From the NCBI GenBank assembly GCA_003248075.1, contig QJYK01000321.1:1-64000 (forward strand): a stretch of DNA of 64,000 bases, written 5' to 3'. Below are positions 1 to 64,000 of this stretch, in pieces. Every line of letters begins with the position of its first letter. Within the stretch, counting starts at the first letter, position 1. Both the position numbers and the translations under genes were made by a program. The notes beneath the pieces were generated by a model. That model was not told where the DNA came from. It was given only the letters and a program-made list of their open reading frames with translations, and did no database searches. Origin of the DNA: Gemmatimonadota bacterium. GTDB taxonomy: Bacteria > Gemmatimonadota > Gemmatimonadetes > Longimicrobiales > Gaopeijiaceae.

Positions 1-1239
1 GGGAAGGTCGATCCATTCGTCCACGGTATGGTCCGACCCGCCCCCGGGTCCGAGCCCGTCGATCGCCATGTCCACGAGGCTGGCGGTGAACGAAACGTCG
101 GCGGCTCCGGCGTTGCGGGGGTCGACCGCGCCGACCGGACCGTAGCCCAGCGCACGGCTGACCTGATCGAACAGCGCCAACAGGCGTCGATTGCCGTCGG
201 TTGGCGCCATGGGAGGGTACCCGTCGTCGAAGGTGAGGGTGGCGCTCGTTCCCGGCAGGCTCTGTCGCGCCGCGAAGCTCATGCGCGCCCGCGCGGTCTC
301 GAGCTGCTCGTCCGAGATCGTACGCAGATCGCCCGTGACCACCGCCAGCGCCGCGACCACGTTGCTCTTGCCGAAGGCCGTGCCGCGCGACTGCGCGTCG
401 TCGTACGCGACATCCGTGCCCGCCACCATCACGCCGGGGTTGAAGGTGAGCAGTGGCTCCCCGGCGAGCCGCTGATGGAAGGCGCTGAGGATGCGGGCTG
501 CCTCGTAGATGGCTCCGGAGCCCACCTCGGGTTGGAAAAGCTGCGACGAGTGCGCGGGTGTCCCCGTGACCCGGAGCGTCCACCCGGTCGAGCCGCGCCG
601 CGCCACGACTGCGGTCCTCGGATCGCTGTCGCCATTCTCGAACGCGATGGCGACGTCGGCCCATTCGGCCGCCTCGACGAGGGCCGCCTTCGACAGCGCC
701 AGCGGATCGCCGCTCGACTCCTCGTCTCCGGTCATGACGATCTGGATGCTCATACCGTCCAGGACACCCGCGTCCGCCAACGCCTTCAGCGCCTGCACGA
801 TCACGACGTCGCCACCCTTCATGTCGACCACGCCGGGGCCGGTCGCGCCCTGGCCGGAGCGCTCGAAGCGCTGGAACGGGCTGTCGCGCTCGAACACCGT
901 GTCCAGGTGACCGATCAGGAGGAGTCTCGGGCCCTCACCGTCGCGCCGTGCCACCAGATGCCCGGCTCGGGCGAACGGCTCGCCGTCGACCCACTCGGTG
1001 CGGAAGCCGAGGCTCTCGAGCTCGACGCGCAGGACGTCTCCGACCGCGCGCACGCCCTGGAAGTTCATGGTCCCGCTGTTGATGTCCACGATGCGCTGCA
1101 GCAGGGTCACGCCCTGGTCCGCGCGCGCGTCCACCGCGGCGAGGATGCGTCTCTCCGTGGGGGAGGTCGTCTCCTGGGTGGCCACACGACCGGGTACGGC
1201 GGCCATCACCACGCACCACAGAGCCGTGGTTCGGATCAT
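1..1239 (-). CDS. M20-family zinc metallopeptidase, exported (partial)
   Basis: Zinc-dependent exopeptidase of the M20 (glutamate carboxypeptidase-like) family, expected to remove amino acids from peptides or conjugates in the periplasm. A hydrophobic N-terminus (MIRTTALWCVVMAAVPGRVA) resembles a signal peptide. Metal-ligand motifs are in family order: GHLDTVF (H111, D113), GVVDMKGG (D139) and MTGDEESSGD (general base E173, ligand E174). GTPAHSS further on matches the dimerisation/lid domain. The start ATG overlaps the stop of the DUF72 gene upstream (ATGA), so the two are probably co-transcribed. The gene runs off the left edge; 413 codons are visible and a C-terminal metal ligand is missing from view. 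The family is secure; the substrate is not predictable. Confidence 0.88.
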   Translation of the reverse strand, partial: MIRTTALWCVVMAAVPGRVATQETTSPTERRILAAVDARADQGVTLLQRIVDINSGTMNFQGVRAVGDVLRVELESLGFRTEWVDGEPFARAGHLVARRDGEGPRLLLIGHLDTVFERDSPFQRFERSGQGATGPGVVDMKGGDVVIVQALKALADAGVLDGMSIQIVMTGDEESSGDPLALSKAALVEAAEWADVAIAFENGDSDPRTAVVARRGSTGWTLRVTGTPAHSSQLFQPEVGSGAIYEAARILSAFHQRLAGEPLLTFNPGVMVAGTDVAYDDAQSRGTAFGKSNVVAALAVVTGDLRTISDEQLETARARMSFAARQSLPGTSATLTFDDGYPPMAPTDGNRRLLALFDQVSRALGYGPVGAVDPRNAGAADVSFTASLVDMAIDGLGPGGGSDHTVDEWIDLP

Positions 1240-2186
1240 GGGGAATCCGGCGTCGGTTCGGGTTCGGAGCCCCAGCGAGCGAGCCGCTCGGCGAGGCGGA
1301 GAATCGAGAGTGGCGCCGAGCCCTCGGCCTTGTTGTTCGCGATCACGAAGGCGTCACGTTCCGCGATGAGCGCGTCCAGCACCGCGACCGTGAGACGATT
1401 CAGGGACTCGTTGTCCTCGTCCACGATCCGGTCGAACGGCTCGTACCGCTCTCGGGCGGCCTCGTATCGGAGTCCGGCATGCAGCATCCACCGCACCACC
1501 AGCACGGGCTGCTCGATGTGGCGAATCACGCGGAGCTGCTCCTGCAACGACGCCATGGCAGGGTGGATGGTGAAGCAGTGCGACGTCCGGGTCGACTCGA
1601 GCGCACGCGCGTATGCGTCGGTCAGTAGGGCCGGGGTGCGCAGCTCGACGGCATACGCCGGCCCGGGTGGAAGCGCGTCCAGGAATCCGTGAAGGCGCGC
1701 CGCGAAGGCCTCGCGACCTCCGACCAGGCCGGGCGAGATCGGCTCGAACTGGAACACCAGGGGTCCCGCTTTGGCGCCCAGCCCCTCCACCAGGGGCCCG
1801 ATCACTTCCTCGATGGCATAGGTCGGGTCGAGAAAGCATGCGTTCAGGCCGCGGAACGTACCGTCGCCCGGATCGGTCGGGGATGTCAGCAGTCGGTCCG
1901 CTTTCACCAGGAATCGGAAGTCCTCGGGAACCGCGTCGGCGTACGCCCGCAGATCCGCAAGTGGCACCGGACGATAGTATCCCCGATCGACCCCGACGGT
2001 CCTGAGCAGGGGGTGATGCGCATAGGCCGCGAGGCCGTGTCTGGCGAGAACGGTCTGTGAGGCCGCCCTGTCGTAGACGATGCCGGCCCAACCCGGGAAG
2101 GTCCAGGAGGACGTGCCCAGACGAAGGGAGGCGGGAAGGCGGCGCGATAGCGCCAACAGCTCGTCCGTGACCTCGGCGGGCCCCAC
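1236..2186 (-). CDS. DUF72 family protein
   Basis: Member of the DUF72 (YecE-like) TIM-barrel family, whose biochemical role is not established. Family signatures are LRLGTSSWTFPGWAGIVY near the N-terminus, a central FRFLVKADRLLTSP strand and YAVELRT. The GTG at 2186 gives 316 aa. The frame stays open upstream and reads ESQLGLFDDEP before that GTG, which resembles the N-termini of many DUF72 proteins, so the true start may be a non-ATG codon up to about 70 nt upstream. It overlaps the M20 peptidase by 4 nt. No membrane segment or signal peptide is seen, so it is probably cytoplasmic. Confidence 0.85.
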   Translation of the reverse strand: MGPAEVTDELLALSRRLPASLRLGTSSWTFPGWAGIVYDRAASQTVLARHGLAAYAHHPLLRTVGVDRGYYRPVPLADLRAYADAVPEDFRFLVKADRLLTSPTDPGDGTFRGLNACFLDPTYAIEEVIGPLVEGLGAKAGPLVFQFEPISPGLVGGREAFAARLHGFLDALPPGPAYAVELRTPALLTDAYARALESTRTSHCFTIHPAMASLQEQLRVIRHIEQPVLVVRWMLHAGLRYEAARERYEPFDRIVDEDNESLNRLTVAVLDALIAERDAFVIANNKAEGSAPLSILRLAERLARWGSEPEPTPDSP

Positions 2187-2466
2187 CGGTGTGACGGAGA
2201 CCGTGGGCTCGTCGTCGAACAGGCCGAGTTGGGATTCGGTGCCCGGGCTTATCGGACCGCTCCTGCGAAGGACGTCGGCTCGCCCACGGCGCAGCGCGAG
2301 CTACGGCGAGGCGAATCGACGACGAAGATGGGGCCGCGCCGCCGTGACCCACAACCGCGCTCGAGCCGCACGAGGCCCCCGCGTGCGGCCGCACCCTCGG
2401 CACGAACATGCTCCGAGCCCACCAGAGCGCGGGGCAAGTCCCGTCGGCTCGCCGGCTCCCTGGATC
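2187..2466. other. Noncoding gap, possible decayed repeat
   Basis: About 280 bp between the divergent DUF72 and PadR genes. No convincing gene is seen. On the minus strand, around 2345-2290, a GGGTCACGGCGGCG stretch is followed about 25 nt later by CCTCGCCGTAGCT. This is the same order and nearly the same wording as in the intergenic repeat at 10110-10265, so it may be a third, degenerate copy. Confidence 0.3.
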
Positions 2467-2510
2467 TTGACACGAATAGATAAGGGATAGATATATAAGT
2501 CGCTTATATA
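2467..2510 (+). promoter_or_regulatory. Promoter and PadR-type operator
   Basis: TTGACA at 2467-2472 and GATATA at 2490-2495 are separated by 17 nt, a good sigma-70-type promoter. The -10 box overlaps a perfect inverted repeat, TATATAAG-TCG-CTTATATA (2492-2510). It lies 36 nt before the PadR start codon, as expected for an autoregulatory PadR operator. The palindrome is seen directly; its use by PadR is inferred. Confidence 0.7.
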
Positions 2511-2546
2511 GTGGTTGGAGCCGTGCTTCCGGATCGGACGACCGAA

Positions 2547-2876
2547 ATGCCAGACATGACGCCGCTGACCTTTCGCATCCTGCTCGCACTCGCCGACGCG
2601 AACCGTCATGGGTACGGCATCATCAAGGAGATCGAGCAGCGCGACGGCCCGGAAGCGGCACCGTCGACGGGCGCGATGTACCTCGCCCTACAGCGCATGG
2701 AGGCGGACGGGCTGATCGAGGAGGCACCGAGCCCATCCACCGCGGACGACGCGCGACGGCGCTACTACGCGCTTACGCCCGCCGGGCGCTCCGAGGCGGA
2801 GGCCGAGAGCGCGAGGCTCGCCGCGCTGGTCGCCGTGGCTCGGGCCAAGAAGCTCCTGGTCGCGCGCAAGGCGTGA
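2547..2876 (+). CDS. PadR family transcriptional regulator
   Basis: Small winged-helix repressor of the PadR family, 109 aa. The DNA-binding core runs from LTFRILLALADANRHGYGI through the wing (RRYYALTPAGRSEAEAE). The ATG at 2547 was chosen over the in-frame GTG at 2511 because the latter abuts the operator palindrome; a second ATG lies at 2556. There is no strong Shine-Dalgarno. Its stop overlaps the start of the ADOP permease gene (GTGA), a pairing seen twice more in this window. It probably represses its own operon through the palindrome upstream. The ligand is unknown. Confidence 0.9.
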   Translation: MPDMTPLTFRILLALADANRHGYGIIKEIEQRDGPEAAPSTGAMYLALQRMEADGLIEEAPSPSTADDARRRYYALTPAGRSEAEAESARLAALVAVARAKKLLVARKA

Positions 2877-5545
2877 GCACCCGGCTGATCGAGGTCATCC
2901 TGCGGCTCGCGCCGCGCCGCTTTCGCGAGCGATACGCCGCGGAGCTACTCAGCGTGTACGTCGAGCGGACCGGCCGAGGACGGCGAAACGGACGCTGGTG
3001 GTTCGATCTCAAGGAGGTCCTCGGCGTCCTGCGGCTGGTGACGAAGCTCCACCTGGACCGCGGTCCAGGGGCGGAAGGGACGACGAAGAGGGGAGGAGGA
3101 CTCATGGTGGACCTGATCCTGCACGATCTGCGGTTCGCGGTGCGCACGCTCCGCCGCAACCCTGGCTTCACACTCACCGCGGTGTCGGTGCTCGCGCTGG
3201 GCATCGGAGCCAACACGGCGATCTTCTCGGCGGCCAATGCCTTCCTCTTCCGTCCGCTTCCCTTTGCGGACGAGGATCGACTGGCCTTCGTGTACGAGAC
3301 CAACCCCGAGTTCGGCTGGACGGACGAGACCGCCGCGCCCGCCAACGCCCTGGACTGGCGGGAGCAGGTGGCGGCGTTCGAGGACCTCGCGCTCTACTCG
3401 GAATGGGTGACGCGCGTGACCCACGTGGCGGACGGGGAGCCCGAGCTGCTCGGGCTCAACAACGTCACCGGCAATTTCTTCGACGTGCTCGGGGCTCGGG
3501 CCGAGCTCGGGAGGACGTTTCGCTGGGAGGAGACGTGGGATGGCGACGACGACGTCGTCGTGCTCAGCCATGCCACGTGGGTGTCGCGCTTCGGCGCCGA
3601 TCCGGAGGTCGTCGGTCGGACCATCGACATCGGCGGCACGACGGTCGAGGTCGTCGGCGTGATGCCCGAGGGGTTCGTCTTTCCCAACGACCGGGTCGAC
3701 CTGTGGAGCCCGTTCGGCTGGCCCACGGAGAATCGGCAGGCCGTGTGGTTCCGGCGGGCACATTGGCTCCGTCCCGTGGTCAGGCTGGCGCCGGGCGCGA
3801 GTCTGGCCGAGGCCGACGCACAGCTCCAGGTGGTCGTGAGCCGGCTCTCCGAGGAGTATCCGGAGACGAACCGGGTGATGGGCGCAGGGCTCGCGCCGAT
3901 GCGCGACTTCATGATCCGGGACGTGAGAACGCCGCTGCTCATCCTCGTCGGGGCGGTGGCGCTCCTCCTGGTGCTCGCCTGTACCAACGTGGCGAACTTG
4001 ATGCTCGTGCGCGGCGCCGAGCGCTCGCGGGAGGTGGGGTTGCGGACCGCGCTGGGGGCGGGGCGAGCGCGCGTCATGGCGTTGCTGCTCGCCGAGAGCG
4101 CCGTGCTCTCCACGCTGGGTGGCGCCGCGGGCCTCGGGCTGGGATGGCTGGGTGTACGGGCGATGCAGGGGATGACCCGCCTGGGCATCCAGGGAGCGAC
4201 CGGGGTAGCCTTGGACCACCGCGTGGTCCTGTTCGTCCTCGCTGCTGCGGTGGCCAGCGGGACGCTCTTCGGGCTCGGTCCTGCCCTGCGCACGTCCGGA
4301 GCGGGCCCCGCGGACGCGCTCAAGGAGGGCGGACGGTCGGGGTCTCCCGGAGCGCACAGGCTGCGACTCGTGAACACCCTGGTCGTCGCCGAGGTCGGAT
4401 TGGCCCTGATGCTCGTGATCGGCGCCGGACTGATGGTGCGGAGCTTCCTGAAGCTGCGCGCGGTCGACCCGGGCTTCGCGACGCAGGGCACCATAGCGGT
4501 GCAGTTCAACGTGCCCGGGCGATACCAGAATCGCGACGAAGTGCTCGACTTCGAGCGGCGCTTCGCCGAGCTGCTGGAGGGACGCCCCGGGATCGAGCGC
4601 GTGGGCCGGATCGGGCTGCTTCCGCTTGCCGGGACCAGCTGGTCCAGTCAGTTCCAGGCCGAGGGGTGGCCACCCGAGCGGATCGGCTTCGAGATCCTCC
4701 ACCGGCGGGCCGACGCGGGCTACTTCGACGCTCTGGACATTCCGCTCGTGCGGGGCCGCATGTTCGGGCCCGAGGACGAGCCGGACGGCCCCCTGGTCGT
4801 GTTGGTCAACGAGACCTTCGTGCGGGAGCACTTCCCCGGCGAGGACCCGATCGGTCAGAAGATCGCGTACGACCGCGCCGCCGCCGCGAATCCGCAGGAC
4901 AGCTACTGGTACGAGATCGTAGGCATCGTCGGCGACCAGCATCAGGTCAGTCCCGGAGAGCCTGCGCGTGCCGAAGTCTTCGAGAACGCGGACCAGGACT
5001 GGGGCCGGGATCCCTGGTTCGTGATGAAGACCAGCGTGGACCCGTTGTCGGTCGTGCCCGCGGTCCGTTCCGCGCTGGCAGAGGTAGATCCGCTGGTGCC
5101 ACTCGCAGAGATCCGGCGGCTCCGGGAGGTCTGGCAGGGGTCGATGGCACGGCAGCAATTCATCCTGACCCTCCTGACCGTGTTCGGCGCCGTCGCGCTC
5201 GCGCTGGCCGCCGTGGGCGTCTACGGCGTCACCGCTCAGGCTGCGCGCGCACGAACGCAGGAGATCGGCATCCGCATGGCGCTGGGTGCTCGCGGGTCGA
5301 AGGTAGTCGCGATGATGCTCCGCCAGGGACTCATTTTGGTCGGGGTGGGGCTGATGCTGGGGCTCGTCGCCTCGCTGCTCACGACCCGTGCGTTGACGAC
5401 GTTGCTCTTCAGCGTGCACCCCGCGGATCCCGCGACCATCGTCGCGGTCATGTTGCTGCTGGGCGGGGTGGCGTCGCTCGCCTGCTACCTTCCCGCGCGC
5501 CGCGCCACCCGGGTCGATCCGGTCGCCTCGCTCCGGGCTGAGTAG
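2873..5545 (+). CDS. ADOP-type duplicated ABC permease
   Basis: 890-aa integral membrane protein of the ADOP family (MacB/FtsX-like duplicated permease lacking its own ATPase). A cytoplasmic prefix (residues 1-70; LRLAPRRFRERYAAELL) precedes TM1 with the hallmark SVLALGIGANTAIFSAAN, a periplasmic MacB-type core, an FtsX segment (VGAVALLLVLACTNVANLMLVRGAERSREVGLRTALGA), a second core and a second FtsX segment (IGIRMALGARGSKVVAMML). It ends in RATRVDPVASLRAE. GTG start overlaps the PadR stop. No partner ATPase is adjacent. Family members are thought to act in envelope transport or mechanotransmission; the substrate is unknown. Confidence 0.9.
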   Translation: MSTRLIEVILRLAPRRFRERYAAELLSVYVERTGRGRRNGRWWFDLKEVLGVLRLVTKLHLDRGPGAEGTTKRGGGLMVDLILHDLRFAVRTLRRNPGFTLTAVSVLALGIGANTAIFSAANAFLFRPLPFADEDRLAFVYETNPEFGWTDETAAPANALDWREQVAAFEDLALYSEWVTRVTHVADGEPELLGLNNVTGNFFDVLGARAELGRTFRWEETWDGDDDVVVLSHATWVSRFGADPEVVGRTIDIGGTTVEVVGVMPEGFVFPNDRVDLWSPFGWPTENRQAVWFRRAHWLRPVVRLAPGASLAEADAQLQVVVSRLSEEYPETNRVMGAGLAPMRDFMIRDVRTPLLILVGAVALLLVLACTNVANLMLVRGAERSREVGLRTALGAGRARVMALLLAESAVLSTLGGAAGLGLGWLGVRAMQGMTRLGIQGATGVALDHRVVLFVLAAAVASGTLFGLGPALRTSGAGPADALKEGGRSGSPGAHRLRLVNTLVVAEVGLALMLVIGAGLMVRSFLKLRAVDPGFATQGTIAVQFNVPGRYQNRDEVLDFERRFAELLEGRPGIERVGRIGLLPLAGTSWSSQFQAEGWPPERIGFEILHRRADAGYFDALDIPLVRGRMFGPEDEPDGPLVVLVNETFVREHFPGEDPIGQKIAYDRAAAANPQDSYWYEIVGIVGDQHQVSPGEPARAEVFENADQDWGRDPWFVMKTSVDPLSVVPAVRSALAEVDPLVPLAEIRRLREVWQGSMARQQFILTLLTVFGAVALALAAVGVYGVTAQAARARTQEIGIRMALGARGSKVVAMMLRQGLILVGVGLMLGLVASLLTTRALTTLLFSVHPADPATIVAVMLLLGGVASLACYLPARRATRVDPVASLRAE

Positions 5546-5550
5546 CCAGG

Positions 5551-5580
5551 CCGCCCGGCGCCTCCCGCGGCGCCGGGCGG
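5551..5580 (+). terminator. Strong hairpin after the ADOP gene
   Basis: Perfect 12-bp stem, CCGCCCGGCGCC / GGCGCCGGGCGG, with a 6-nt loop, starting 5 nt after the permease stop and followed by the pyrimidine run TCTCCTACCTT. Likely intrinsic terminator of the PadR/ADOP unit. Confidence 0.7.
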
Positions 5581-5596
5581 TCTCCTACCTTGGGGC

Positions 5597-5941
5597 ATGG
5601 ACGTCCAGATCTTCGGCGTGCACGGCAACGCCGACACCCGGAAGGCGCTCCGCTTCTTCAAGGAGCGGCGCATCAAGGTGCACTTCGTCGACCTGAAGGT
5701 CCGCTCCCCGTCTCCGGGTGAGCTGAGGCGCTTCTTCCAGAAGTTCGGGGCAGAGCGGTTGATCGACCGTGGGTCGAGGCGGTTCGCCGCGCTCGGCCTC
5801 CGGTCGGCCCACTACGGAGACGAGCGTTGGGTGCAGCTCGCGTCGGACGAGCCACTGATCCTCCAGCTGCCGCTCGTGAGGCGTGGAAACGACCTCACCG
5901 TGGGGCTGGCCGAAGAGCGCTGGCGAGACTGGGCGGGATGA
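5597..5941 (+). CDS. ArsC/Spx/YffB-like protein lacking the catalytic cysteine
   Basis: 114-aa thioredoxin-fold protein of the arsenate reductase-like (ArsC/YffB/Spx) family. The usual N-terminal site reads C-x-x-C/S-RKA; here the aligned stretch is GVHGNADTRKALRFF, with Ala at the nucleophile position and no cysteine in the protein. The rest keeps the family pattern: VHFVDLKVRSPSPGELRRFF and LASDEPLILQLPLVRRGNDLTVGL. Reductase chemistry through this site is therefore unlikely, and a binding or regulatory role is more plausible. It overlaps the GNAT gene by 4 nt, suggesting translational coupling. Confidence 0.8.
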   Translation: MDVQIFGVHGNADTRKALRFFKERRIKVHFVDLKVRSPSPGELRRFFQKFGAERLIDRGSRRFAALGLRSAHYGDERWVQLASDEPLILQLPLVRRGNDLTVGLAEERWRDWAG

Positions 5942-6507
5942 GTCCGATCGGGATCCCCGCGACGCCGATCCGCACCGCTCGCCTCCTGCTCCGATCCTGG
6001 GAGCCCGGGGACGCCCCACGCTTCAAGCGTTCATTGGACGCGAGCCTGCCCGAGCTCCGCCGCTGGATCCCGTGGGCGCGGGACGAGCCGTCGGAGCTGA
6101 GCGTGTTGGAGGCGCGGTTGGCGGGATACGAGAGCGACTTCGTCTCGGGCGGCAATGCCCTATACGCGATCCTGGATCCTGACGGGGCCGAGATCCTGGG
6201 AGGAGTCGGACTGTACCGCCGCGTCGGACCGGGCGCGCTCGAGATCGGTTACTGGATTCGCAGCGACCTGGCGGGGCGGGGCCTGGCCACGGAGGCCACC
6301 GAGGCCCTCACCCACGTCGGCCTGGCCGTGGACGGAATCGAGCGAATCGAGATCCGTTGTGACCCCGAGAACGCAGCGTCCGCCGCGGTTCCGCGGAAGC
6401 TCGGCTACCGGCACGTCCGGACCATCGAGACACCGCTCGAGGAGGGTGGCACGCGGCTCACCATGGTCTGGGAGCTCACGTCGGCGGAGCTCCATGGGAC
6501 GGAATGA
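5938..6507 (+). CDS. GNAT family N-acetyltransferase (RimJ/RimL-like)
   Basis: 189-aa acetyl-CoA-dependent N-acetyltransferase. N-terminal PIRTARLLLRSWEPGDAPRF and the acetyl-CoA loop IGYWIRSDLAGRGLATEATEAL, followed by RIEIRCDPENAASAAVPRKLGY, are typical of the RimJ/RimL (Acetyltransf_3) group that modifies protein N-termini or small amines. The ATG at 5938 overlaps the upstream stop. The acceptor substrate cannot be predicted. Confidence 0.88.
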   Translation: MSPIGIPATPIRTARLLLRSWEPGDAPRFKRSLDASLPELRRWIPWARDEPSELSVLEARLAGYESDFVSGGNALYAILDPDGAEILGGVGLYRRVGPGALEIGYWIRSDLAGRGLATEATEALTHVGLAVDGIERIEIRCDPENAASAAVPRKLGYRHVRTIETPLEEGGTRLTMVWELTSAELHGTE

Positions 6508-6526
6508 CGCGCCGGTGCGGGCGGAT

Positions 6527-7462
6527 TCAGCGCGCTTCGGCGGGCTGCGCCACGATGGCGATCAGATCCCCGGCGGGGGCCACAGCCAGTCGACTCAGAC
6601 GCAAGCCCCGGCTCTCCAGGTCGGCGAAGACCGCCCAGCCCGTGTCCGGCGAGAAGCGGTGCACACGACTCCCCCCGGCCTGGATCAGGATCCCGGACGG
6701 AGTCCACGCGTGGAAGTCGCCTCCGTCCACCCCCATGGCGATCAGCTCACTGCTGCCGTCGGCGGGATGGAGTCGCCGGATCTGTGTGGTGCCGTCCGGC
6801 AGACGCTGCACGAAGCTGACGTCGGCCGTTCCGGGGATATGCTGGAGGGACCTTCCGATATCGTGCGCCACGGTCCGCGCATGCCCCGACCGGACGTCGC
6901 CGACCCGCAGCGTGGGAGGAGCTCCCAGGACGAAGAGCACGACGGTGCCTTCGTCGGCCCAGGCGTGGTACCCCACGGGCGCCACGTCCGGCAGGATCAC
7001 CTGGGGATCGGAGCCGTCGGCATGGAAGCGCCACAGCCTCTGGGTCGAATCCGCCTCGACGCGGATCGCCGAGAAGCCTTCGCCCCCCGGGAGTGCGGTG
7101 GCGGAATACTCGCTCTCGGGCGCGGACGAGGTGACGGCCACCGATCGGTCCGACTCCAGGTCGTACCTGTAGATGTCGGCTTCACCGGACTCGTCGATCG
7201 ACGTGTACCAGAACCCGGAGCCGTCGGGGAGGAAGAAGGGTTGGTTGTCGTAGCCCGGACGTCGTGTGACGTTGCGAGGCTCTCCGATGCCCGTGGGCAC
7301 TCCGTCCTCCTGCCGGAGCTCGGCGATCCACACGTCAGTTCCGCGCGGGACGGCCGCCTCCGTCTCGCCGGCTGTCGGTGCGGAGCCTCCCGGGGGCGTG
7401 TCCTTCGAGCAGGCGGCCACGAGCGTGATTGCGACGACCTGGAGCCACCATTTGTTAGGCAT
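6527..7462 (-). CDS. PD40/TolB-like beta-propeller lipoprotein
   Basis: 311-aa predicted lipoprotein (signal peptide ending in the lipobox LVAACS) followed by PD40/WD40-like propeller repeats, e.g. NQPFFLPDGSGFWYTSIDESGEADIYRYD and later DGSDPQVILPD blades. Such domains resemble the TolB C-terminal propeller and usually mediate protein contacts in the periplasm. It converges on the GNAT gene with a 19-bp gap and is divergent from the DUF6174 gene. No catalytic site is visible. Confidence 0.75.
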   Translation of the reverse strand: MPNKWWLQVVAITLVAACSKDTPPGGSAPTAGETEAAVPRGTDVWIAELRQEDGVPTGIGEPRNVTRRPGYDNQPFFLPDGSGFWYTSIDESGEADIYRYDLESDRSVAVTSSAPESEYSATALPGGEGFSAIRVEADSTQRLWRFHADGSDPQVILPDVAPVGYHAWADEGTVVLFVLGAPPTLRVGDVRSGHARTVAHDIGRSLQHIPGTADVSFVQRLPDGTTQIRRLHPADGSSELIAMGVDGGDFHAWTPSGILIQAGGSRVHRFSPDTGWAVFADLESRGLRLSRLAVAPAGDLIAIVAQPAEAR

Positions 7463-7572
7463 CGAGAGGCCCTGGAGGTGGACGGAGACAGGACAGCGTA
7501 CGCCTGTGCGCGCTCGAAAGGAAGAGTCCGGGCCGACACCGTCACGATTCGGGTGCCCCGTTCGTTGGTCGG

Positions 7573-8037
7573 ATGATGCGACGCCATCTGCCGAATCTGC
7601 TGCTGCTCCTGATGGTCGGGGGCTGCGCGGATGCAGGACCCGGCCCGGGCCTGCGCCGCGAGATCGAGGTCCACCAAACGCTTTGGCGGGCTTCGAGACC
7701 CTCCGTCTACACGTACGGTCTCTTCCGATCCTGCTTCTGCCCCGTCGAATATCTGGGACCCGTGACGGTGAGCGTGGTGGAGGGTCGGGCGGTGTCCGCT
7801 CGGTACACCGATTCGGGGGAACCGGTGGTCGCGGATGCCGTGGAGCTGTTCCCCTCCGTGGACGGACTCTTCGCGATCCTGACGGATGCCCTCGAACGGG
7901 CGGCGGATTCGATCTCCGTGGATTGGGACGAGGACACCGGGATCCCGTTGGAGATCTTCATCGACTACCTGAGGAGCGCCGCCGACGAGGAGGTCGGCTA
8001 CTCGGTGGTCTCGCTTCCCGCCCCGGGAGCCCCCTGA
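7573..8037 (+). CDS. DUF6174-like lipoprotein, copy 1
   Basis: 154-aa lipoprotein; signal peptide with lipobox-like LMVGGC. The mature part has the DUF6174 pattern: YTYGLFRSCFCP (paired cysteines), a GRAVSARY strand with FPSVDGLFAILTDAL, a VDWDEDTGIPLEIFIDY strand, and a late ADEEVGYSVVSL. The function of the family is unknown. A paralogue follows 47 bp downstream, so this is a tandem duplication. Confidence 0.75.
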   Translation: MMRRHLPNLLLLLMVGGCADAGPGPGLRREIEVHQTLWRASRPSVYTYGLFRSCFCPVEYLGPVTVSVVEGRAVSARYTDSGEPVVADAVELFPSVDGLFAILTDALERAADSISVDWDEDTGIPLEIFIDYLRSAADEEVGYSVVSLPAPGAP

Positions 8038-8084
8038 GGGCGGTCACCTGAAAGCCGAGGCCCCGTGCGGCGTATGCGCCGGAC

Positions 8085-8576
8085 GTGACCAGACGACACT
8101 TCCTCGTCGCGGCCCTGGTGGCCGGCGCATCCGGGCAGGGCTGCTCCGATCAGGGGCCCGATCAGGTGCTGTTCGCCCAGCTCGCCGCCGCCCGTGACCG
8201 CTGGGTGGCTGGGCGCCCCACACGCTACGCGTACACGCTCGAGCGGGTTTGCGACTGCCCGTCGGACCAGTCGGGTCCCGTGCGCGTCGAGGTCGACGGT
8301 GCGTCGGTGGCGTCCCGGGTCTACCTGAGCGGAGCCACCGTGCCCGAGGCCCTCGTGTCGCTGTTCCCGAGCGTCGACCAGCTCTTCACGCTGATCGACG
8401 ACGCCATCGCGGCGGGCGCCTGGGAAGTGCGCGTGTCCTACGACCCCGGCTCGGGGGTGCCGCTGAACGTGCGGATCGACTACGAGCCCCTCGAGTTCGG
8501 GGAGGAGGTCGCGTACCGCACCGTGGCCCTCCCGACCGCGCTCGCTGCAACCTTCGGTCGCGCTCCGGGCATCTGA
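8085..8576 (+). CDS. DUF6174-like lipoprotein, copy 2
   Basis: 163-aa paralogue of the preceding gene with the same order of motifs: YAYTLERVCDCP, SLFPSVDQLFTLIDDAI, VSYDPGSGVPLNVRIDY and EEVAYRTVAL. It starts with GTG (MTRRHFLVAALVAGA); a Cys in GQGC could be the lipidation site, although the lipobox is weak. The two copies differ widely between the shared motifs, so the duplication is old. The BlaI gene follows after 32 bp. Confidence 0.72.
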   Translation: MTRRHFLVAALVAGASGQGCSDQGPDQVLFAQLAAARDRWVAGRPTRYAYTLERVCDCPSDQSGPVRVEVDGASVASRVYLSGATVPEALVSLFPSVDQLFTLIDDAIAAGAWEVRVSYDPGSGVPLNVRIDYEPLEFGEEVAYRTVALPTALAATFGRAPGI

Positions 8577-8608
8577 GGTGACGACGCCTCCCTCACGCAG
8601 GAGCCTCG

Positions 8609-8995
8609 GTGACGGAAGCCGTGGGTCTGACCGGTCTCCAACTCGCGATCCTTCAGGTCCTGTGGGACCGAGGGGAGGCGACCACCCAGGACGTGTGGGA
8701 AGCCGTCTCTGAAGAGCGCCCGCTGGCGCTCACCACCGTGGCGACCCTGCTCTCGCGACTGGAGCGCAAGCACGTGGTGGCGCACCGTCAGGAAGGGCGG
8801 CAGTACGTGTACCGCGCGCGGGTCACGCGTGCAGAAGTCAGACGCTCCAAGATCCGGGAGCTGACGGACACCCTGTTCGGGGGCGACGCGGCAGCCCTGG
8901 TCGGCCACCTGGTGCGTGCCGACGACGTGAACGCGGAGGAGCTCGAGCGGATCCGTGCGCTTCTGGAGGAAGCCGAGGCGCGAGCGGATGCCTGA
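8609..8995 (+). CDS. BlaI/MecI-type transcriptional regulator
   Basis: 128-aa winged-helix repressor of the BlaI/MecI/CopY family. Diagnostic stretches are LTGLQLAILQVLWDRGEATTQDVW, ALTTVATLLSRLERKHVV and QYVYRARVTRAEVRRSKIREL. GTG start. It overlaps the M56 peptidase gene by 8 nt; in BlaI/BlaR1 systems the membrane peptidase relieves repression by cleaving the repressor. No beta-lactamase or PBP gene is adjacent, so the regulated process is unknown. Confidence 0.9.
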   Translation: MTEAVGLTGLQLAILQVLWDRGEATTQDVWEAVSEERPLALTTVATLLSRLERKHVVAHRQEGRQYVYRARVTRAEVRRSKIRELTDTLFGGDAAALVGHLVRADDVNAEELERIRALLEEAEARADA

Positions 8996-10109
8996 GGCGC
9001 TGGCTTGGTTCGCTTCGCGGCCGGCGGCGTGGCTGGTGACTTATCTGTTCCACAGCACCCTCGCGCTCACTGCCGTATGGCTCCTGGTCGAGATGGGAGT
9101 CGTCCGCGACCCTCGCGCCCGCGACGTTCTCTGGAAGGTGGCGTTGGTGGCGGGCATCCTGAGTGCGAGCGTCGGTGTCGCGCGCCCGGCCCCCCGACCT
9201 GAGCTGCCCACCGCCGCGCAGCGGTTCCTCCGGGAGATCCCGGCCGGTGAGCGCGCGCTCTTCTTCCAGGGAGCAGACGGGGTCGTCCATGTCGAGGCCC
9301 GGGTTTCGCGCCGCCCGCGGCTCGGCTGGGCAGCGGGGATCGGGGGCCTCTGGTTCGTGGGCGCGCTGCTGGCCATGGGCGCCGGGGTGCGGTGCCGACT
9401 TCTCTTTCGCGCGGGCGTCGGCCCCCTGCGACGGGCGGACGCACGAGCCATTGCCGCGCTCGCCCGGATCGCGGATGGTCGGGGCAGGTCGTGGAGGGTG
9501 GCCGAGTCTCCGCATGCCGACTCGCCGTGTGTCCTCCGCGGGACCATCGTGCTCCCCGAGCGCTGCGCGAGGGAGATGCGCGACGGCGAGCTCGAGGCCG
9601 TCCTGGCGCACGAGGCGGCGCACCTGCTCCGCAGGGATCCGCTGTGGCTCGAAGTCATGGACCTCGTGAGCCGTGTGCTCTGGATCCAGCCGCTCAATCG
9701 GCTGGCGCGACGCGGATTCCTGGAGGCGGCAGAGTTGGCCTGCGACGACTGGGCGGTCTCCCGCACCCAGCGTCCGCTGGATCTGGCTCGCTCGATCTCC
9801 AGGGTGGCCGAGTGGTCGCGTGGCGCGCCGCCCGCGCCCGCCGCAGCCCTCGCGGGATCCCGCTCCGGGCTATCCGGTCGCGTCCGACGGATTCTGCGCG
9901 GGGAGCCTGGGGCCAGGTGGGGGCGACACGTCGGGATCGGGCTCGCTGTCGTCGTACTGGGGTCGGCTCTGACCCTCCCCACCGTGCGCGTCGGTGGGGC
10001 GGTGGAGGCGGTGATCCTCCGCCGAGAGCAGGCGTCCTGGGTCCCCGACGACGCCACGGGGGGGCCGCGGTTGATGCACGTTCGGGTCGTGAGGGTCTCG
10101 AAGCCCTAG
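8988..10109 (+). CDS. BlaR1-like M56 membrane metallopeptidase
   Basis: 373-aa membrane peptidase of family M56. Several hydrophobic segments (e.g. WLVTYLFHSTLALTAVWLLVEMGVV) flank a catalytic domain with the zinc motif HEAAH in VLAHEAAHLLRRDPLW and a later AELACDDWAV that supplies the third ligand. A final hydrophobic segment (HVGIGLAVVVLGSALTL) leads to a short tail with no large sensor domain such as the penicillin-binding one of BlaR1. The ATG at 8988 overlaps BlaI. Probably the signal-activated protease partner of the upstream repressor. Confidence 0.85.
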   Translation: MPEALAWFASRPAAWLVTYLFHSTLALTAVWLLVEMGVVRDPRARDVLWKVALVAGILSASVGVARPAPRPELPTAAQRFLREIPAGERALFFQGADGVVHVEARVSRRPRLGWAAGIGGLWFVGALLAMGAGVRCRLLFRAGVGPLRRADARAIAALARIADGRGRSWRVAESPHADSPCVLRGTIVLPERCAREMRDGELEAVLAHEAAHLLRRDPLWLEVMDLVSRVLWIQPLNRLARRGFLEAAELACDDWAVSRTQRPLDLARSISRVAEWSRGAPPAPAAALAGSRSGLSGRVRRILRGEPGARWGRHVGIGLAVVVLGSALTLPTVRVGGAVEAVILRREQASWVPDDATGGPRLMHVRVVRVSKP

Positions 10110-10265
10110 GGGCCGTGCCGCCCCAACCCCCCCGACCGCGTATGTACATGTCCAACTGGGTGTTGGGGCACATGGGGGTTACGCCGCCGATCGGTCGTTG
10201 CTCCTCCTCGCCGTAGCTACGGCTACGACTCGTCGTCGCTCCTACGCTGAGCAGCGTAGGCCCCA
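10110..10265. repeat. Intergenic repeat, relative of the element split by the IS at 50.3-51.9 kb
   Basis: This stretch is collinear with the DNA flanking the IS110-type element. TGCCGCCCCAACCC (10116-10129) matches 50296-50309. CATGGGGGTT (10171-10180) matches 50348-50357. CTCGCCGTAG (10207-10216) matches 51826-51835. CTACGACTCGTCGTCG (10223-10238) matches 51841-51856. The spacing agrees within 3 nt inside each half, but no 1.4-kb insertion is present here. The 26-bp terminal repeats are not recognisable, apart from CTAGGG at the left edge, which contains the stop of the M56 gene. Small hairpins are present: CCAAC-TGGGT-GTTGG, the palindrome CCGTAGCTACGG, and CCTACGCTG-AG-CAGCGTAGG (10241-10260). 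Confidence 0.75.
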
Positions 10266-10444
10266 TGTGCGCGGCCCTCCGTATTACTCGGACAGGCTCC
10301 CACAGAAGCGCTGCGCGCGGCTGGCCCCCCGCGTCGGGAGCGCCACGCGTATGCCCTCCTTCATCCGCGGGCGCTGCGCCCTATATTCCCGACTCGCTCG
10401 GCGGTCCTGGAGCCGCCGCGAACGATCCCCCGCAAGGAGTGTCC
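10266..10444. other. Leader of the menaquinone operon
   Basis: About 180 bp between the repeat and menF. No gene is seen. A clear Shine-Dalgarno, AAGGAG (10434-10439), precedes the GTG at 10445 by 5 nt. No confident -35/-10 pair was recognised. Confidence 0.4.
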
Positions 10445-11842
10445 GTGCCCCATCCGGGCGGCCTGCGACTCGCCACGGTGACGATCCCCGCGCCGGACCT
10501 GCGGCCGGAGCCCTTTCTGCGGCGCGCGGCCGGTGGGCCTCGGGGACTCTGGGCCAAGGGGGACCGGTGGGTGGCGCACGCGGGCATCGTCGCCGAGGTA
10601 CGCGCGGGATCCGATGCCGGCCTCGACCGCTTCGCGTCGGTGGAGCGGGAGGCGGCTCGCCTCGCCCGGGATCCCGCCCTCGCGTCCGAGGCGTCGCGCG
10701 CCCCCCGGGTCCGCTTCTACGGAGGCTTCTCGTTCAGGGACGACCATCTCGCGGAACGCGTCTGGAGCGCGTTCCCCGCCGCGCTCTTCCATCTGCCGCA
10801 CCTGGAGCTGGAGGGAGACGGCTCGGGCGACGCGTGGCTGCGCGCGCGTGCCCTGGTCGCGCCGGATCGGGCGGAGGCGACCCTGGTGGGACTGCGCCGG
10901 ATGGCGGAGGCGCTCCGAGCCGAGCTCGCCACCGCGATGGCGCCGACGTCGCCCGGGGCCGATGTGAGGGGCGTCGTCCGCGTGACCGATCGGAGGCGCT
11001 GGGAGCAGGCCGTCGAGGACTCGCTCGACGCGATCCGGGGGGGGCGCGTCTCCAAGGTCGTGCTCGCGCGAACGCTCGACGTGGAGACCGCCGGGCCGAT
11101 CGACCCGGTGGACGTCGTCTCCAGCCTCTGGCTCGCGAATCGCGGGAGCCACGTCTTCCTGTTCGAGCCCGCGCCCGGAAGCGCGATCGTGGGAGCCGCG
11201 CCGGAAACGGTCGCGACGCTCCGCTCCGGCGTGTTCCATGCCACCGCCGTCGCCGGCTCCATCCGCCGGGGCGACACCCCCCGCGAGCAGGCCGAGCTGG
11301 CCGCTCGTCTCCTCGCCAGCACGAAGGACCGCGTGGAGCAGCAGATCGCGCTCGATGACATGGTCACGCGGTTGGAGACCGTCGCGCATCAGATACGAAG
11401 CGACCCACAGCCCCACGTCCTGACGCTCGCGCGCATCCAGCACCTGGAGACCGAGATTCGGGCCAGTGTGCCCTCCGGAACCGGAGTCCTGGACCTGCTT
11501 CGGCTGCTCCATCCGACGCCGGCCGTGTGCGGCCTTCCGCGCGACGCGGCGCTGGCCTTCCTGGAGGAGGAGGAGTCGTTCAGCAGGGGATGGTACGCGG
11601 GGCCCGTGGGGTGGTTCGACGCGGAGGGCAACGGGATCTTCGCACCCGCGCTCCGCACCGCCGTCCTCCACGACGGTGCCTGGCGCCTCTTCGCGGGGGC
11701 AGGGATCGTCGAGGGCTCCGTTCCGGCCCTCGAGTGGGAGGAGACGCGCATCAAGTTCACGGCGGTGCTGGAGGCGTTGGAGGAGAGCGGCGCGGTGCTG
11801 GACCCCGAGACCGCGCCGGTGTCCGGGACCGCACGCCGGTGA
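10445..11842 (+). CDS. menF: Isochorismate synthase
   Basis: 465-aa chorismate-binding enzyme converting chorismate to isochorismate, the entry step to menaquinone. The C-terminal half holds the chorismate-binding fold: RRWEQAVEDSLDAIRGGRVSKVVLAR, FLFEPAPGSAIVGAAPETV, TAVAGSIRRG and AGAGIVEGSVPALEWEET. GTG at 10445 was chosen for the AAGGAG 5 nt upstream; an in-frame GTG at 10439 would overlap that site. The stop overlaps the menD start (GTGA). The adjacent menD, menB, menA and menE support menaquinone rather than siderophore use. Confidence 0.92.
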   Translation: MPHPGGLRLATVTIPAPDLRPEPFLRRAAGGPRGLWAKGDRWVAHAGIVAEVRAGSDAGLDRFASVEREAARLARDPALASEASRAPRVRFYGGFSFRDDHLAERVWSAFPAALFHLPHLELEGDGSGDAWLRARALVAPDRAEATLVGLRRMAEALRAELATAMAPTSPGADVRGVVRVTDRRRWEQAVEDSLDAIRGGRVSKVVLARTLDVETAGPIDPVDVVSSLWLANRGSHVFLFEPAPGSAIVGAAPETVATLRSGVFHATAVAGSIRRGDTPREQAELAARLLASTKDRVEQQIALDDMVTRLETVAHQIRSDPQPHVLTLARIQHLETEIRASVPSGTGVLDLLRLLHPTPAVCGLPRDAALAFLEEEESFSRGWYAGPVGWFDAEGNGIFAPALRTAVLHDGAWRLFAGAGIVEGSVPALEWEETRIKFTAVLEALEESGAVLDPETAPVSGTARR

Positions 11843-13620
11843 CGCACGCCGACGTCACCACGCTCTGGGCACGTGCCTTCGCGGACGAGCTGGCGAGGGC
11901 CGGTGTGCGGGAGGTGGTGGTCGCGCCGGGATCCCGGTCGACTCCCCTGGTGCTGGCCGTAGCCGCCGATGATCGTTTTCGGGTTCGCGTGCACCTAGAT
12001 GAGCGATCGGCGGCCTTCTTCGCACTGGGGTACGGCAAGGCGACGGGCGCACCCGCGGCGGTGGTCACCACCTCGGGCACCGCTGCGGCCAACCTGCTAC
12101 CCGCCGTCGTGGAGGCCGCCCAGAGCGAGACGCCGCTCCTCATCTTTACTGCCGACCGGCCGTTGCGACTGCGGGATCAGGACGCGAATCAGGTGATCGA
12201 TCAGGTGCGCCTATACGGATCCCACGCCAAGGCGTTCCACGAGCTCGCCTCGGCGGAGCGTGAGGGGTCCTCCTTCAGGCACCTGCGTGCCCTGGTGGGA
12301 AGGGTCGTGGCCTCCACCGTGGAGACGCCGCCCGGCCCCGTGCACGTGAATCTGCCGTTCGACAAGCCGCTCGAGCCCGTCGCCGCAACCGCCGAGAGCG
12401 AAGCCTTCGTGGGCGCGCACCCGCTCGCAGCCTCGGGGCGACCCGGCGAGGACCCGTTCGTGCGGGTCCGACCGGGGCGCCGTCGTCCGTCCCCCTCGGA
12501 CGTGGCGCTGGTCGCGGAGCTGGTCGACCGGGCGGCTCGCCCTGTCCTGGTGGCGGGGCCGTGTCCACGCCCCGGGGATACCGGCCCGGGGGTCGTGGCC
12601 CTGGGCGCGACCACCGGAATGCCCGTGTTTGCGGATCCGCTGTCCGGGGCCCGCTGGGGACCGAGCGCGGGTGCCTGGATCGCGCCTGCGTACGACCTCA
12701 TCCTTCGCGATCCGCACGTACGCGAGCGGCTCGCGCCCGACCTGGTCCTGCGCGTGGGCTCCAGCCCCACATCGACGTCGCTACAGGCGTGGCTGGAGCA
12801 CCACAATGGCGTCCGCCATGTCGTCGTGGACGAGGGGCGCCGCTGGAAGGATCACGGAGCCCTTGCCACCGACTACCTGCACGTCGACGCCGGAGCGCTG
12901 CTGGCCGCGTGCGCGGCGGAAGCGTCGCCCAACTCGGCGGGCGTGGTGATCGAGTGGCAGGCGCTCTGGCGCCGAGTCGCAGCAGCCGCGGAGGCGGCCT
13001 TGGAGCACGAGCGCGGAGGCGAGCCGCACGAGGGTGACGTGGTCCGCGACGCGGTGGCCACGCTCCCCGCCGGCTCGACGATCTTCGTATCGAGCTCGAT
13101 GCCGATCCGCGATCTCGATGCGTTCGCTTCGCCGGGAGATACCGCGATCCGGGCCCTCGGCAACCGCGGCGCCAGCGGGATCGACGGCATCGTCTCGACG
13201 GCCTTCGGTGCGTCGGCGGGCTCGGACGGCCCCGTCCTCTGCATCCTGGGGGATCTCGCTTTCTTCCACGACCAGAACGGGCTTCTCTGGAGCCGCGAGT
13301 CGGACGCTCCCGTCGTCTTCCTGCTGATCGACAACGACGGAGGAGGCATCTTCCACATGCTCCCCGTCCGTGAGCACGAGCCGCATTTCACGCGACTGTT
13401 CGCCACGCCTCACGGAATGGACCTCCGTCACGCGGCCGACCTTCACGCCATCCCGTTCCACGACGTCGAGCCCTCGGAGATCGGTGCGGCGGTGGCGCAG
13501 GCGCTCGACGCGAACCGGACCCGCGTGGTGCGCGTGCGTACGAGTCGCGTGGCCAACGAGCGGCGTCACCGTGAGGTAGCCGAGGCGGTCGCCCGGAGCG
13601 TTCGCGAAGCCCTGGGGTAG
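11839..13620 (+). CDS. menD: SEPHCHC synthase
   Basis: 593-aa thiamine-diphosphate enzyme joining isochorismate and 2-oxoglutarate to give SEPHCHC. Motifs: VVVAPGSRSTPLVLAV at the N-terminus, VVTTSGTAAANLLPAVVEA, PVHVNLPFDKPLEP, and the ThDP-binding segment from GDLAFFHDQNGLL to LLIDNDGGGIFHMLP. Length is usual for MenD. The GTG start overlaps the menF stop. Confidence 0.95.
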   Translation: MTHADVTTLWARAFADELARAGVREVVVAPGSRSTPLVLAVAADDRFRVRVHLDERSAAFFALGYGKATGAPAAVVTTSGTAAANLLPAVVEAAQSETPLLIFTADRPLRLRDQDANQVIDQVRLYGSHAKAFHELASAEREGSSFRHLRALVGRVVASTVETPPGPVHVNLPFDKPLEPVAATAESEAFVGAHPLAASGRPGEDPFVRVRPGRRRPSPSDVALVAELVDRAARPVLVAGPCPRPGDTGPGVVALGATTGMPVFADPLSGARWGPSAGAWIAPAYDLILRDPHVRERLAPDLVLRVGSSPTSTSLQAWLEHHNGVRHVVVDEGRRWKDHGALATDYLHVDAGALLAACAAEASPNSAGVVIEWQALWRRVAAAAEAALEHERGGEPHEGDVVRDAVATLPAGSTIFVSSSMPIRDLDAFASPGDTAIRALGNRGASGIDGIVSTAFGASAGSDGPVLCILGDLAFFHDQNGLLWSRESDAPVVFLLIDNDGGGIFHMLPVREHEPHFTRLFATPHGMDLRHAADLHAIPFHDVEPSEIGAAVAQALDANRTRVVRVRTSRVANERRHREVAEAVARSVREALG

Positions 13621-13653
13621 CCGCTCCCGCCAATCACCCAGAGACGAGAGACG

Positions 13654-14493
13654 ATGACCGAGCCCGACTGGAAGGAAGTCAAGCGCTACGAGGACATCAC
13701 CTACCACAAGTCCGACGGCGTCGCACGGATCGCGTTCAACCGACCGGAGGTGCGCAACGCGTTCAGGCCGGACACGCTCCTCGAGATGCAGGAGGCGTTC
13801 CGCGACGCGGGGGAGGATCCCGACATCGGCGTGGTCCTGCTCACCGGCAACGGGCCGTCCAGGGACGGGAAGTGGGCGTTCTGCGCCGGTGGCGACCAGA
13901 AGGTGAGGGGCGAGGCGGGGTATGTGGGCAAGAGCGGGGTTCCCCGACTGAACGTCCTGGAGCTCCAGCGCTACATCCGTTCGATGCCGAAACCGGTGAT
14001 CGCGCTGGTGGCGGGCTACGCCATCGGCGGCGGCCACGTGCTCCACGTGGTCTGTGACCTGACCATCGCGGCCGACAACGGGGTGTTCGGCCAGACGGGC
14101 CCGATCGTGGGATCCTTCGACGGCGGCTTCGGGTCATCGTACCTGGCACGCCAGGTCGGTCAGAAGCGCGCTCGTGAGATCTGGTACCTGTGCCGTCAAT
14201 ACTCGGCCCAGGAGGCGTACGAGATGGGGATGGTGAACAAGGTGGTCCCCCTGGCGCGACTGGAGGCGGAAGGCTGGCAGTGGGCTCAGGAGATCCTGGA
14301 CAAGAGCCCCCTGGCGATCCGCCTCCTCAAGAGCGCCATGAACGCGGACGTCGACGGACAGGCCGGCCTCCAGGAGCTGGCGGGCAACGCGACGCTCCTC
14401 TTCTACATGACGGAGCAGGGGCAGGAGGGGAAGAAGGCCTACCTGGAAAAGCGAAAGCCGAACTTCCGGAGATACAAATGGCTTCCCTGGTGA
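13654..14493 (+). CDS. menB: 1,4-dihydroxy-2-naphthoyl-CoA synthase
   Basis: 279-aa crotonase-fold enzyme cyclising o-succinylbenzoyl-CoA. [19 protein letters not shown], the Gly-rich [20 protein letters not shown] and [20 protein letters not shown] are characteristic of MenB rather than other crotonases, as is the C-terminal [17 protein letters not shown]. It follows menD after 33 bp; menA begins just after its stop. Confidence 0.95.
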
Positions 14494-14509
14494 GGGGCTG
14501 AGGCGCCTC

Positions 14510-15418
14510 CTGGACCGGCCCGCGGCAGCCGCACGGGTCACGCGTGCGCGTGCCTGGATCCTGGCAGCCCGTCCGAAGACGCTGACCGCGGCCGGGGCAC
14601 CCGTCGTCGCCGGCACGGGCATCGCCGCGCTGCACGGAGTCATGGCCGCGCGTCCCGCGCTCGCCGCGCTCGTGGGCGCCCTCCTGATCCAGGTGGCTAC
14701 GAACCTCGCCAACGACTACTACGACTTCGTGCGCGGGGGTGACACCGCCGAGCGGGTGGGACCGGTGCGCGTCACGCAGGCTGGCCTCCTTCCGCCCCGA
14801 ACGGTGCGCCGAGGCATGATCGTGACCCTCGTGGCCGCGCTCCTCGTGGGCGTCTACCTGGTCTCCGTCGGTGGATGGCCCGTGGTGGTGATCGGGCTCG
14901 CTTCGTTGGCGTGCGCCGTGCTGTACACGGGTGGGCCGTTTCCGCTCGCCTACCACGGATTGGGAGACGTGTTCGTGTTCGCCTTCTTCGGATTGATCGC
15001 GGTTGGGGGCACGGTATGGGTGCAGGGGCTCGTGTGGCCACCAGACGCGCTCCTCGCCGGCGCGGCGCTCGGAGCCCTCACGACCGCGATCCTGGTGGTC
15101 AACAACCTGCGCGACATCGACACGGATGCCAGGGCCGGCAAGCGCACGCTCGCCGTCCGGCTGGGGCGTGGAGGGACCCAGACCGAGTACGTCGTCCTGC
15201 TCCTTCTCGCCTTCGTCAGCCCGGTCGCCGGGGTGCTGGGCTTCGGCTGGCCGCCGTCCGCGCTGGCCCCCCTCGCTGCGGCACCTCTGTGCGTGGCGCC
15301 CACGCGTCGGGTGCTCGGGTACGACGACCCGCGGGAGCTCCTGCCGGCTCTGGGAGAGACGTCGCGGGTCGTGGCGCTCTTCGGCGCGCTGCTCGGGCTG
15401 GGGCTGGCGCTGGGGTGA
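14510..15418 (+). CDS. menA: 1,4-dihydroxy-2-naphthoate polyprenyltransferase
   Basis: UbiA-superfamily membrane prenyltransferase attaching the isoprenoid tail to DHNA. The two Asp-rich motifs are NLANDYYDFVRGGDTAERVG and NNLRDIDTDARAGKRTLAVRLG, with multiple hydrophobic helices between and after. The first ATG (14642) would remove the conserved ILAARPKTLTAAGAPVVAG helix, and no ATG or GTG lies in frame between there and the menB stop. A CTG start is therefore proposed: 14510 (GAGG 6 nt upstream) or 14498. The menE ATG follows 2 nt after the stop. Confidence 0.85.
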   Translation: MDRPAAAARVTRARAWILAARPKTLTAAGAPVVAGTGIAALHGVMAARPALAALVGALLIQVATNLANDYYDFVRGGDTAERVGPVRVTQAGLLPPRTVRRGMIVTLVAALLVGVYLVSVGGWPVVVIGLASLACAVLYTGGPFPLAYHGLGDVFVFAFFGLIAVGGTVWVQGLVWPPDALLAGAALGALTTAILVVNNLRDIDTDARAGKRTLAVRLGRGGTQTEYVVLLLLAFVSPVAGVLGFGWPPSALAPLAAAPLCVAPTRRVLGYDDPRELLPALGETSRVVALFGALLGLGLALG

Positions 15419-15420
15419 GC

Positions 15421-16722
15421 ATGGACCTGGTGGCGGAAGCGGCGGCGCGTTGGCCCGACCGGCCGGCGCTGACCGGAGCGGAGCGCACCTGGAGCTATGC
15501 CGAGCTCGACGACTGGGTCGGCGTGCTGTCGCAGAGGATCCTCGACGAGGACGAGGCTCAGGGCGGGGAGGTGCTGGCGCTCACGGTGGAGCCGGAGCCG
15601 CAGGGGGTGGCCTTCCTCTTCGCAGCCTGGCGAGCCGGCCTGACCGTGGCTCCCCTCAGCCCCCTCCTGTCGGAGGCCGAGCACTCCCGAGCCCTACGGG
15701 CGCTCACGAGCCTACGCGCGACCGAGGGGCGAGCGATCCTCTGGACCTCCGGAACCTCGGGAAGCCCACGGGGCGTCGTGCTGGGGGAGGCAGGGCTGAG
15801 GGCCAGCGCCGCTGCGGTGGCGAGGCGACTCGGTCTCTCGGACCGGGATCGGTGGCTCTTGTCGCTCTCGGTGGCGCATGTCGGGGGACTCGCCATGGTG
15901 ACGCGATCGGTGCTGCTGGGATCGGAGCTGATGGCGATGGGCTCGTTCCGGGTCGACGTGGCCGCGCGCCTCCTCGACGACGGCCGGGTGACCCACGTGT
16001 CCCTGGTGCCCACGCAGCTGGGGCGCCTGCTGGACGCGTTCGGAACACGGCCGGCACCTCCGACGCTTCGGTGCGTGCTGATCGGCGGGGCCCATGCACC
16101 GGAAGGGCTCGTGCGCCGGGCCCTGGACTCGGCCTGGCCCCTGGCGCTGACCTACGGCATGACGGAGATGACGTCACAGGTCGCGACCGCGCCCCCGGAG
16201 CTCGTGCGTCGCAAACCTGGCAGCGTGGGAGCGGCGCTCGAGGGCGTGGACATGCGAATCGGAACCGGTGGCGAGATCCTCGCCAGGGGTCCGACGTGCG
16301 CGCTGGGCTACGTCGGACAGCAGGGTCCGGTGGCCGACACCGCCGGCTGGTACCACACCGGAGACGTGGGCATCCTCGATCACGAAGGCCACCTGACCGT
16401 CACGGGTCGCTGCTCGGATCGGATCGTGACCGGTGGGGTGACGGTCGACCCGGCGGAGGTGGAGAGCGTCCTCAGGGGCCATCCCGCGGTCCTCGAGGCG
16501 TGCGTCGTGGGCATACCGGACGCGGACCTGGGCGAGCGGGTGGCAGCGGCCCTGGTGCCGGCGGAGCCCGAGCTCGACCTGGCAGAGGTGGAGGCGTGGT
16601 CGCGGGCGCGGCTGGGCGGCCCCAGGCGCCCACGACGCTGGCTCGTGCTCGACGCGCTTCCCCTCAACCGCACCGGAAAGGTGGATCGCGCGGCGGTGCT
16701 CGCCCTCCTGGTCCCGCACTGA
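15421..16722 (+). CDS. menE: o-succinylbenzoate--CoA ligase
   Basis: 433-aa acyl-adenylate-forming enzyme activating o-succinylbenzoate with CoA. ANL-superfamily motifs: ILWTSGTSGSPRGVVL, YGMTEMTSQVAT, GWYHTGDVG and the C-terminal lysine motif LPLNRTGKVDR. It is shorter than typical fatty-acyl CoA ligases, as usual for MenE. It ends the menF-D-B-A-E run; menC (OSB synthase) and menH are not in the window. Confidence 0.9.
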   Translation: MDLVAEAAARWPDRPALTGAERTWSYAELDDWVGVLSQRILDEDEAQGGEVLALTVEPEPQGVAFLFAAWRAGLTVAPLSPLLSEAEHSRALRALTSLRATEGRAILWTSGTSGSPRGVVLGEAGLRASAAAVARRLGLSDRDRWLLSLSVAHVGGLAMVTRSVLLGSELMAMGSFRVDVAARLLDDGRVTHVSLVPTQLGRLLDAFGTRPAPPTLRCVLIGGAHAPEGLVRRALDSAWPLALTYGMTEMTSQVATAPPELVRRKPGSVGAALEGVDMRIGTGGEILARGPTCALGYVGQQGPVADTAGWYHTGDVGILDHEGHLTVTGRCSDRIVTGGVTVDPAEVESVLRGHPAVLEACVVGIPDADLGERVAAALVPAEPELDLAEVEAWSRARLGGPRRPRRWLVLDALPLNRTGKVDRAAVLALLVPH

Positions 16723-16724
16723 GG

Positions 16725-16754
16725 CGACGGACTCGGGTTCGACCCCGGCCGTCG
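16725..16754. terminator. Bidirectional hairpin between menE and a converging gene
   Basis: CGACGG (16725-16730) pairs with CCGTCG (16749-16754), with an inner CGGG/CCCG stem around TTCGAC. It sits between the convergent menE and barrel-protein stops and could terminate both. The inner GGGTTCGACCC resembles a tRNA T-arm, but no tRNA surrounds it. Confidence 0.5.
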
Positions 16755-16759
16755 ATCGG

Positions 16760-17518
16760 TCAGTGGCGGCGGCTCCGGGCGATGCCGAAGGACAGCCCGA
16801 TCCGGAAGGTCATCAGGTCGGCCTCGCTCCGTCGAGGGTAGATGGTGATGCTGCCATCCGGGTGGTCCACGATGTCGCCCTCGACCAGAAAATCCGCCAC
16901 GCCGTTCTCGTGCCGCTCCACCCCGAAGTCCATGTGGATCGGCTTTCGGCCACTCCGCAGGCGCAGGCGGATTCCCCCGCCGGCCCGCCAGGCGAACATG
17001 CCGTCGGAGTAGTTGGTCGTGTTGGCCCACTGGTCGTACTCGGCGTCGCCGCTCAGCGAAGACGTGGTTCCGAACCAGGCGAAGCCGAACGAGGCGTTGA
17101 CGTACGGCTCGACCGCGCCGGTGGCCAGGGCGATCTCCGGTCCGAGCCCGCCGAACAGAATGCTGTTGGTCGTGGTCAGGTCGACGCCGATGCGGCAGCC
17201 GATGGGCGCGCTGAGGCACAGGTACTGGCGCTCGTGTCCGTAGATGAGGAAGCCGAAGTCACCCCGCAGCCGGAGGTGACCCGTCGGCTCCACGGGAACC
17301 GCTGCCCCGAGCTGGCCGCCGAAGCCCTGGTCGATGTGATAGCCGAGCTCCCCGATCGGATCTCCGGCCAGGAAGCCGATCCCCAGGTAACCCGCGGGAG
17401 CCCGGGCGTCCTCCCGCGGACCGAAATCCCGGCTACGCCGTTGGCCCTGGGCCGAACCCGCGGTCAGAGCCGCTGCCAAGGCCACGCTCACCCACTGCAC
17501 CACCACCGCGCGTCTCAT
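16760..17518 (-). CDS. Outer-membrane beta-barrel protein
   Basis: 252-aa exported protein: signal peptide MRRAVVVQWVSVALAAALTAGSAQGQ, then alternating amphipathic strands such as GHLRLRGDFGFLIYGH, AVEPYVNASFGFAWFG and GGGIRLRLRSGRKPIHMDFG, with an aromatic-rich end (LMTFRIGLSFGIA). This fits an OmpW/OmpA-like or similar 8-10-stranded barrel. ATG 17518 is preferred because GGAG lies 6 nt upstream; another ATG lies 6 nt before it. No recognised ligand. Confidence 0.65.
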   Translation of the reverse strand: MRRAVVVQWVSVALAAALTAGSAQGQRRSRDFGPREDARAPAGYLGIGFLAGDPIGELGYHIDQGFGGQLGAAVPVEPTGHLRLRGDFGFLIYGHERQYLCLSAPIGCRIGVDLTTTNSILFGGLGPEIALATGAVEPYVNASFGFAWFGTTSSLSGDAEYDQWANTTNYSDGMFAWRAGGGIRLRLRSGRKPIHMDFGVERHENGVADFLVEGDIVDHPDGSITIYPRRSEADLMTFRIGLSFGIARSRRH

Positions 17519-17760
17519 CGTCATCTCCGTAGACAGGTCGAAGCGAGCCCTTTCGACCCTCGGAGGTGCATCGGGCATGCCCCGCCGGGCGCCGGCGGGC
17601 CAAGTCGTTGGGAGACAGATCCTTGTCCCAGGCGTGCAGCGGAGGTGGCGCGCCTTTCCAGCGGACGTTCTGTCCCCTCTCGGGGACAGGGGGGCGCGTC
17701 GGTGCGTCAGGCCGGTCGGGGCCGGCTCGACGGCGGGCGGGGAGGGCGGAAGAGAGTGTG
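17519..17760. other. Noncoding gap
   Basis: About 240 bp between the barrel gene start and the terminator of the next minus-strand gene. It should contain the promoter for the barrel gene. No clear promoter, repeat or gene was recognised. Confidence 0.3.
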
Positions 17761-17791
17761 CCCCCGGCCGGAAAAGGACTCCGACCGGGGG
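17761..17791 (-). terminator. Hairpin downstream of the sigma-factor cluster
   Basis: CCCCCGG-C-CGG / CCG-A-CCGGGGG, a 7+3-bp stem with one mismatch around a 9-nt AAAAGGACT loop. It lies 28 nt past the stop of the last gene of the minus-strand cluster. Confidence 0.55.
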
Positions 17792-17819
17792 CGGCGCCTC
17801 GCGGGCACGACGGTCCGGG

Positions 17820-18392
17820 TCAGCCGATACCGATGGCGACGCCGGCACCTGCCGCGTCGGGGAGATTCGGAAGGTGTATCCCGCGGGCGCGCATCTGGAG
17901 GGCGGTCTCGGCACGCAGGTTGGCCAGCGCGTCCGGCCCGCGTTGCAGCGCGGCCTCCACGCGGCCAAGGGCCTCGTCCGGGAGATGCCCGAGCTGTACG
18001 AGGGCGGAGAGCACGGCGGTCGCGACCATGCGGCGCTCCCCTGGGGCGACGCTCTGGATCTTCAACAGGGCGGCCTCGCTCACACCGGCTTCCAGCGCAT
18101 CGGCGGTGACCGCCAGATCGCCCTGGGAGGCTTCGACCTCACCCGCGGCCAGGACCTCCTGGGCGCGCAGCAGGCCCTTGAGACGAGCCTGGAGAGCGGC
18201 CGCGATGCGCTCCATCGGAACGCCCTTCGCGCGCCCTTCATCGAGCTTGCTCTGCAGGAGCGCCCGAGGGATGTCGGCCTTGGCTGCGGCATCCATGACC
18301 GCCTGCACCCGGACCTCGGCGCCCTGTCCCTGGGCCGCCAGCCCCGTCGGGACCATAAGGATCGCCATCGTCAGAATCGTCGAGGTACGCAT
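17820..18392 (-). CDS. Exported helical protein of the sigma-factor cluster
   Basis: 190-aa protein with a signal peptide (MRTSTILTMAILMVPTGLAAQG) and an almost entirely alpha-helical, Ala/Leu/Glu-rich mature part containing DIPRALLQSKLDEGRAKGVPMERIAAALQAR-type segments and no cysteine. No catalytic motif is recognised. It is the last gene of the run anti-sigma-like protein, barrel, sigma factor, and may be a periplasmic component of the same system. The start was set at the ATG before the signal peptide rather than an upstream in-frame ATG at 18443. Confidence 0.65.
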   Translation of the reverse strand: MRTSTILTMAILMVPTGLAAQGQGAEVRVQAVMDAAAKADIPRALLQSKLDEGRAKGVPMERIAAALQARLKGLLRAQEVLAAGEVEASQGDLAVTADALEAGVSEAALLKIQSVAPGERRMVATAVLSALVQLGHLPDEALGRVEAALQRGPDALANLRAETALQMRARGIHLPNLPDAAGAGVAIGIG

Positions 18393-18468
18393 GGCCCGCT
18401 CTTCTCTCCTTTGGCACAGGTGCCGGTCCCTCCCCTTCGCCATACCGACGACCGGGCCGGGGCAGAGG

Positions 18469-19053
18469 TCACATCCACACCAGGCTGCGCTCCGCGAGCA
18501 CCTGGCGCAGAGCCTCGCGGGCGCGCAGGACGCGCATCTTCAGCGCGCTCACCGAGGCGCCGGTCGTCGCCGCCATCTCCTCGTAGGACAGCCCCTCCAG
18601 GTGCTTCATGAGGAATGCGTCTCTCAGGTCGGTCGGAAGCCGTCCGAGGCCGACCTCGAGGTCCGCCCGGAGCTCCGACCGCACCGTCTCCTGAAAGGGA
18701 CCGGGTGAGGGGTCGAGAAGCGGGATCACGTCCACGCTCACGCCCCTGCGGCGAATGTCCTTGAGGAAATCGAGGGCTCCGTTGCGCAGAATCCGGAACA
18801 CCCAAACCTCGAACCGATTCGGGTCCTCACAGGTGGCCAGGTTCCGGTACGCCTTGATGAACGCATCCTGCACCAGATCCTGAGCCGGCTCGCGGGGGAC
18901 CCCGAGGCCCCGGGCGTACCGGAACAGCCCCTCCTGGTGCCGCCGGACGAGGGTCCCGTACGACTCCGTGTCGCCGGCCAGCGCCCTGCGCACCAACGCG
19001 CCGTCGGAGATCGTGGTCACGGGCCGGGGTGTCGAGCTCCACGAAGCGGGCAT
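18469..19053 (-). CDS. ECF (RpoE-type) RNA polymerase sigma factor
   Basis: 194-aa sigma-70 family ECF factor. Region 2: LVRRHQEGLFRYARGLGVPREPAQDLVQDAFIKAYRNL, with FEVWVFRILRNGALDFLKD after it. Region 4: LGRLPTDLRDAFLMKHLEGLSYEEMAATTGASVSALKMRVLRAREALRQ. ATG at 19053 lies 2 nt after the stop of the upstream barrel gene; a GTG at 19020 (VTTISDGALV) is an alternative matching usual ECF N-termini. The linkage to a membrane protein with an anti-sigma-like N-terminus suggests release by an envelope signal. Confidence 0.9.
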   Translation of the reverse strand: MPASWSSTPRPVTTISDGALVRRALAGDTESYGTLVRRHQEGLFRYARGLGVPREPAQDLVQDAFIKAYRNLATCEDPNRFEVWVFRILRNGALDFLKDIRRRGVSVDVIPLLDPSPGPFQETVRSELRADLEVGLGRLPTDLRDAFLMKHLEGLSYEEMAATTGASVSALKMRVLRAREALRQVLAERSLVWM

Positions 19054-19055
19054 GG

Positions 19056-20258
19056 TCAACCCACCACGAGCACGGCGACGTATCCCCCGAAGCCGTCCGG
19101 CTTCCGGCCCGCCACCGACTCGGGAACGAACCACGAGCCGTCGCTCGCCACGAACGCGTAGTAGTAGACCCCGGGCCGGAGCCGTACCCCCAGCGTCCAT
19201 TGGCCGTCGCGCAGCGTCATGGGCCGGGGCTTCCAGTCGGTGAAGTCGCCCGCGACGCTCGGGGTCCCCGTGGCTTCGTCGGCGCGGAGGGCGAGCGTGG
19301 CGACGCCCGCCTCGTAGCGTGCCGGAACCGGCGCGGGCGGGGGGGACGGCCTCACGAGCGCGATCGAAACCCCGACGCTCCACGACGTTCGCCCCGGGGT
19401 CTGGAACAGCGGATCGAAGGCGTCCCGACGCACGGAGCCGGTGAGGGAGAGTCGCTGCCCCACGACAAACGCGGTTCCCAACGCCCACGGCGTGGCGCCC
19501 ATCCCGTCGGCCAGCCATGCGCCGATGGAGCCCCACGCCTGAACGGGGCCGCCGCTCAGAAAGGCTGTGGCGCCGAGGTAGGGATACGTCCCCTCCTCCG
19601 CCCAATGGCTCCGACCCTCCGCGGAGAGCACCAGCGTAGGGGTGAGGGCCGCAGAGACCCTCACTTGTGCGAGACCCAGCGCGCGGTCGAAGGCCTGGTC
19701 CGCGAAGTCCGAATGGAAGGCCGAGACGCCCGCCCGTGCCTCGGCGATCAGGTCCGCACGGTGCAGCGCCACCAGTGGGGTGAGCTCCATCGAAGCACCC
19801 CAGCCGGACAACGAGGGCTCGACCCCGCCCCCGAGCGGGCCACGGCGCCGCAGGGGGACATTCCCCACGAGGGGCGGTACGTGGACCCCCGAGGTCACGC
19901 TGTCGAGGCGTGCACCCTGGGCGAAGGTCTGGGCCGAGACATGCAGTCCGAGCTCGAGAGGCCTGCGTCGCCGGGAGGCGCGCAGGGAAGACGCGAGCAT
20001 GGCCCAGGGGGCGTCGGTCGAGGTCATCGGTACGCCGGCCAGCGCGCCGATCCAGCTGGCACCGTCCAGGTAGCGGACGCCGAGCAGGGCGCTCCCGTCG
20101 GCTCCACCCACCGGTGAGCCCTGGTAACGGTACTGCCCGCCCAGGGCCTCGAACCGCCACTCTTGAGCCCCACCCGAATCGGGTGAGACCGAGACCGCCA
20201 GGCCGACGACCGCGACGAATCCGATCCGGGCGGGACGCCCGGCCGCTTCCCGCCTCAT
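19056..20258 (-). CDS. Predicted outer-membrane barrel with C-terminal CBM48-like domain
   Basis: 400-aa exported protein. After a signal-like N-terminus (IGFVAVVGLAVSVSPDSGGAQ), residues about 30-310 form alternating amphipathic strands typical of a beta-barrel. Residues about 320-400 form a glycogen-binding/isoamylase-N (AMPK-beta, CBM48) domain: SVAGDFTDWKPRPMTLRDG, GVRLRPGVYYYAFV and PDGFGGYVAVLVV. The ATG overlaps the upstream stop (ATGA), and the sigma factor follows after 2 nt. It shares this terminal domain with the upstream gene, suggesting the two bind the same kind of polysaccharide or each other. The barrel assignment is inferred from strand pattern. Confidence 0.72.
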   Translation of the reverse strand: MRREAAGRPARIGFVAVVGLAVSVSPDSGGAQEWRFEALGGQYRYQGSPVGGADGSALLGVRYLDGASWIGALAGVPMTSTDAPWAMLASSLRASRRRRPLELGLHVSAQTFAQGARLDSVTSGVHVPPLVGNVPLRRRGPLGGGVEPSLSGWGASMELTPLVALHRADLIAEARAGVSAFHSDFADQAFDRALGLAQVRVSAALTPTLVLSAEGRSHWAEEGTYPYLGATAFLSGGPVQAWGSIGAWLADGMGATPWALGTAFVVGQRLSLTGSVRRDAFDPLFQTPGRTSWSVGVSIALVRPSPPPAPVPARYEAGVATLALRADEATGTPSVAGDFTDWKPRPMTLRDGQWTLGVRLRPGVYYYAFVASDGSWFVPESVAGRKPDGFGGYVAVLVVG

Positions 20259-20941
20259 GTCTCGTCGGTTCGCGCCGGCACGAGGACCGCGACCCGGCTG
20301 TTCGTTCCACCGAAGCCGTCGTCGACCCGCTCGGCGAACGGATCCTGCACCCACCGGGTGCCATCCACGACGAAGGCGTAGTCGTGCAGCCCCGGCTCCA
20401 CGGGAACCAGCACGGTCCACACGCCCGGCGTTCGCTGGGTGAGGACGGGTCCGGGCTCCCAACCCGTGAAGTCTCCCGCCAGGCGGACGCTTCGTGCCCC
20501 CGGCGCGTCGAGCCGGAAGACCACCAGGACCGTGCCCTCCACGCCCGCTGTCGCCATGACGGTGCCGCCGGCCTGGATCGGGGTTCCCGCCGGAGGAGCC
20601 TCCGGGCCGCGTGTCCACAGGGTGGTCAGGAGGAGCACCGCGGCCGCCGCCATGCCCCACGCGGGCCGGACCCGGACCGTCACGCTCCTGGGGGTCCAGA
20701 GCCAGGCGGCGCTCCTGCGCGCGCGACCGTGGCTCGCCACCGTCGGCGGCTCTTTTCGAGGGGCACGTGCGGAAACGGCCGCGACGACGGCCTCCGAAAC
20801 GTCGGGGGCGGGCTCGTCGCGGAGAGGGGACAGTGCCGCGTTCATCGCCTTGCGAAGGGCTTCCGCTTCCCGTCGCTCGGCATCGGAAAGGACCGAGCCC
20901 CTCAGCTCGCCATCCAGGTGTCGATGGATCCGCAGGTTCAT
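20255..20941 (-). CDS. Single-pass membrane protein: anti-sigma-like N-terminus plus CBM48-like domain
   Basis: 228 aa. Residues 1-60 (IHRHLDGELRGSVLSDAERREAEALR) resemble the cytoplasmic helix of anti-sigma factors that begins HLDGEL; the Zn-binding cysteines are absent. One hydrophobic segment spans about 95-110 (WGMAAAAVLLLTTLWT). Residues about 138-222 are a CBM48/AMPK-beta-like domain: VRLAGDFTGWEPGPVL, GVWTVLVPVEPGLHDYAFVVDG and VDDGFGGTNSRVAVL. With the sigma factor two genes downstream, it is a good candidate anti-sigma factor with a periplasmic carbohydrate-binding sensor. This is inference; the domain layout is seen directly. Confidence 0.72.
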   Translation of the reverse strand: MNLRIHRHLDGELRGSVLSDAERREAEALRKAMNAALSPLRDEPAPDVSEAVVAAVSARAPRKEPPTVASHGRARRSAAWLWTPRSVTVRVRPAWGMAAAAVLLLTTLWTRGPEAPPAGTPIQAGGTVMATAGVEGTVLVVFRLDAPGARSVRLAGDFTGWEPGPVLTQRTPGVWTVLVPVEPGLHDYAFVVDGTRWVQDPFAERVDDGFGGTNSRVAVLVPARTDET

Positions 20942-21127
20942 TGGAGCAGTCCGTACGTTGTCGCGAGGCCCCCGGGCGAAGGCTCCTCGGGGGCGCCGAC
21001 GGGCCCGAGGCGTGCACGAAGCGCGCCAGTGGGGGCGTCACGTCACCAGGGAAGCGACGATCGAGCACCCAATCGCGTCACATGCACGGCTGGCGCCTCT
21101 CGGGTCGGGTCCGCATCTTCGCGCCCC

Positions 21128-21361
21128 ATGGCCGAATCCCCACGCTACCGCTCGCACCTGCTGCCCCGGACCCGGGACGGACGGGTCGCCGTCGTGACCT
21201 ACCTGGCACTGTTCGCGCTGTGCATGCCGCCGGTCACCCACCAGGTGCTCAACCGGATCGAGCCCTGGATCTTGGGCATGCCGTTCCTGTACGCGGCACT
21301 TCTGTTCGTATACGTGGGACTCGTCGGCGTGCTCGTTTGGACGTATCGGCGGGGCGTGTGA
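21128..21361 (+). CDS. DUF3311 small membrane protein
   Basis: 77-aa protein with two hydrophobic helices (VAVVTYLALFALCMPPVTHQVLN and PFLYAALLFVYVGLVGVLVWTY) around RIEPWILGMP, the DUF3311 pattern. Such proteins often sit immediately before a sodium:solute symporter gene, as here (24-bp gap), and probably act as a small accessory subunit. Confidence 0.8.
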   Translation: MAESPRYRSHLLPRTRDGRVAVVTYLALFALCMPPVTHQVLNRIEPWILGMPFLYAALLFVYVGLVGVLVWTYRRGV

Positions 21362-21384
21362 TCCGGGCGGGAGAGGCCTGAGCG

Positions 21385-22875
21385 ATGGAGGCGTGGGTCG
21401 TCGCGACGGGACTGATCTTCGTCTATCTGCTCGCGACCATCGTTCTCGGCGTGGTCGCGAACCGACGGATGACCGTCGACCTCGAGGACTTCCTCCTCTA
21501 CGGCCGCAGAGCGGGGTTCATCGTCCTGTACCTGACGGTGGTGGCCACCTTCCATTCGGCCTTCGCATTCCTGGGGTCGGGAGGGTTCTTCTACACGCAC
21601 GGGATCGGCTTCTGGGCCGCGGGCACCTGGACACTGCTCGTGGGGGCGATCACCTACGTGCTGGGAACGCGGGTGTGGGCGCTCGGAAAAGCCTTCGGCT
21701 ACATCACGCCGGCGGACATGCTTGCCGACTTCTACGAATCAGAGGGGGTTCGGGTCTCCGTAGCGGTGGTGTCCGTGGTATTCACGATCCTCTACATCCA
21801 GGTGCAAGCCCAGGGATTGGGGTACATCATCAACGTGGCCTCCGGGGGTCGCATCTCGTTCGAGATGGGCACGCTGGTCCTGTTGGCGGTCGCCGCCGCC
21901 TACCTCATGGCCGGCGGGTTACGCGCGGTCTACTGGACCGATGTGCTCCAGGGGATCTGGATGTACCTGGCGGTGTGGATCGGCGCGCTGGTCATCGCCT
22001 ACACTCTGTTCGACGGGCCTCTGGACCTCTGGCGCCGGGTGGCGAGCGAGCGACCCGACCTGCTCACGCTGCCGGGCCCCCGCGGATTCTTCACGCCGGG
22101 CATGTGGGTCGGCATGACCGTGACTCTGTCCTTCGGGATCGTGCTCCAACCGCACATGATGATCCGGTACTACACGGCCGTGGACGCCAAGACCCTGAAG
22201 CTGCTGGGTGCGACGACACCGATCTACCTGATGACGCTCTACATTCCTGCGGCGTTCGTGGGTCTTGGCGGCGCCCTGGTTCTTCCGGACCTGGCTGTGC
22301 CCGACCGGGTGTTCCCCGAGCTGTTGTTCCAATTCGCACCGCCCTGGCTCACGGGGATCATCCTGGCCGGAGCCACCGCTGCGGCGATGTCCACGCTCGA
22401 CTCGATCCTGCACGCCAACATGACGGTCCTCACCCGGGACGTGTACCAGCGCTACGTGCGCCCGGACGCGAGCCAGCGCCACTACGTCTGGGTCGGACGG
22501 GCCTTCGTGCTCGTCCTGTTGGGCGTCGGGTATCTGCTCTCGGTCAGGACCTTCGGGTTTCTGGTCACGCTGGTGACGCTGTCGGGGTCCGGCGCCCTGC
22601 AGCTGTTGCCGGCGATCGTCGGCGTCTGCTTCCCGGGTGGACGAACGCTCACCCGGGACGGCGTGCTGGCGGGGATGGGGGTCGGCGTCATGACCCTCTA
22701 CGTGACGCTCGTCGTCTCCCCGCATCCGCTCGGGATGCACGGAGGCCTTTGGGGACTCCTGCTCAACGCGATCACGACCCTGATCGTCTCGCGCTTCACG
22801 CATGCGCCCGCTCCCGAGACGGTCCGGCGCGTGCACGGGGAGCTGGAGCGTTTCGTCTACGGAACGGAGGAATGA
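21385..22875 (+). CDS. Sodium:solute symporter (SSS family)
   Basis: 496-aa inner-membrane transporter with 12-13 hydrophobic helices. It begins VVATGLIFVYLLATIVLGVV with the family's LEDFLLYGRRAG, and has the SSS signature GIILAGATAAAMSTLDSILH in the second half. It is expected to import an organic solute with Na+. Neighbouring DUF3311 and cyanophycinase genes hint at an amino-acid or dipeptide substrate, but the substrate is not readable from sequence. Confidence 0.9.
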   Translation: MEAWVVATGLIFVYLLATIVLGVVANRRMTVDLEDFLLYGRRAGFIVLYLTVVATFHSAFAFLGSGGFFYTHGIGFWAAGTWTLLVGAITYVLGTRVWALGKAFGYITPADMLADFYESEGVRVSVAVVSVVFTILYIQVQAQGLGYIINVASGGRISFEMGTLVLLAVAAAYLMAGGLRAVYWTDVLQGIWMYLAVWIGALVIAYTLFDGPLDLWRRVASERPDLLTLPGPRGFFTPGMWVGMTVTLSFGIVLQPHMMIRYYTAVDAKTLKLLGATTPIYLMTLYIPAAFVGLGGALVLPDLAVPDRVFPELLFQFAPPWLTGIILAGATAAAMSTLDSILHANMTVLTRDVYQRYVRPDASQRHYVWVGRAFVLVLLGVGYLLSVRTFGFLVTLVTLSGSGALQLLPAIVGVCFPGGRTLTRDGVLAGMGVGVMTLYVTLVVSPHPLGMHGGLWGLLLNAITTLIVSRFTHAPAPETVRRVHGELERFVYGTEE

Positions 22876-22879
22876 CGGC

Positions 22880-23794
22880 ATGTCGAATGCGCGCACCCTG
22901 CGATCCGCGGCCACCCGCACGGTGGTCGTCGGTTTCTGGACCCTCGCACCGTTCGCCCTCTCGGCGCGACAGACCGGGCCGGTCGGGCCGATGGTCGGTC
23001 CCGAGCGGGGCTCGCTCGTCGTGGTCGGGGGCAACCTGAGCTCTCCCGAGATCTACGCCCGCTTCATCGAGCTCGCCGGGGGCCCGGACGCTCCGATCGT
23101 CTACATCCCGACGGCCGGAGGCGGGCAGGATTACGATGCGTTCTGCTCCTGCCTGGACCCGTGGCGCAGCAACGGCGCCAAGAACCTCACCGTGCTCCAC
23201 ACGTACGACCGAGGCGTCGCGGACAGCGAGGCATTCGTCGCTCCCCTGAAGGCGGCCAGAGGCGTCTTCTTCGGCGGTGGCCGCCAATGGCGCCTCGTGG
23301 ACGCGTACGCCGGCACACGCACCGAGACCGAGATACGCCGAGTCCTGGAGCGCGGCGGCGTCGTAGGGGGTTCGTCGGCCGGGGCATCGATCCAGGGTTC
23401 GTTCCTGGTGCGCGGAGACACCGAGACCAACGAGGTCATGATGGGCGACCATCAGGTCGGCTTCGGCTACCTACGGGGCGTGGGCATCGACCAGCACGTG
23501 CTCCGTCGCAACCGTCATTTCGACCTGATCGAGGTGATCGAGGCCCATCCCGACCTGCTCGGGATCGCCATCGACGAGAACACCGCGCTCGTGGTGCAGG
23601 GAGACGATGCGGAGGTCATCGGCGCCAGCTACGTCGTCGTATACGACAACCGGACCAGCGTCGGTGACGCCGGCGGGCGCTTCTACTTCCTGGCCCCGGG
23701 AGACCGCTACGACCTCGCCACGAGGGAGGCACGAAGGCCCTCGCGTTCCTTCGTGCCCGTCCAGGGAACGCGCAAGGAGCCGTGGCATCGCTGA
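22880..23794 (+). CDS. Exported cyanophycinase-like S51 peptidase
   Basis: 304-aa serine peptidase of the cyanophycinase family, which releases beta-Asp-Arg dipeptides from cyanophycin. The N-terminus (TRTVVVGFWTLAPFALSARQ) looks like a signal peptide. Core motifs: GSLVVVGGNLSSPEI, PTAGGG, FFGGGRQWRLVDAY, the nucleophile elbow GGVVGGSSAGASIQG, and GIAIDENTALVV. It begins 4 nt after the symporter stop. An extracytoplasmic enzyme next to two symporters suggests degradation of an external substrate with uptake of products. Confidence 0.85.
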   Translation: MSNARTLRSAATRTVVVGFWTLAPFALSARQTGPVGPMVGPERGSLVVVGGNLSSPEIYARFIELAGGPDAPIVYIPTAGGGQDYDAFCSCLDPWRSNGAKNLTVLHTYDRGVADSEAFVAPLKAARGVFFGGGRQWRLVDAYAGTRTETEIRRVLERGGVVGGSSAGASIQGSFLVRGDTETNEVMMGDHQVGFGYLRGVGIDQHVLRRNRHFDLIEVIEAHPDLLGIAIDENTALVVQGDDAEVIGASYVVVYDNRTSVGDAGGRFYFLAPGDRYDLATREARRPSRSFVPVQGTRKEPWHR

Positions 23795-23867
23795 CGCGTC
23801 CCGGCCACCTGGCCGGCGCCGCCCCTGTGCCCCACTATCAGCCTCCCCGCCATCCACGGAGCCGCCG

Positions 23868-24812
23868 ATGAGACGTGCCGTGACCCTCGTGCTCCTTACC
23901 AGCGCGGTCGCCTGCGGACCCTCGATCGACCCGGAAGCCCATCGTGCGGCGGTCGCGGCCTTCGCGGCCGCGCGGGACGCGGAGCTCGCGGCGCCGGACT
24001 CCTGGCTGTCCCTGATCGGCCTCCACTGGCTGTCCGAAGGCGAGACGACCATGGGCTCGGGTCCGGACAACGACATCGTGCTTCCCGAGGGGAAGGCCGA
24101 GAGCCAGGTCGGGAGTCTGATCGTCCAGGGCGGGTCCGTCCGCTTCGTCGCCGAGGCGGGAGTGCGCGTGACTCAGGGTGTGGACTCGACGCTGGACCTG
24201 AGTGCCGGGAGCGGCGCGATCCCGCCCGACGTGAGCCGGGACCCGATCGTGACGGAGAGTGTGCTCACCGAGAGCCTGGGGCCCGGAAAGCACGTCGTAT
24301 TGCGCGACGGGCCGATCAACTGGATCGCGATCCGAAGAGGCGATCGAGTGGCGCTGCGACTGCGCGACAACGAAAGCGACGTGTACGAGGCATTCCACGG
24401 AATCGACCGATACGTGACCGACCCCCGCTGGCGAGTCCGAGCGCGTTGGGTCCCGCACGAGAAGACGGTCGCGGTGCCCAACGTTCTCGGCACCGTGTCG
24501 GAGGAACCGTCGCCCGCCGCGCTCGAGTTCAGGATCGGCCTCCGCTCCTACGCGCTGGACGTGACCGGGGCCCCCGACGCCGACCGATACATGTTGGTCT
24601 TCGCCGACGAGACCAGTGGTCGCGAGACCTACGGAGGTGGGCGCTATCTATGGGTGGACCGACCCGATGCGGACGGTCGGGTCGTCGTCGACTTCAATCT
24701 CGCGTACAACCCACCCTGCGTCTGGACCGCGTTCGCCACGTGCCCCCTGCCGTCCCGGGACAACCGACTCACCCTGGCCGTCCGGGCGGGCGAGAAAAGC
24801 TGGGCGCACTGA
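23868..24812 (+). CDS. DUF1684 lipoprotein
   Basis: 314-aa predicted lipoprotein (lipobox SAVACG). The mature region has the DUF1684 pattern: SWLSLIGLHWLSEGETTMGSG, an FHA-like strand run (IAIRRGDRVALRLRDNESD), WVPHEKTVAVPNVLG, RYLWVDRP and the C-terminal DFNLAYNPPCVWTAFATCPLP, with conserved Asn, Pro and Cys residues. The family has no established activity. It lies between the cyanophycinase and the second symporter. Confidence 0.82.
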   Translation: MRRAVTLVLLTSAVACGPSIDPEAHRAAVAAFAAARDAELAAPDSWLSLIGLHWLSEGETTMGSGPDNDIVLPEGKAESQVGSLIVQGGSVRFVAEAGVRVTQGVDSTLDLSAGSGAIPPDVSRDPIVTESVLTESLGPGKHVVLRDGPINWIAIRRGDRVALRLRDNESDVYEAFHGIDRYVTDPRWRVRARWVPHEKTVAVPNVLGTVSEEPSPAALEFRIGLRSYALDVTGAPDADRYMLVFADETSGRETYGGGRYLWVDRPDADGRVVVDFNLAYNPPCVWTAFATCPLPSRDNRLTLAVRAGEKSWAH

Positions 24813-24851
24813 GCCGCAGCGCTGCGCGTACATCACGCTCCCAAGGCATCG

Positions 24852-25181
24852 ATGAGCCACCACTCCGCCGATCGCACCCGTCCCCCAAGACCGTCCGTGG
24901 TCGACCCCGGCACGCGGGCCCGCCACGCCGCGTATTGGCGTAAGAACGTCCGCCTCGTCGGCGCCCTCCTCCTGATCTGGGCGGTGGTCTCGTTCGGCTT
25001 GGGCATCGTCCTCGCCGAGCCCCTCAACGCGCTGCGGTTCCCCGGCACCAGCTATCCGTTGGGGTTCTGGTTCGCGCAACAGGGAAGCATCTACGTCTTC
25101 GTCCTGCTGATCTTCGCCTATGTGCTCGTCATGAACCGTCTCGATCGCGAGTACGACGTGGACGAGGGTGAAGACGGATGA
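24852..25181 (+). CDS. DUF4212 symporter small subunit
   Basis: 109-aa protein with two hydrophobic helices (LVGALLLIWAVVSFGLGIVLA and GSIYVFVLLIFAYVLVMNRLD) and the family's AYWRKN and PLGFWFAQQGS. DUF4212 proteins are known as small subunits paired with large VC_2705-type sodium/solute symporters. The stop overlaps the start of the large subunit (ATGA). Confidence 0.9.
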   Translation: MSHHSADRTRPPRPSVVDPGTRARHAAYWRKNVRLVGALLLIWAVVSFGLGIVLAEPLNALRFPGTSYPLGFWFAQQGSIYVFVLLIFAYVLVMNRLDREYDVDEGEDG

Positions 25182-26899
25182 ACGTCCAGGCGTGGACCTT
25201 CCTCCTGGTCGCTTCCTCCTTTGCGCTCTACATCGGTATCGCGGTCTGGTCTCGGGCGGGCACCACCCGTGAGTTCTACGTCGCCGGCTCGGGCGTCTCT
25301 CCGGTGGCGAACGGGATGGCGACGGCGGCGGACTGGATGAGCGCGGCGTCGTTCATCTCGATGGCAGGCCTGATCTCCTTCATGGGGTATGACGGCTCCG
25401 TGTACCTCATGGGATGGACGGGCGGCTATGTGCTGCTCGCGCTCCTCCTGGCACCCTACCTGCGCAAATACGGAGCGTTCACGGTTCCCGATTTCGTGGG
25501 CGACCGGTATTACTCGCAAGTGGCGCGGATGGTGGCGGTGGTGTGCGCGATCTTCGTGTCCTTCACCTACGTGGCCGGACAGATGCGAGGGGTGGGTATC
25601 GTCTTCAGCCGTTTCCTGGAAGTCGACGTCAACGTCGGCGTGTACATCGGGATGGCGATCGTCTTCTTCTACGCGGTTCTGGGTGGGATGAAGGGGATCA
25701 CGTACACCCAGGTGGCGCAGTACTGCGTCCTCATCTTCGCGTATATGGTGCCCGCCATATTCCTGTCGTTGCTCATCACGGGCAACCCCGTCCCGCAGAT
25801 CGGCCTCGGAGGAGTCGACCAGGCTTCCGGGACAGCCTTGTTGGAGCGCCTGAACGGGCTGCACCAGGAGCTCGGCTTCGCCGAGTACACGTCGGGCACG
25901 AAGTCGACCCTGGACGTCTTCATGATCACCGCTGCGCTGATGGTGGGCACGGCCGGCTTACCCCACGTGATCATCCGTTTCTATACCGTGCCCCGGGTCC
26001 GCGACGCGCGTGTCAGCGTCGGGTGGGCACTGGTCTTCATCGCGCTCCTGTACACGACCGCGCCGGCGGTGGCGGTGTTCGCGCGCACGAACCTCCTGGC
26101 CAACGTGGCCGGGCGGCCGTACGACCAGGTTCCGGAGTGGTTCACCAACTGGGAAGACACCGGCCTGATCGGTTTCGAAGACCATAATGGCGACGGCCGC
26201 ATCCAGTTCGTCGGCCCGAGTGCCGTCGACGCGAGCGGGGCGCGGATCGAGAACGAGCTTCGGATCGACAACGACATCATGGTACTCGCGAACCCGGAGA
26301 TCGCCGGACTGCCCGCGTGGGTCGTGGGTCTGGTCGCGGCGGGCGGACTCGCTGCCGCGCTGTCGACGGCGGCCGGGCTGCTGCTGGTGGTCTCGACCGC
26401 CGTGAGTCACGACCTCCTGAAGCGAGGGGTGAAGCCCACGATCTCGGAGCGGGGCGAGCTGATCGCGGCCCGCGTCTCAGCGGGCGCGGCCGTGCTGGTG
26501 GCGGGCTACCTGGGGGTGAACCCGCCGGGGTACGTGGCACAGACGGTGGCCTTCGCCTTCGGCCTGGCGGCGTCCTCCTTCTTCCCCGCCATCATCCTGG
26601 GAATCTTCTCACGAAGGACGACGCGGGAGGGGGCGATCCTCGGGATGGTCGCCGGGATCACCCTGACGGCGTCGTACATCGTCTACTTCGCGCTGCTGCA
26701 CCCGGAGCTGAACGACTCCCGGCACTGGTGGATGGGCATATCTCCGCAGGGTATCGGCACCGTCGGGATGGCCGTGAACTTCGCCGTGGCCTGGACGGTA
26801 TCCCGCTTCACCCCGCCGCCTCCGGTCCAGGTGCAGGTCCTGGTCGACCTGATCCGCGTGCCACGGGGCGCCGGGGCGGCGCACGAAATCGACGCTTGA
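25178..26899 (+). CDS. Sodium:solute symporter large subunit (VC_2705-like)
   Basis: 573-aa SSS-family transporter. Starts WTFLLVASSFALYIGIAVWSRAG with TTREFYVAGSGVSPVANGMATAADWMSAASF, as in acetate/solute permeases. Carries GLPHVIIRFYTVPRVRDAR and the signature VGLVAAGGLAAALSTAAGLLL. A hydrophilic insert (about residues 310-370) includes NGDGRIQF. It overlaps DUF4212 upstream and the NlpE-META gene downstream. Likely imports a carboxylate or other organic solute with Na+. Confidence 0.9.
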   Translation: MNVQAWTFLLVASSFALYIGIAVWSRAGTTREFYVAGSGVSPVANGMATAADWMSAASFISMAGLISFMGYDGSVYLMGWTGGYVLLALLLAPYLRKYGAFTVPDFVGDRYYSQVARMVAVVCAIFVSFTYVAGQMRGVGIVFSRFLEVDVNVGVYIGMAIVFFYAVLGGMKGITYTQVAQYCVLIFAYMVPAIFLSLLITGNPVPQIGLGGVDQASGTALLERLNGLHQELGFAEYTSGTKSTLDVFMITAALMVGTAGLPHVIIRFYTVPRVRDARVSVGWALVFIALLYTTAPAVAVFARTNLLANVAGRPYDQVPEWFTNWEDTGLIGFEDHNGDGRIQFVGPSAVDASGARIENELRIDNDIMVLANPEIAGLPAWVVGLVAAGGLAAALSTAAGLLLVVSTAVSHDLLKRGVKPTISERGELIAARVSAGAAVLVAGYLGVNPPGYVAQTVAFAFGLAASSFFPAIILGIFSRRTTREGAILGMVAGITLTASYIVYFALLHPELNDSRHWWMGISPQGIGTVGMAVNFAVAWTVSRFTPPPPVQVQVLVDLIRVPRGAGAAHEIDA

Positions 26900-27963
26900 T
26901 GTCCGGAGCTGCCAGGCGGAGCTGTCTGGTCGCGATCGCGACGGTGTGGTCCACGCTCCTGTCGTGCGCCCGAGATAGCGAAGCCCCGCCTCCCGAAGCG
27001 TCGCGTGACCTCCAGCTCCCGGCGACGTTCGTGGGCACCATTGATTGCGCCGGCTGCTCCGCCGACGGGGTGACACTCACGCTCTTGGAGGACGGCACGT
27101 TCCGGGTTCGACGGGGCCCGGGAGGGGGCGAGGCGGAGCCGAGCCGGACCTCCCATGGGCTCGGACGGTGGAGCGAGGGGTCGCCAGGTGAGCTGATCCT
27201 GAGGGGTGTGGCCCTCGGAGCGGTGTCGCTGCGGATCGCAGGCGACTCGCTGAGGGCACCGGCCGTGGCGCCCGGGAACGCGCAGGCCGCCTTCCCCCGC
27301 GTGCTGGTGCGCTCGAGCGCGCTCGACCTGGTCGGGGAGGTCATGGAGCTGCGGGGCATGATGGTGTATTTCGCCGACGCCGCGCGCTTCACCGAGTGCG
27401 CCAGCGGTGTCTCCTTCCCGATCGCGCCGGAGGGGGACGCGCTGGCTCTCGAGCGCGGCTACTTGGACGCACGAGGGGATCCCGGTGCGCCCGTGCTCGT
27501 CGCGGTGCGCGCGAGCGTGGCCCGGAGACCGGCGATGGAGGGCCCGGACGTGGATGCCCTGGTCGTGGAACGGTTCATCAGGGCCTGGCCCGGAGTCGGG
27601 TGCGACGATGCCGTGGTGGACCGACCCCTCGAAGGCGTCGACTGGGTCCTGGAGGAGATTCCCGGGGCGGCCGAGGCGCCCGTCGGTGACCTGACCAGGC
27701 TGCGGCTGGAGCGCGAGGGGAAGGGGTTGTCCGGCTCAACCGGGTGCAACCGCTACTCCGGAACCTACGACCTCGACGGGCCGCGCCTGCTTCTACGGCC
27801 CACGGCGATGACCCGGGCCGCGTGCGCCACCCCGGAGCTCGCCTCGATCGAGCGCGACTTCACCGAGGCGCTGCGCCTGACCGGGAGCTTCCGGGTGGCG
27901 GGAGAGCGCCTGGAGCTCCTCGGGGACGCTGGGGTGGTGGCTCGGCTGCGAGCCGCATCCTAG
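26899..27963 (+). CDS. NlpE-like and META (DUF306) two-domain lipoprotein
   Basis: 354-aa lipoprotein (VWSTLLSCARD lipobox-like). Residues about 40-130 resemble the NlpE N-terminal domain: FVGTIDCAGCSADGVTLTL (CxxC) and LEDGTFRVRRG. A middle region (VMELRGMMVYFADAARFTECASG) matches the NlpE-linked membrane/copper-resistance domain. Residues about 270-350 are a META/HslJ domain: LSGSTGCNRYSGTYDLDG and RLLLRPTAMTRAACATPEL. Its ATG overlaps the symporter stop. NlpE-type proteins sense outer-membrane lipoprotein or copper stress; a similar role is inferred. Confidence 0.78.
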   Translation: MSGAARRSCLVAIATVWSTLLSCARDSEAPPPEASRDLQLPATFVGTIDCAGCSADGVTLTLLEDGTFRVRRGPGGGEAEPSRTSHGLGRWSEGSPGELILRGVALGAVSLRIAGDSLRAPAVAPGNAQAAFPRVLVRSSALDLVGEVMELRGMMVYFADAARFTECASGVSFPIAPEGDALALERGYLDARGDPGAPVLVAVRASVARRPAMEGPDVDALVVERFIRAWPGVGCDDAVVDRPLEGVDWVLEEIPGAAEAPVGDLTRLRLEREGKGLSGSTGCNRYSGTYDLDGPRLLLRPTAMTRAACATPELASIERDFTEALRLTGSFRVAGERLELLGDAGVVARLRAAS

Positions 27964-27992
27964 CGACGTGCCCGCGTCTCGCTGACAGGCTA

Positions 27993-28628
27993 CTAGCGGT
28001 CCTCCAACTGTACCCTGAAGACCGCGGCCGCGGCGTAGCCGGCCAGCACGGGCCCCACCAGGTAGAGCCAGAGGTCTCCGAGGCCGCCCCCACCCGCCAG
28101 CGCGTGGACCAGGATGGGCCCGACCCCGACGGCCGGGTTGAAGACGCCGCCCGAAACGGGCCCGACCGTGAAGGCTCCGGCGGTGACCGTGAAGCCGATC
28201 GCCAGGCCGTAGTAGGAATTCCCAGCCGTGTCCGGATGGGTCGCGACGTTGAGGATGACCAGCACCAGCGCGAAGGTCAACGCGAGCTCGGCAAGAAGGG
28301 CGGACACGGCGCCGACGCCGGGTCCGGGCGCCGGAGCGAAGGTGAGTCCCGTCACCCACAGGACCAGGACCGAGCCGAGAACGCCGCCGAGGAGCTGAGC
28401 CAGGATGTACGGAAGCACGTCGGAGCTGTCGAGCTTCCCCCGCGCGTGGACGGCCAGGGTCACGGCGGGATTGTAGTGCGCTCCGGAGACGTGTCCCCCC
28501 ATGTAAACCATCACCATGAGCATCGAGCCGATGGCGAGCGGTGCCAGGGAGGTGCCGGAAACGGCGGTGAAGCCGATCGACAGCACCAGGAAGAACGTCC
28601 CGATCAATTCGGTCAGATACCGGCTCAC
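27993..28628 (-). CDS. Aquaporin/MIP family channel with altered selectivity filter
   Basis: 211-aa six-helix channel. Both NPA boxes are intact: GAHYNPAVTLAV (53-55) and GGVFNPAVGVGP (164-166). The arginine that normally follows the second NPA and forms the aromatic/arginine filter is Val167 here. This predicts a different pore selectivity from classical AqpZ (NPAR). The N-terminus MSRYLTELIGTFFLVLSIG is typical. It converges on the NlpE-META gene and diverges from the propeller gene. Confidence 0.88.
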   Translation of the reverse strand: MSRYLTELIGTFFLVLSIGFTAVSGTSLAPLAIGSMLMVMVYMGGHVSGAHYNPAVTLAVHARGKLDSSDVLPYILAQLLGGVLGSVLVLWVTGLTFAPAPGPGVGAVSALLAELALTFALVLVILNVATHPDTAGNSYYGLAIGFTVTAGAFTVGPVSGGVFNPAVGVGPILVHALAGGGGLGDLWLYLVGPVLAGYAAAAVFRVQLEDR

Positions 28629-28715
28629 GGTCTCACCCCAGGTCTCGGTGGTATGGGCTCGGAGATGCTATCCGGGCTCGACCTGCCTGGGCAACCCTGC
28701 GCCGGCGAGGGACGT

Positions 28716-28727
28716 CTACACGTGTAG
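28716..28727. promoter_or_regulatory. Perfect 12-bp palindrome between divergent genes
   Basis: CTACACGTGTAG lies 33 nt upstream of the propeller gene start and 88 nt upstream of the aquaporin start. It may be a regulator-binding site; no adjacent regulator gene is known. Confidence 0.3.
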
Positions 28728-28759
28728 TACCCAACGTCCATGCAACCGAGAGGAACGCC

Positions 28760-29944
28760 ATGAGGGCCCCGCGCGCCGTACTCCCGTTCGTATGCGCCCT
28801 CGTGTCTGGGGCCATCGCGCCGTTGGGCGCGCAGCTCCATCTCGGGGGCGCGCGCGCTTTTCCGGAGGACTTCGGGAGCATCCAGACGGTGCGTGAGCTT
28901 CCAGACGGAAGGATCCTCGTTGCCGACCCGCTCGGCAACGCGCTCTACCTGGTGGACATGCGATCGATGACGCGGAGCGTCGTGGGATCGGAGGGAGGCG
29001 GGCCGGAGGAGTGGGGGCAACCCGACGCCGTCTGGCCGCTTCCGGGCGATTCGACGCTGCTCGTGGACCTCGGCAACGGTCGGCTGGTCGCGTTGGGACC
29101 CGACCTCGGCTTCGGCCGCACGATGCCGATCTCCCTCAGCGAGCCGCGGCCCGGAAGCACGCTGGTCCTCGCGCTGCCGCAAGGTGTGGACGGACGAGGT
29201 CGGATCTACAGCCGCGCGATGGGTGGCATGGGCGCCGGCACGCTTCCCGACTCGGCCGCGATCCTGCGCATCGACCGCGCGACCCGAGCCGCGGAACCCG
29301 TCGCGACCTTCAAGCTTCCCGATCGGACGCAGACGCGGTCGGGCGGCGCAGGCAACGAGCAGGTGGCCATCGCCAACACACCGCTTTCGCCGGAGGACGC
29401 GTGGGGTGTGGCTCCGGACGGCGCCGTGGTCGTCGCGCGCGCGGGTGACTACCACGTGGAGTGGATCGCGGCCGACGGCTCGGTCACGCGAGGCCCGACG
29501 GTGGCGTACGACGGGGTCCGCATCGGGACCCCTGATAAGGAGGAGTGGTTGGCGGAGCAGGGCCGCTCCGGGGGCGGGATCGCCATCGGCGTGGAGATCG
29601 TCAACGGGAGCGCGTCCATGAGCTTCCAGAGGGGTGGGCAGGGAGGACCCCGAAACGAGATCGACCGCTACACGTGGCCGGACCGGAAGCCACCGTTCTA
29701 TGGTGGCAGGGTTCCGGTGGACGGACTCGGGCGCGCATGGCTGAGACGTCATGTGGCCGCAGGGGCCCCGAGCACCTATGACCTCTTCGACCGGGGTGGC
29801 GCGCGTGTGGGAACCGTCACGCTGGATCGGGGACGCCGCGTGGTGGGCTTCGGGGCGAGCTCCGTATACGTGGTCTCGTTCGACGAGCTCGACCTCAGCT
29901 ACCTGGAGCGGTACGACCTGCCCGCGACCTCGGCATTTCGATAG
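28760..29944 (+). CDS. Exported NHL/6-bladed beta-propeller-like protein
   Basis: 394-aa exported protein (signal peptide ending APLGAQ). Early repeats read FGSIQTVRELPDGRILVADPLGNALYLVD, followed by GGGPEEWGQPDAVWPLPGDSTLLVDLGNGRLVAL, typical of 6-bladed NHL-like propellers common in GC-rich environmental phyla. The central part is Gly-rich and less regular. Binding or lyase functions occur in such folds; no catalytic residues are recognisable. Confidence 0.7.
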   Translation: MRAPRAVLPFVCALVSGAIAPLGAQLHLGGARAFPEDFGSIQTVRELPDGRILVADPLGNALYLVDMRSMTRSVVGSEGGGPEEWGQPDAVWPLPGDSTLLVDLGNGRLVALGPDLGFGRTMPISLSEPRPGSTLVLALPQGVDGRGRIYSRAMGGMGAGTLPDSAAILRIDRATRAAEPVATFKLPDRTQTRSGGAGNEQVAIANTPLSPEDAWGVAPDGAVVVARAGDYHVEWIAADGSVTRGPTVAYDGVRIGTPDKEEWLAEQGRSGGGIAIGVEIVNGSASMSFQRGGQGGPRNEIDRYTWPDRKPPFYGGRVPVDGLGRAWLRRHVAAGAPSTYDLFDRGGARVGTVTLDRGRRVVGFGASSVYVVSFDELDLSYLERYDLPATSAFR

Positions 29945-29965
29945 GGCCTGCGGCTCCCCGGTGGG

Positions 29966-31222
29966 TCAGCGCACCTCTGCGCCCCCCACGTAAACGGCTT
30001 CCAACCGCCTCGTGTGGCTGATGTCCGTCAGTGGGTCCGCGGTGAGAATCATGAAGTCCGCCCAACGTCCGATCTCGAGCGTGCCGACGTCCGGAAGCGA
30101 CAGGCACGCGGCTGCGTCGCGCGTAGCGCTGAGGAGGACCGCCTCCGGGCTCATGCCCGCCTTCACCATGAGCTCGAGCTCGAGATGCTCGAAGTAGCCG
30201 GGGAATCGCCCCGCCGGACCCGAGTCCGTCCCCATCGCGATCGTGACGCCCGACCGCGAGAGAACCGCCAGGTTCTCTTGTGCCTGATCCAGTGCGCGAC
30301 GATAGGCCGCGGCGGCCGCGCTGGAGCGCGTCTCGTTCATGAGGCCCGGGTCGCCGAGACGTCGGAGCTCCGAGGTCTTGGCCAGGCGGGTGAAGAACCC
30401 GTCGTCGAAGAAGGCTGGACGCTCCCCGTAGACGAACGTCGACACCTCGCGCATGAGGGTAGGCACGTAGCAGACACCGCGCTCCCGGAGTAGCCCGGCC
30501 AGCTCCTGGTCCACCGGCGCGTCGCGCACGGAATGGGCCACCAGGTCGGATCCGGCGCGGAGGAGCCGCTTGGCATCGTCCAGGTAGAACAGGTGCGTCG
30601 CGACACGCAGGCCGAGCGCGTGGGCCTCTTCGATCACCGCCATCGTGGCCGGCCACGGCATCTTCTCGGTGGTGCCCAGATTGTCGTCGACCCGGATCTT
30701 GATCCAATCCGGCTCGAGGGCGGCGCCGGCGCGGACCGCAGCGCGAGCCGCGTCCGGCGAGGTCTCGAAGATGACCGGGCCCGCGAAGTGGAGTCGCGCC
30801 CTTCCCGGCCCCGGCCGGTTCTGATCGCGGCGGATGGGGAGCGCCGCCGCCGGCTCACCACCCAGGCTGTTCACCGTGGTCACGCCGTAGCGCGCGTAGA
30901 GAAGCAGGTCCCCGAGCAGTCGCCGCCCGTCGCCCTCGACCCCGTCTTCCGCCCAGGCGCCCGTCACGTGCCCGTGTGCGTTGACGAATCCCGGCACGAT
31001 CCATCGACCGGTCAGCTCCACGATCTCGCTTCCAGGGGGCGTCGGCACTCGCCCGGCCGCCAGCACGCGCCCGTCGCGTACGACCAGGGTCGCGTCGCGG
31101 AGGGGTGGACTCCCGGAGCCGTCCCAGAGGGTGGCTCCACGGAAGGCTTTCGTCTGCGCGCCGGCCGGCAGCACGCTCAGCAGGATGCTCAGGATCGGAA
31201 CAAAGAGGCTTGAACGTTTCAT
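29966..31222 (-). CDS. Exported amidohydrolase (imidazolonepropionase-like)
   Basis: 418-aa metal-dependent hydrolase with signal peptide (LFVPILSILLSVLPAGAQ). Motifs of the amidohydrolase superfamily: the metal site NAHGHVTG, a Lys in PDWIKIRVDD, RVATHLFYLDDAKRLLRAG, and the terminal GTDSGPAGRFPGYFEHLELELMVKAG, then AVLLSATRDAAACLSLPDVGTLEIGRWADFMIL. This subgroup includes Xaa-Pro/Lys-type dipeptidases and imidazolonepropionase-like enzymes. It converges on the propeller gene. Substrate unassigned. Confidence 0.85.
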   Translation of the reverse strand: MKRSSLFVPILSILLSVLPAGAQTKAFRGATLWDGSGSPPLRDATLVVRDGRVLAAGRVPTPPGSEIVELTGRWIVPGFVNAHGHVTGAWAEDGVEGDGRRLLGDLLLYARYGVTTVNSLGGEPAAALPIRRDQNRPGPGRARLHFAGPVIFETSPDAARAAVRAGAALEPDWIKIRVDDNLGTTEKMPWPATMAVIEEAHALGLRVATHLFYLDDAKRLLRAGSDLVAHSVRDAPVDQELAGLLRERGVCYVPTLMREVSTFVYGERPAFFDDGFFTRLAKTSELRRLGDPGLMNETRSSAAAAAYRRALDQAQENLAVLSRSGVTIAMGTDSGPAGRFPGYFEHLELELMVKAGMSPEAVLLSATRDAAACLSLPDVGTLEIGRWADFMILTADPLTDISHTRRLEAVYVGGAEVR

Positions 31223-31299
31223 GCGCGGACGGTAAGGGCCGACCGGGGCGACGCGCCATCCCGGTCCGGCCCCCGAGGCATCCGGGGCTTCGGCCCGAC

Positions 31300-31614
31300 T
31301 CATTCGGAGGGGTCCCATCCATACCGTTCCAGGTCGATGTGATCCTCGGGACCGAACGGGATTCCCTCCGCCTCGAGGAGGAGCCGTTGGATCTGCTCGA
31401 AAGCCGGCCCGGCGGAGCGGGCGCTGATGCCGCCGCGGGCGTTCACCACCCGGTGCCACGGAACGTCCGACCCTTCGGTCAGCGCGGCCATGGCGTATCC
31501 GACCTGTCTGGCGTGTCCGGGCAGACCGGCCTCCATCGCGATCTGCCCGTAGGTGGCGACGCGGCCCGCTGGGATCTTGCGGACGGTGTCGTAAATTCTC
31601 CCGTAACGGCTCAT
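31300..31614 (-). CDS. Alkyltransferase-like (ATL) DNA repair protein
   Basis: 104-aa protein with the DNA-binding half of O6-alkylguanine-DNA alkyltransferase: IPAGRVATYGQIAMEAGLPGHARQVGYAM. The alkyl-acceptor motif PCHRV is PWHRV (PWHRVVNARGGIS), so it cannot transfer alkyl groups. ATL proteins of this type bind alkylated guanine and hand it to nucleotide excision repair. The length matches the family. It stands alone, divergent from the YfiT-like gene. Confidence 0.9.
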   Translation of the reverse strand: MSRYGRIYDTVRKIPAGRVATYGQIAMEAGLPGHARQVGYAMAALTEGSDVPWHRVVNARGGISARSAGPAFEQIQRLLLEAEGIPFGPEDHIDLERYGWDPSE

Positions 31615-31672
31615 GAAGCCGATAGCCTGAAAGGTCGGACGATTCCGCGCAATTCCACGACAGGAGAGCCCG

Positions 31673-32200
31673 ATGACCGACGTGCGTTACCCGACGGGGA
31701 GGTTCGAGCCCAAGTCGGCGCCGCTCACCAGCGACGAGCGTGCCGAGCTGATTGGCCGAATTCGTGCGCTCCCGACCGCGCTGCGCCTGGCCGTCGAAGG
31801 CCTCGGCGACGCGCAGCTCGATACGCCCTATCGGGAGGGGGGGTGGTCGCCGCGGCAAATCGCCCACCACCTGGCCGACTCGCACATGAACGCGTTCGTG
31901 CGCGTGAAGCTGACGGTCACGGAGGACCGTCCGACCATCAAGCCGTATGATCAGCAGGCGTGGTCCGAGCTCGATGACGTCGTCGGGGTGCCCGTGGAGG
32001 CGTCCCTGGGAATCGTGACGGGTCTGCACGACCGATGGGCCCGGCTCTTCGACTCGCTGAGCGACGAGGACTTCGGCAGGAGGTTGATGCACCCCGAGGA
32101 GGGCGAGATCGACATCGACTTCCTGCTTCAGCTCTATGGATGGCACGGGAGGCACCACGTGACCCAGATCACCGATCTCCGGCGCCGCCAGGGCTGGTAG
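31673..32200 (+). CDS. YfiT/BstA-like DinB-superfamily protein
   Basis: 175-aa four-helix protein. The N-terminal YPTGRFEPKSAPLTSDERAELI and metal-binding histidines in GWSPRQIAHHLADSHMNAF and YGWHGRHHVTQI match the YfiT group, which includes the putative bacillithiol S-transferase BstA. A thiol-S-transferase or metal-dependent hydrolase activity is possible; which thiol this organism uses is unknown. Confidence 0.85.
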   Translation: MTDVRYPTGRFEPKSAPLTSDERAELIGRIRALPTALRLAVEGLGDAQLDTPYREGGWSPRQIAHHLADSHMNAFVRVKLTVTEDRPTIKPYDQQAWSELDDVVGVPVEASLGIVTGLHDRWARLFDSLSDEDFGRRLMHPEEGEIDIDFLLQLYGWHGRHHVTQITDLRRRQGW

Positions 32201-32218
32201 GCCCACCCGGGTGGAGCT

Positions 32219-32252
32219 CCGGGGCGTGGGCCGGCCTTGACCCACGCCCCGG
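32219..32252 (+). terminator. Perfect 12-bp hairpin between yfiT-like gene and tyrS
   Basis: CCGGGGCGTGGG pairs with CCCACGCCCCGG across a 10-nt loop, 18 nt after the upstream stop and 19 nt before the tyrS ATG. Either a terminator of the upstream gene or a leader structure of tyrS; there is no long U-run. Confidence 0.55.
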
Positions 32253-32271
32253 TGCGCCTACCGTTCGGCCC

Positions 32272-33549
32272 ATGTCTGCCTTCATCGAGGAGCTGCGCTG
32301 GCGCGGCATGCTGTACGCGGCCACCGAGGGTGCCGCGGAGCACCTTTCCGGTGGACGCCGCACCGCGTACATCGGTTTCGATCCGACCGCGAGGAGTCTC
32401 CACGTGGGCTCCCTGCTGCCGATCATGGCGCTCGTCCACTTCCAGCGCGCCGGACACGTCCCGGTCGGTTTGGTGGGTGGAGGCACAGGCCTCATCGGCG
32501 ATCCGTCCGGGAAGACCACGGAGCGTCAGCTGCTCACCAAGGACGAGGCCGGCGAGAACGCGTGGGGTATCCGCCAGCAGCTCGAGCACTTCCTGGACTT
32601 CAACGCACCCGCCAACCCCGCGCTCGTGCGCAACAACCTCGATTGGCTCGGCGAGCTTCCACTCGTCGACTTCCTGCGCGACATCGGAAAGCACTTCTCG
32701 GTGAACCAGATGCTGGCGCGGGAGTCGGTGAAGCGCCGCCTCGAGAGCGACGAAGCGGGCATTTCCTTCACCGAGTTCAGCTATGCGCTCCTCCAGGCGT
32801 ACGACTTCCTGGAGCTGTACCGACGCGAGGGGTGCACCATCCAAATGGGTGGCAGCGACCAATGGGGGAACATCACGGCGGGCACGGACCTGGTGCGCCG
32901 GGTTGCGGGTGGCAGGGCGTACGGCGTCGTCTTTCCGCTGGTTACGAACGCGTCGGGCACCAAGTTCGGGAAGACCGAGGCCGGGAACGTGTGGCTGGAC
33001 GCCGCGATGACGTCGCCATACCGCTTCTACCAGTTCTGGATCAACGCGGACGATCGCGACGTGACCACCTACCTCCGCTTCTTCTCGCTACGTCCGCGCA
33101 GCGAGATCGAGCAGCTTGAGGAGGCCGTTCGGCTGGAGCCGCAGTCGCGCACGGCCCAGCGCGCGTTGGCCGAGGAGATGACGCGCCGCGTCCACGGCGA
33201 GACAGGGCTACAGGGGGCCGTGCGCGCGACCGAGGTCTTCTTCGGCGGGGAGATCCTGGGTTTGGCGGCGGACCAGGTGGCCGACGTGTTCGCGGATGCG
33301 CCCTCGACCACGGTCGACACGGGTCGCCTGGCGGGCGAGGGGCTCCTGTTGCTCGACCTCCTGGTGGAGACCGGCCTCGCCTCCTCCCGGGGCGATGCTC
33401 GGCGGGCACTGGACGGTGGCGGCATCTACCTCAACAACCGACGCGTCGGGGATCCATCGGCGTCGGTCCGTGCCGACGACTTCGTGGAGGGGCGCTTCCT
33501 GGTCCTTCGCAAAGGGAAGAAGAGCTACCACCTGGTCGCCGTCACCTGA
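32272..33549 (+). CDS. tyrS: Tyrosyl-tRNA synthetase
   Basis: 425-aa class I synthetase charging tRNA-Tyr. IGFDPTARSLHVGSLLPIMAL contains the HIGH-type motif (HVGS), MGGSDQWGNITAGTDL is the tyrosine-site hallmark, and KFGKT in GTKFGKTEAGNVWL is the KMSKS equivalent. A C-terminal S4-like RNA-binding domain (LLVETGLASSRGDARRALDGGGIYLNNRRV) is present. Full length. Confidence 0.97.
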   Translation: MSAFIEELRWRGMLYAATEGAAEHLSGGRRTAYIGFDPTARSLHVGSLLPIMALVHFQRAGHVPVGLVGGGTGLIGDPSGKTTERQLLTKDEAGENAWGIRQQLEHFLDFNAPANPALVRNNLDWLGELPLVDFLRDIGKHFSVNQMLARESVKRRLESDEAGISFTEFSYALLQAYDFLELYRREGCTIQMGGSDQWGNITAGTDLVRRVAGGRAYGVVFPLVTNASGTKFGKTEAGNVWLDAAMTSPYRFYQFWINADDRDVTTYLRFFSLRPRSEIEQLEEAVRLEPQSRTAQRALAEEMTRRVHGETGLQGAVRATEVFFGGEILGLAADQVADVFADAPSTTVDTGRLAGEGLLLLDLLVETGLASSRGDARRALDGGGIYLNNRRVGDPSASVRADDFVEGRFLVLRKGKKSYHLVAVT

Positions 33550-33586
33550 GCGGCACCTCCGGCTGCCGTCCGGGTGAGCGCAGGGA

Positions 33587-34600
33587 CTAGAAGACCACCT
33601 CCCAGCCCACGTGCATGCCCCAATCCGCCCCGAGTTGGGGGGCGTCGTATTCCTGGTGGACGGGAAAGATCCACTCCAGCGAGATGCGGTGCCCCGCCAG
33701 GGCCGATCCTTCGGGCATCGTGAAGTTGACGCCCACGGGAAGATCCACGCGCTCGCCTTTGAGGAAGTACGACTCGTTGCCCGGATCCTGTAGGGGGTTC
33801 AGACGCGCGTCGGCGCCGTCGATTCCACGCCAGGCCTGATAATGGACGCGTCCGGAAACGCTGAACGATTCGTTCGCCTTGTAGGACGCCCATCCGGTCA
33901 GATCGAGCCGGTCGCCAGGGGAGTAGCCTTCGCTGTTCGTGCCGAGATAGAGCAACCCCTTGATCTGGGCGCCGACCGTTCCGAACTCGTTCTGCACGGC
34001 CGCGGTCAGACCGGGCCGCAGGGCGAAGGTTCCGGCTCCGGGGCGCATGTCGTAGGGCAGCGGCACCTCGACACTCGAGGACGGCGTCTCGGCCGTCACG
34101 TCGGTGCTCCCGATGGGGACCACCGCCCCGAGCTGCACGTGCGCCCGATAGGCGTTCTGGTCGAGGATACGGTACAGCGCCGACACCTCGAGGTCGCCGA
34201 GCTTCGCGATGTCGGTCACATAGAACCCGTCGATCTCGGAATACTGCTCCCGTCGGCGCTGCGAGAACGTGAAGGCGGCCGTCAACGTCAAGGCGTCCGT
34301 CGCACCGTAGGCGAGCGAGGCCTCGTGGGTGAGATTCTCGAGCGTGAGCGGGGCCACCGGGTACAGCTCGAGCGTCTCGTCGAACGTCAGCGAGTCGTTT
34401 CCGAGCCAGATGCCCCGACTGTTCATCTTGGTGAAGCGATAGCCGACCACGACCTGACCCAGGTCGAGGAGCTGGCCCCCAGACACGCCGAGTGGCGCAC
34501 GCCCGTCCGGGCGCATCGACGACCACACCGCTTCCTCCTGCGCGACGAGAGGTGCCGCCGTGGCCAGGAGAAGCGCGACGAGCAGGTTCTTCCGAACCAT
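33587..34600 (-). CDS. Exported outer-membrane barrel-like protein
   Basis: 337-aa protein with signal peptide (NLLVALLLATAAPLVAQ) and repeated amphipathic strands such as DALTLTAAFTFSQRRREQY, AHVQLGAVVPIG, FGTVGAQIKGLLYLG and FSVSGRVHYQAW, ending in aromatic GWEVVF, a typical outer-membrane C-terminal strand. It resembles the broad transporter/MetA-like phenol-pathway barrel group. ATG 34600 follows AGGAAAG at good distance. Function unknown. Confidence 0.65.
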   Translation of the reverse strand: MVRKNLLVALLLATAAPLVAQEEAVWSSMRPDGRAPLGVSGGQLLDLGQVVVGYRFTKMNSRGIWLGNDSLTFDETLELYPVAPLTLENLTHEASLAYGATDALTLTAAFTFSQRRREQYSEIDGFYVTDIAKLGDLEVSALYRILDQNAYRAHVQLGAVVPIGSTDVTAETPSSSVEVPLPYDMRPGAGTFALRPGLTAAVQNEFGTVGAQIKGLLYLGTNSEGYSPGDRLDLTGWASYKANESFSVSGRVHYQAWRGIDGADARLNPLQDPGNESYFLKGERVDLPVGVNFTMPEGSALAGHRISLEWIFPVHQEYDAPQLGADWGMHVGWEVVF

Positions 34601-34697
34601 GGAACTTTCCTCCGACTCGGTACGTGGTCGGCACGGCCGACCCAAAGGGGATCCCGGCACCAAAATGCCCCGTCACCCGGGCAAAAAACAAGTGTTT

Positions 34698-34739
34698 CCA
34701 CCTCGTCAGCGCGGTCGACGACGCCGACCTGCGAGGTGG
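34698..34739. promoter_or_regulatory. Two-tier hairpin in the leader of the barrel gene
   Basis: CCACCTCG (34698-34705) pairs with CGAGGTGG (34732-34739), enclosing GGTCG (34713-34717) / CGACC (34725-34729). On the minus strand a TTTTTT run follows about 12 nt after the stem. It lies between the acyl-CoA oxidase stop (34788) and the barrel gene start (34600), so it could be a terminator for the former or an attenuator/structured leader for the latter. Confidence 0.4.
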
Positions 34740-34787
34740 CGACTACTCCATTAAAGCAAGGGTCGGGCCATCGGCAAGCCCCCCCGA

Positions 34788-37106
34788 TCAGGCGCCGACC
34801 TGGGGCTGAGCCAACAGCTCGTCGGGAATGCCGAAGGCGTCGACCAGGAGCGGCGCGGCGCCGCGCAGCTCGTCACACAGGGCGTTGACCTGAGCACGAA
34901 CCGCGCGAGACTTGGCGGGCTCCATGAACCCGCTCTCCAGGTACCACCCCCGGCTTGCCTCGAGCGTGACCAGCGCATGGAGGGCGCACACGCTTCCGAG
35001 CACGTCGGAGAGCGCGGGGCTGGGGGCCTTGGCCACGGCGTCCTGGAAGGCTTCCAGGACGAGGCGGTCCACGTGGGCGCTGGCGAGCTCGAGCAGGTGG
35101 TCCTGGCACTCGTTCATCGCCCGGAACGAGTCCATGCCGTCGTCGAGTCGCGCCTTGAGACGCGTCGCGACCGACCTGAGGAGTCGGTCCTCACGGTAGG
35201 TGAGCGCCGAGCGGTGGAATCCCGGGTCCCTGAGGTGCTCGGGGTCGGTGCGGCGGGTAAAGAGCGGGTTGTGTGAGGCCACGCTGGCCCCGGCACGCTC
35301 CGCGAGCCAGCGCAGCGTCCCCCACCAGCGCAGATCACCCATCTCGTGCCGGAAGCGCGACAGCAGCCCCTTCGCGACCAGCTGGAGCAGCACGTCGTTG
35401 GCGCCTTCGAACGTGGTGAACACGTCGGTATCAGCCTTGAGCGCTGCGAGGCGGTTCGCGGCCAGGTAACCCTGTCCGCCACACGCCTCCCGGCACGCCT
35501 GCAACGTCTCGACACAATGACGGGAAGCGAGTGCCTTGATGCCGGCGGCTCGTACCTCGAGCTCCGGATCGACCGGCTTCCCAGCGCCTCCAATGCGAGC
35601 CTGGAGGTCCCGAACCGCGAAATGGAGCGCGTAGGTCGTGGCGAGCCTCGTGATCAACGTCCGTTGGACTGCGAGGTAGTCGAGCAGGGGGACCTCCGGG
35701 GCACCCTCGGGACCAAACTGCCGCCGTCGCGCCGTGTAGCGCACCGCGATCGTCAACCCCGCCTTGACCGCGCTCACCGACGCAGCGGCGATCGAGATAC
35801 GACCGGTCACGAGGGTTCCGAGCATCGTGAAGAAGCGCCGACCGGGGCTCGCGATGTCCGAGGAGTAACGTCCTTCGTCGGAGATGGACGCAAAACGGTC
35901 GAGCAGGTTCGCCCTCGGCACGCGTACCCGGTCGAACCAGATGCGTCCGTTGTCGACGCCGTTCAAGCCCTCCTTCGGACCGCGGTCTTCGACACGGATC
36001 CCCGGGAGCGTAGCGCCATCGGAGCCTCGTAGCGGCACGAGGATCGCGTGCACGCCGTGGTCCACGCCCTCCACGATCAACCGGGCGAATACCGTCGCGA
36101 GGCGGCCGTGTAGCGCCGCGTTGCCGATCCAGTCCTTCGCGGCGCTCTCGTTCGGGGTGTGGACGATCAGCTCGTCGTCCGCGGGATCGTACGTCGCGGT
36201 CGTTTCCAGGTCCCAGACGTTCGAGCCGTGCCCGGTCTCGGTCATCGCGTAGCACCCTGGCAGCTCGAGGGCCCCGATCGCGCGCAGATACGCCTCGTGG
36301 TGACGCTCGGAGCCGAGCTGGAGCACGCTTCCACCGAAGAGGCCGAATTGGACGCCGTACTTCACCAGCACGCTGAGGTCTCCGTACGCCAGGGTCTCGA
36401 AGACCGCCACGCCTGCCGCGGGATCGCCGGTCCCTCCGTGGGCCTCGGGATAGGCCACGGCACCGTACCCACGGGCAGCGATGAACCGTACCGCCGAAAG
36501 CACTCGCTCCCGATACTCGTGCCGCTGCAGCTCGAGCGGGATCCGCAGGGGCTGCTCCCGCATCAAGGCCAGCACGGAGTCCCTGAGCGCGCGCCGGTCC
36601 CGCTCGAGGTACGCGTTCAGGCCGGGCCCGTCGACGCCGAGGGCGCCACCAGGGTCCCGGCCGTCCGCAAGCCGTGCGCCCAGGGCTCGGCGGACCGCTT
36701 CCGGACCCGCGACGCCGAGCGCCCCCTCGAGGGCGCGCAGGGACCGCACGGCCGCGTCGTCGCGCCAGGGCTCGTCAGCGCCCGCCGAGCGTGATAGGGC
36801 GACGCCCAGGTCGGCGAGGGAGCGGGGGAGGGGGCCGTCCCCTCGGTGCCACGCGTCGCGCAGCGACTGGCCGAGCGACGCGAGCTCGGCGGGGGTAGGC
36901 GGGGAATCGGGGTCCAGCCAGTCGCGCACGGTGGCCGCGTCCTTCCCGGCCAGCCACTCCATGGCATCGAGGCCGTCGCTCAGCTCGCGGAGCTCGTCCT
37001 CGCTCAGCACCCCGTCCGCCCAGGCGGAGTGGACGAGGGGGAGGAGCGCCAGGAGCGCCGGCGCGTCTCGGGGCCAGACCCGGTCGTCACTGCGGATGGG
37101 ATTCAC
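34788..37106 (-). CDS. Acyl-CoA oxidase/dehydrogenase-like flavoprotein with N-terminal extension
   Basis: 772-aa flavoenzyme that would oxidise acyl-CoA to the 2-enoyl-CoA. The central FAD domain has [24 protein letters not shown], the acyl-CoA oxidase signature, then [22 protein letters not shown] and [40 protein letters not shown] and [18 protein letters not shown] contain the conserved Glu region. An N-terminal stretch ([31 protein letters not shown]) looks like a TerB-like helical module, unusual for this family. Oxidase versus dehydrogenase use is undecided. Confidence 0.85.
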
Positions 37107-37215
37107 GAAGCCGTCGCGTGGAGGGTTGCTTGGGACCCCTTCAACACTTGACCCCCGCTTGGGGTTCGCACAACGTCAGCGCTTTCCTGGAACCGGCGGA
37201 GCTCGAGGCGAGCAG

Positions 37216-37716
37216 ATGAGCAAGCCACTGGTCGGCGTGGTGATGGGTTCCCGGTCCGACTGGGAGACGATGCGGCACGCGGTCGAAACGCTCGACGCGT
37301 TGGGCGTGCCCCACGAGGTACGGGTCGTGTCCGCGCACCGGACCCCGGACCTCCTCTTCGAGTACGCTCGGACGGCCGAAGAGCGGGGCCTCCAGGTGGT
37401 GATCGCCGGCGCGGGCGGAGCCGCTCATCTCCCCGGCATGGTGGCGTCGAAGACCATCCTTCCCGTGCTCGGTGTCCCGGTGTCTTCGCGCGCGCTCAAC
37501 GGTCTGGACTCGTTGCTGTCCATCGTGCAGATGCCCGGGGGCGTCCCGGTCGGGACGCTGGCCATCGGCGCGTCGGGCGCGGTCAACGCGGCTCTGTTGG
37601 CAGCTTCGATCCTGGGCGCGGCGCGACCCGAGATCCGCGAGGCGCTTCGACGTTGGCGCGACGAGCGCACCCAGGCGGTGCTCTCCGATCCCGATCCTCG
37701 CGTGGAGAAGGCGTAG
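37216..37716 (+). CDS. purE: N5-carboxyaminoimidazole ribonucleotide mutase
   Basis: 166-aa class I PurE of purine synthesis, moving the carboxylate of N5-CAIR to give CAIR. Motifs: [24 protein letters not shown] (catalytic His), [47 protein letters not shown]. purK starts 1 nt after its stop, confirming the two-step PurK/PurE route. Confidence 0.97.
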
Positions 37717-37717
37717 C

Positions 37718-38809
37718 GTGCAGGTCGGTATCCTGGGGGGAGGCCAGCTCGGGCGCATGCTCGCGCTGGCGGGACGGCCGCTGGGGCTCCGCTTCCGCTT
37801 TCTCGAGCCCAAGACACCGGCGCCCGTGGACGATCTCGGCACGGTGGTTCGGGCCGCGTACCACGACCCGTACGCGCTCGACCGCTTCGCCGAGGGGTTG
37901 GACGTCGTCACGTACGAGTTCGAGAACGTCCCGGTGGCGTCGGCACGGCATCTCGAGGCCCGCGTCCCGGTCCATCCCACGAGCCGGGCCCTGGAGGTAG
38001 GGCAGGATCGGGTGGCCGAGAAGGAGGCGTTCGTGGGCGCCGGGATTCCCACGGCGCCGTTCCGGGGCGTGGGCTCCGTCGAGGCGCTCCGCGAGGCCGC
38101 GCGCGACATCGGCTTCCCTCTGGTTCTCAAGACGCGCCGCTTGGGCTACGATGGGAAGGGTCAAGCGATCGTGCAGGACGACGGCGCGCTCGAGGCGGCA
38201 TGGCGCAGTCTGGGGAGCGTCGACCTCTTGGCCGAGGCCTTCGTGCCCTTTCGCCGGGAGCTGTCCATCGTGGCTGCCCGCGGCTACGACGGGGTCTGCG
38301 CTTTCTATCCGGTGGTCGAGAACCTCCACCGCTCGGGGATCCTCGTCCGGACCACCGCGCCGGCCCCGGAAATGGTACCGGGGCTCCAGGACGCGGCCGA
38401 GATCTACGCGCGACGGTTGCTGGAGCACTTCGGGTACATCGGTGTGCTGGCCGTCGAGCTGTTCGAGGTGGATGGCGCATTGCTCGCCAACGAGTTGGCG
38501 CCACGCGTGCACAACTCGGGGCACTGGACCCAGGACGGCGCGGAGACGAGCCAGTTCGAGAACCATCTCCGCGCCATCTGTGGCCTCCCCCTGGGAAGCA
38601 CGAGCGTGATCGGTCCCACCGTCATGCTGAACCTCCTCGGTGCGATCCCTGAGCCGGTCAGCGTTCTCGAGATTCCCGGGACGCACCTGCACCTGTACGA
38701 CAAGGGACCACGCGCCGGTCGCAAGGTCGGCCACGTGAACGTGCGCACCCGAGGTCCCGGCGACCTCGCGCGCTCCGTCGCCCGGGTCGAGACCCTCCTC
38801 GGGCCGTAG
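37718..38809 (+). CDS. purK: N5-carboxyaminoimidazole ribonucleotide synthase
   Basis: 363-aa ATP-grasp enzyme carboxylating AIR with bicarbonate to N5-CAIR. Motifs: VGILGGGQLGRMLALAG at the N-terminus, VVTYEFENVP, FPLVLKTRRLGYDGKGQ, GVLAVELFEVDGALLANELAPRVHNSGHWTQDG and ETSQFENHLRAICGLPLG. GTG start (37718) directly after the purE stop. Confidence 0.96.
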   Translation: MQVGILGGGQLGRMLALAGRPLGLRFRFLEPKTPAPVDDLGTVVRAAYHDPYALDRFAEGLDVVTYEFENVPVASARHLEARVPVHPTSRALEVGQDRVAEKEAFVGAGIPTAPFRGVGSVEALREAARDIGFPLVLKTRRLGYDGKGQAIVQDDGALEAAWRSLGSVDLLAEAFVPFRRELSIVAARGYDGVCAFYPVVENLHRSGILVRTTAPAPEMVPGLQDAAEIYARRLLEHFGYIGVLAVELFEVDGALLANELAPRVHNSGHWTQDGAETSQFENHLRAICGLPLGSTSVIGPTVMLNLLGAIPEPVSVLEIPGTHLHLYDKGPRAGRKVGHVNVRTRGPGDLARSVARVETLLGP

Positions 38810-38881
38810 GGAGGCGCGCCACCCTCCCGTCTCGGGCACACAAGGCACGCCGCCGCGAAACCCGGGAGGATCCTGGGCCGT

Positions 38882-38908
38882 ATTTGTCATACATAGTCGT
38901 CAAATGAC
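38882..38908 (+). promoter_or_regulatory. Probable operator of the second PadR/ADOP pair
   Basis: ATTTG (38882-38886) and CAAAT (38901-38905), with overlapping GTCAT/ATGAC repeats, form an AT-rich imperfect dyad in GC-rich DNA 28 nt before the PadR ATG. The half site TTGTCA also occurs in the palindrome before the third PadR gene. Confidence 0.45.
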
Positions 38909-38935
38909 TCCTCTCCCCCGCGCTCGGAAGCCATC

Positions 38936-39268
38936 ATGGGAAGGGACGGATACCTGGGAGACCTAGAGCAGATGCTGCTCCTCGCAGCATTGCGTCTGGG
39001 GGACGACGCCTACGGCACGCGGATCATGGAAGAGCTGCGCAGCGCAGTCGGCCGCCGTGTGTCCAGGGGCTCGGTCTACGTGACGCTGGACCGGATGGAG
39101 GAGAAGGGTTGGATCGAGTCCTCCATGTCCGGGCCCAGGCCCGAGCGCGGTGGACGACCTCGACGGGTCGTCCGGGTGACGGCAGAGGGGGTGGCAGAGC
39201 TGCGAAAGTCGCGCGAGGCGCTTCTCACGCTCTGGGACGGGCTCGAGGATTCGTTGGAGACTCCATGA
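38936..39268 (+). CDS. PadR family transcriptional regulator
   Basis: 110-aa winged-helix regulator: LGDLEQMLLLAALRLGDDAYGTRIMEEL, RRVSRGSVYVTLDRMEEKGWIES and RRVVRVTAEGVAELRKSREAL. Its stop overlaps the start of the following ADOP gene (ATGA). It is much more similar to the third PadR (at 42059) than to the first, fitting the tandem arrangement of these two pairs. Confidence 0.92.
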   Translation: MGRDGYLGDLEQMLLLAALRLGDDAYGTRIMEELRSAVGRRVSRGSVYVTLDRMEEKGWIESSMSGPRPERGGRPRRVVRVTAEGVAELRKSREALLTLWDGLEDSLETP

Positions 39269-41976
39269 CCGGGGGAGACCCCAAGGCCCCGGCGCTCGCG
39301 CGGCGGCTGCTGGAAGCGGCGCTCCCACGTGGCAGCCGCACCGAGGCCATGCTCGGTGACCTCGAAGAGGAGTTCGCGGCACGCGTCCGCACAGGGGGTC
39401 GGCGCGCCCGCGCCTGGTACTGGCGGGAGGCCTTTCTTCTTGCCTCCCGATACACGTTCACGCGCTGGAGCGACCCACGTGATGGGCGGGCGCTCGATCC
39501 ACGACCGGGGGGAGGTGGAGGGATGTTGGAGACCGTGTGGGCCGACGTGCGCTACTCCGCCCGACGACTCGTGCGGAGCCCCTTGTTCACGGGGGTCGCC
39601 GTGCTGTCGCTCGCCCTCGGCATCGGAGCGAACACCGCGATCTTCAGCCTCGTGAACGCCATCGTGCTCCGGGACGCGCCGTACGCCGAGCCTGATGCCC
39701 TCGTGGACGTCTACTTCCAGACCCCGGGCTTCACGCACGGGGTGCTCTCCCATCCGGACTTCCGCGACCTGATCGACGCCTCCGCCGGCGTGTTCTCGGG
39801 GCTTGCAGGGTCGCAGCTGACCCTGGTCCAGGCGGACGCCGAGGCGGGCGTCCGTCTGCTCACGGCGGAGGCCGTCAGTGGGGACTACTTCGGGGTCCTC
39901 GGGATCCGTCCGCTGGTGGGACGGCTTCTCGGACCCCAGGACGACGTGGCCCCGGGGGCTCATCCGGTGGTCGCATTGTCCCACGGATTCTGGGAGCGCC
40001 GCTTCGGCTCGGACCCCGGCATCGTGGGGGGCGAGCTCCGGCTCGGGGGGCGTCCCTACACGATCGTCGGCGTCACCCCGCGCGACTACCACGGGATGAT
40101 TCGTGGCCTCGAGCCCGAGGTCTACGTGCCCCTCATGATGTACGAGGCGCTCCTCCCGGGAAGCAACACGCTCACGGAGAGAAGAAACCACTCCCTGTTC
40201 GCCAAGGGTCGCCTGATGCCCTCGGCGGGGATCGTCCAGGCCCAGGGGCTCCTGGATCGCGCGACCAACGACTTTCGGGCGCGGTACCCGGAGGCGTGGA
40301 CCGAGTCCGACGCGCTCGTGGCCGTACCGACGACGGACGTGATCATGAACCCGATGGTGGACCGGGTCCTGCTTCCCGCGGCGGGCATGATCATGGTGGT
40401 GGTGGGTCTCGTCCTGCTGATCGCCTGTGCGAACCTCGCGAGCTTCCTGCTGGCCCGCGCTGCGGACCGACGTCGCGAGATCGCCGTCCGTATCGCGCTC
40501 GGCGCGGCGCGCGGGCGCATCGTGGGCCAGCTGCTCACGGAGGCCGTGATGCTGGCCCTGGTCGGGGGGGCGGCTGGGATCGGCCTGGCCGCATGGTCGC
40601 TGAGGCTCCTCCTGACCGCCGACCTGCCGCTGCCTTTGCCCATCACCATCGATGCCTCTCTGGACGGCACCGTGCTCTCCTTCAGCCTGGGGGTGTCGGT
40701 CGCGGCCGGGCTCCTGTTCGGCCTGGCGCCCTCGGTGCAGGCGACCCGACCCGACGTCTCCGGAACCCTGAGAGACGAGGCCGCCGCAAGCGGTCGGGGT
40801 CGGGGCGCTCGCCTCCGCGACGCGCTGGTCGTCGGGCAGGTCGCCGTGTCCGTCGTTCTGCTCGTCGCCGCGGGGCTCTTCCTCCGGAGTCTCGACGCCT
40901 CGCGGCGCGTCGAGCTGGGCTTCGGCGGCCCACCCGCGGGGATCGTGGAGCTGGTACTCCCCGCCGAGCGGTATCCGGGACCCGAGGCGATGGCCTTCCT
41001 CGATCGCCTCGAGGAGAGGATCGCGGGGCTCCCCGGCGTCCGCTCCGTCGGCGCGACCAGCAACCTGCACCTCAATCCCACCAGCACCACGACTTCCGAG
41101 TTCGTCATCGAAGGGGTGGCGCCGCCCGCCGGCCAGGACTTCCACTCCGTGGACTTCGCCCGCATCGACGGGGGGTATCCGGCCTCTGCCGGTCTCCGCA
41201 TCGTGGAGGGGAGGGGCTTCACGGCGGCCGACGGCCCGGACTCGGAGCCGGTCGTGATCGTCAACGAGGCGTTCGTGAGCCGCTTCTTCCCCGATGGGGA
41301 CGTGTTGGGTCGCTCGATCCGTCAGACCGACGAGGGCGAGGTGACGAGCGTCGGTGTGATGGCCACGGCGCGGATCCGTCAGATCGGAGAGGATCCGCGG
41401 CCGTTCGTGTACGGGAACCTGCGGCAGTCACGACCGACGTTCGTCGCGCTGGTGGCGTCCACGACCGTCGACGCCGAGCGCACCGCCCTGGCCATGTTCG
41501 ACGAGGCCCGGTCACTGGATCCGGAGGTCATGGCGTACTCGACCGGGACGATGGAGCGACACCTGGCGGTCATGCTGCTTCCCAGGAGACTCGGAGCCGT
41601 GGTGGTGTCGGCGTTCGCCGGGCTCGCGCTCATCCTGGCCACGATCGGCCTGTACGGGATCGTCAGCCACGCCGTCTCCCGCAGGGTGCGCGAAGTGGGG
41701 ATCCGCCTGTCCCTCGGCGCCGATGCCGGCGACGTCACATGGATGCTCACGCGCTCGGGCATTCGCCTGGTCGTCGTCGGCGGTGCCCTCGGCCTGACGG
41801 TGTCCGCGGTCGTGGCGAGGCTCATCGGCCGACTGCTCTTCGGCGTGCCGCCCCTCGATCTCGTCACCTTCCTGGGGGTGCCGGCGCTGTTCGCGGTCGT
41901 CGCCACGGTGGCCTCGTGGGTTCCGGCGAGCCGCGCCACCAGGGTCGATCCGGTCGCGGCGCTCCGCTCCGAGTAG
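39265..41976 (+). CDS. ADOP-type duplicated ABC permease
   Basis: 903-aa permease. A cytoplasmic prefix (ARRLLEAALPRGSRTEAMLGDLEEEFAARV; hallmark GDLxEE) precedes TM1 (LSLALGIGANTAIFSLVNAIVLRD), a MacB-like periplasmic core, FtsX helices (VVGLVLLIACANLASFLLARAADRRREIAVRIALGA), a second core (VNEAFVSRFFPDGDVLGRSI), and a final FtsX domain (YGIVSHAVSRRVREVGIRLSLGA) ending ASRATRVDPVAALRSE. Its organisation matches the next ADOP gene closely, so the two probably arose by tandem duplication. Substrate unknown. Confidence 0.9.
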   Translation: MTGGDPKAPALARRLLEAALPRGSRTEAMLGDLEEEFAARVRTGGRRARAWYWREAFLLASRYTFTRWSDPRDGRALDPRPGGGGGMLETVWADVRYSARRLVRSPLFTGVAVLSLALGIGANTAIFSLVNAIVLRDAPYAEPDALVDVYFQTPGFTHGVLSHPDFRDLIDASAGVFSGLAGSQLTLVQADAEAGVRLLTAEAVSGDYFGVLGIRPLVGRLLGPQDDVAPGAHPVVALSHGFWERRFGSDPGIVGGELRLGGRPYTIVGVTPRDYHGMIRGLEPEVYVPLMMYEALLPGSNTLTERRNHSLFAKGRLMPSAGIVQAQGLLDRATNDFRARYPEAWTESDALVAVPTTDVIMNPMVDRVLLPAAGMIMVVVGLVLLIACANLASFLLARAADRRREIAVRIALGAARGRIVGQLLTEAVMLALVGGAAGIGLAAWSLRLLLTADLPLPLPITIDASLDGTVLSFSLGVSVAAGLLFGLAPSVQATRPDVSGTLRDEAAASGRGRGARLRDALVVGQVAVSVVLLVAAGLFLRSLDASRRVELGFGGPPAGIVELVLPAERYPGPEAMAFLDRLEERIAGLPGVRSVGATSNLHLNPTSTTTSEFVIEGVAPPAGQDFHSVDFARIDGGYPASAGLRIVEGRGFTAADGPDSEPVVIVNEAFVSRFFPDGDVLGRSIRQTDEGEVTSVGVMATARIRQIGEDPRPFVYGNLRQSRPTFVALVASTTVDAERTALAMFDEARSLDPEVMAYSTGTMERHLAVMLLPRRLGAVVVSAFAGLALILATIGLYGIVSHAVSRRVREVGIRLSLGADAGDVTWMLTRSGIRLVVVGGALGLTVSAVVARLIGRLLFGVPPLDLVTFLGVPALFAVVATVASWVPASRATRVDPVAALRSE

Positions 41977-42018
41977 CCGGCAACCCCGGCCTGAAACCCC
42001 TCTCCCCGAGGCCTCGTA

Positions 42019-42045
42019 GGTCTTATTGATTTTGTCAATAAGACC
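42019..42045 (+). promoter_or_regulatory. Perfect 11-bp inverted repeat before the third PadR gene
   Basis: GGTCTTATTGA (42019-42029) and TCAATAAGACC (42035-42045) are perfect reverse complements around TTTTG, ending 13 nt before the PadR GTG. An AT-rich palindrome in this position is very likely the PadR operator. Confidence 0.7.
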
Positions 42046-42058
42046 ATCGGAGGGCCTC

Positions 42059-42397
42059 GTGGGCGGAAGCAATCGACAGCTGGGTGACCTCGAGGAGCTC
42101 GTGCTGCTCGCGCTGCTTCGCCTCGGCGACGACGCGTACGGAGGCTCGATACGGCAGGAGCTCGCCGAGCGAGCCGGTCGGGAGGTCTCCATCAGCACGG
42201 TCTACGTGACCCTCATGCGGCTCGAGGAGAAGGGCCTGGTCCGGTCCTGGATGGGCGAGCCGAGCGGCGAGCGGGGGGGAAAGGCGAAGCGCCACTTCGC
42301 CGCGCGCCCCGAGGGCGTCGAAGCCCTGGAGTCGGTCCGGGCCGTGCGTGAGCGTATGTGGGAGGGGCTCGGTGAGGGGGACGTCCATGTCGGTTGA
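42059..42397 (+). CDS. PadR family transcriptional regulator
   Basis: 112-aa winged-helix repressor: LGDLEELVLLALLRLGDDAYGGSIRQEL, REVSISTVYVTLMRLEEKGLVRSW and KRHFAARPEGVEALESVRAVRERMW. GTG at 42059 was chosen because GGAGG lies just upstream and the palindrome ends before it. It overlaps the following ADOP gene by 11 nt. Confidence 0.9.
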   Translation: MGGSNRQLGDLEELVLLALLRLGDDAYGGSIRQELAERAGREVSISTVYVTLMRLEEKGLVRSWMGEPSGERGGKAKRHFAARPEGVEALESVRAVRERMWEGLGEGDVHVG

Positions 42398-45122
42398 AGA
42401 CGCCGGGCGCCCGCCCCGCCTGGCCCACCTGCTCATCCGTGGTCGCCTTCCCGCGGAGCTGGCCGATGCGGTGAGCGGTGACCTGGAAGAGGAATACCGC
42501 CGTCGGCGCGCCGGCGGGACGGGCCGGGCCCGCTCGGACCTCTGGTTCTGGGGGCAAGCCGTGACCCTTCGCGCGGGATCACTCCGCCGGGCCTCCGCGA
42601 GGCTGCGCGCGATGACACCCACCTGGGAGCGCAACCGGCCGCGCCGTGCCGGCCACGATCAAACCACGAGGAGCTGGATGCCCATGCGTCCCGACGACGT
42701 CAAGTACGCGGTGCGCCGGCTCGTGCGCGCCCCCGGGTTCACCCTGGTCGCCGTCCTGTCCCTCGCACTCGGGATCGGGGCGAACACGGCCATGTTCAGC
42801 CTGGTCAACGCCGTGCTCCTGCGCGATCTGCCGGTGCGCGCTCCCGAGCAGCTCGTCGAGGTCTACACGTCCGACGAGGACGGATATCCGTACGCGACGT
42901 CGTCCTATCCCGACTTCGCCGACCTACGCGGCCGGGATGAGGTCTTCCGGGACGTCATGGGTACGAGAACCTTCGTCTCGAGGTTGGATCAGGGGGAGCG
43001 TCCCCAGGTGGTCTTCGGGGAGGCAGTCTCCTGGAATTACTTCTCGGGCCTCGGGGTGCCCATGGCCCTCGGCCGCTCGTTCCTCGAAGAGGAGGACCGC
43101 ACAGCGGGGACGCACCCGGTCACGGTCCTGGGCTATCGCACCTGGCAACGGGACTTCGGCGGCGATCCGTCGATCCTCGGTGGCTCCGTCCGGCTCGACG
43201 GGAGACCGTATACGGTGGTCGGGGTCGCCCCGGAGTCGTTCACGGGCTCGATGCCGGTGCTGGTCACCAGCCTGTACGTTCCCACGATGCAGGTCGAGGC
43301 CATCGGCGGGTTCGAGGGACAGACGAGCCGCCGGTCGAGTCGGAGCATGTTCCTCAAGGCGCGCCTCGGACCGGGCGTGACCGTCGATCAGGCGAACGCC
43401 TGGCTGGCGGCCTTTTCGGCTGCCCTCGCTGAGCAGTACCCGGATTCGAACGAGGGTCGGCTGATGACGGCGATCCCGATTGGGGACGTGGCGCTGCATC
43501 CGCTGGTCGACCGCGTCCTCAAGCCGGTCGCCGCCCTCCTGCTGGTCGTGGTCGGCCTGGTGCTGGTCATCGCGTGTGCCAACCTCGCGAGCTTTCTCCT
43601 GGCTCGAGCCGAAGATCGCAGGAAGGAGATCGCCGTGCGCCTGGCGCTGGGCGCAGGACGCGCGTCCCTGATTCGTCAGCTTCTGGTCGAGACCGTGATG
43701 CTCGCGCTCCTGGGCGGGGCCGTGGGCATCCTGCTCGCGGATTGGACGCTGGGACTCCTCATGAGCTTCAAGCCACCGATCCCGATCCCCGTCGATTTCG
43801 ACGTGTCGCTCGATCGCACGGTCCTCCTGTTCACGGCCGGGGTCTCCCTCGCGGCGGGGATCGCGTTCGGGCTCGCGCCGGCCCTGCAGGCGACCAGGCC
43901 TGACATCGCTCCCACGCTCAAGGACGAGGGGACCGGCGGCGGGAGACCGCGGAGGTGGACGCTCCGCCGCGGACTCGTGGTCACCCAGGTGGCGCTTTCC
44001 TTCGTGCTCCTGATCGGTGCCGGGCTCTTCGTCCGCAGCCTGCAAAAGGCTCAGCGGATCGATCCGGGGTTCGACATCGGCCCCGCCGCGCTGGTCTGGC
44101 CCTTTGCCCAGATCTCCGGATACGACACCGACGAGGCGGTGGCGGGCCTGTACCGCGAGCTCGAAGAGCGCCTTCTCGCCCACCCGGCGATCGAGCGGGT
44201 GGGGGTGGCGGACCGATTCCCTCTCGGTGCCGCCGTACAGACATCCGGATACGTGCTTCCCGGGATCCCCGCGGACAGTCGGGATGGCGACTACGACCTC
44301 GACAACGCGCATGTGTCCCCGGGCTACTTCGACGCCATGGGGGTACCCATCCTGTCGGGCCGGACCTTCACCGACGACGACCGCGCAGGGGAGCGCGTGA
44401 TCATCGTCAGTGAGGCGTTCGTGCGCCGCTTCTACCCGGGCGAGGACGTGGTCGGGAGCACCATCGAAGACGGATCGGGCCAGCCGCTCCGCATCGTCGG
44501 CGTGGCGCGCGACACCAGGGTCCGCACGCTCGGGGAGTCTCCCCGGCCCTTCGTCTACGAGCTCGTGGGGCAGGGTGGAATGTTCGGCGCGGAGTTCGTG
44601 GTGAGAGGGAAGGGAACCGGGGCGGAGCTCCTGGAAGTGACGCGTTCGGTCCTCGACGAGGTCGATCCCGACCTGGTCCTCATGGAGGCCAAGACCATGA
44701 ACGAACACCTCGCGCTCATGCTATTCCCTCCGCGTATGGCGGCCATGCTGCTGTCAGTCTTCGGCGGCTTGGCCCTCGTGCTGGCGGCCATTGGCATCTA
44801 CGGCGTCGTGAGCCATGCGGTGGCGAAGAGGACACGCGAGCTCGGGATCCGCATGTCGTTGGGTGCGTCGGCACGGGACGTCGTGCGTATGGCGGTCGGA
44901 GGCGGCATGCGGCTCGTCGGGGTCGGCGCAGTGGTGGGGATCCTCCTCGCCGCTACGGTCTCCTGGTCCATCTCTCGCTTCCTCTACGGGATCGGGACCA
45001 CGGACCTGGCCACCTTCGCCGGCATACCGGTCCTGCTGACCCTGGTGGCCCTGCTGGCCGCGTGGGTCCCCGCACGGCGGGCGTCGGCGGTCGATCCGGT
45101 CAGGGCGCTCCGCGCCGAGTAG
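42387..45122 (+). CDS. ADOP-type duplicated ABC permease
   Basis: 911-aa permease. Prefix domain LAHLLIRGRLPAELADAVSGDLEEEYRRRR (GDLEEE), TM1 with VLSLALGIGANTAMFSLVNAVLLRD, periplasmic MacB core, FtsX helices with VIACANLASFLLARAEDRRKEIAVRLALGAG, second core, and a final IGIYGVVSHAVAKRTRELGIRMSLGASARDVVRM ending ARRASAVDPVRALRAE. It sits in tandem with a similar ADOP gene, each with its own PadR gene. Confidence 0.9.
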   Translation: MSVEDAGRPPRLAHLLIRGRLPAELADAVSGDLEEEYRRRRAGGTGRARSDLWFWGQAVTLRAGSLRRASARLRAMTPTWERNRPRRAGHDQTTRSWMPMRPDDVKYAVRRLVRAPGFTLVAVLSLALGIGANTAMFSLVNAVLLRDLPVRAPEQLVEVYTSDEDGYPYATSSYPDFADLRGRDEVFRDVMGTRTFVSRLDQGERPQVVFGEAVSWNYFSGLGVPMALGRSFLEEEDRTAGTHPVTVLGYRTWQRDFGGDPSILGGSVRLDGRPYTVVGVAPESFTGSMPVLVTSLYVPTMQVEAIGGFEGQTSRRSSRSMFLKARLGPGVTVDQANAWLAAFSAALAEQYPDSNEGRLMTAIPIGDVALHPLVDRVLKPVAALLLVVVGLVLVIACANLASFLLARAEDRRKEIAVRLALGAGRASLIRQLLVETVMLALLGGAVGILLADWTLGLLMSFKPPIPIPVDFDVSLDRTVLLFTAGVSLAAGIAFGLAPALQATRPDIAPTLKDEGTGGGRPRRWTLRRGLVVTQVALSFVLLIGAGLFVRSLQKAQRIDPGFDIGPAALVWPFAQISGYDTDEAVAGLYRELEERLLAHPAIERVGVADRFPLGAAVQTSGYVLPGIPADSRDGDYDLDNAHVSPGYFDAMGVPILSGRTFTDDDRAGERVIIVSEAFVRRFYPGEDVVGSTIEDGSGQPLRIVGVARDTRVRTLGESPRPFVYELVGQGGMFGAEFVVRGKGTGAELLEVTRSVLDEVDPDLVLMEAKTMNEHLALMLFPPRMAAMLLSVFGGLALVLAAIGIYGVVSHAVAKRTRELGIRMSLGASARDVVRMAVGGGMRLVGVGAVVGILLAATVSWSISRFLYGIGTTDLATFAGIPVLLTLVALLAAWVPARRASAVDPVRALRAE

Positions 45123-45173
45123 ACGCGCGGCGCTTCCGCCGACGCGCCTCGGCCCCTATCCTAAGTGCACTGG

Positions 45174-45203
45174 GCGCCGCCCCGGATCGCTCCGGGGCGG
45201 CGC
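45174..45203 (+). terminator. Perfect 13-bp GC hairpin
   Basis: GCGCCGCCCCGGA / TCCGGGGCGGCGC with a TCGC tetraloop, 51 nt after the ADOP stop and 60 nt before greA. Very likely terminator of the PadR/ADOP unit. Confidence 0.75.
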
Positions 45204-45263
45204 TCTCGCATCCGGCCGCGCGCGGCCGCTGACGGCGGGGGCAACCACCGAGAGAGACCGAGC

Positions 45264-45752
45264 ATGCTGGACGACATCAAGCAGAGGATCGAGCACGAGA
45301 TCGCTCAGCTCACCGAGGAGCTCAACGTCGAGCTTCCCAAGCGCATCAAGGTCGCCTTGGAGCACGGCGACCTTCGCGAGAACTCGGAGTACAAGTCCGC
45401 GAAGGAGCGGCAGGAGTTCGTCCAGGCCAGGCTCAACCACCTCACCCGGCGTATGGGTGAATTGTCCAAGATCGACGTGAAGGAGATGCCGTACGACCGC
45501 GTCGGATTCGGCTCGAAGGTCAGGATCCGGGATCTGGACCTCGGCGACGACTACGACTTCACCATCGTGGCGGGAGACTTCATCGATCTGGACGCCGGGC
45601 ACGTCTCGCTGGCCTCGCCGATCGGGAGGGGGCTGCTGGGCGCGCAGATCGACGAGGAGGTGACGGTCGCGCTGCCTGCCGGGGAGCGGCGCTACCGGAT
45701 TCTCGAGCTGGTCACCCTTCCGCAGCAGCTCGACTCGGGATCGTCCGGCTGA
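45264..45752 (+). CDS. greA: Transcription elongation factor GreA
   Basis: 162-aa factor that stimulates RNA cleavage by backtracked RNA polymerase. The N-terminal coiled coil runs over residues 1-75 (DDIKQRIEHEIAQLTEELN...), with acidic tip residues in EHGDLRENSEYKSAKERQEFVQARL. The C-terminal FKBP-like domain has VGFGSKVRIRDLDLGDDYDF and ASPIGRGLLGAQIDEEVTVALPAGERRYRI. Length and motifs are standard. Confidence 0.95.
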   Translation: MLDDIKQRIEHEIAQLTEELNVELPKRIKVALEHGDLRENSEYKSAKERQEFVQARLNHLTRRMGELSKIDVKEMPYDRVGFGSKVRIRDLDLGDDYDFTIVAGDFIDLDAGHVSLASPIGRGLLGAQIDEEVTVALPAGERRYRILELVTLPQQLDSGSSG

Positions 45753-45792
45753 AGTCGTCGCGCGCGCCAGCCCGGGAACCGAGCAGCGGGCG

Positions 45793-46530
45793 GTGGTGGG
45801 GTCCGGCGTGACGGCCGTTGGCGGGACCCGGCCCCGGCCGTCGGGTGCGGAGCCACTCGTGAAGCTGGTGGACCTGTGCAAATCCTACCGCGAGGGAGAC
45901 CGCACCCATGTGGTGCTCGACCGCGCGAGCGGCGAGATCGCGGCCGGTGAGCGCGTCGCGATCCTGGGGCCATCCGGCTCCGGCAAGTCCACGCTGCTCA
46001 ACCTCATCAGCGGCATCGACCCGCCCGACTCGGGAAAGGTCCTCATCGAGGGGATCGACATCGCGGCGCTTCCGGAGCGTGAGCGCACGCTCTTCAGGCG
46101 TCACCGCATCGGCTTCGTGTTTCAACTCCTGAACCTGCTTCCCACGCTGACCGTGCTCGAGAACCTGCTGCTTCCGGTCGAATTGACGGGCGGATTCGGA
46201 CCCTCAGACGAGGAGCGGGCGCGGGCGCTTTTGGGGGAGGTGGGCCTCGCCCGGCGGGAGGATGCCTTTCCCGATCGCCTGTCCGGGGGCGAGCAGCAGC
46301 GGGTCGCGGTAGCCCGGGCGCTCATGCACCGCCCTGCGCTCGTCCTCGCAGACGAGCCGACCGGCAACCTCGACGAGGACACGGCGCGCCGCGTCATCGA
46401 GCTGCTGGACAGCCTCGTACGCGCGGATGGCGCGGCGCTCGTGCTGGTGACCCACGCTCGGGATCTGGCAAGAAGGACGGACCGCGTGCTGCGCCTCACG
46501 CACGGGGCGCTGGTGGACGGGGACGCGTGA
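45793..46530 (+). CDS. ABC transporter ATPase (LolD/MacB type)
   Basis: 245-aa ATPase. Walker A GPSGSGKST, Q-loop VFQLLNLLPTLTVLENLLLPVEL, signature LSGGEQQRVAVARAL, Walker B LVLADEPTGNLD and H-loop VTHARDLA. It pairs with the 850-aa FtsX-type permease that overlaps its stop (GTGA), and with an AttH-like lipoprotein further on. Start uncertain: GTG at 45793, 45808 or 45859. By context it corresponds to AttE of attEFGH-type loci. Confidence 0.9.
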   Translation: MVGSGVTAVGGTRPRPSGAEPLVKLVDLCKSYREGDRTHVVLDRASGEIAAGERVAILGPSGSGKSTLLNLISGIDPPDSGKVLIEGIDIAALPERERTLFRRHRIGFVFQLLNLLPTLTVLENLLLPVELTGGFGPSDEERARALLGEVGLARREDAFPDRLSGGEQQRVAVARALMHRPALVLADEPTGNLDEDTARRVIELLDSLVRADGAALVLVTHARDLARRTDRVLRLTHGALVDGDA

Positions 46531-49079
46531 GCCTCCTGCGGCGCTCGAGCGCCCGCTACCACTTGCAACACCCCACCCAGCTCGCGCTGACCGCGCTGGG
46601 CGTCGCGCTGGGAGTCGCCGTGGTCGTCGCCGTGCACCTGGCGGTCCGTAGCTCGCGAGCCGCTTTCCGGGCCTCCGTCGAGACCGTGGCAGGCCGGGCC
46701 ACCCACGTCGTCACACCGGCCTCGGGCGGTCTGGACGAGCGACTGATCCGGCACATCCGAGTCGACCTGGGGATCGATCGCGCGGCGCCCATCGTGGAGG
46801 GCTACGCGACGAGCGCGGCGCTGCCCGGTCGGGTGTTGCGCGTGCTCGGGGTGGACCCCTTCTCCGAGGCGCCCTTCCGGGCCTGGGCGGTCGACGGGTC
46901 CGTCGGGCTGGACGTGGCGCGCTTCGTTACCGCCGCCGATGGGGTGATGCTCCCGGCCGGCACGGCGGCTGGTGCCGGCGTGCGAGCGGGCGACACGCTG
47001 CCCGTGTCCGTAAACGGGAGACCCTGGACCTTACGCGTGGCCGGGCTCGTCGATCCAAAGGATGCGCTCACCTCCGAGGGGGTCAGGGACCTGCTGCTCG
47101 TCGACATCGCGACGGCACAGACGATCCTCGGCATGACCGGAAGGCTGTCGCGAATCGACCTGTGGCTTCCGGATGACGAGGCCGGACGGCAGGAGCTGGC
47201 CCGGGTCCGGTCGGTCCTGCCACCCGACGCCCGTCTCGAGCCGGCCGGTGCGCGTGCCGACGTGCTGCGAGGGATGATCGACGCCTTCGATCTCAACCTG
47301 ACCGCGCTCAGCCTGCTCGCGCTGATCTTCGGGATGTTCCTGGTCTACAACGCGATGACGTTCTCCGTGGTCCGGAGAAGGGAGATGCTCGGCGGTCTCC
47401 GCGCCCTCGGGGTGACCCGTCGGCAGATCGTCGGCATCGTGCTCGCGGAGGCCGCCCTGATCGGCGGGGTCGGGGCCGTCCTGGGTACGCTCCTGGGCGT
47501 CGGGTTGGGGCGCGGACTGGTGGGTATGGTCCTGCGTACCGTCAACGATCTCTGGCTCGTCGTGTCGGTCGAGCGGCTCACCCTTCCACCCGTTGCGCTC
47601 AGCGGAGGGGTGCTCCTCGGCATCCTCGCTACGTTGGTGGCCTCGCTGCCGCCCGCCGTCGAGGCGGCGACGTCGCCGCCTCGACTGGCCCGGATGCGCT
47701 CCACCCTCGAGGAACGCGCCCGTCGAATGGTCCCCCGTGCGGCGGCGCTCGGGTCTATATCGGCTGTCGCCGGCGTCGCCCTCGTCGGACTTTCCACGCA
47801 TTCTCTCGGCGTGAGCTTCGCCGCGCTTTTCCTGCTCGTGCTCGGCCTGGCCCTGCTCACTCCGTTGGCCACCGTCGTGCTGATCGGTGTGCTCCGTCCG
47901 GTCGCGTCGTGGGCGGGTGGCCTCCTCGGCACGATGGCCTCGCGGGGAGTCGTGACGACCCTCAGCCGAACCGCACCGGCGGTCGCCGCGCTGGTGGTCG
48001 CGCTATCGGTCACCGTCGGTCTCGGTGTGATGATCGACAGCTTCCGCGGTACCCTGACCCGTTGGCTGGACGCTACGCTGCAAGCCGACCTGTACGTCTC
48101 CCTGCCCTCGGTGCTGGCATCCCGGGCGGACGGAACCCTGGACCCTGTCGTCGTGGAGGCCCTGATCGCGCACCCCGCCGTCGAAGGTCACAGCACCTAC
48201 CGGAGCCGGGATCTGCGCCTCGGGGATCGTCTTGTGCGCCTCGTGGCCGTGGAGCTGGACCGGCGTGGGGAAGCTGGCTTCGACTTCGTCCGGACGGTCG
48301 GAGACCGTACCTTCGACCGCTTCCGCACGGGGGATGGCGTGCTCGTATCCGAGCCGCTCGCGTACCGGATGCGGCTCTCGGTCGAAGACGGGCTCGAGCT
48401 CCCGACTCCCGACGGGGTCAGCCGGCTCCGAGTCCTCGGGGTCTTCCGTGACTATGGGTCGGACCAGGGCGTCGTCATGATGTCAAGATCCGCGTTCGAC
48501 CGGCTGTTCCGAGATACCGGGGTGACGTCGTTGGGACTCTTTCTCGCCCCCGGCGTGGACCTGGCCCGGGTGGTGAGCGAGCTCGAGGCGCGCGTGGCCT
48601 CGGTGGGCGATCAAGCGGTCCTGGTCCGCCCGACCGCAGCGCTGCGCGAGGGCTCGCTCCAGGTCTTCGAACGCACGTTCCGCGTGACCGCGGTGTTGCG
48701 GATGCTGGCGCTGATCGTGGCCTTCGTGGGCGTCCTGAGCGCGCTCATGGCACTCGAGCTGGAGCGCGCCCGCGAGCTCGGTGTGCTCAGGTCGATCGGG
48801 CTCACGCCGGGGCAGGTTTGGGGGCTGGTGACGACGCAAACCGGGCTTCTCGGCTTCGTGGCGGGAATCCTCTCGCTTCCGATCGGCGTGGTCCTGTCGA
48901 TCGTGATGATCGAAGTAATCAATCGGAGGTCGTTCGGCTGGTCGCTGGACCTGGGCGTCGGGGCGGCGGTGTTGGCGCAGGCCGTGGCCCTGGCCCTGGT
49001 CGCCGCTCTGCTGGCCGGCCTCTACCCGGCGTGGCGCATGTCGCGGGCGTCGCCCGCCGCTGCGCTCCGAGGCGAGTGA
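46527..49079 (+). CDS. FtsX-like ABC permease
   Basis: 850-aa permease with two FtsX domains. After an initial TM (LALTALGVALGVAVVVAVHLAV) and periplasmic domain comes the first FtsX segment (FLVYNAMTFSVVRRREMLGGLRALGVTRRQIVGIVLAEA), then a second TM/periplasmic block and a second FtsX segment (LELERARELGVLRSIGLTPGQVWGLVTTQTGLLGF). GTG start overlaps the ATPase stop. Works with the upstream ATPase, perhaps extracting or exporting a lipid or lipoprotein. Confidence 0.9.
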   Translation: MSLLRRSSARYHLQHPTQLALTALGVALGVAVVVAVHLAVRSSRAAFRASVETVAGRATHVVTPASGGLDERLIRHIRVDLGIDRAAPIVEGYATSAALPGRVLRVLGVDPFSEAPFRAWAVDGSVGLDVARFVTAADGVMLPAGTAAGAGVRAGDTLPVSVNGRPWTLRVAGLVDPKDALTSEGVRDLLLVDIATAQTILGMTGRLSRIDLWLPDDEAGRQELARVRSVLPPDARLEPAGARADVLRGMIDAFDLNLTALSLLALIFGMFLVYNAMTFSVVRRREMLGGLRALGVTRRQIVGIVLAEAALIGGVGAVLGTLLGVGLGRGLVGMVLRTVNDLWLVVSVERLTLPPVALSGGVLLGILATLVASLPPAVEAATSPPRLARMRSTLEERARRMVPRAAALGSISAVAGVALVGLSTHSLGVSFAALFLLVLGLALLTPLATVVLIGVLRPVASWAGGLLGTMASRGVVTTLSRTAPAVAALVVALSVTVGLGVMIDSFRGTLTRWLDATLQADLYVSLPSVLASRADGTLDPVVVEALIAHPAVEGHSTYRSRDLRLGDRLVRLVAVELDRRGEAGFDFVRTVGDRTFDRFRTGDGVLVSEPLAYRMRLSVEDGLELPTPDGVSRLRVLGVFRDYGSDQGVVMMSRSAFDRLFRDTGVTSLGLFLAPGVDLARVVSELEARVASVGDQAVLVRPTAALREGSLQVFERTFRVTAVLRMLALIVAFVGVLSALMALELERARELGVLRSIGLTPGQVWGLVTTQTGLLGFVAGILSLPIGVVLSIVMIEVINRRSFGWSLDLGVGAAVLAQAVALALVAALLAGLYPAWRMSRASPAAALRGE

Positions 49080-50251
49080 GCCGGCCCTGGGCGGGGGGAT
49101 CGCCGGGGCGACGGTGCCGGCTCCTCGCCGGGGCGCTCGCGCTGGGGGCGTGCGGACCCTCCGAGGCTCCCGTTCCGCCCCGTCTCTCGCTGGCTGGCGT
49201 CCTCGGCGGCGTCGATACTGCGGGCTACGACCGAGCAGTCGAGCCGCGACCCATCGGGCTCCCGGCGGACCATGGGCCGCATCCGGGGTTCCGCTCGGAG
49301 TGGTGGTACCTCACGGGCAACCTCGAAGGCGACGGCGGGCGCCCGTTCGGGTTCCAGCTCACGATCTTCAGGGCTTCGCTCGCCCCCGCCGCGCCCACCT
49401 CGGCGTCGGCATGGGCGACCAACCAGGCGTACATGGCCCATCTCGCCCTGACGGACCCGCAGGCGGGGCGCTTTCTCGCCCGCGAGCGCTTCGCGCGTGG
49501 GGCCCAGGGCCTCGCCGGGGCGAGCGCCGACCCCCTGCGGGTCTGGTTGGGCGACTGGCGGCTGGAGGGCGGCGGACCGGGCGGTCCGTCGGGGATGACG
49601 CTCCGGGCGAGCGATGCCGACCTGACCGTCGAGCTCGATCTCGAGCCGGGCAAGCCCGTGGTCCTGCAGGGCGAGCGGGGTCTCAGCAGGAAGGGCCCCC
49701 GCCCCGGGAACGCGTCGTACTACTACTCGCTGACCCGGATGCCCGCGAGGGGGCGCGTGGTATCCGGGAAGGACACCATCGACGTCGCCGGCACCGCGTG
49801 GCTCGACCGCGAGTGGAGCACCTCGGTGCTGCCCGACGGGGTCGTCGGTTGGGACTGGTTCGCGCTCCAGCTCGACGACGGCTGGGACGTCATGGCCTAC
49901 CGGCTCCGCCGCGGCGACGGGAGCGCGAGCCCGTTCAGCGAGGGGGTCGTCGTGGACCCGGCCGGTCGGGCCGTCGGGCTCACCTGGGGCACGGACGTCG
50001 AGGTGGAGCAGACCGGCGCGTGGACGTCACCCCACTCGGGCGTCCGGTATCCCTCCGGATGGGTGCTGACGGTGCCGTCGCGGGGGTGGCGTCTACGACT
50101 GGAGCCCCTCATGGCGGATCAGGAGCTCGACCTCTCCTTCAGATACTGGGAGGGCGCGGTTACGGTGCGGGGTGAGCAGCGTGGCAGCGGACCCACGGGC
50201 AGGGGGTACGTGGAGCTGACCGGGTACGACGGGAACCCTCCCGCCCGTTGA
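49076..50251 (+). CDS. AttH/CrtC-like lipocalin-fold lipoprotein
   Basis: 391-aa lipoprotein (lipobox LALGAC). The mature part has the AttH/carotenoid-1,2-hydratase-like double-calycin pattern: HPGFRSEWWYLTGNLEGDGGRPFGFQLTIFR, YYYSLTRMPARGRV, GTAWLDREWSTSVLPDGVVGWDWFALQLDDGWDVMAYRLRR and RGYVELTGYDG. GTG at 49076 overlaps the permease stop. ATPase, FtsX permease and AttH in this order match the attEFGH arrangement. A lipid-binding or hydratase-like role is inferred from the fold. Confidence 0.85.
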   Translation: MSRPWAGGSPGRRCRLLAGALALGACGPSEAPVPPRLSLAGVLGGVDTAGYDRAVEPRPIGLPADHGPHPGFRSEWWYLTGNLEGDGGRPFGFQLTIFRASLAPAAPTSASAWATNQAYMAHLALTDPQAGRFLARERFARGAQGLAGASADPLRVWLGDWRLEGGGPGGPSGMTLRASDADLTVELDLEPGKPVVLQGERGLSRKGPRPGNASYYYSLTRMPARGRVVSGKDTIDVAGTAWLDREWSTSVLPDGVVGWDWFALQLDDGWDVMAYRLRRGDGSASPFSEGVVVDPAGRAVGLTWGTDVEVEQTGAWTSPHSGVRYPSGWVLTVPSRGWRLRLEPLMADQELDLSFRYWEGAVTVRGEQRGSGPTGRGYVELTGYDGNPPAR

Positions 50252-50397
50252 AGAGCCGCGGACTGGGGCTTCTCTAGGGAAGCTCTGCACAGGTATGCCG
50301 CCCCAACCCGCGATCCCGCATGATCAGGTCCCCCGTGGCGATGGGCGCATGGGGGTTTCGCCGGTGATGCATCGTCTCTCCTTCCATGAGAAGGCCA

Positions 50398-50652
50398 ACT
50401 CTGTCAAGGCCGACGTGGCGGCAACGCCGGAGGCGATCCACCCGCACGCGATGCTTCCATTCGCACTCTTGATGGGTCCGTAGATGGGGACCGCGGTGCA
50501 TGTTGGTGTCCGCATGGGCTGGGGTGCTGCAAACTTCTCGTCGGTTTCCCCCCGAAGGGGGCCTCAGGAGAGACGCGCAGTCGCCCCAGGACCAGGCGGT
50601 CGGGTAGAGCGGGACTCCGGATGCTGCCTCGTCGTAGAACGTGATCCCTCTC
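50398..50652 (-). ncRNA. Candidate bridge-RNA region of the IS
   Basis: About 255 nt of noncoding DNA lie between the transposase stop and the left subterminal repeat, against about 90 nt upstream of the transposase. In IS1111-group elements the structured bridge RNA that selects target and donor is encoded downstream of the transposase, so this is the expected place. Folding could not be computed here; the guide loops are not identified. Confidence 0.4.
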
Positions 50653-51717
50653 CTATGCGGCGGCGGCGGCGTGCTGATTCTCGCGCAGGGGCTGATAGAC
50701 CTCGCCGGTGCTCCAGAGTCGGTGGAGGAGCACGGCCAGTTTGCGAGCCACCGCCACGGCTGCCTTCTTCTTCGCCGTCTTGCTTCCTCCACCTCGTTCG
50801 ATGTAGTGCAGGCCCCAACGACGTAGGTCCGTGTCGGGGCCGAAGTGTCCCAGGATGTAGTGAGCGGACTGGACCAGCAGACGCCTCAGGAACTCGTCGC
50901 CCGCTTTGGTGATGCGCAGCTCCGGCTCGGACTCGCCCGAGTCGTCATGTCGGCGCGTGAGGCCCAGATACGCTCCCACAGCGCGGCTGCTGGGGAAGCG
51001 AGCCGGGTCTTCGATCACGAGACAGAAGGTCAGTGCCGTGACCGGACCCACTCCCTTGATCTGCCGCAACACACCGGTCTCCGGGTAGCGCTCCTCGCAG
51101 AGGGCTTCGAGCTGCTTGTCGAAGAAGCGAATCTGACGCGACAGCGCACGGATCATCTCCACGACCGGTTCCAAGCCAGCCCGCAGGGCTTCGGGCACAT
51201 GCTCCTCCGCCTTGGCGGCGAACCCCTCGGCAGAGGATCCCGGGATCCGCGCCCCGTACGACTTGACGCTCCCCCGTACGTGATTGATCAAGCCCGTCCG
51301 GGCGCGCACCACGGCATCGCGTGCCCGCACCACGCCCAGGTCCACTTGCGCCTCTTCACTCCGATGCTGGATCGGGTAGAGCAGCTTGGGGTCCACCCGG
51401 CCCAGCCGCGCCAGCGTCTCGGCATCCACCGGGTCACGCTTCTTCGGATTGCTGTGGATCAGCGCGACCATGCGGGCGTTGGCGACGATGACCTCGTGGT
51501 TCAGCTTCTTCAGGAGCCGGCTGATCCAGGGCGAGTGTGGACCCGCCTCGAGCACGACTCGACGACGACGTCCGGCGAAGTACGCCTCCAGCGCTCTTGG
51601 TGTCGTTCGCACCCGACCTTCCTCCACAACCTCGCCCTCCTCCGTGATCGTGTAGGTGCTGCTGTACCGGTCGCTCACGTCCAGTCCTGTGATTACCTTC
51701 GGTGTAACTGAGCTCAT
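50653..51717 (-). CDS. IS110 family transposase (DEDD recombinase)
   Basis: 354-aa RNA-guided recombinase of the IS110 family. The RuvC-like DEDD residues are D13 (ITGLDVSDRY), E57 (VVLEAGPHSPW), D95 and D98 (KKRDPVDAETLARL). A helix-hairpin-helix (IKGVGPVTALTF, about 219-231) opens the C-terminal Transposase_20 domain, where S260 in RHDDSGES is the likely catalytic serine, followed by ITKAGDEFLRRLLVQSAHYIL. All key residues are present and the frame is intact, so the element may be active. Confidence 0.95.
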   Translation of the reverse strand: MSSVTPKVITGLDVSDRYSSTYTITEEGEVVEEGRVRTTPRALEAYFAGRRRRVVLEAGPHSPWISRLLKKLNHEVIVANARMVALIHSNPKKRDPVDAETLARLGRVDPKLLYPIQHRSEEAQVDLGVVRARDAVVRARTGLINHVRGSVKSYGARIPGSSAEGFAAKAEEHVPEALRAGLEPVVEMIRALSRQIRFFDKQLEALCEERYPETGVLRQIKGVGPVTALTFCLVIEDPARFPSSRAVGAYLGLTRRHDDSGESEPELRITKAGDEFLRRLLVQSAHYILGHFGPDTDLRRWGLHYIERGGGSKTAKKKAAVAVARKLAVLLHRLWSTGEVYQPLRENQHAAAAA

Positions 51718-51936
51718 TGGGGCCAGTCTCCTACGCTGTGGGCTTCGAGCCCGTCATACTCTCTGGAGCACCCATCATCTGGGCGACTCCGTCGAGCGTG
51801 GAGGCTGGCCTTCTCATTCCAACTTCTCGCCGTAGCGCTGCTACGACTCGTCGTCGTTCCTCCCCTGACCGACGAAAGCCCGGGCACCGCCGCGAAGCGG
51901 TGGTCGCGCGGGGTACCATACCTGTGCAGAGCTTCC

Positions 51937-53064
51937 CTAGAGCCTGGCCCGGAAGCGCCGCGCGGCGAACGTGATGCCGGCGGCGGCCATCAGCCCGAGG
52001 ATGGCGAATTGTTGCCACAGCTCACGGATTCCGGCGCCTTTCAGGAAGATCGATCTCACCACCTCGAGGAAGTGCCGGAGCGGGTTCAGCAGCGTGAGCT
52101 TCTGGAACAGCGCCGGCATCGTGTCGACGGGATAGAGGAAGCCCGAGAGGATGATCGCGGGCAGGATGAAGAGGAACATGGCCAGGAAGGCTTCCTGTTG
52201 CGTATTCGACCACGTCGAGATCAGGAGGCCCATGGACAGCCCCGCCAGGATGAAGAGGAGCGCGGCCAAAAGGAGCGCGGCGACGGAGCCGCGCAGTGGC
52301 ACATGGAACCAGAGGAGCGCCACGGTCGTCACCAGCGCGAGCTGGACCAGAGCGACCCCGGCCACCGGTAGCGTCTTCCCCAGCATGATCTCGCCCGGTG
52401 TGAGCGGTGAGACCATGAGCTGCTCGAGTGTGCCCATCTCGCGCTCCCGCACGACCGCCATCGCCGTCAACAGGAGAGACATGAGCAGCACGATCACCCC
52501 GATCACAGCCGGGACGTTGTAGACGCGTGACTCGAGGGACGGGTTGAACCAGGCGCGGGCGCGAAGCTCGACGCCGGCACGCCGGGGGGCGCCGCGGGCC
52601 GCGGCCAAACGGGCGCCGAGCTCCTGGGCGATCTTGGCCGCGTATCCAGATGCTACCGTCGCGGTGTTGGAGTTGGTGCCGTCGACCACCAGCTGGATCG
52701 CCGGCGCGCGGCCCGCGACGAGATCCCTCGTGAATCCGGCCGGGATCTCGAGGCCCACCGCGGCCCGACCGTGATCGAGCGCCGCGCCCACGTCGGCCGA
52801 CCGGTCGGAGGTCCCGACGACGCGGAAGTACCCGGAGGCCGTGAAGGCGTCGACGACCCGTCGGGACAGCTCGGTGCGGTCGTGGTCCACCACGAACGTG
52901 GCGACGTTGCGCACGTCGGTGTTCACGGCATACCCGAACAGGATCAGCTGCAGGACCGGTGACACGAAGATGATGCGCTTGGTCTTCGGGTCCCGGAAGA
53001 GCTGCCGCAGCTCCTTGATCACCATCCGCCGGATGCGGAGCAGGGAGAGGGCGCGCGCGGTCAC
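51937..53064 (-). CDS. ABC-2 type transport permease (YbhR/YhhJ-like)
   Basis: 375-aa inner-membrane permease. MVIKELRQLFRDPKTKRIIFVSPVLQLILFGYAV is the first TM; a large periplasmic domain (VVDHDRTELSRRVVDAF...) precedes five TMs with REREMGTLEQLMVSPLTPGEIMLGK and NPLRHFLEVVRSIFLKGAG. GTG start overlaps the preceding permease stop. Its TAG stop lies inside the right terminal repeat of the inserted element, so the last few residues (RARL) may have been changed by insertion. Confidence 0.9.
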   Translation of the reverse strand: MTARALSLLRIRRMVIKELRQLFRDPKTKRIIFVSPVLQLILFGYAVNTDVRNVATFVVDHDRTELSRRVVDAFTASGYFRVVGTSDRSADVGAALDHGRAAVGLEIPAGFTRDLVAGRAPAIQLVVDGTNSNTATVASGYAAKIAQELGARLAAARGAPRRAGVELRARAWFNPSLESRVYNVPAVIGVIVLLMSLLLTAMAVVREREMGTLEQLMVSPLTPGEIMLGKTLPVAGVALVQLALVTTVALLWFHVPLRGSVAALLLAALLFILAGLSMGLLISTWSNTQQEAFLAMFLFILPAIILSGFLYPVDTMPALFQKLTLLNPLRHFLEVVRSIFLKGAGIRELWQQFAILGLMAAAGITFAARRFRARL

Positions 53065-54182
53065 GCCAACTCCTTGCGGAAGACGTGCGTGGCCAGCCCG
53101 AGACCCAGAACGGCGTACCCGAGCATGAACAGCGCTTCCGGCCAGAGCACCGGCGCGCCGACGCCCTTGAGGAAGATCCCGCGGGTGACGGTGACGAAGT
53201 AGCGGGCCGGTATGAGGTAGGTGAACGTGCGCAGCACGAACGGCATGCTTGCGATGTCGAAGAGGAATCCCGAGAGCAGGACGGCCGGAAGGTACGTCGC
53301 GATCATCGCAATCTGCGTGGCGAGCACCTGGGACTTCACCGCGGCGGAGATGAAGATGCCCAGCCCGAGGGCGCCCAGCAGGAAGAGGAGCGTCATCGCG
53401 GCGAGCAGCACGACGCTTCCGTTGAACGGCGTCCCGAAGATCGCCATCCCCGCCACGACCGTGACCGCCACGTCGAACAGGCCGATCAGCAGGTAGGGCA
53501 GGAGCTTGCCGAGAACCACCTCCACGCGGGCGACCGGTGTGGCAGCGAGCTGCTCCATGGTGCCGCGCTCCCACTCGCGCGCGATCGTCAGGGCCGTGAG
53601 CATCGCGGCGATGATCGACATGATCACCGCGATCAGCCCCGGCACGATCATGTGACGGCTTTCCAGGTTGGGGTTGTACCAGGTTCTCGGCTCCAGCCGC
53701 AACGGGGCCGCTCGCGCCCGGTTGCCGGGGAGGGCTCGGGCGCCATGTCGAGCAACGATGGCGTCGGCGTAGTTCTGGGCGATCGTCGCCGTGTTGGCGT
53801 CACTGCCGTCGAGGAGGAGCTGCACGACCGCTCCCCTACCGGAAGACAGATCCGTCGCGTATTCGGGTGGCACCGTGAGAATCCCCTTCACGCGTGCCGC
53901 GACCAGGTCCTCTTCGGCTTGCCTCCCCGTCTCCGCGTGCTCCGCGACCGTGAAGTAGCCGCTGGCCACGAAGGCGTCCACCAACGAACGGCTGGCCGCG
54001 GTGCGGTCGCGGTCCACGACCACGATCGGAATGTCGTCCACGTCCCAGGTGATCGCGTAGCCGAAGAAGAGCAGGAGAAAGAGCGGGAGAACGAACGCGA
54101 GGATCATCGAGCGGGGATCGCGGCGCAGCTGGATCCACTCTTTGCGCGCCATCGCTCCGAGGCGGCCGGAGTCGAGGCTCAT
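53061..54182 (-). CDS. ABC-2 type transport permease (YbhS-like)
   Basis: 373-aa permease paralogous to the next gene: MARKEWIQLRRDPRSMILAFVLPLFLLLFFGYAI, periplasmic VVVDRDRTAASRSLVDAFVASGYF, then EWERGTMEQLAATPVARVEVVLGK and PARYFVTVTRGIFLKGVG. Overlaps its neighbours by 4 nt on both sides. Together the two permeases form a heterodimer for multidrug export. Confidence 0.92.
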   Translation of the reverse strand: MSLDSGRLGAMARKEWIQLRRDPRSMILAFVLPLFLLLFFGYAITWDVDDIPIVVVDRDRTAASRSLVDAFVASGYFTVAEHAETGRQAEEDLVAARVKGILTVPPEYATDLSSGRGAVVQLLLDGSDANTATIAQNYADAIVARHGARALPGNRARAAPLRLEPRTWYNPNLESRHMIVPGLIAVIMSIIAAMLTALTIAREWERGTMEQLAATPVARVEVVLGKLLPYLLIGLFDVAVTVVAGMAIFGTPFNGSVVLLAAMTLLFLLGALGLGIFISAAVKSQVLATQIAMIATYLPAVLLSGFLFDIASMPFVLRTFTYLIPARYFVTVTRGIFLKGVGAPVLWPEALFMLGYAVLGLGLATHVFRKELA

Positions 54183-55126
54183 CCGACCAGCGCGCCCCCC
54201 TGGGCGCGAACCAGCGAGACGAACACGTCCTCCAGCGACGGTTCGACGACACGCATGTCCGTGGCCGTCAATCCGGCACCCGCGAGCGCGCTCGAAACCG
54301 CGTCACTGCCTGCCACCGCGTCGACGACGGTCACATGCAGCGAGCGGCCGAACATGGCCACGTCCAGGACTCCGGGCACGCCGCCGAGCGCTTCGACGGC
54401 CCTCGGAGCGTCCGCGCATCGGATCTCGAGAATCGGTTCCACCACGCGCTCGCGCAGCGCGCGGGGCGCGTCCAGTGCGATCAGGCGCCCGCGGTTCATG
54501 AGAGCGAGTCGGTGGCAGTACTCCGCCTCCTCCATGTAGTGGGTGGACACGAAGACCGTGGTGCCACCCACGGCCATGCCGTCGATCAGATCCCAGAAGC
54601 GCCGTCGGGCCACGGGGTCCACCCCCGAGGTGGGCTCGTCCAGGAACAGGATCGGCGGCTCGTGCACCATGGCACAGCCGAGCGCGAGCCGTTGCTTCCA
54701 GCCGAGGGGCAGCTGCTCGGTCGTACGGTTTCGGGCGTCCCACAGCTCGGACATGTCGAGGATCCATGTGCGGCGCCGATCCAGTCGCGTGCCCGTGACG
54801 CCGTAGAGGCCCGCGTACAGCTCGATGTTCTCGAGGACCGTGAGATCTGGATACAGAGAGAAGCGCTGGGACATGTATCCGATGGCGCGCTTGACCTCGT
54901 TGCGCTCGCGCAGGACATCGAAGCCCGCGACCCGACCCTCGCCGGAGGTGGGCGTCAGAAGTCCGGTGAGCATCTTGATGGTCGTCGTCTTGCCCGCGCC
55001 GTTCGGTCCCAGGAAGCCGAAGATCTCCCCGGACCTGACATCGAAGGAAACCGAGTCGACAGCAACGAAGTCGCCGAAGCGCCGGGTAAGCTCCCGCACG
55101 ACCACCGGGTGCTCCATCTCAGTCAT
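54179..55126 (-). CDS. ABC transporter ATPase, efflux operon
   Basis: 315-aa ATPase. Walker A LGPNGAGKTT, Q-loop YMSQRFSLYPDLTVLENIELYAGLYGV, Walker B ILFLDEPTSGVDP. The signature loop reads LPLGWKQRLALG instead of LSGGQ, a known variation in YbhF/CcmA-like drug-export ATPases. Its C-terminal tail ends VVEPSLEDVFVSLV. Paired with the second ATPase upstream, it energises the ABC-2 permeases. Confidence 0.93.
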   Translation of the reverse strand: MTEMEHPVVVRELTRRFGDFVAVDSVSFDVRSGEIFGFLGPNGAGKTTTIKMLTGLLTPTSGEGRVAGFDVLRERNEVKRAIGYMSQRFSLYPDLTVLENIELYAGLYGVTGTRLDRRRTWILDMSELWDARNRTTEQLPLGWKQRLALGCAMVHEPPILFLDEPTSGVDPVARRRFWDLIDGMAVGGTTVFVSTHYMEEAEYCHRLALMNRGRLIALDAPRALRERVVEPILEIRCADAPRAVEALGGVPGVLDVAMFGRSLHVTVVDAVAGSDAVSSALAGAGLTATDMRVVEPSLEDVFVSLVRAQGGALVG

Positions 55127-56045
55127 TCGCGGCTCCGACGAGGTTCATGAACACGTCCTCGAGGGAAGGCTCGATCGCGGCGACGTCCTCGACCGCGATG
55201 CCGGCGCGCTCGAGGCTGCGTAGGGGGGCGTCAGCTGGGAGGCCGGGCTCGAGCAGCGTATGAACGGCGTCGCCAAACAGGGACGCGCTCAACACGCCGG
55301 GCTCTCCGCGAAGCACGTCCCTGGCGGCCCGCGCTGCTCGGGTGCGGATCGCCACCATCGAGCCCTGGAGCGACGCTTGAAGCGACCGCGGGCTGTCCAG
55401 CGCCAGCGTCCGGCCACGGTCGAGGAGCACCACACGGTCGCAGCGCTCGGCTTCGTCGAGGTACGAGGTGGACACCACCACCGTGACGCCCTCTGCGACC
55501 ATCTCGTGGAGGATCAGCCACAGCTCACGCCGGGAGATGGGGTCGACGCCGAAGGTCGGTTCGTCGAGGAGCAGGACCTCGGGATGGTGCACGAGGCAGC
55601 ACGACAGCGACAGCTTCTGCTTCATTCCGCCGGAGAGTCGGCCCGCCAGACGTCCCCTGAATTCGTCGAGACGACTGAAGCGGTACAGGCGCGACATGCG
55701 CGCCACGCGCTGTGCGTCCGGTACCCGGTACAGGTCCGCGTAGAAGTCGAGGTTCTCCTGAACCGTGAGGTCCTCATAGAGACCAAAGCGCTGGGCCATA
55801 TACGCCAGGTGGGGCTTGGCCCGCTCCGGCTCGCTGCCGACGTCGATGCCCACCACGCGTGCGACGCCGGCGGTGGGGCGGAGCACGCCGGCCAACATGC
55901 GCAACGTCGTGGTCTTGCCGGCGCCGTCCGGTCCGACGATGCCGAACAGCTCGCCCCTCGAGACCTCGAATGTGAGGGCATCGACGGCCGTCACATCGTC
56001 GAAGCGACGGGTCAGACCCTCCAACGCGATCGCGGGCCCGCTCAC
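55119..56045 (-). CDS. ABC transporter ATPase, efflux operon
   Basis: 308-aa ATPase: Walker A VGPDGAGKTTTLRMLAG, YMAQRFGLYEDLTVQENLDFYADLY, canonical signature LSGGMKQKLSLSCCLV, Walker B VLLLDEPTFGVDP, H-region VVSTSYLDEAERCD and C-terminal EPSLEDVFMNLVG. In YbhF-type systems the two ATPases are fused; here they are separate genes overlapping by 8 nt. GTG start overlaps the hlyD stop. Confidence 0.93.
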   Translation of the reverse strand: MSGPAIALEGLTRRFDDVTAVDALTFEVSRGELFGIVGPDGAGKTTTLRMLAGVLRPTAGVARVVGIDVGSEPERAKPHLAYMAQRFGLYEDLTVQENLDFYADLYRVPDAQRVARMSRLYRFSRLDEFRGRLAGRLSGGMKQKLSLSCCLVHHPEVLLLDEPTFGVDPISRRELWLILHEMVAEGVTVVVSTSYLDEAERCDRVVLLDRGRTLALDSPRSLQASLQGSMVAIRTRAARAARDVLRGEPGVLSASLFGDAVHTLLEPGLPADAPLRSLERAGIAVEDVAAIEPSLEDVFMNLVGAAND

Positions 56046-57031
56046 GGCGACGGGGATCCCAGAGTGACGTCCGCCGGGATTCCCGGCTTCAGCTCGAAGT
56101 CCGGGTCGTCGGCGATACGGACCTTGACCGGGTAGACGAGCTTCGTGCGCTCCTCCTCGGTCTGGACGTTGCGCGGCGTGAACTCGGCCTCGCCACCGAT
56201 GAAGACCACCTCCCCCCGATGCACCCGATCCGGATACGTATCCGACACGATCGACGCCGGCATGCCCACGCTCACGCGCCCGATCTGGTCTTCGCGCACG
56301 TAGATGCGCACCCAGCGGTCCTCGGGATCCAGCAGGGTGAGGACGGGAACGCCGGGAGACACGCTCTCGCCGGGCTCGCGGTGGCGGAGGGTGACACGGC
56401 CGGCGAAGGGCGCGGAGATCGTCCCGTTCGCCAGCGTGGCCTCGGCCCGCTCGAGGTTGGCCCTCGCCTGGGCGACCCGCGCGGCCTGCGCGTCGATCGT
56501 CTCGCGCCGCGGGCCCTCGCGGACCAACGCCAACGCCTCGTCCGCCTGCTGGCGTGTCGCCTCTGCGACCTCGAGCGCGGTCTCCGCCTTGTCGAGGGCC
56601 TGCCGACTTACGGCACCTCCCGAGAACAGCCGTCGGGCCCTCTCTGCGTCCCGTGCCGCATCCTCGGCCCGCTGCCCAGCAGATCGCAGGGCGGCCTGGG
56701 CCTGGGCGAGCTCGGCGGGACGGGCCCCGCGTCGGAGCTCGGTCAGGCGTGCCTCGGCGGCGTCGACCTCCGACTGGGCAGCTCGTCGCACCGCCTCGAG
56801 CTCGGCGACGTCGAGACGGGCGAGCTCCTGGCCGACATCCACCAGGTCGCCCTCCCGCACGCCGATGGTGGCCACGCGCCCGGCCACCTGGAAGCCGAGG
56901 TCGGCCTCCGTCGCTTCGACCGTCCCCGAGGCACGGATCGAGCCGGCTTCCCCGGATGATCGGCCGAAGGCCCACACGGCGACACCGACGACGACTGCGA
57001 CGGGCACCACGATCATGAAGCGCTTGTTCAT
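56042..57031 (-). CDS. HlyD-family periplasmic adaptor
   Basis: 329-aa membrane-fusion protein: N-terminal anchor (FMIVVPVAVVVGVAVWAFG), biotinyl-lipoyl halves (LGFQVAGRVATIGVREGDLVDVGQELARLD and TISAPFAGRVTLRHREPGESVSPGVPVLTLLD) around a long coiled coil (residues about 75-185), and a beta-barrel end (KLVYPVKVRIADDPDFELKPGIPADV). It resembles YbhG. The ATG overlaps the tolC stop (ATGA). Links the ABC exporter to the outer-membrane channel. Confidence 0.93.
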   Translation of the reverse strand: MNKRFMIVVPVAVVVGVAVWAFGRSSGEAGSIRASGTVEATEADLGFQVAGRVATIGVREGDLVDVGQELARLDVAELEAVRRAAQSEVDAAEARLTELRRGARPAELAQAQAALRSAGQRAEDAARDAERARRLFSGGAVSRQALDKAETALEVAEATRQQADEALALVREGPRRETIDAQAARVAQARANLERAEATLANGTISAPFAGRVTLRHREPGESVSPGVPVLTLLDPEDRWVRIYVREDQIGRVSVGMPASIVSDTYPDRVHRGEVVFIGGEAEFTPRNVQTEEERTKLVYPVKVRIADDPDFELKPGIPADVTLGSPSP

Positions 57032-58368
57032 GGGACGGTCTCCAGGGCTGCGTCCAACCATTGCGGCGTCAGCGCGCCACGGGCGCGGGCTTCGGAAACG
57101 AGCGCGAGCACCTGGTCGTAGCGGGCCTGCGCATAGCCGGCACGGGCTTGGAAGAGGGCCGCCTCGGCGCGCAGGTAGTCCTGTTGGGAGCCGACGCCCG
57201 TCTCGAGGCTCAGCGCTTCGATGCGCGTCACCTCCTCCCACTGGCGCACCGAGGCGGACAGGGCCTCGGCGCGTGCCGCGGCGGCCGTCAGCCGGGAGCG
57301 GGCTTCGTCCACGGCTCCGGCGGCCTCCAGCTCCGCGGCGCGCAGATCTTGCTCTGCGGCCCGCAGCTCGGCCTCCGCACGGTCGATCGCGCCCGATCGG
57401 GCTCCGCCGGTGAAGATCGGCCACGACAGACGCAGGCCCGCCTGCCACTCCGTTACGAAGGTCCCCGCAGCGCTTCCATAGTTGAGGAGCCCGGTCGAGG
57501 CTCTCAGCGTCGGGAGTCGCGCCGAGCGCTCCTGATCCGAGCGGGCCCGGGCTGCATCCACGGCGCTCCTGGCTGCGCGGACGCGGGGGTCCTCCAGGTC
57601 GGCGGAGAGCGGCGCGACCGGCGCCGCGGCGACGTCCACGAGGGGTCGCCGGGCCAGGTCGGCGGCTTCCATCCCCAGGAGCCGCATCAGCGTTCGCTCG
57701 GCCAGCTCAGCTCGAGCATGCGCGGTGGACAGAGCCGCGCGCGCGTCGAGCTCGGCGGCTTCGGCGCGCAGCACTTCCACCCGGGCCGCCACGCCCTCGT
57801 CGAGGCGCCGCTGCGCCCGGTCGGACTCGGACTCGAGAGCCTCGACCTGGCGGCTCGCCGCCTCGAGGACTTCCCGGGCGGAGAGCACACCCAGGTAGGC
57901 GGTGGCGACCCCCTCGATCAGTGCTATCCGGGTCGACTCCTCCCGCATGGCGGACGCGGATGTGCGCGCACCGGCGCCGCGCGCCCGGGCGCCGCGCGCC
58001 CCTCCCTCGAACAGCGTGTAGTCGATGCCGAGCTGCGCCTGGACCAGGGTGCGGTCGAAGTCCGGCGGGTGCGCGGGGTCGAAGCCGTGCAGCGGCGCCA
58101 CGACCATGGGCTCCTCGAAGCGAGTCAGACCCATGGTCCCGCTGACGGACGGAAGGTACGCGGCGTGCGCGGCCGATTCGTCCGCGGCTGCGGCGATCGT
58201 GCGGGCACCGGCGGCGAGCGGGGCGGGGTGGCTGGCCAGCGCAATCCGGGCAGCGTCCGGGAGTGTGAGCGTTTGACCGGCACTCGCCGTGGGCGTCGAG
58301 AAGGTCGCGATGAGCGCCACCAGAGGAGTCGTGAGCCTGGGCGCGACGCGGGGGACCATGGGGTACAT
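57028..58368 (-). CDS. TolC-family outer-membrane efflux protein
   Basis: 446-aa protein with signal peptide (LTTPLVALIATFSTPTASAGQ) and two OEP repeats: LTLPDAARIALASHPAPLAAGARTIAAA opens the first, DLEDPRVRAARSAVDAARARSDQERSARLPTL the second. Long Ala/Glu/Arg-rich helices and short strands (QLGIDYTLFEG, GLRLSWPIFTGG) fit TolC. The ATG at 58368 overlaps the tetR stop by one base (TGATG), so tetR, tolC and hlyD are translationally linked. Confidence 0.92.
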   Translation of the reverse strand: MYPMVPRVAPRLTTPLVALIATFSTPTASAGQTLTLPDAARIALASHPAPLAAGARTIAAAADESAAHAAYLPSVSGTMGLTRFEEPMVVAPLHGFDPAHPPDFDRTLVQAQLGIDYTLFEGGARGARARGAGARTSASAMREESTRIALIEGVATAYLGVLSAREVLEAASRQVEALESESDRAQRRLDEGVAARVEVLRAEAAELDARAALSTAHARAELAERTLMRLLGMEAADLARRPLVDVAAAPVAPLSADLEDPRVRAARSAVDAARARSDQERSARLPTLRASTGLLNYGSAAGTFVTEWQAGLRLSWPIFTGGARSGAIDRAEAELRAAEQDLRAAELEAAGAVDEARSRLTAAAARAEALSASVRQWEEVTRIEALSLETGVGSQQDYLRAEAALFQARAGYAQARYDQVLALVSEARARGALTPQWLDAALETVP

Positions 58369-59003
58369 CACTCGGCCTCCGGGCTGGCGAACGCGAGGCC
58401 CGAGCGGACGAAGGCCATGACGTGCGCGGCGGCTTCGGCCCGCGTCCCGGGGTCGCCCAGGTCGACGCCGCCCACCTGTCGGATCAGCGGCGCCATGAGG
58501 GTCATGTAGACGGGCTGCGAGACGACCGAGAGTGCCGACAGCAGGGGATGGCCAGGGCGCAGCGACCCGTCCGCCCAGCCTTCCTTCAGGATTCCGGTGA
58601 TGTACATGGCGTTCCTCTGGATGATCGCGACGACAGCGTCGGGCGCAGGCCGGCCCGCCGCGACCTCCTGCAGCATCAGGCGCGGGAGGTCCGGGTTGGC
58701 TGCCAGATAGTCGAAGAAGACCTCCACCACGCACCCGAGCCGCTCGATCGGACGGCCCGCGCGCGCCGCGGCCTCACCCACCCGGTCGACGAGCGGCGTG
58801 AGCACATGGGTGAGCACGGCCTCGTACAGCCCGCGCTTCGAGCCGAAATGGTATGTGATGGCTCCCAGGTTGGTCCCGGCCTCGCGGGTGATGCGCCTCA
58901 CTGACGCTCCGTCGTATCCGGAGTGCGCGAAGACCCGGCGCCCCGTGGCCACCAGGGCGGACCTCGTGTCCTCGCCCCGGCCGGGGGCCTTCGTCGGGGT
59001 CAT
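58368..59003 (-). CDS. TetR family repressor of the efflux operon
   Basis: 211-aa regulator. The N-terminal helix-turn-helix is TRSALVATGRRVFAHSGYDGASVRRITREAGTNLGAITYHFGSKRGLYEAVL; the rest is a helical ligand domain of the AcrR/CecR type (LGCVVEVFFDYLAANPDLPRLMLQEVAAG). As the first gene of the efflux operon, with a perfect palindrome 30 nt upstream of its start, it probably represses the whole unit until an exported compound binds. Confidence 0.93.
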   Translation of the reverse strand: MTPTKAPGRGEDTRSALVATGRRVFAHSGYDGASVRRITREAGTNLGAITYHFGSKRGLYEAVLTHVLTPLVDRVGEAAARAGRPIERLGCVVEVFFDYLAANPDLPRLMLQEVAAGRPAPDAVVAIIQRNAMYITGILKEGWADGSLRPGHPLLSALSVVSQPVYMTLMAPLIRQVGGVDLGDPGTRAEAAAHVMAFVRSGLAFASPEAE

Positions 59004-59032
59004 GAACGCATCGCGTTGAGCCAGGGTGAATA

Positions 59033-59076
59033 ATTCATACGTTCGTATGAATACCGGACGCGACCAATCACGTCAA
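59033..59076 (-). promoter_or_regulatory. Promoter and TetR operator of the efflux operon
   Basis: On the minus strand TTGACG (59076-59071) and TATTCA (59053-59048) are separated by 17 nt. The -10 box lies in a perfect inverted repeat, ATTCATACG-TT-CGTATGAAT (59033-59052 as read on the plus strand). Bound repressor would block polymerase. Sequence is direct; the assignment to the adjacent TetR is inferred. Confidence 0.8.
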
Positions 59077-59137
59077 GGGCCGCGCGCTCGATCCGTGGAT
59101 TCTGCGCCTCGGGGGTTCGGAGGACGCCGGAGCCAGG

Positions 59138-59827
59138 TCAGCGGAGCCGGAGCCCCAGGACCCCGTGGCAGAGCGAGCAGCTCTCCACGGCCTGGGCGTA
59201 GGTCTCGACGCGCTGGCGAGGTGTCCTCGCGCTCCGAGCTTCCGCGCTCAGGGCATGGACGCGCCGCGCGAGCCGATTCGCCTGGTCGTTGTCGCCGAAG
59301 TCGGAGGGCGTGTCGAGGAGGCCGCCTGCGCCCGCTTCCCAGGCCAGGTCCGACGGTGCGAAGAGCCCCTCCCAGAGGTGATCGACCGCCCAGGCATGCC
59401 GGAGCATATGGGACGGTCCGCGGCCGGCGCGGGGCGGGGCGTCGTCCGTGGAGATCGACGGGCCGCCTCCGGTCGCCTCGTGGCAGGAGGCACACGCCAG
59501 GCCCATGCGCCCCAGAGCGCGGGCGATCTCCAACGGCTCGGTCTGATGCTCGATGACCCGGGCCTCAGTACGCATCCGTTCGAGGGACTCCTGGCCCTCC
59601 ACGGGAATCGCTTCGTTACCATGGGTGGCCAGCCAGCGCGCGGGGCCACGGGTCGCGTCCAGGTCGCCCAGGATCAACGCAGACTGGATCTCGGCGACGC
59701 GGCCGAAATGTTCATACATGTGGTTGGGGGCGGTCTCCGCCGGATCGGGACCACCCGCACACGACCAAGACGCCAAGGAGCAAACGAGCGCGATCGCCCC
59801 TGGGGGTCGGAGACGGAAGCAAGGCAC
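59138..59827 (-). CDS. Di-haem cytochrome c-type lipoprotein
   Basis: 229-aa exported protein with two c-haem motifs, CASCH (GLACASCHEATGG) and CSLCH (ESCSLCHGVLG), the latter almost at the C-terminus. The N-terminus (GAIALVCSLASWSCAGG) has a lipobox-like Cys. GTG at 59827 was chosen for AGGAGA 7 nt upstream. MYEHFGRVAEIQSALILGDLDATR precedes the first haem. Likely a periplasmic electron carrier; its partner is not nearby. Confidence 0.82.
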   Translation of the reverse strand: MPCFRLRPPGAIALVCSLASWSCAGGPDPAETAPNHMYEHFGRVAEIQSALILGDLDATRGPARWLATHGNEAIPVEGQESLERMRTEARVIEHQTEPLEIARALGRMGLACASCHEATGGGPSISTDDAPPRAGRGPSHMLRHAWAVDHLWEGLFAPSDLAWEAGAGGLLDTPSDFGDNDQANRLARRVHALSAEARSARTPRQRVETYAQAVESCSLCHGVLGLRLR

Positions 59828-60024
59828 GAAAGACTCTCCTGTCGCGACTCCCGGCAGGTGAGGGAAAACCGGGACGTCGCGCTTCGTGCAGGAGGGCCGA
59901 GCGCCCATGGAAAGATAACAGCGCCGGACCGGCGGGCGGCAATGCCGCGACACGGCACATCACCCGGACATGGGAGTACGCCACCGGGAAGAAACGCGCC
60001 CTCACAAACCCGGGACCCGACGAG

Positions 60025-60606
60025 ATGGTCGCCACACCCTCGACGATGACGCCCCTGGGCAGCGCGCTGCCCCACTTCACGCTCCCTGAGCCCTACTCCG
60101 GACGGAGGATCAGCGCTTCCGACTTCCAGAGCGCTCCAGGGCTGCTCGTCATGTTCCTCTCCAACCACTGCCCGTTCGTCAAGCACGTGGCCGGCGCGCT
60201 CGCGTCTTTCGGTCGCGAGTACCAGGGCAGGGGTCTCGCGATCGTGGCGATCAACGCCAACGACGTCTCTCGCTACCCCGACGACAGCCCGGACGCGATG
60301 GTCGGCGAAGTCGACCGTCGCGGATACACGTTCCCCTATCTCTTCGACGAGACCCAGGCGGTGGCGAAGGCGTTCGGGGCGGCGTGCACGCCGGACTTCT
60401 TCCTTTACGGTGCGACCGGCCGTCTCGTGTACCGCGGTCAGTTCGATGCCAGCAGACCGTCGCTCGACGTTCCGGTGACCGGAGCCGACCTGCGCGCCGC
60501 CTGCGACGCGGTGCTCGCTGGCGAGAGTCCCGACGCGGAGCAGATCCCGAGCATCGGCTGCAACATCAAGTGGAGGGAGGGTAACGCGCCCGATTACTTC
60601 GGGTGA
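60025..60606 (+). CDS. Thioredoxin-fold redoxin (AhpC/TSA-like)
   Basis: 193-aa protein of the thioredoxin-like redoxin family: SALPHFTLPEPYSGRRISASDF, VMFLSNHCPFVKHVAGAL (single Cys at the active site), IVAINANDVSRYPDDSPDAM, AACTPDFFLYGATGRLVYRGQFD and SIGCNIKWR at the end. This set matches a widespread group of one-Cys redoxins with NHCPFVKH. No signal peptide. Role probably in peroxide or disulfide reduction. Confidence 0.88.
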   Translation: MVATPSTMTPLGSALPHFTLPEPYSGRRISASDFQSAPGLLVMFLSNHCPFVKHVAGALASFGREYQGRGLAIVAINANDVSRYPDDSPDAMVGEVDRRGYTFPYLFDETQAVAKAFGAACTPDFFLYGATGRLVYRGQFDASRPSLDVPVTGADLRAACDAVLAGESPDAEQIPSIGCNIKWREGNAPDYFG

Positions 60607-60641
60607 GCTTGCGTGATCACATGACCCGAGGGGGAAACGAC

Positions 60642-60673
60642 GAGCGCCACCGGACGTAGTTCCGGTGGCGCTC
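60642..60673. terminator. Perfect 13-bp hairpin
   Basis: GAGCGCCACCGGA (60642-60654) / TCCGGTGGCGCTC (60661-60673), 6-nt loop. It lies 36 nt past the redoxin stop and could terminate that gene. On the minus strand it is followed by GTCGTTTCCC and would end the small transcript from the right. Confidence 0.65.
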
Positions 60674-60733
60674 TACTGTCGCAGCCCGGCGCGACGGCCG
60701 GTACGGCGCGAACAGCGTTGGATCGGTTCGGCT

Positions 60734-60796
60734 TTAGGAGCCGCTACGGCGATCGCTTGCCCGTGCCAGGCTCGACAGGGTACTCGGACTAGACAA
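60734..60796 (-). CDS. Candidate 20-codon micro-ORF behind a perfect Shine-Dalgarno
   Basis: AAAGGAGGTGATCC (60810-60797, minus strand) is complementary to the last 14 nt of 16S rRNA as commonly found in bacteria (GGATCACCTCCTTT). TTG follows directly, giving GGAGG-6 nt-TTG, and opens MSSPSTLSSLARASDRRSGS then TAA. No homologue is recognised and the product may not be functional. The alternative is that the sequence is an anti-SD-like element on the plus strand or chance. Confidence 0.35.
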   Translation of the reverse strand: MSSPSTLSSLARASDRRSGS

Positions 60797-60925
60797 GGAT
60801 CACCTCCTTTGTTCGGGTCGAATGCGGGCGGAGCACCGGCGGACTCGAGGTCCGCAGTCCACCGACGGGGGCCTCGGGGCCGAGCCGTCGGGGCCCAGGC
60901 CGAGCGCGTGTCCCGGCCGGTGCGG

Positions 60926-60954
60926 ATGATAGAAAGTGCGAGGAGCGAATGCAA
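60926..60954 (-). promoter_or_regulatory. Promoter-like sequence for the minus-strand small transcript
   Basis: On the minus strand TTGCAT (60954-60949) is followed after 17 nt by TATCAT (60931-60926). The -10 is one mismatch from consensus and the -35 matches only in TTG. It overlaps the ribosome-binding region of the divergent metallo-beta-lactamase gene. Confidence 0.35.
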
Positions 60955-60956
60955 GG

Positions 60957-62150
60957 ATGAAGCGCACCACATCTGGTGGCGGTCGGCGACGGCCGGCCCT
61001 TCATCTGGTGCTGGTGCTGGCGCTACCGGCGGCCTTCGCGGCCGGCGTCGGACAGGCCGACTGGCGGGTCCCGTTCGCGCGCGGCGAGCAGGCGCGTCGC
61101 GAGGGTGACCTCGAAACCTACGCTTCCTCCATGTCCGCCGCCGTGGAGGCCATGCCCGGCGGCCTTCTGAACCGACCCTTCGCCCAGTACCACGCGGCTC
61201 GCGCGAACGCGCTGCTCGGGCGGCGCTCCGAGGCCACCCGGTACCTGCGCATGGCCTGGGACGAGGGCATCGAGTCCTTGATGATCTCCTGGGCCGATCA
61301 CGACCCCGCCTTCGACGCCCTTCGGGACGATGGGGCGTTCCGTGGGCTCATGGCGCTCGCGTCGGCGACCGACCTCGTGGTCGAGCCGCTGGCCGGTTCC
61401 ACGTACCGCATCACCGGGGCCGGGGCGAACCTGGTCGCCTCGGTGGGCCCGGACGGGGCGCTTCTGGTGGACACGGGATACGGTACCGCCCTCGAGCCCA
61501 TCCGACGCGCGCTGCGCTCGGTAGGCGCCGAAGCCGTGGACGTCCTGGTGCTGACCCACGCCCACGAAGATCACGTCGGGTCTGCGGCGGGGTTGGGAGA
61601 CCATGCGGTCATCGTGGCCCATGGGGCGACGGCGAAGGCGATGGGCGAGCCCTCGGTGTTCATCGAGGGCGTCGAGCTCCCGCCGAAGCCGGCGTCGGCC
61701 CGCCCCGATATCGAGCTGTTGGGTGACACCGTCCTGAGGTTCAACGGCGAGGACGTGTGGATCCATCCGGTCCCCGCCCACACCGAGGGAGACCTGGCGG
61801 CATACTTCGCGTCGTCCGCGGTCCTGCACCTCGGCGACGCCTACCTGGGCGCGAACCCCATGATGTTCCCCGGCACCGCGGACCCGGACCGATTCCTGGA
61901 CGATCTCGATCGCTTCCTGGATCGACTGGATCCGGGCGCGATCGTCGTCGGGGGGCACGACCCTCCCACCGACCTCTCCGCCGTGCGCCTCCAGATCGCC
62001 GAGACCCGCGCGTGCATGGACGCGGTCCGTGGCGCCGTCGAAGGGGGAAAGACCGCCGAGCAGATCGTGGAGGCAACCGAAGGCCGTTTCCCGGCCCCGT
62101 GGGTCGGCTTCTTCTACCGTCTGTTCACTCAGCCCGGCCCGGGTCGCTGA
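60957..62150 (+). CDS. Exported metallo-beta-lactamase-fold hydrolase with TPR-like N-terminus
   Basis: 397-aa protein: signal peptide (PALHLVLVLALPAAFAAGVGQA), a helical TPR-like part (FARGEQARREGDLETYASSM, QYHAARANALLGRRSEATRYLRMAWDEG), then an MBL fold: NLVASVGPDGALLVDTGYG, metal motif VLVLTHAHEDHVGSAAG, VHPVPAHTEGDLAAYF-like WIHPVPAHTEGD, VLHLGDAYLG and VVGGHDPPTD. Fused TPR/MBL proteins of this kind are periplasmic hydrolases of unknown substrate. ATG 60957 precedes the signal peptide. Confidence 0.82.
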   Translation: MKRTTSGGGRRRPALHLVLVLALPAAFAAGVGQADWRVPFARGEQARREGDLETYASSMSAAVEAMPGGLLNRPFAQYHAARANALLGRRSEATRYLRMAWDEGIESLMISWADHDPAFDALRDDGAFRGLMALASATDLVVEPLAGSTYRITGAGANLVASVGPDGALLVDTGYGTALEPIRRALRSVGAEAVDVLVLTHAHEDHVGSAAGLGDHAVIVAHGATAKAMGEPSVFIEGVELPPKPASARPDIELLGDTVLRFNGEDVWIHPVPAHTEGDLAAYFASSAVLHLGDAYLGANPMMFPGTADPDRFLDDLDRFLDRLDPGAIVVGGHDPPTDLSAVRLQIAETRACMDAVRGAVEGGKTAEQIVEATEGRFPAPWVGFFYRLFTQPGPGR

Positions 62151-62153
62151 CCC

Positions 62154-62825
62154 TCAGGCCTTCCGGTACGCGCGACGGAACAGCACGAAGGTGGCCGCGA
62201 GCGCGACCGTGATCCACAGCGCTCCCCAGGCCACGGTGGGCACGCCCGTGAGCTGGGCGAGCATGTGGGCGTCGGACTCCAGATTGGGGCGATCGAGCAC
62301 GTCGCTCTTGATGTCGAGAATGGCGTACAGGCTCGACGTCAGCCCGAGGGTGAGGAGCAACGTCCGGTTGAGGCCGGCCGAGAGGCGTCGAGAGGCGACG
62401 GTGAGCGCGATCCCGAACGCGATGCCGAATACCACCCCGAAGGTGCTGCGGACGAAGAGCGCCGTCAGCGCCACCACCAGACCGCCGATCAGGCCCACGA
62501 CGGCTTTGGAGGGAACGCGCTTGGCCCTCGCCGCCTCCGTGAGGGCCGCCCCCCAGCCCAGGCTACCGAGGTATCCGGCCGACAGGGTGAGGAAGGCGCT
62601 GCCGCCGGGGCAATAGCAGGCTCCGCCCTGATACGGGTCGAGCACGATCCGTTGGATCGAGCCACCCGTGGCGACGGCGACCATCGCGTGGCTCACCTCG
62701 TGGAGGAGCACGACGAAGATCTTGAGCGGGTACACGACCGGCGTGTCCCAGAGGAGCCAAAGGACGCCGAAGTACAGCGCGAAGCCTGCGAGGAATCGGA
62801 CCTTTCGCCCGGTCGAGTCGGTCAT
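62154..62825 (-). CDS. M50-like membrane metalloprotease
   Basis: 223-aa integral membrane protein with 5-6 hydrophobic segments. LKIFVVLLHEVSHAMVAVATGG contains the zinc motif HEVSH inside a membrane segment, and the later YAILDIKSDVLDRPNLESDAHMLAQL contains an aspartate-rich stretch, as in M50B-like proteases. It may cleave a membrane substrate. It converges on the MBL gene with a 3-bp gap. Confidence 0.78.
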   Translation of the reverse strand: MTDSTGRKVRFLAGFALYFGVLWLLWDTPVVYPLKIFVVLLHEVSHAMVAVATGGSIQRIVLDPYQGGACYCPGGSAFLTLSAGYLGSLGWGAALTEAARAKRVPSKAVVGLIGGLVVALTALFVRSTFGVVFGIAFGIALTVASRRLSAGLNRTLLLTLGLTSSLYAILDIKSDVLDRPNLESDAHMLAQLTGVPTVAWGALWITVALAATFVLFRRAYRKA

Positions 62826-62886
62826 CGATCTGGTTCCTGGGATGGCGGTTGAGGGACCCTACGGAGCATGGCAGGTAACGGTTTCC

Positions 62887-64000
62887 TCAGCCCCCCGGAT
62901 CCCGCGCGGTGACGGCGTATCGGTGCTCCAGCAGACGCGCGAGCTCGGACAGCTCGTCCCTGACGATCACGGCGCTCTGGGCGGGGTCCCCCAGCGCCTG
63001 AAGCGCTCTCGCCGATACCGCGGCGATGGTCATTCTGCCCTGGAAACCCAGCGTCGTGGACCATCGGTACACGAGGTCGTCCCACCGTCGGACCAACCGC
63101 GCGCGCTCGGCCTCCGGGACCACGATCCCCCGGCGCTCGGCCTCGGCGAGCGCGACCCTTCGCCGCGCGAGCTCCAGTGCCGCGGCCTCGGTTGCATCGG
63201 CGTCACCGGAGCCCGGGGCGGCTGCCCACGAGGCCGGTTGAGTCGCTGCCCAAACCTCGAACTCCGCCGAGGTGATAGCCCGGCCGTCGTCGAGACCGAC
63301 CAGGGTGTCCGCGGGACCGGCCACCCCCTGCGCCGACCGCACGATGGCCTCTTCGCGCGGGGTGAGCGTGGCGCCCCGTTCGCCGATCCACCGCTCCAAC
63401 ACCGGTCGGGGATCCTCGATCTGATCTGCGACCTCCCGAACGAGCGTGCTCCGGGCCTCCTCGAACGGGACGACGGCGCGATCCTCCAGCCGGAGGATGT
63501 GATAGCCGTACTGTGTCTCGGTGACCGGGCTCATCTCACCGGGATCCAGGGCTGAGGCCGCCGCCCAGAACTCGTCGACCCAGGCTCCCCTCCTTCCCGG
63601 GGTGAGCAGGCCCTGCCGGCCGGCTGCGCCGGGCTCCTCGGACAGGGACGCAGCGGTCTCGGCGAAATCCGCGCCGTCCCGGAGGGCGGCCAGGGCCCGC
63701 TCCGCCTTGGCCTTCGCAGCCGCGCGCTCTTCGGCGGTCCGCCAGCGCTCCGAGAAGAAGAGGACGTGGCGAACCGTGAGCTCGTATTCCGGGTCGGTCA
63801 TGTAGCGGGCCCGCAGCACCTCATCGCTGACGCCGTTGGCTTCGAGTGTGAGCTCGGAGGCCAGCGCTTCGAGGATCCAGTCTTCCTGCCAGCGTCTCAA
63901 CAACGGTGCTCCCAGCTCCGCCAGCGAGGAGTCGGCGACCGCGAGCCCCAGAGCAGTGACGTGTGCCAGCGCGCGCCTTCGGGCCGCCGTGAGCCCGAGT
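62887..64000 (-). CDS. PpiC-type peptidyl-prolyl cis-trans isomerase (partial)
   Basis: Parvulin-type folding catalyst, SurA/PrsA-like. The rotamase domain is clear: LTVRHVLFFSERWRTAEERAAAKAKAERALAALRDGADFAETAASLSEEPGAAGRQGLLTPGRRGAWVDEF-type order with VTETQYGYHILRLEDR at its end (short motifs: VRHVLFF, DFAETA, GYHILRL). Helical regions flank it on both sides. The frame remains open to the right edge (AALRRR..ELGAPLLRRWQEDW upstream of the first ATG-like codon), so the N-terminus and any signal peptide lie outside. Confidence 0.85.
   Translation of the reverse strand, partial: LGLTAARRRALAHVTALGLAVADSSLAELGAPLLRRWQEDWILEALASELTLEANGVSDEVLRARYMTDPEYELTVRHVLFFSERWRTAEERAAAKAKAERALAALRDGADFAETAASLSEEPGAAGRQGLLTPGRRGAWVDEFWAAASALDPGEMSPVTETQYGYHILRLEDRAVVPFEEARSTLVREVADQIEDPRPVLERWIGERGATLTPREEAIVRSAQGVAGPADTLVGLDDGRAITSAEFEVWAATQPASWAAAPGSGDADATEAAALELARRRVALAEAERRGIVVPEAERARLVRRWDDLVYRWSTTLGFQGRMTIAAVSARALQALGDPAQSAVIVRDELSELARLLEHRYAVTARDPGG

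Follow-up and report, generated by a model that had tools for sequence, protein, structure and literature searches.

Described systems and the architecture of the locus

In FecIRA, an ECF sigma factor, an inner-membrane anti-sigma factor and an outer-membrane barrel are encoded together, the barrel being a 22-stranded TonB-dependent receptor with a plug and a signalling domain. For Dma1-3/Das of Bacteroides (ECF21), an ECF sigma factor was reported to be held by an anti-sigma factor that is physically tied to an outer-membrane beta-barrel; Dma is one polypeptide, in which the anti-sigma domain, a transmembrane segment, a disordered tether and the barrel follow each other, and it was reported only in Bacteroidota and without mention of a CBM (PMC13088901). 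In Clostridium thermocellum, the gene of the anti-sigma factor RsgI adjoins the sigma-I gene, and both are autoregulated together (PMC4711584). Anti-sigma factors of class I (ASDI) possess an N-terminal helical sigma-binding domain, often together with a transmembrane segment, whereby ~44% of the known ASDIs lack the Hx3Cx2C zinc motif, which is optional in the class (PMC7406223).

The locus described here resides in a window of 64,000 nucleotides (the whole stretch of DNA that was analysed) from a Gemmatimonadota bacterium. It comprises four minus-strand genes, whose close spacing had been pointed out in an earlier note on this DNA and was borne out: P0001 and P0002 overlap by 4 bp, P0002 and P0003 are separated by 2 bp and P0003 and P0004 by 76 bp. 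The features are as follows.

21056..21082, minus strand: predicted ECF promoter of the anti-sigma/barrel/sigma genes, TGTGAC-N17-CGTC, 114 bp upstream of the ATG
20255..20941, minus strand: P0001, probable single-pass anti-sigma factor with CBM48, 228 aa (Pfam PF16561/PF02922, AlphaFold2, RseA/RsiW profile matches, relatives)
20765..20941, minus strand: predicted cytoplasmic anti-sigma domain, residues 1-59 of P0001 (AlphaFold2 and family profile)
20615..20665, minus strand: predicted transmembrane helix, residues 93-109 of P0001 (AlphaFold2 helix, hydrophobic sequence)
20285..20530, minus strand: CBM48/AMPK-beta-like domain, predicted to be periplasmic, residues 138-219 of P0001 (Pfam, AlphaFold2, Foldseek)
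19056..20258, minus strand: P0002, exported outer-membrane barrel with C-terminal CBM48, 400 aa (AlphaFold2, Foldseek)
19353..20162, minus strand: predicted 14-stranded barrel, residues 33-302 of P0002 (AlphaFold2; topology inferred)
19062..19319, minus strand: second CBM48, residues 314-399 of P0002, probably periplasmic (Pfam, family scan, AlphaFold2)
18469..19053, minus strand: P0003, ECF sigma factor, 194 aa (PF04542, PF08281, TIGR02937)
18447..18473, minus strand: predicted ECF promoter of HEL, TGTGAC-N17-CGTC, 54 bp upstream of the ATG
17820..18392, minus strand: P0004, exported helical protein (HEL), 190 aa (alignment, homologues)

As proposed for P0001, RsgI is an anti-sigma factor bearing a CBM, but its partner sigma-I is not an ECF sigma factor, its domain is a CBM3, PA14 or GH10 displayed on a Gram-positive surface and it has no barrel/HEL partner; the RsgI_N domain was not detected by Pfam in 32 family members. 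What Dma unites in one chain is here divided between two genes and two proteins, anti-sigma factor and barrel, with a CBM48 on each. RseA, RsiW and RskA (ASDI) share the helical domain with P0001, but no CBM48/AMPK-like sensory domain is described for them in the literature searched. The comparison with FecIRA, which the earlier note had drawn, stands as far as the gene set of sigma factor, anti-sigma factor and barrel is concerned but is otherwise loose, as the barrel is 14-stranded and no plug or STN domain was recognised by Pfam in the barrel family. The earlier statement that no characterised system of this form was known agrees with the literature searched, in which the same architecture was not found described, but it overlooked RsgI and Dma. 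No description of a CBM48 or glycogen-binding ECF anti-sigma factor was found in the open-access literature, the full ECF classification lying outside this search. P0001 has the testable features that class I requires, and the locus lacks one defining feature each of RsgI, Dma and Fec.

The sigma factor and its putative anti-sigma factor

P0003 matches sigma-70 region 2 (PF04542, 7e-16) and region 4 (PF08281, 5e-13), both above the Pfam cut-off, as well as TIGR02937 (sigma70-ECF), and with these two sigma regions only and 194 aa it corresponds to the ECF type (about 200 aa). P0001 matches AMPK1_CBM (PF16561, 2.6e-9) and CBM_48 (PF02922, 1.6e-7), again both above cut-off. AlphaFold2, using an alignment of 32 sequences, predicted N-terminal helices at residues 3-9, 20-42 and 49-59 (pLDDT mostly 85-98) and, with high confidence, a CBM sandwich, the transmembrane helix being placed between the two. 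The best Foldseek matches of P0001 are AMPK beta subunits, with a TM-score of 0.87 (target-normalised) for the AMPK beta1 glycogen-binding domain 1z0m.

With the family profile, weak matches over the N-terminal region to 1or7_C (RseA, E=0.047) and 5wuq_C (RsiW, E=0.15) were obtained, and these two anti-sigma factors are the sole PDB matches to this region among the matches listed. The Hx3Cx2C zinc motif is absent from P0001; an HxxxCxxC motif is found in five relatives from other phyla (L134, L140, L144, L149 and L156), whereby the L140 protein that bears the CBM48 also matches zf-HC2 above the curated threshold. Of the class I features, the N-terminal helical domain is present and the gene is linked to that of an ECF sigma factor, family f3 excepted. 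The clusters of this family have no linked sigma gene, and in each genome checked one clear orphan orthologue is encoded elsewhere (232-253 bits, as compared to about 136 or less for the next-best). The anti-sigma assignment of the earlier note is upheld by the RseA/RsiW matches, the helical domain, the zinc-finger homologues and the conserved gene set with its promoters. As judged from sequence and structure prediction, P0001 is very probably the anti-sigma factor of the neighbouring ECF sigma factor and appears to be a zinc-less class I member with a periplasmic CBM48.

The barrel, the second CBM48 and HEL

For P0002, AlphaFold2 gave a 14-stranded barrel and a CBM at high confidence, in agreement with the barrel and terminal CBM48 read earlier from the sequence, and the nearest folds were OmpG/FadL-type barrels (Foldseek, E about 1e-7). 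For the two CBM48 domains of P0001 and P0002, the structure prediction which had been proposed as a check returned CBM folds, and the likeness of their C-termini (DGFGG...VAVL) is real. P0002 alone scores below the PF16561 cut-off (21.3 versus 26.8 bits); at a scan threshold of E<=0.1, all 35 of 35 members of its family match. Because the strand number is even and turns of 2-4 residues lie on one side, both barrel ends are predicted to be periplasmic, which would place the second CBM48 in the same compartment as that of the anti-sigma factor. A lipoprotein instead of a barrel bears the second CBM48 in two loci, L124 and L138, and possibly also in L162. An apparent fusion of anti-sigma factor and second CBM48 in L102 was rejected as an assembly gap, as its sequence shows an X (undetermined residue) and behind it a signal peptide in mid-protein.

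The alignment of HEL revealed invariant residues K49, E52, G53 and K56, and homologues were found in 258 of the 395 genomes of the phylum and also in other phyla. An identity for HEL was sought in Pfam and PDB without a convincing match.

Promoters and predicted regulon

A conserved ECF-type motif, TGTGAC-N16/17-CGTC, precedes the anti-sigma/barrel/sigma operon and, separately, HEL, where its -35 element overlaps the sigma stop codon. In a count that allowed a slightly relaxed pattern and covered the 200 bp before each gene, the motif precedes HEL in 22/33 and anti-sigma genes in 19/33 cases, sigma genes in 3/31 and barrel genes in 0/38, further a lipoprotein family, fam4 (4/6), and DUF4382 genes (4/9, the domain being confirmed by Pfam in one member), as compared to 1/245 for all other neighbouring genes. 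The strict motif is missing from 14 of 33 anti-sigma and 11 of 33 HEL genes, some of which are located at contig ends or operon-internally. Several f3 clusters retain the motif despite their sigma gene being located elsewhere. By eye, a GTTACC...CGTC pair was seen instead upstream of fam4 both in the second cluster of the home genome and in its counterpart from the same genus. In other phyla, GTAAC-N16/17-CGTC is located ahead of several sigma genes and, in the case of L138, of HEL as well.

The home genome holds 23 pattern matches, versus 7 for the reversed control, and only the P0001 and HEL sites were found close upstream of a correctly oriented gene. A wider regulon in this genome was considered and rejected, the other matches being gene-internal or not close upstream of any gene. 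As the motif precedes the operon and HEL but only that one of 245 other neighbouring genes, the regulon is probably small and autoregulated. The predicted regulon contains no transporter, glycosidase or other sugar-use gene; a glycogen synthase and other CBM48 proteins are encoded in the home genome, all outside of it.

Conservation and co-inheritance

The CBM48 family is present in 38 of 59 relatives, and in the home genome and these relatives the PF16561 matches are mostly paired about 1.15 kb apart, i.e., within the cluster. A second, diverged cluster of the home genome (L005) has the order sigma/anti-sigma/barrel/HEL; gene calling identified this layout, anti-sigma/barrel/sigma/HEL and others. 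Among 20 class-level HEL loci, chosen among the matches listed, the four genes occur in 18, mostly as sigma/anti-sigma/HEL/barrel; the other two are incomplete, their gene calls being merged or absent. Variants were found in Balneolaceae, Rhodothermaceae, Spirochaetes, Nitrospirae, Deltaproteobacteria and Brocadiia, names which stem from metagenome-assembled genomes, so that single taxon labels need care; these loci combine a sigma factor with a CBM48 anti-sigma factor and usually HEL, and in some of them a barrel or lipoprotein bears a further CBM48. The gene-order search suggested in the earlier note thus returned a conserved set with a few shuffles of order, and not the lack of conserved order that had been named as speaking against the proposal. 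This conservation, like both conserved promoters, had escaped the earlier note.

The distances of the four proteins correlate with r of 0.60-0.83, values which none of 2000 permutations reached, and the four protein trees broadly agree, grouping two layouts alike (the row of L041 is mislabelled for layout). Both results document co-inheritance and not contact, as shared descent alone gives the same. Co-evolution as a proof of contact between sigma factor and anti-sigma domain had to be abandoned: the partial distance correlation of this pair, suggestive at 0.39 on 27 loci, was not reproduced on 55 loci (0.14) and is unremarkable. On the 55 loci, the highest partial correlation is that of HEL and barrel (0.42 [0.32-0.48]), which exceeds within-protein domain pairs; that of anti-sigma CBM48 and barrel CBM48 (0.17) is not special.

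It might be argued that the genes are neighbours merely by history and that the CBM48 serves as a structural spacer on the anti-sigma factor. Many anti-sigma factors have passive extracytoplasmic parts, and the shuffling of gene order between lineages would fit this idea. However, the set persists across phyla despite reshuffling and with shared promoters, and the ligand-site residues W100, W133 and N150 are conserved, which renders a bystander association improbable. The architecture, gene pairing, conservation and promoter pattern are established at the level of sequence. On this basis, it is likely that the cluster constitutes an ECF sigma/class I anti-sigma switch in which P0003 would be held via P0001, the CBM48 would be the sensing part and the autoregulated output would be small.

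The putative sugar site of the CBM48 domains

In AMPK beta1, whose numbering is used here (W100, K126, W133, N150), glycogen binding drops markedly when K126 or the tryptophans are mutated (PMC2642990), while plant AKINbeta2, which has the two tryptophans but lacks K126 and N150, nevertheless binds starch (PMC4032982). In P0001, W100, W133 and N150 are retained, and K126 is replaced by Ala; the CBM48 of P0002 lacks N150 as well as K126. Across the anti-sigma CBM48 domains, the conservation counts are 54/54 for W100, 47/54 for W133, 43/54 for N150 and 1/54 for K126; the corresponding counts in the partner domains are 45/47, 44/47, 13/47 and 4/47, whereas non-sigma CBM48 domains keep K126 in 112 of 133 cases. 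The present domains share the fold of the AMPK beta CBM48, and those of the anti-sigma factors mostly also its W100, W133 and N150; they differ from it by near-complete loss of K126, extracytoplasmic location and fusion to an anti-sigma factor or barrel. Since the Trp and Asn residues are conserved and K126 is lost, yet AKINbeta2 binds starch without K126 and N150, the ligand site is likely kept and its specificity probably changed, which leaves glucan sensing plausible.

A sensor of alpha-glucans would operate as follows: maltodextrin or some other glucan would pass through the OmpG-like barrel and be bound by the CBM48 of the latter, and its binding by the anti-sigma CBM48 would free the sigma factor. 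The AMPK glycogen-binding domain as closest fold, the kept tryptophans and N150 of the anti-sigma domains, the starch binding of AKINbeta2 and the 14 strands, i.e., the size of OmpG, are consistent with this, but the near-complete loss of K126 as compared to non-sigma CBM48s, the loss of N150 from most partner domains and a predicted regulon devoid of transporter and glycosidase argue against it, so that we consider this sensor rather unlikely. As regards the glucan signal envisaged in the earlier note, the sugar-stacking tryptophans are in place, but K126 and sugar-use genes in the predicted regulon are not.

Alternatively, the CBM48 may have turned into a protein-binding domain, whereby that of the anti-sigma factor would bind the barrel, the CBM48 of the barrel or HEL and report the presence, assembly or spacing of the module. 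Loss of K126 from both kinds of domain, the placement of the second CBM48 on a barrel or lipoprotein, the HEL-barrel correlation and a regulon that essentially equals the module itself point in this direction. Against it, the two CBM48 domains show no special correlation with each other, the linkers (about 28 and 12 residues) are short and by estimate hinder contact across the periplasm, and conserved Trp/Asn ligand residues would be needless. A sensor of protein contact is therefore a serious candidate, if somewhat short of an even chance. Because HEL links most strongly to the barrel and the pair of sigma factor and anti-sigma domain is unremarkable, we tend to favour sensing of the barrel/HEL module, or of a ligand handled by it, over simple nutritional glucan sensing.

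Proposed mechanism and significance

The suggested mechanism assumes that P0001, located in the inner membrane, holds P0003 through its N-terminal helices, with the periplasmic CBM48 serving as the sensing part. Upon a periplasmic signal the sigma factor would be released, probably by proteolysis; regulated proteolysis is possible, as the genome contains a gene for a site-2 protease homologue (PF02163). The free sigma factor would then transcribe from TGTGAC-N16/17-CGTC the anti-sigma/barrel/sigma genes, giving feedback, and separately HEL. The product would be an envelope module consisting of the 14-stranded outer-membrane barrel with its periplasmic CBM48 and exported HEL, and the anti-sigma CBM48 may read the state of this module or a periplasmic glycan handled by it. 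As a wider and more tentative proposal, which we hold to be possible but not probable, the system would be a two-protein trans-envelope switch resembling a split Dma, in which a CBM48 anti-sigma factor in the inner membrane and a CBM48 barrel (or lipoprotein) in the outer membrane respond to a shared periplasmic ligand or to one another and control HEL, and which would be widespread in Gemmatimonadota as well as in several further phyla.

Soils commonly harbour Gemmatimonadota, a phylum in which envelope signalling has received little study. The presence of the module in most sampled genomes of the phylum and in other phyla suggests that the signal is probably a general property of the envelope. 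As the promoter is predicted, the regulon small and the sensory domain defined, with ligand residues known from its relatives, this signal is directly testable. The finding would show that an AMPK-type glycan module has been reused for gene control across the Gram-negative envelope.

Genomic neighbourhood of the cluster

The cluster is flanked by the following genes:
Window 13654-16722, + strand: genes for an enoyl-CoA hydratase, a UbiA prenyltransferase and an AMP-binding protein
Window 16760-17524, - strand: exported, barrel-like protein (254 aa), located after the exported helical protein gene

The former, which are convergent with the cluster, are probably menB, menA and menE of menaquinone synthesis. 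The 254-aa protein gave no Pfam match and its gene is devoid of the promoter motif, and apparently it resides outside the conserved gene set. Among the neighbouring genes at the loci compared, the only other one found to bear the motif encodes an exported protein, within which IPT-like and kelch-like sequence was recognized by eye:
L053:8905, + strand: promoter motif
L053:8982-10703: gene for the 573-aa exported protein

Second cluster and orphan sigma factors

The home genome possesses a diverged second cluster copy (contig C136, L005:6614-10762, minus strand), preceded by a lipoprotein-like fam4 gene (354 aa, no Pfam match). Its putative promoter reads GTTACC...CGTC in place of GTGACC...CGTC, a difference which could insulate the two sigma factors from each other.

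For family f3, whose clusters have no linked sigma gene, orphan ECF sigma genes were identified:
L177:1498-2040
L179:1498-2040
L180:1501-2043
L181:1534-2040
L182:1492-2031

None of these is adjoined by an anti-sigma gene, each is adjoined by a conserved 377-aa gene on the opposite strand, and they appear to be the partner sigmas of the f3 clusters that lack a linked one.

CBM48 proteins with no sigma gene found nearby

Exported CBM48 proteins and small CBM48 lipoproteins are encoded at three further loci:
L123:3487-6255, Krumholzibacteriota
L126:4059-5948, Thermosipho
L150:1933-6951, Eisenbacteria

Here, barrel-like sequence in the exported proteins comes after a single CBM48 or several of them. 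No sigma gene was found in the stretches examined. Non-sigma CBM48s in general mostly retain K126, the AMPK beta glycogen-contact lysine. CBM48 as an outer-membrane module may be a wider theme.
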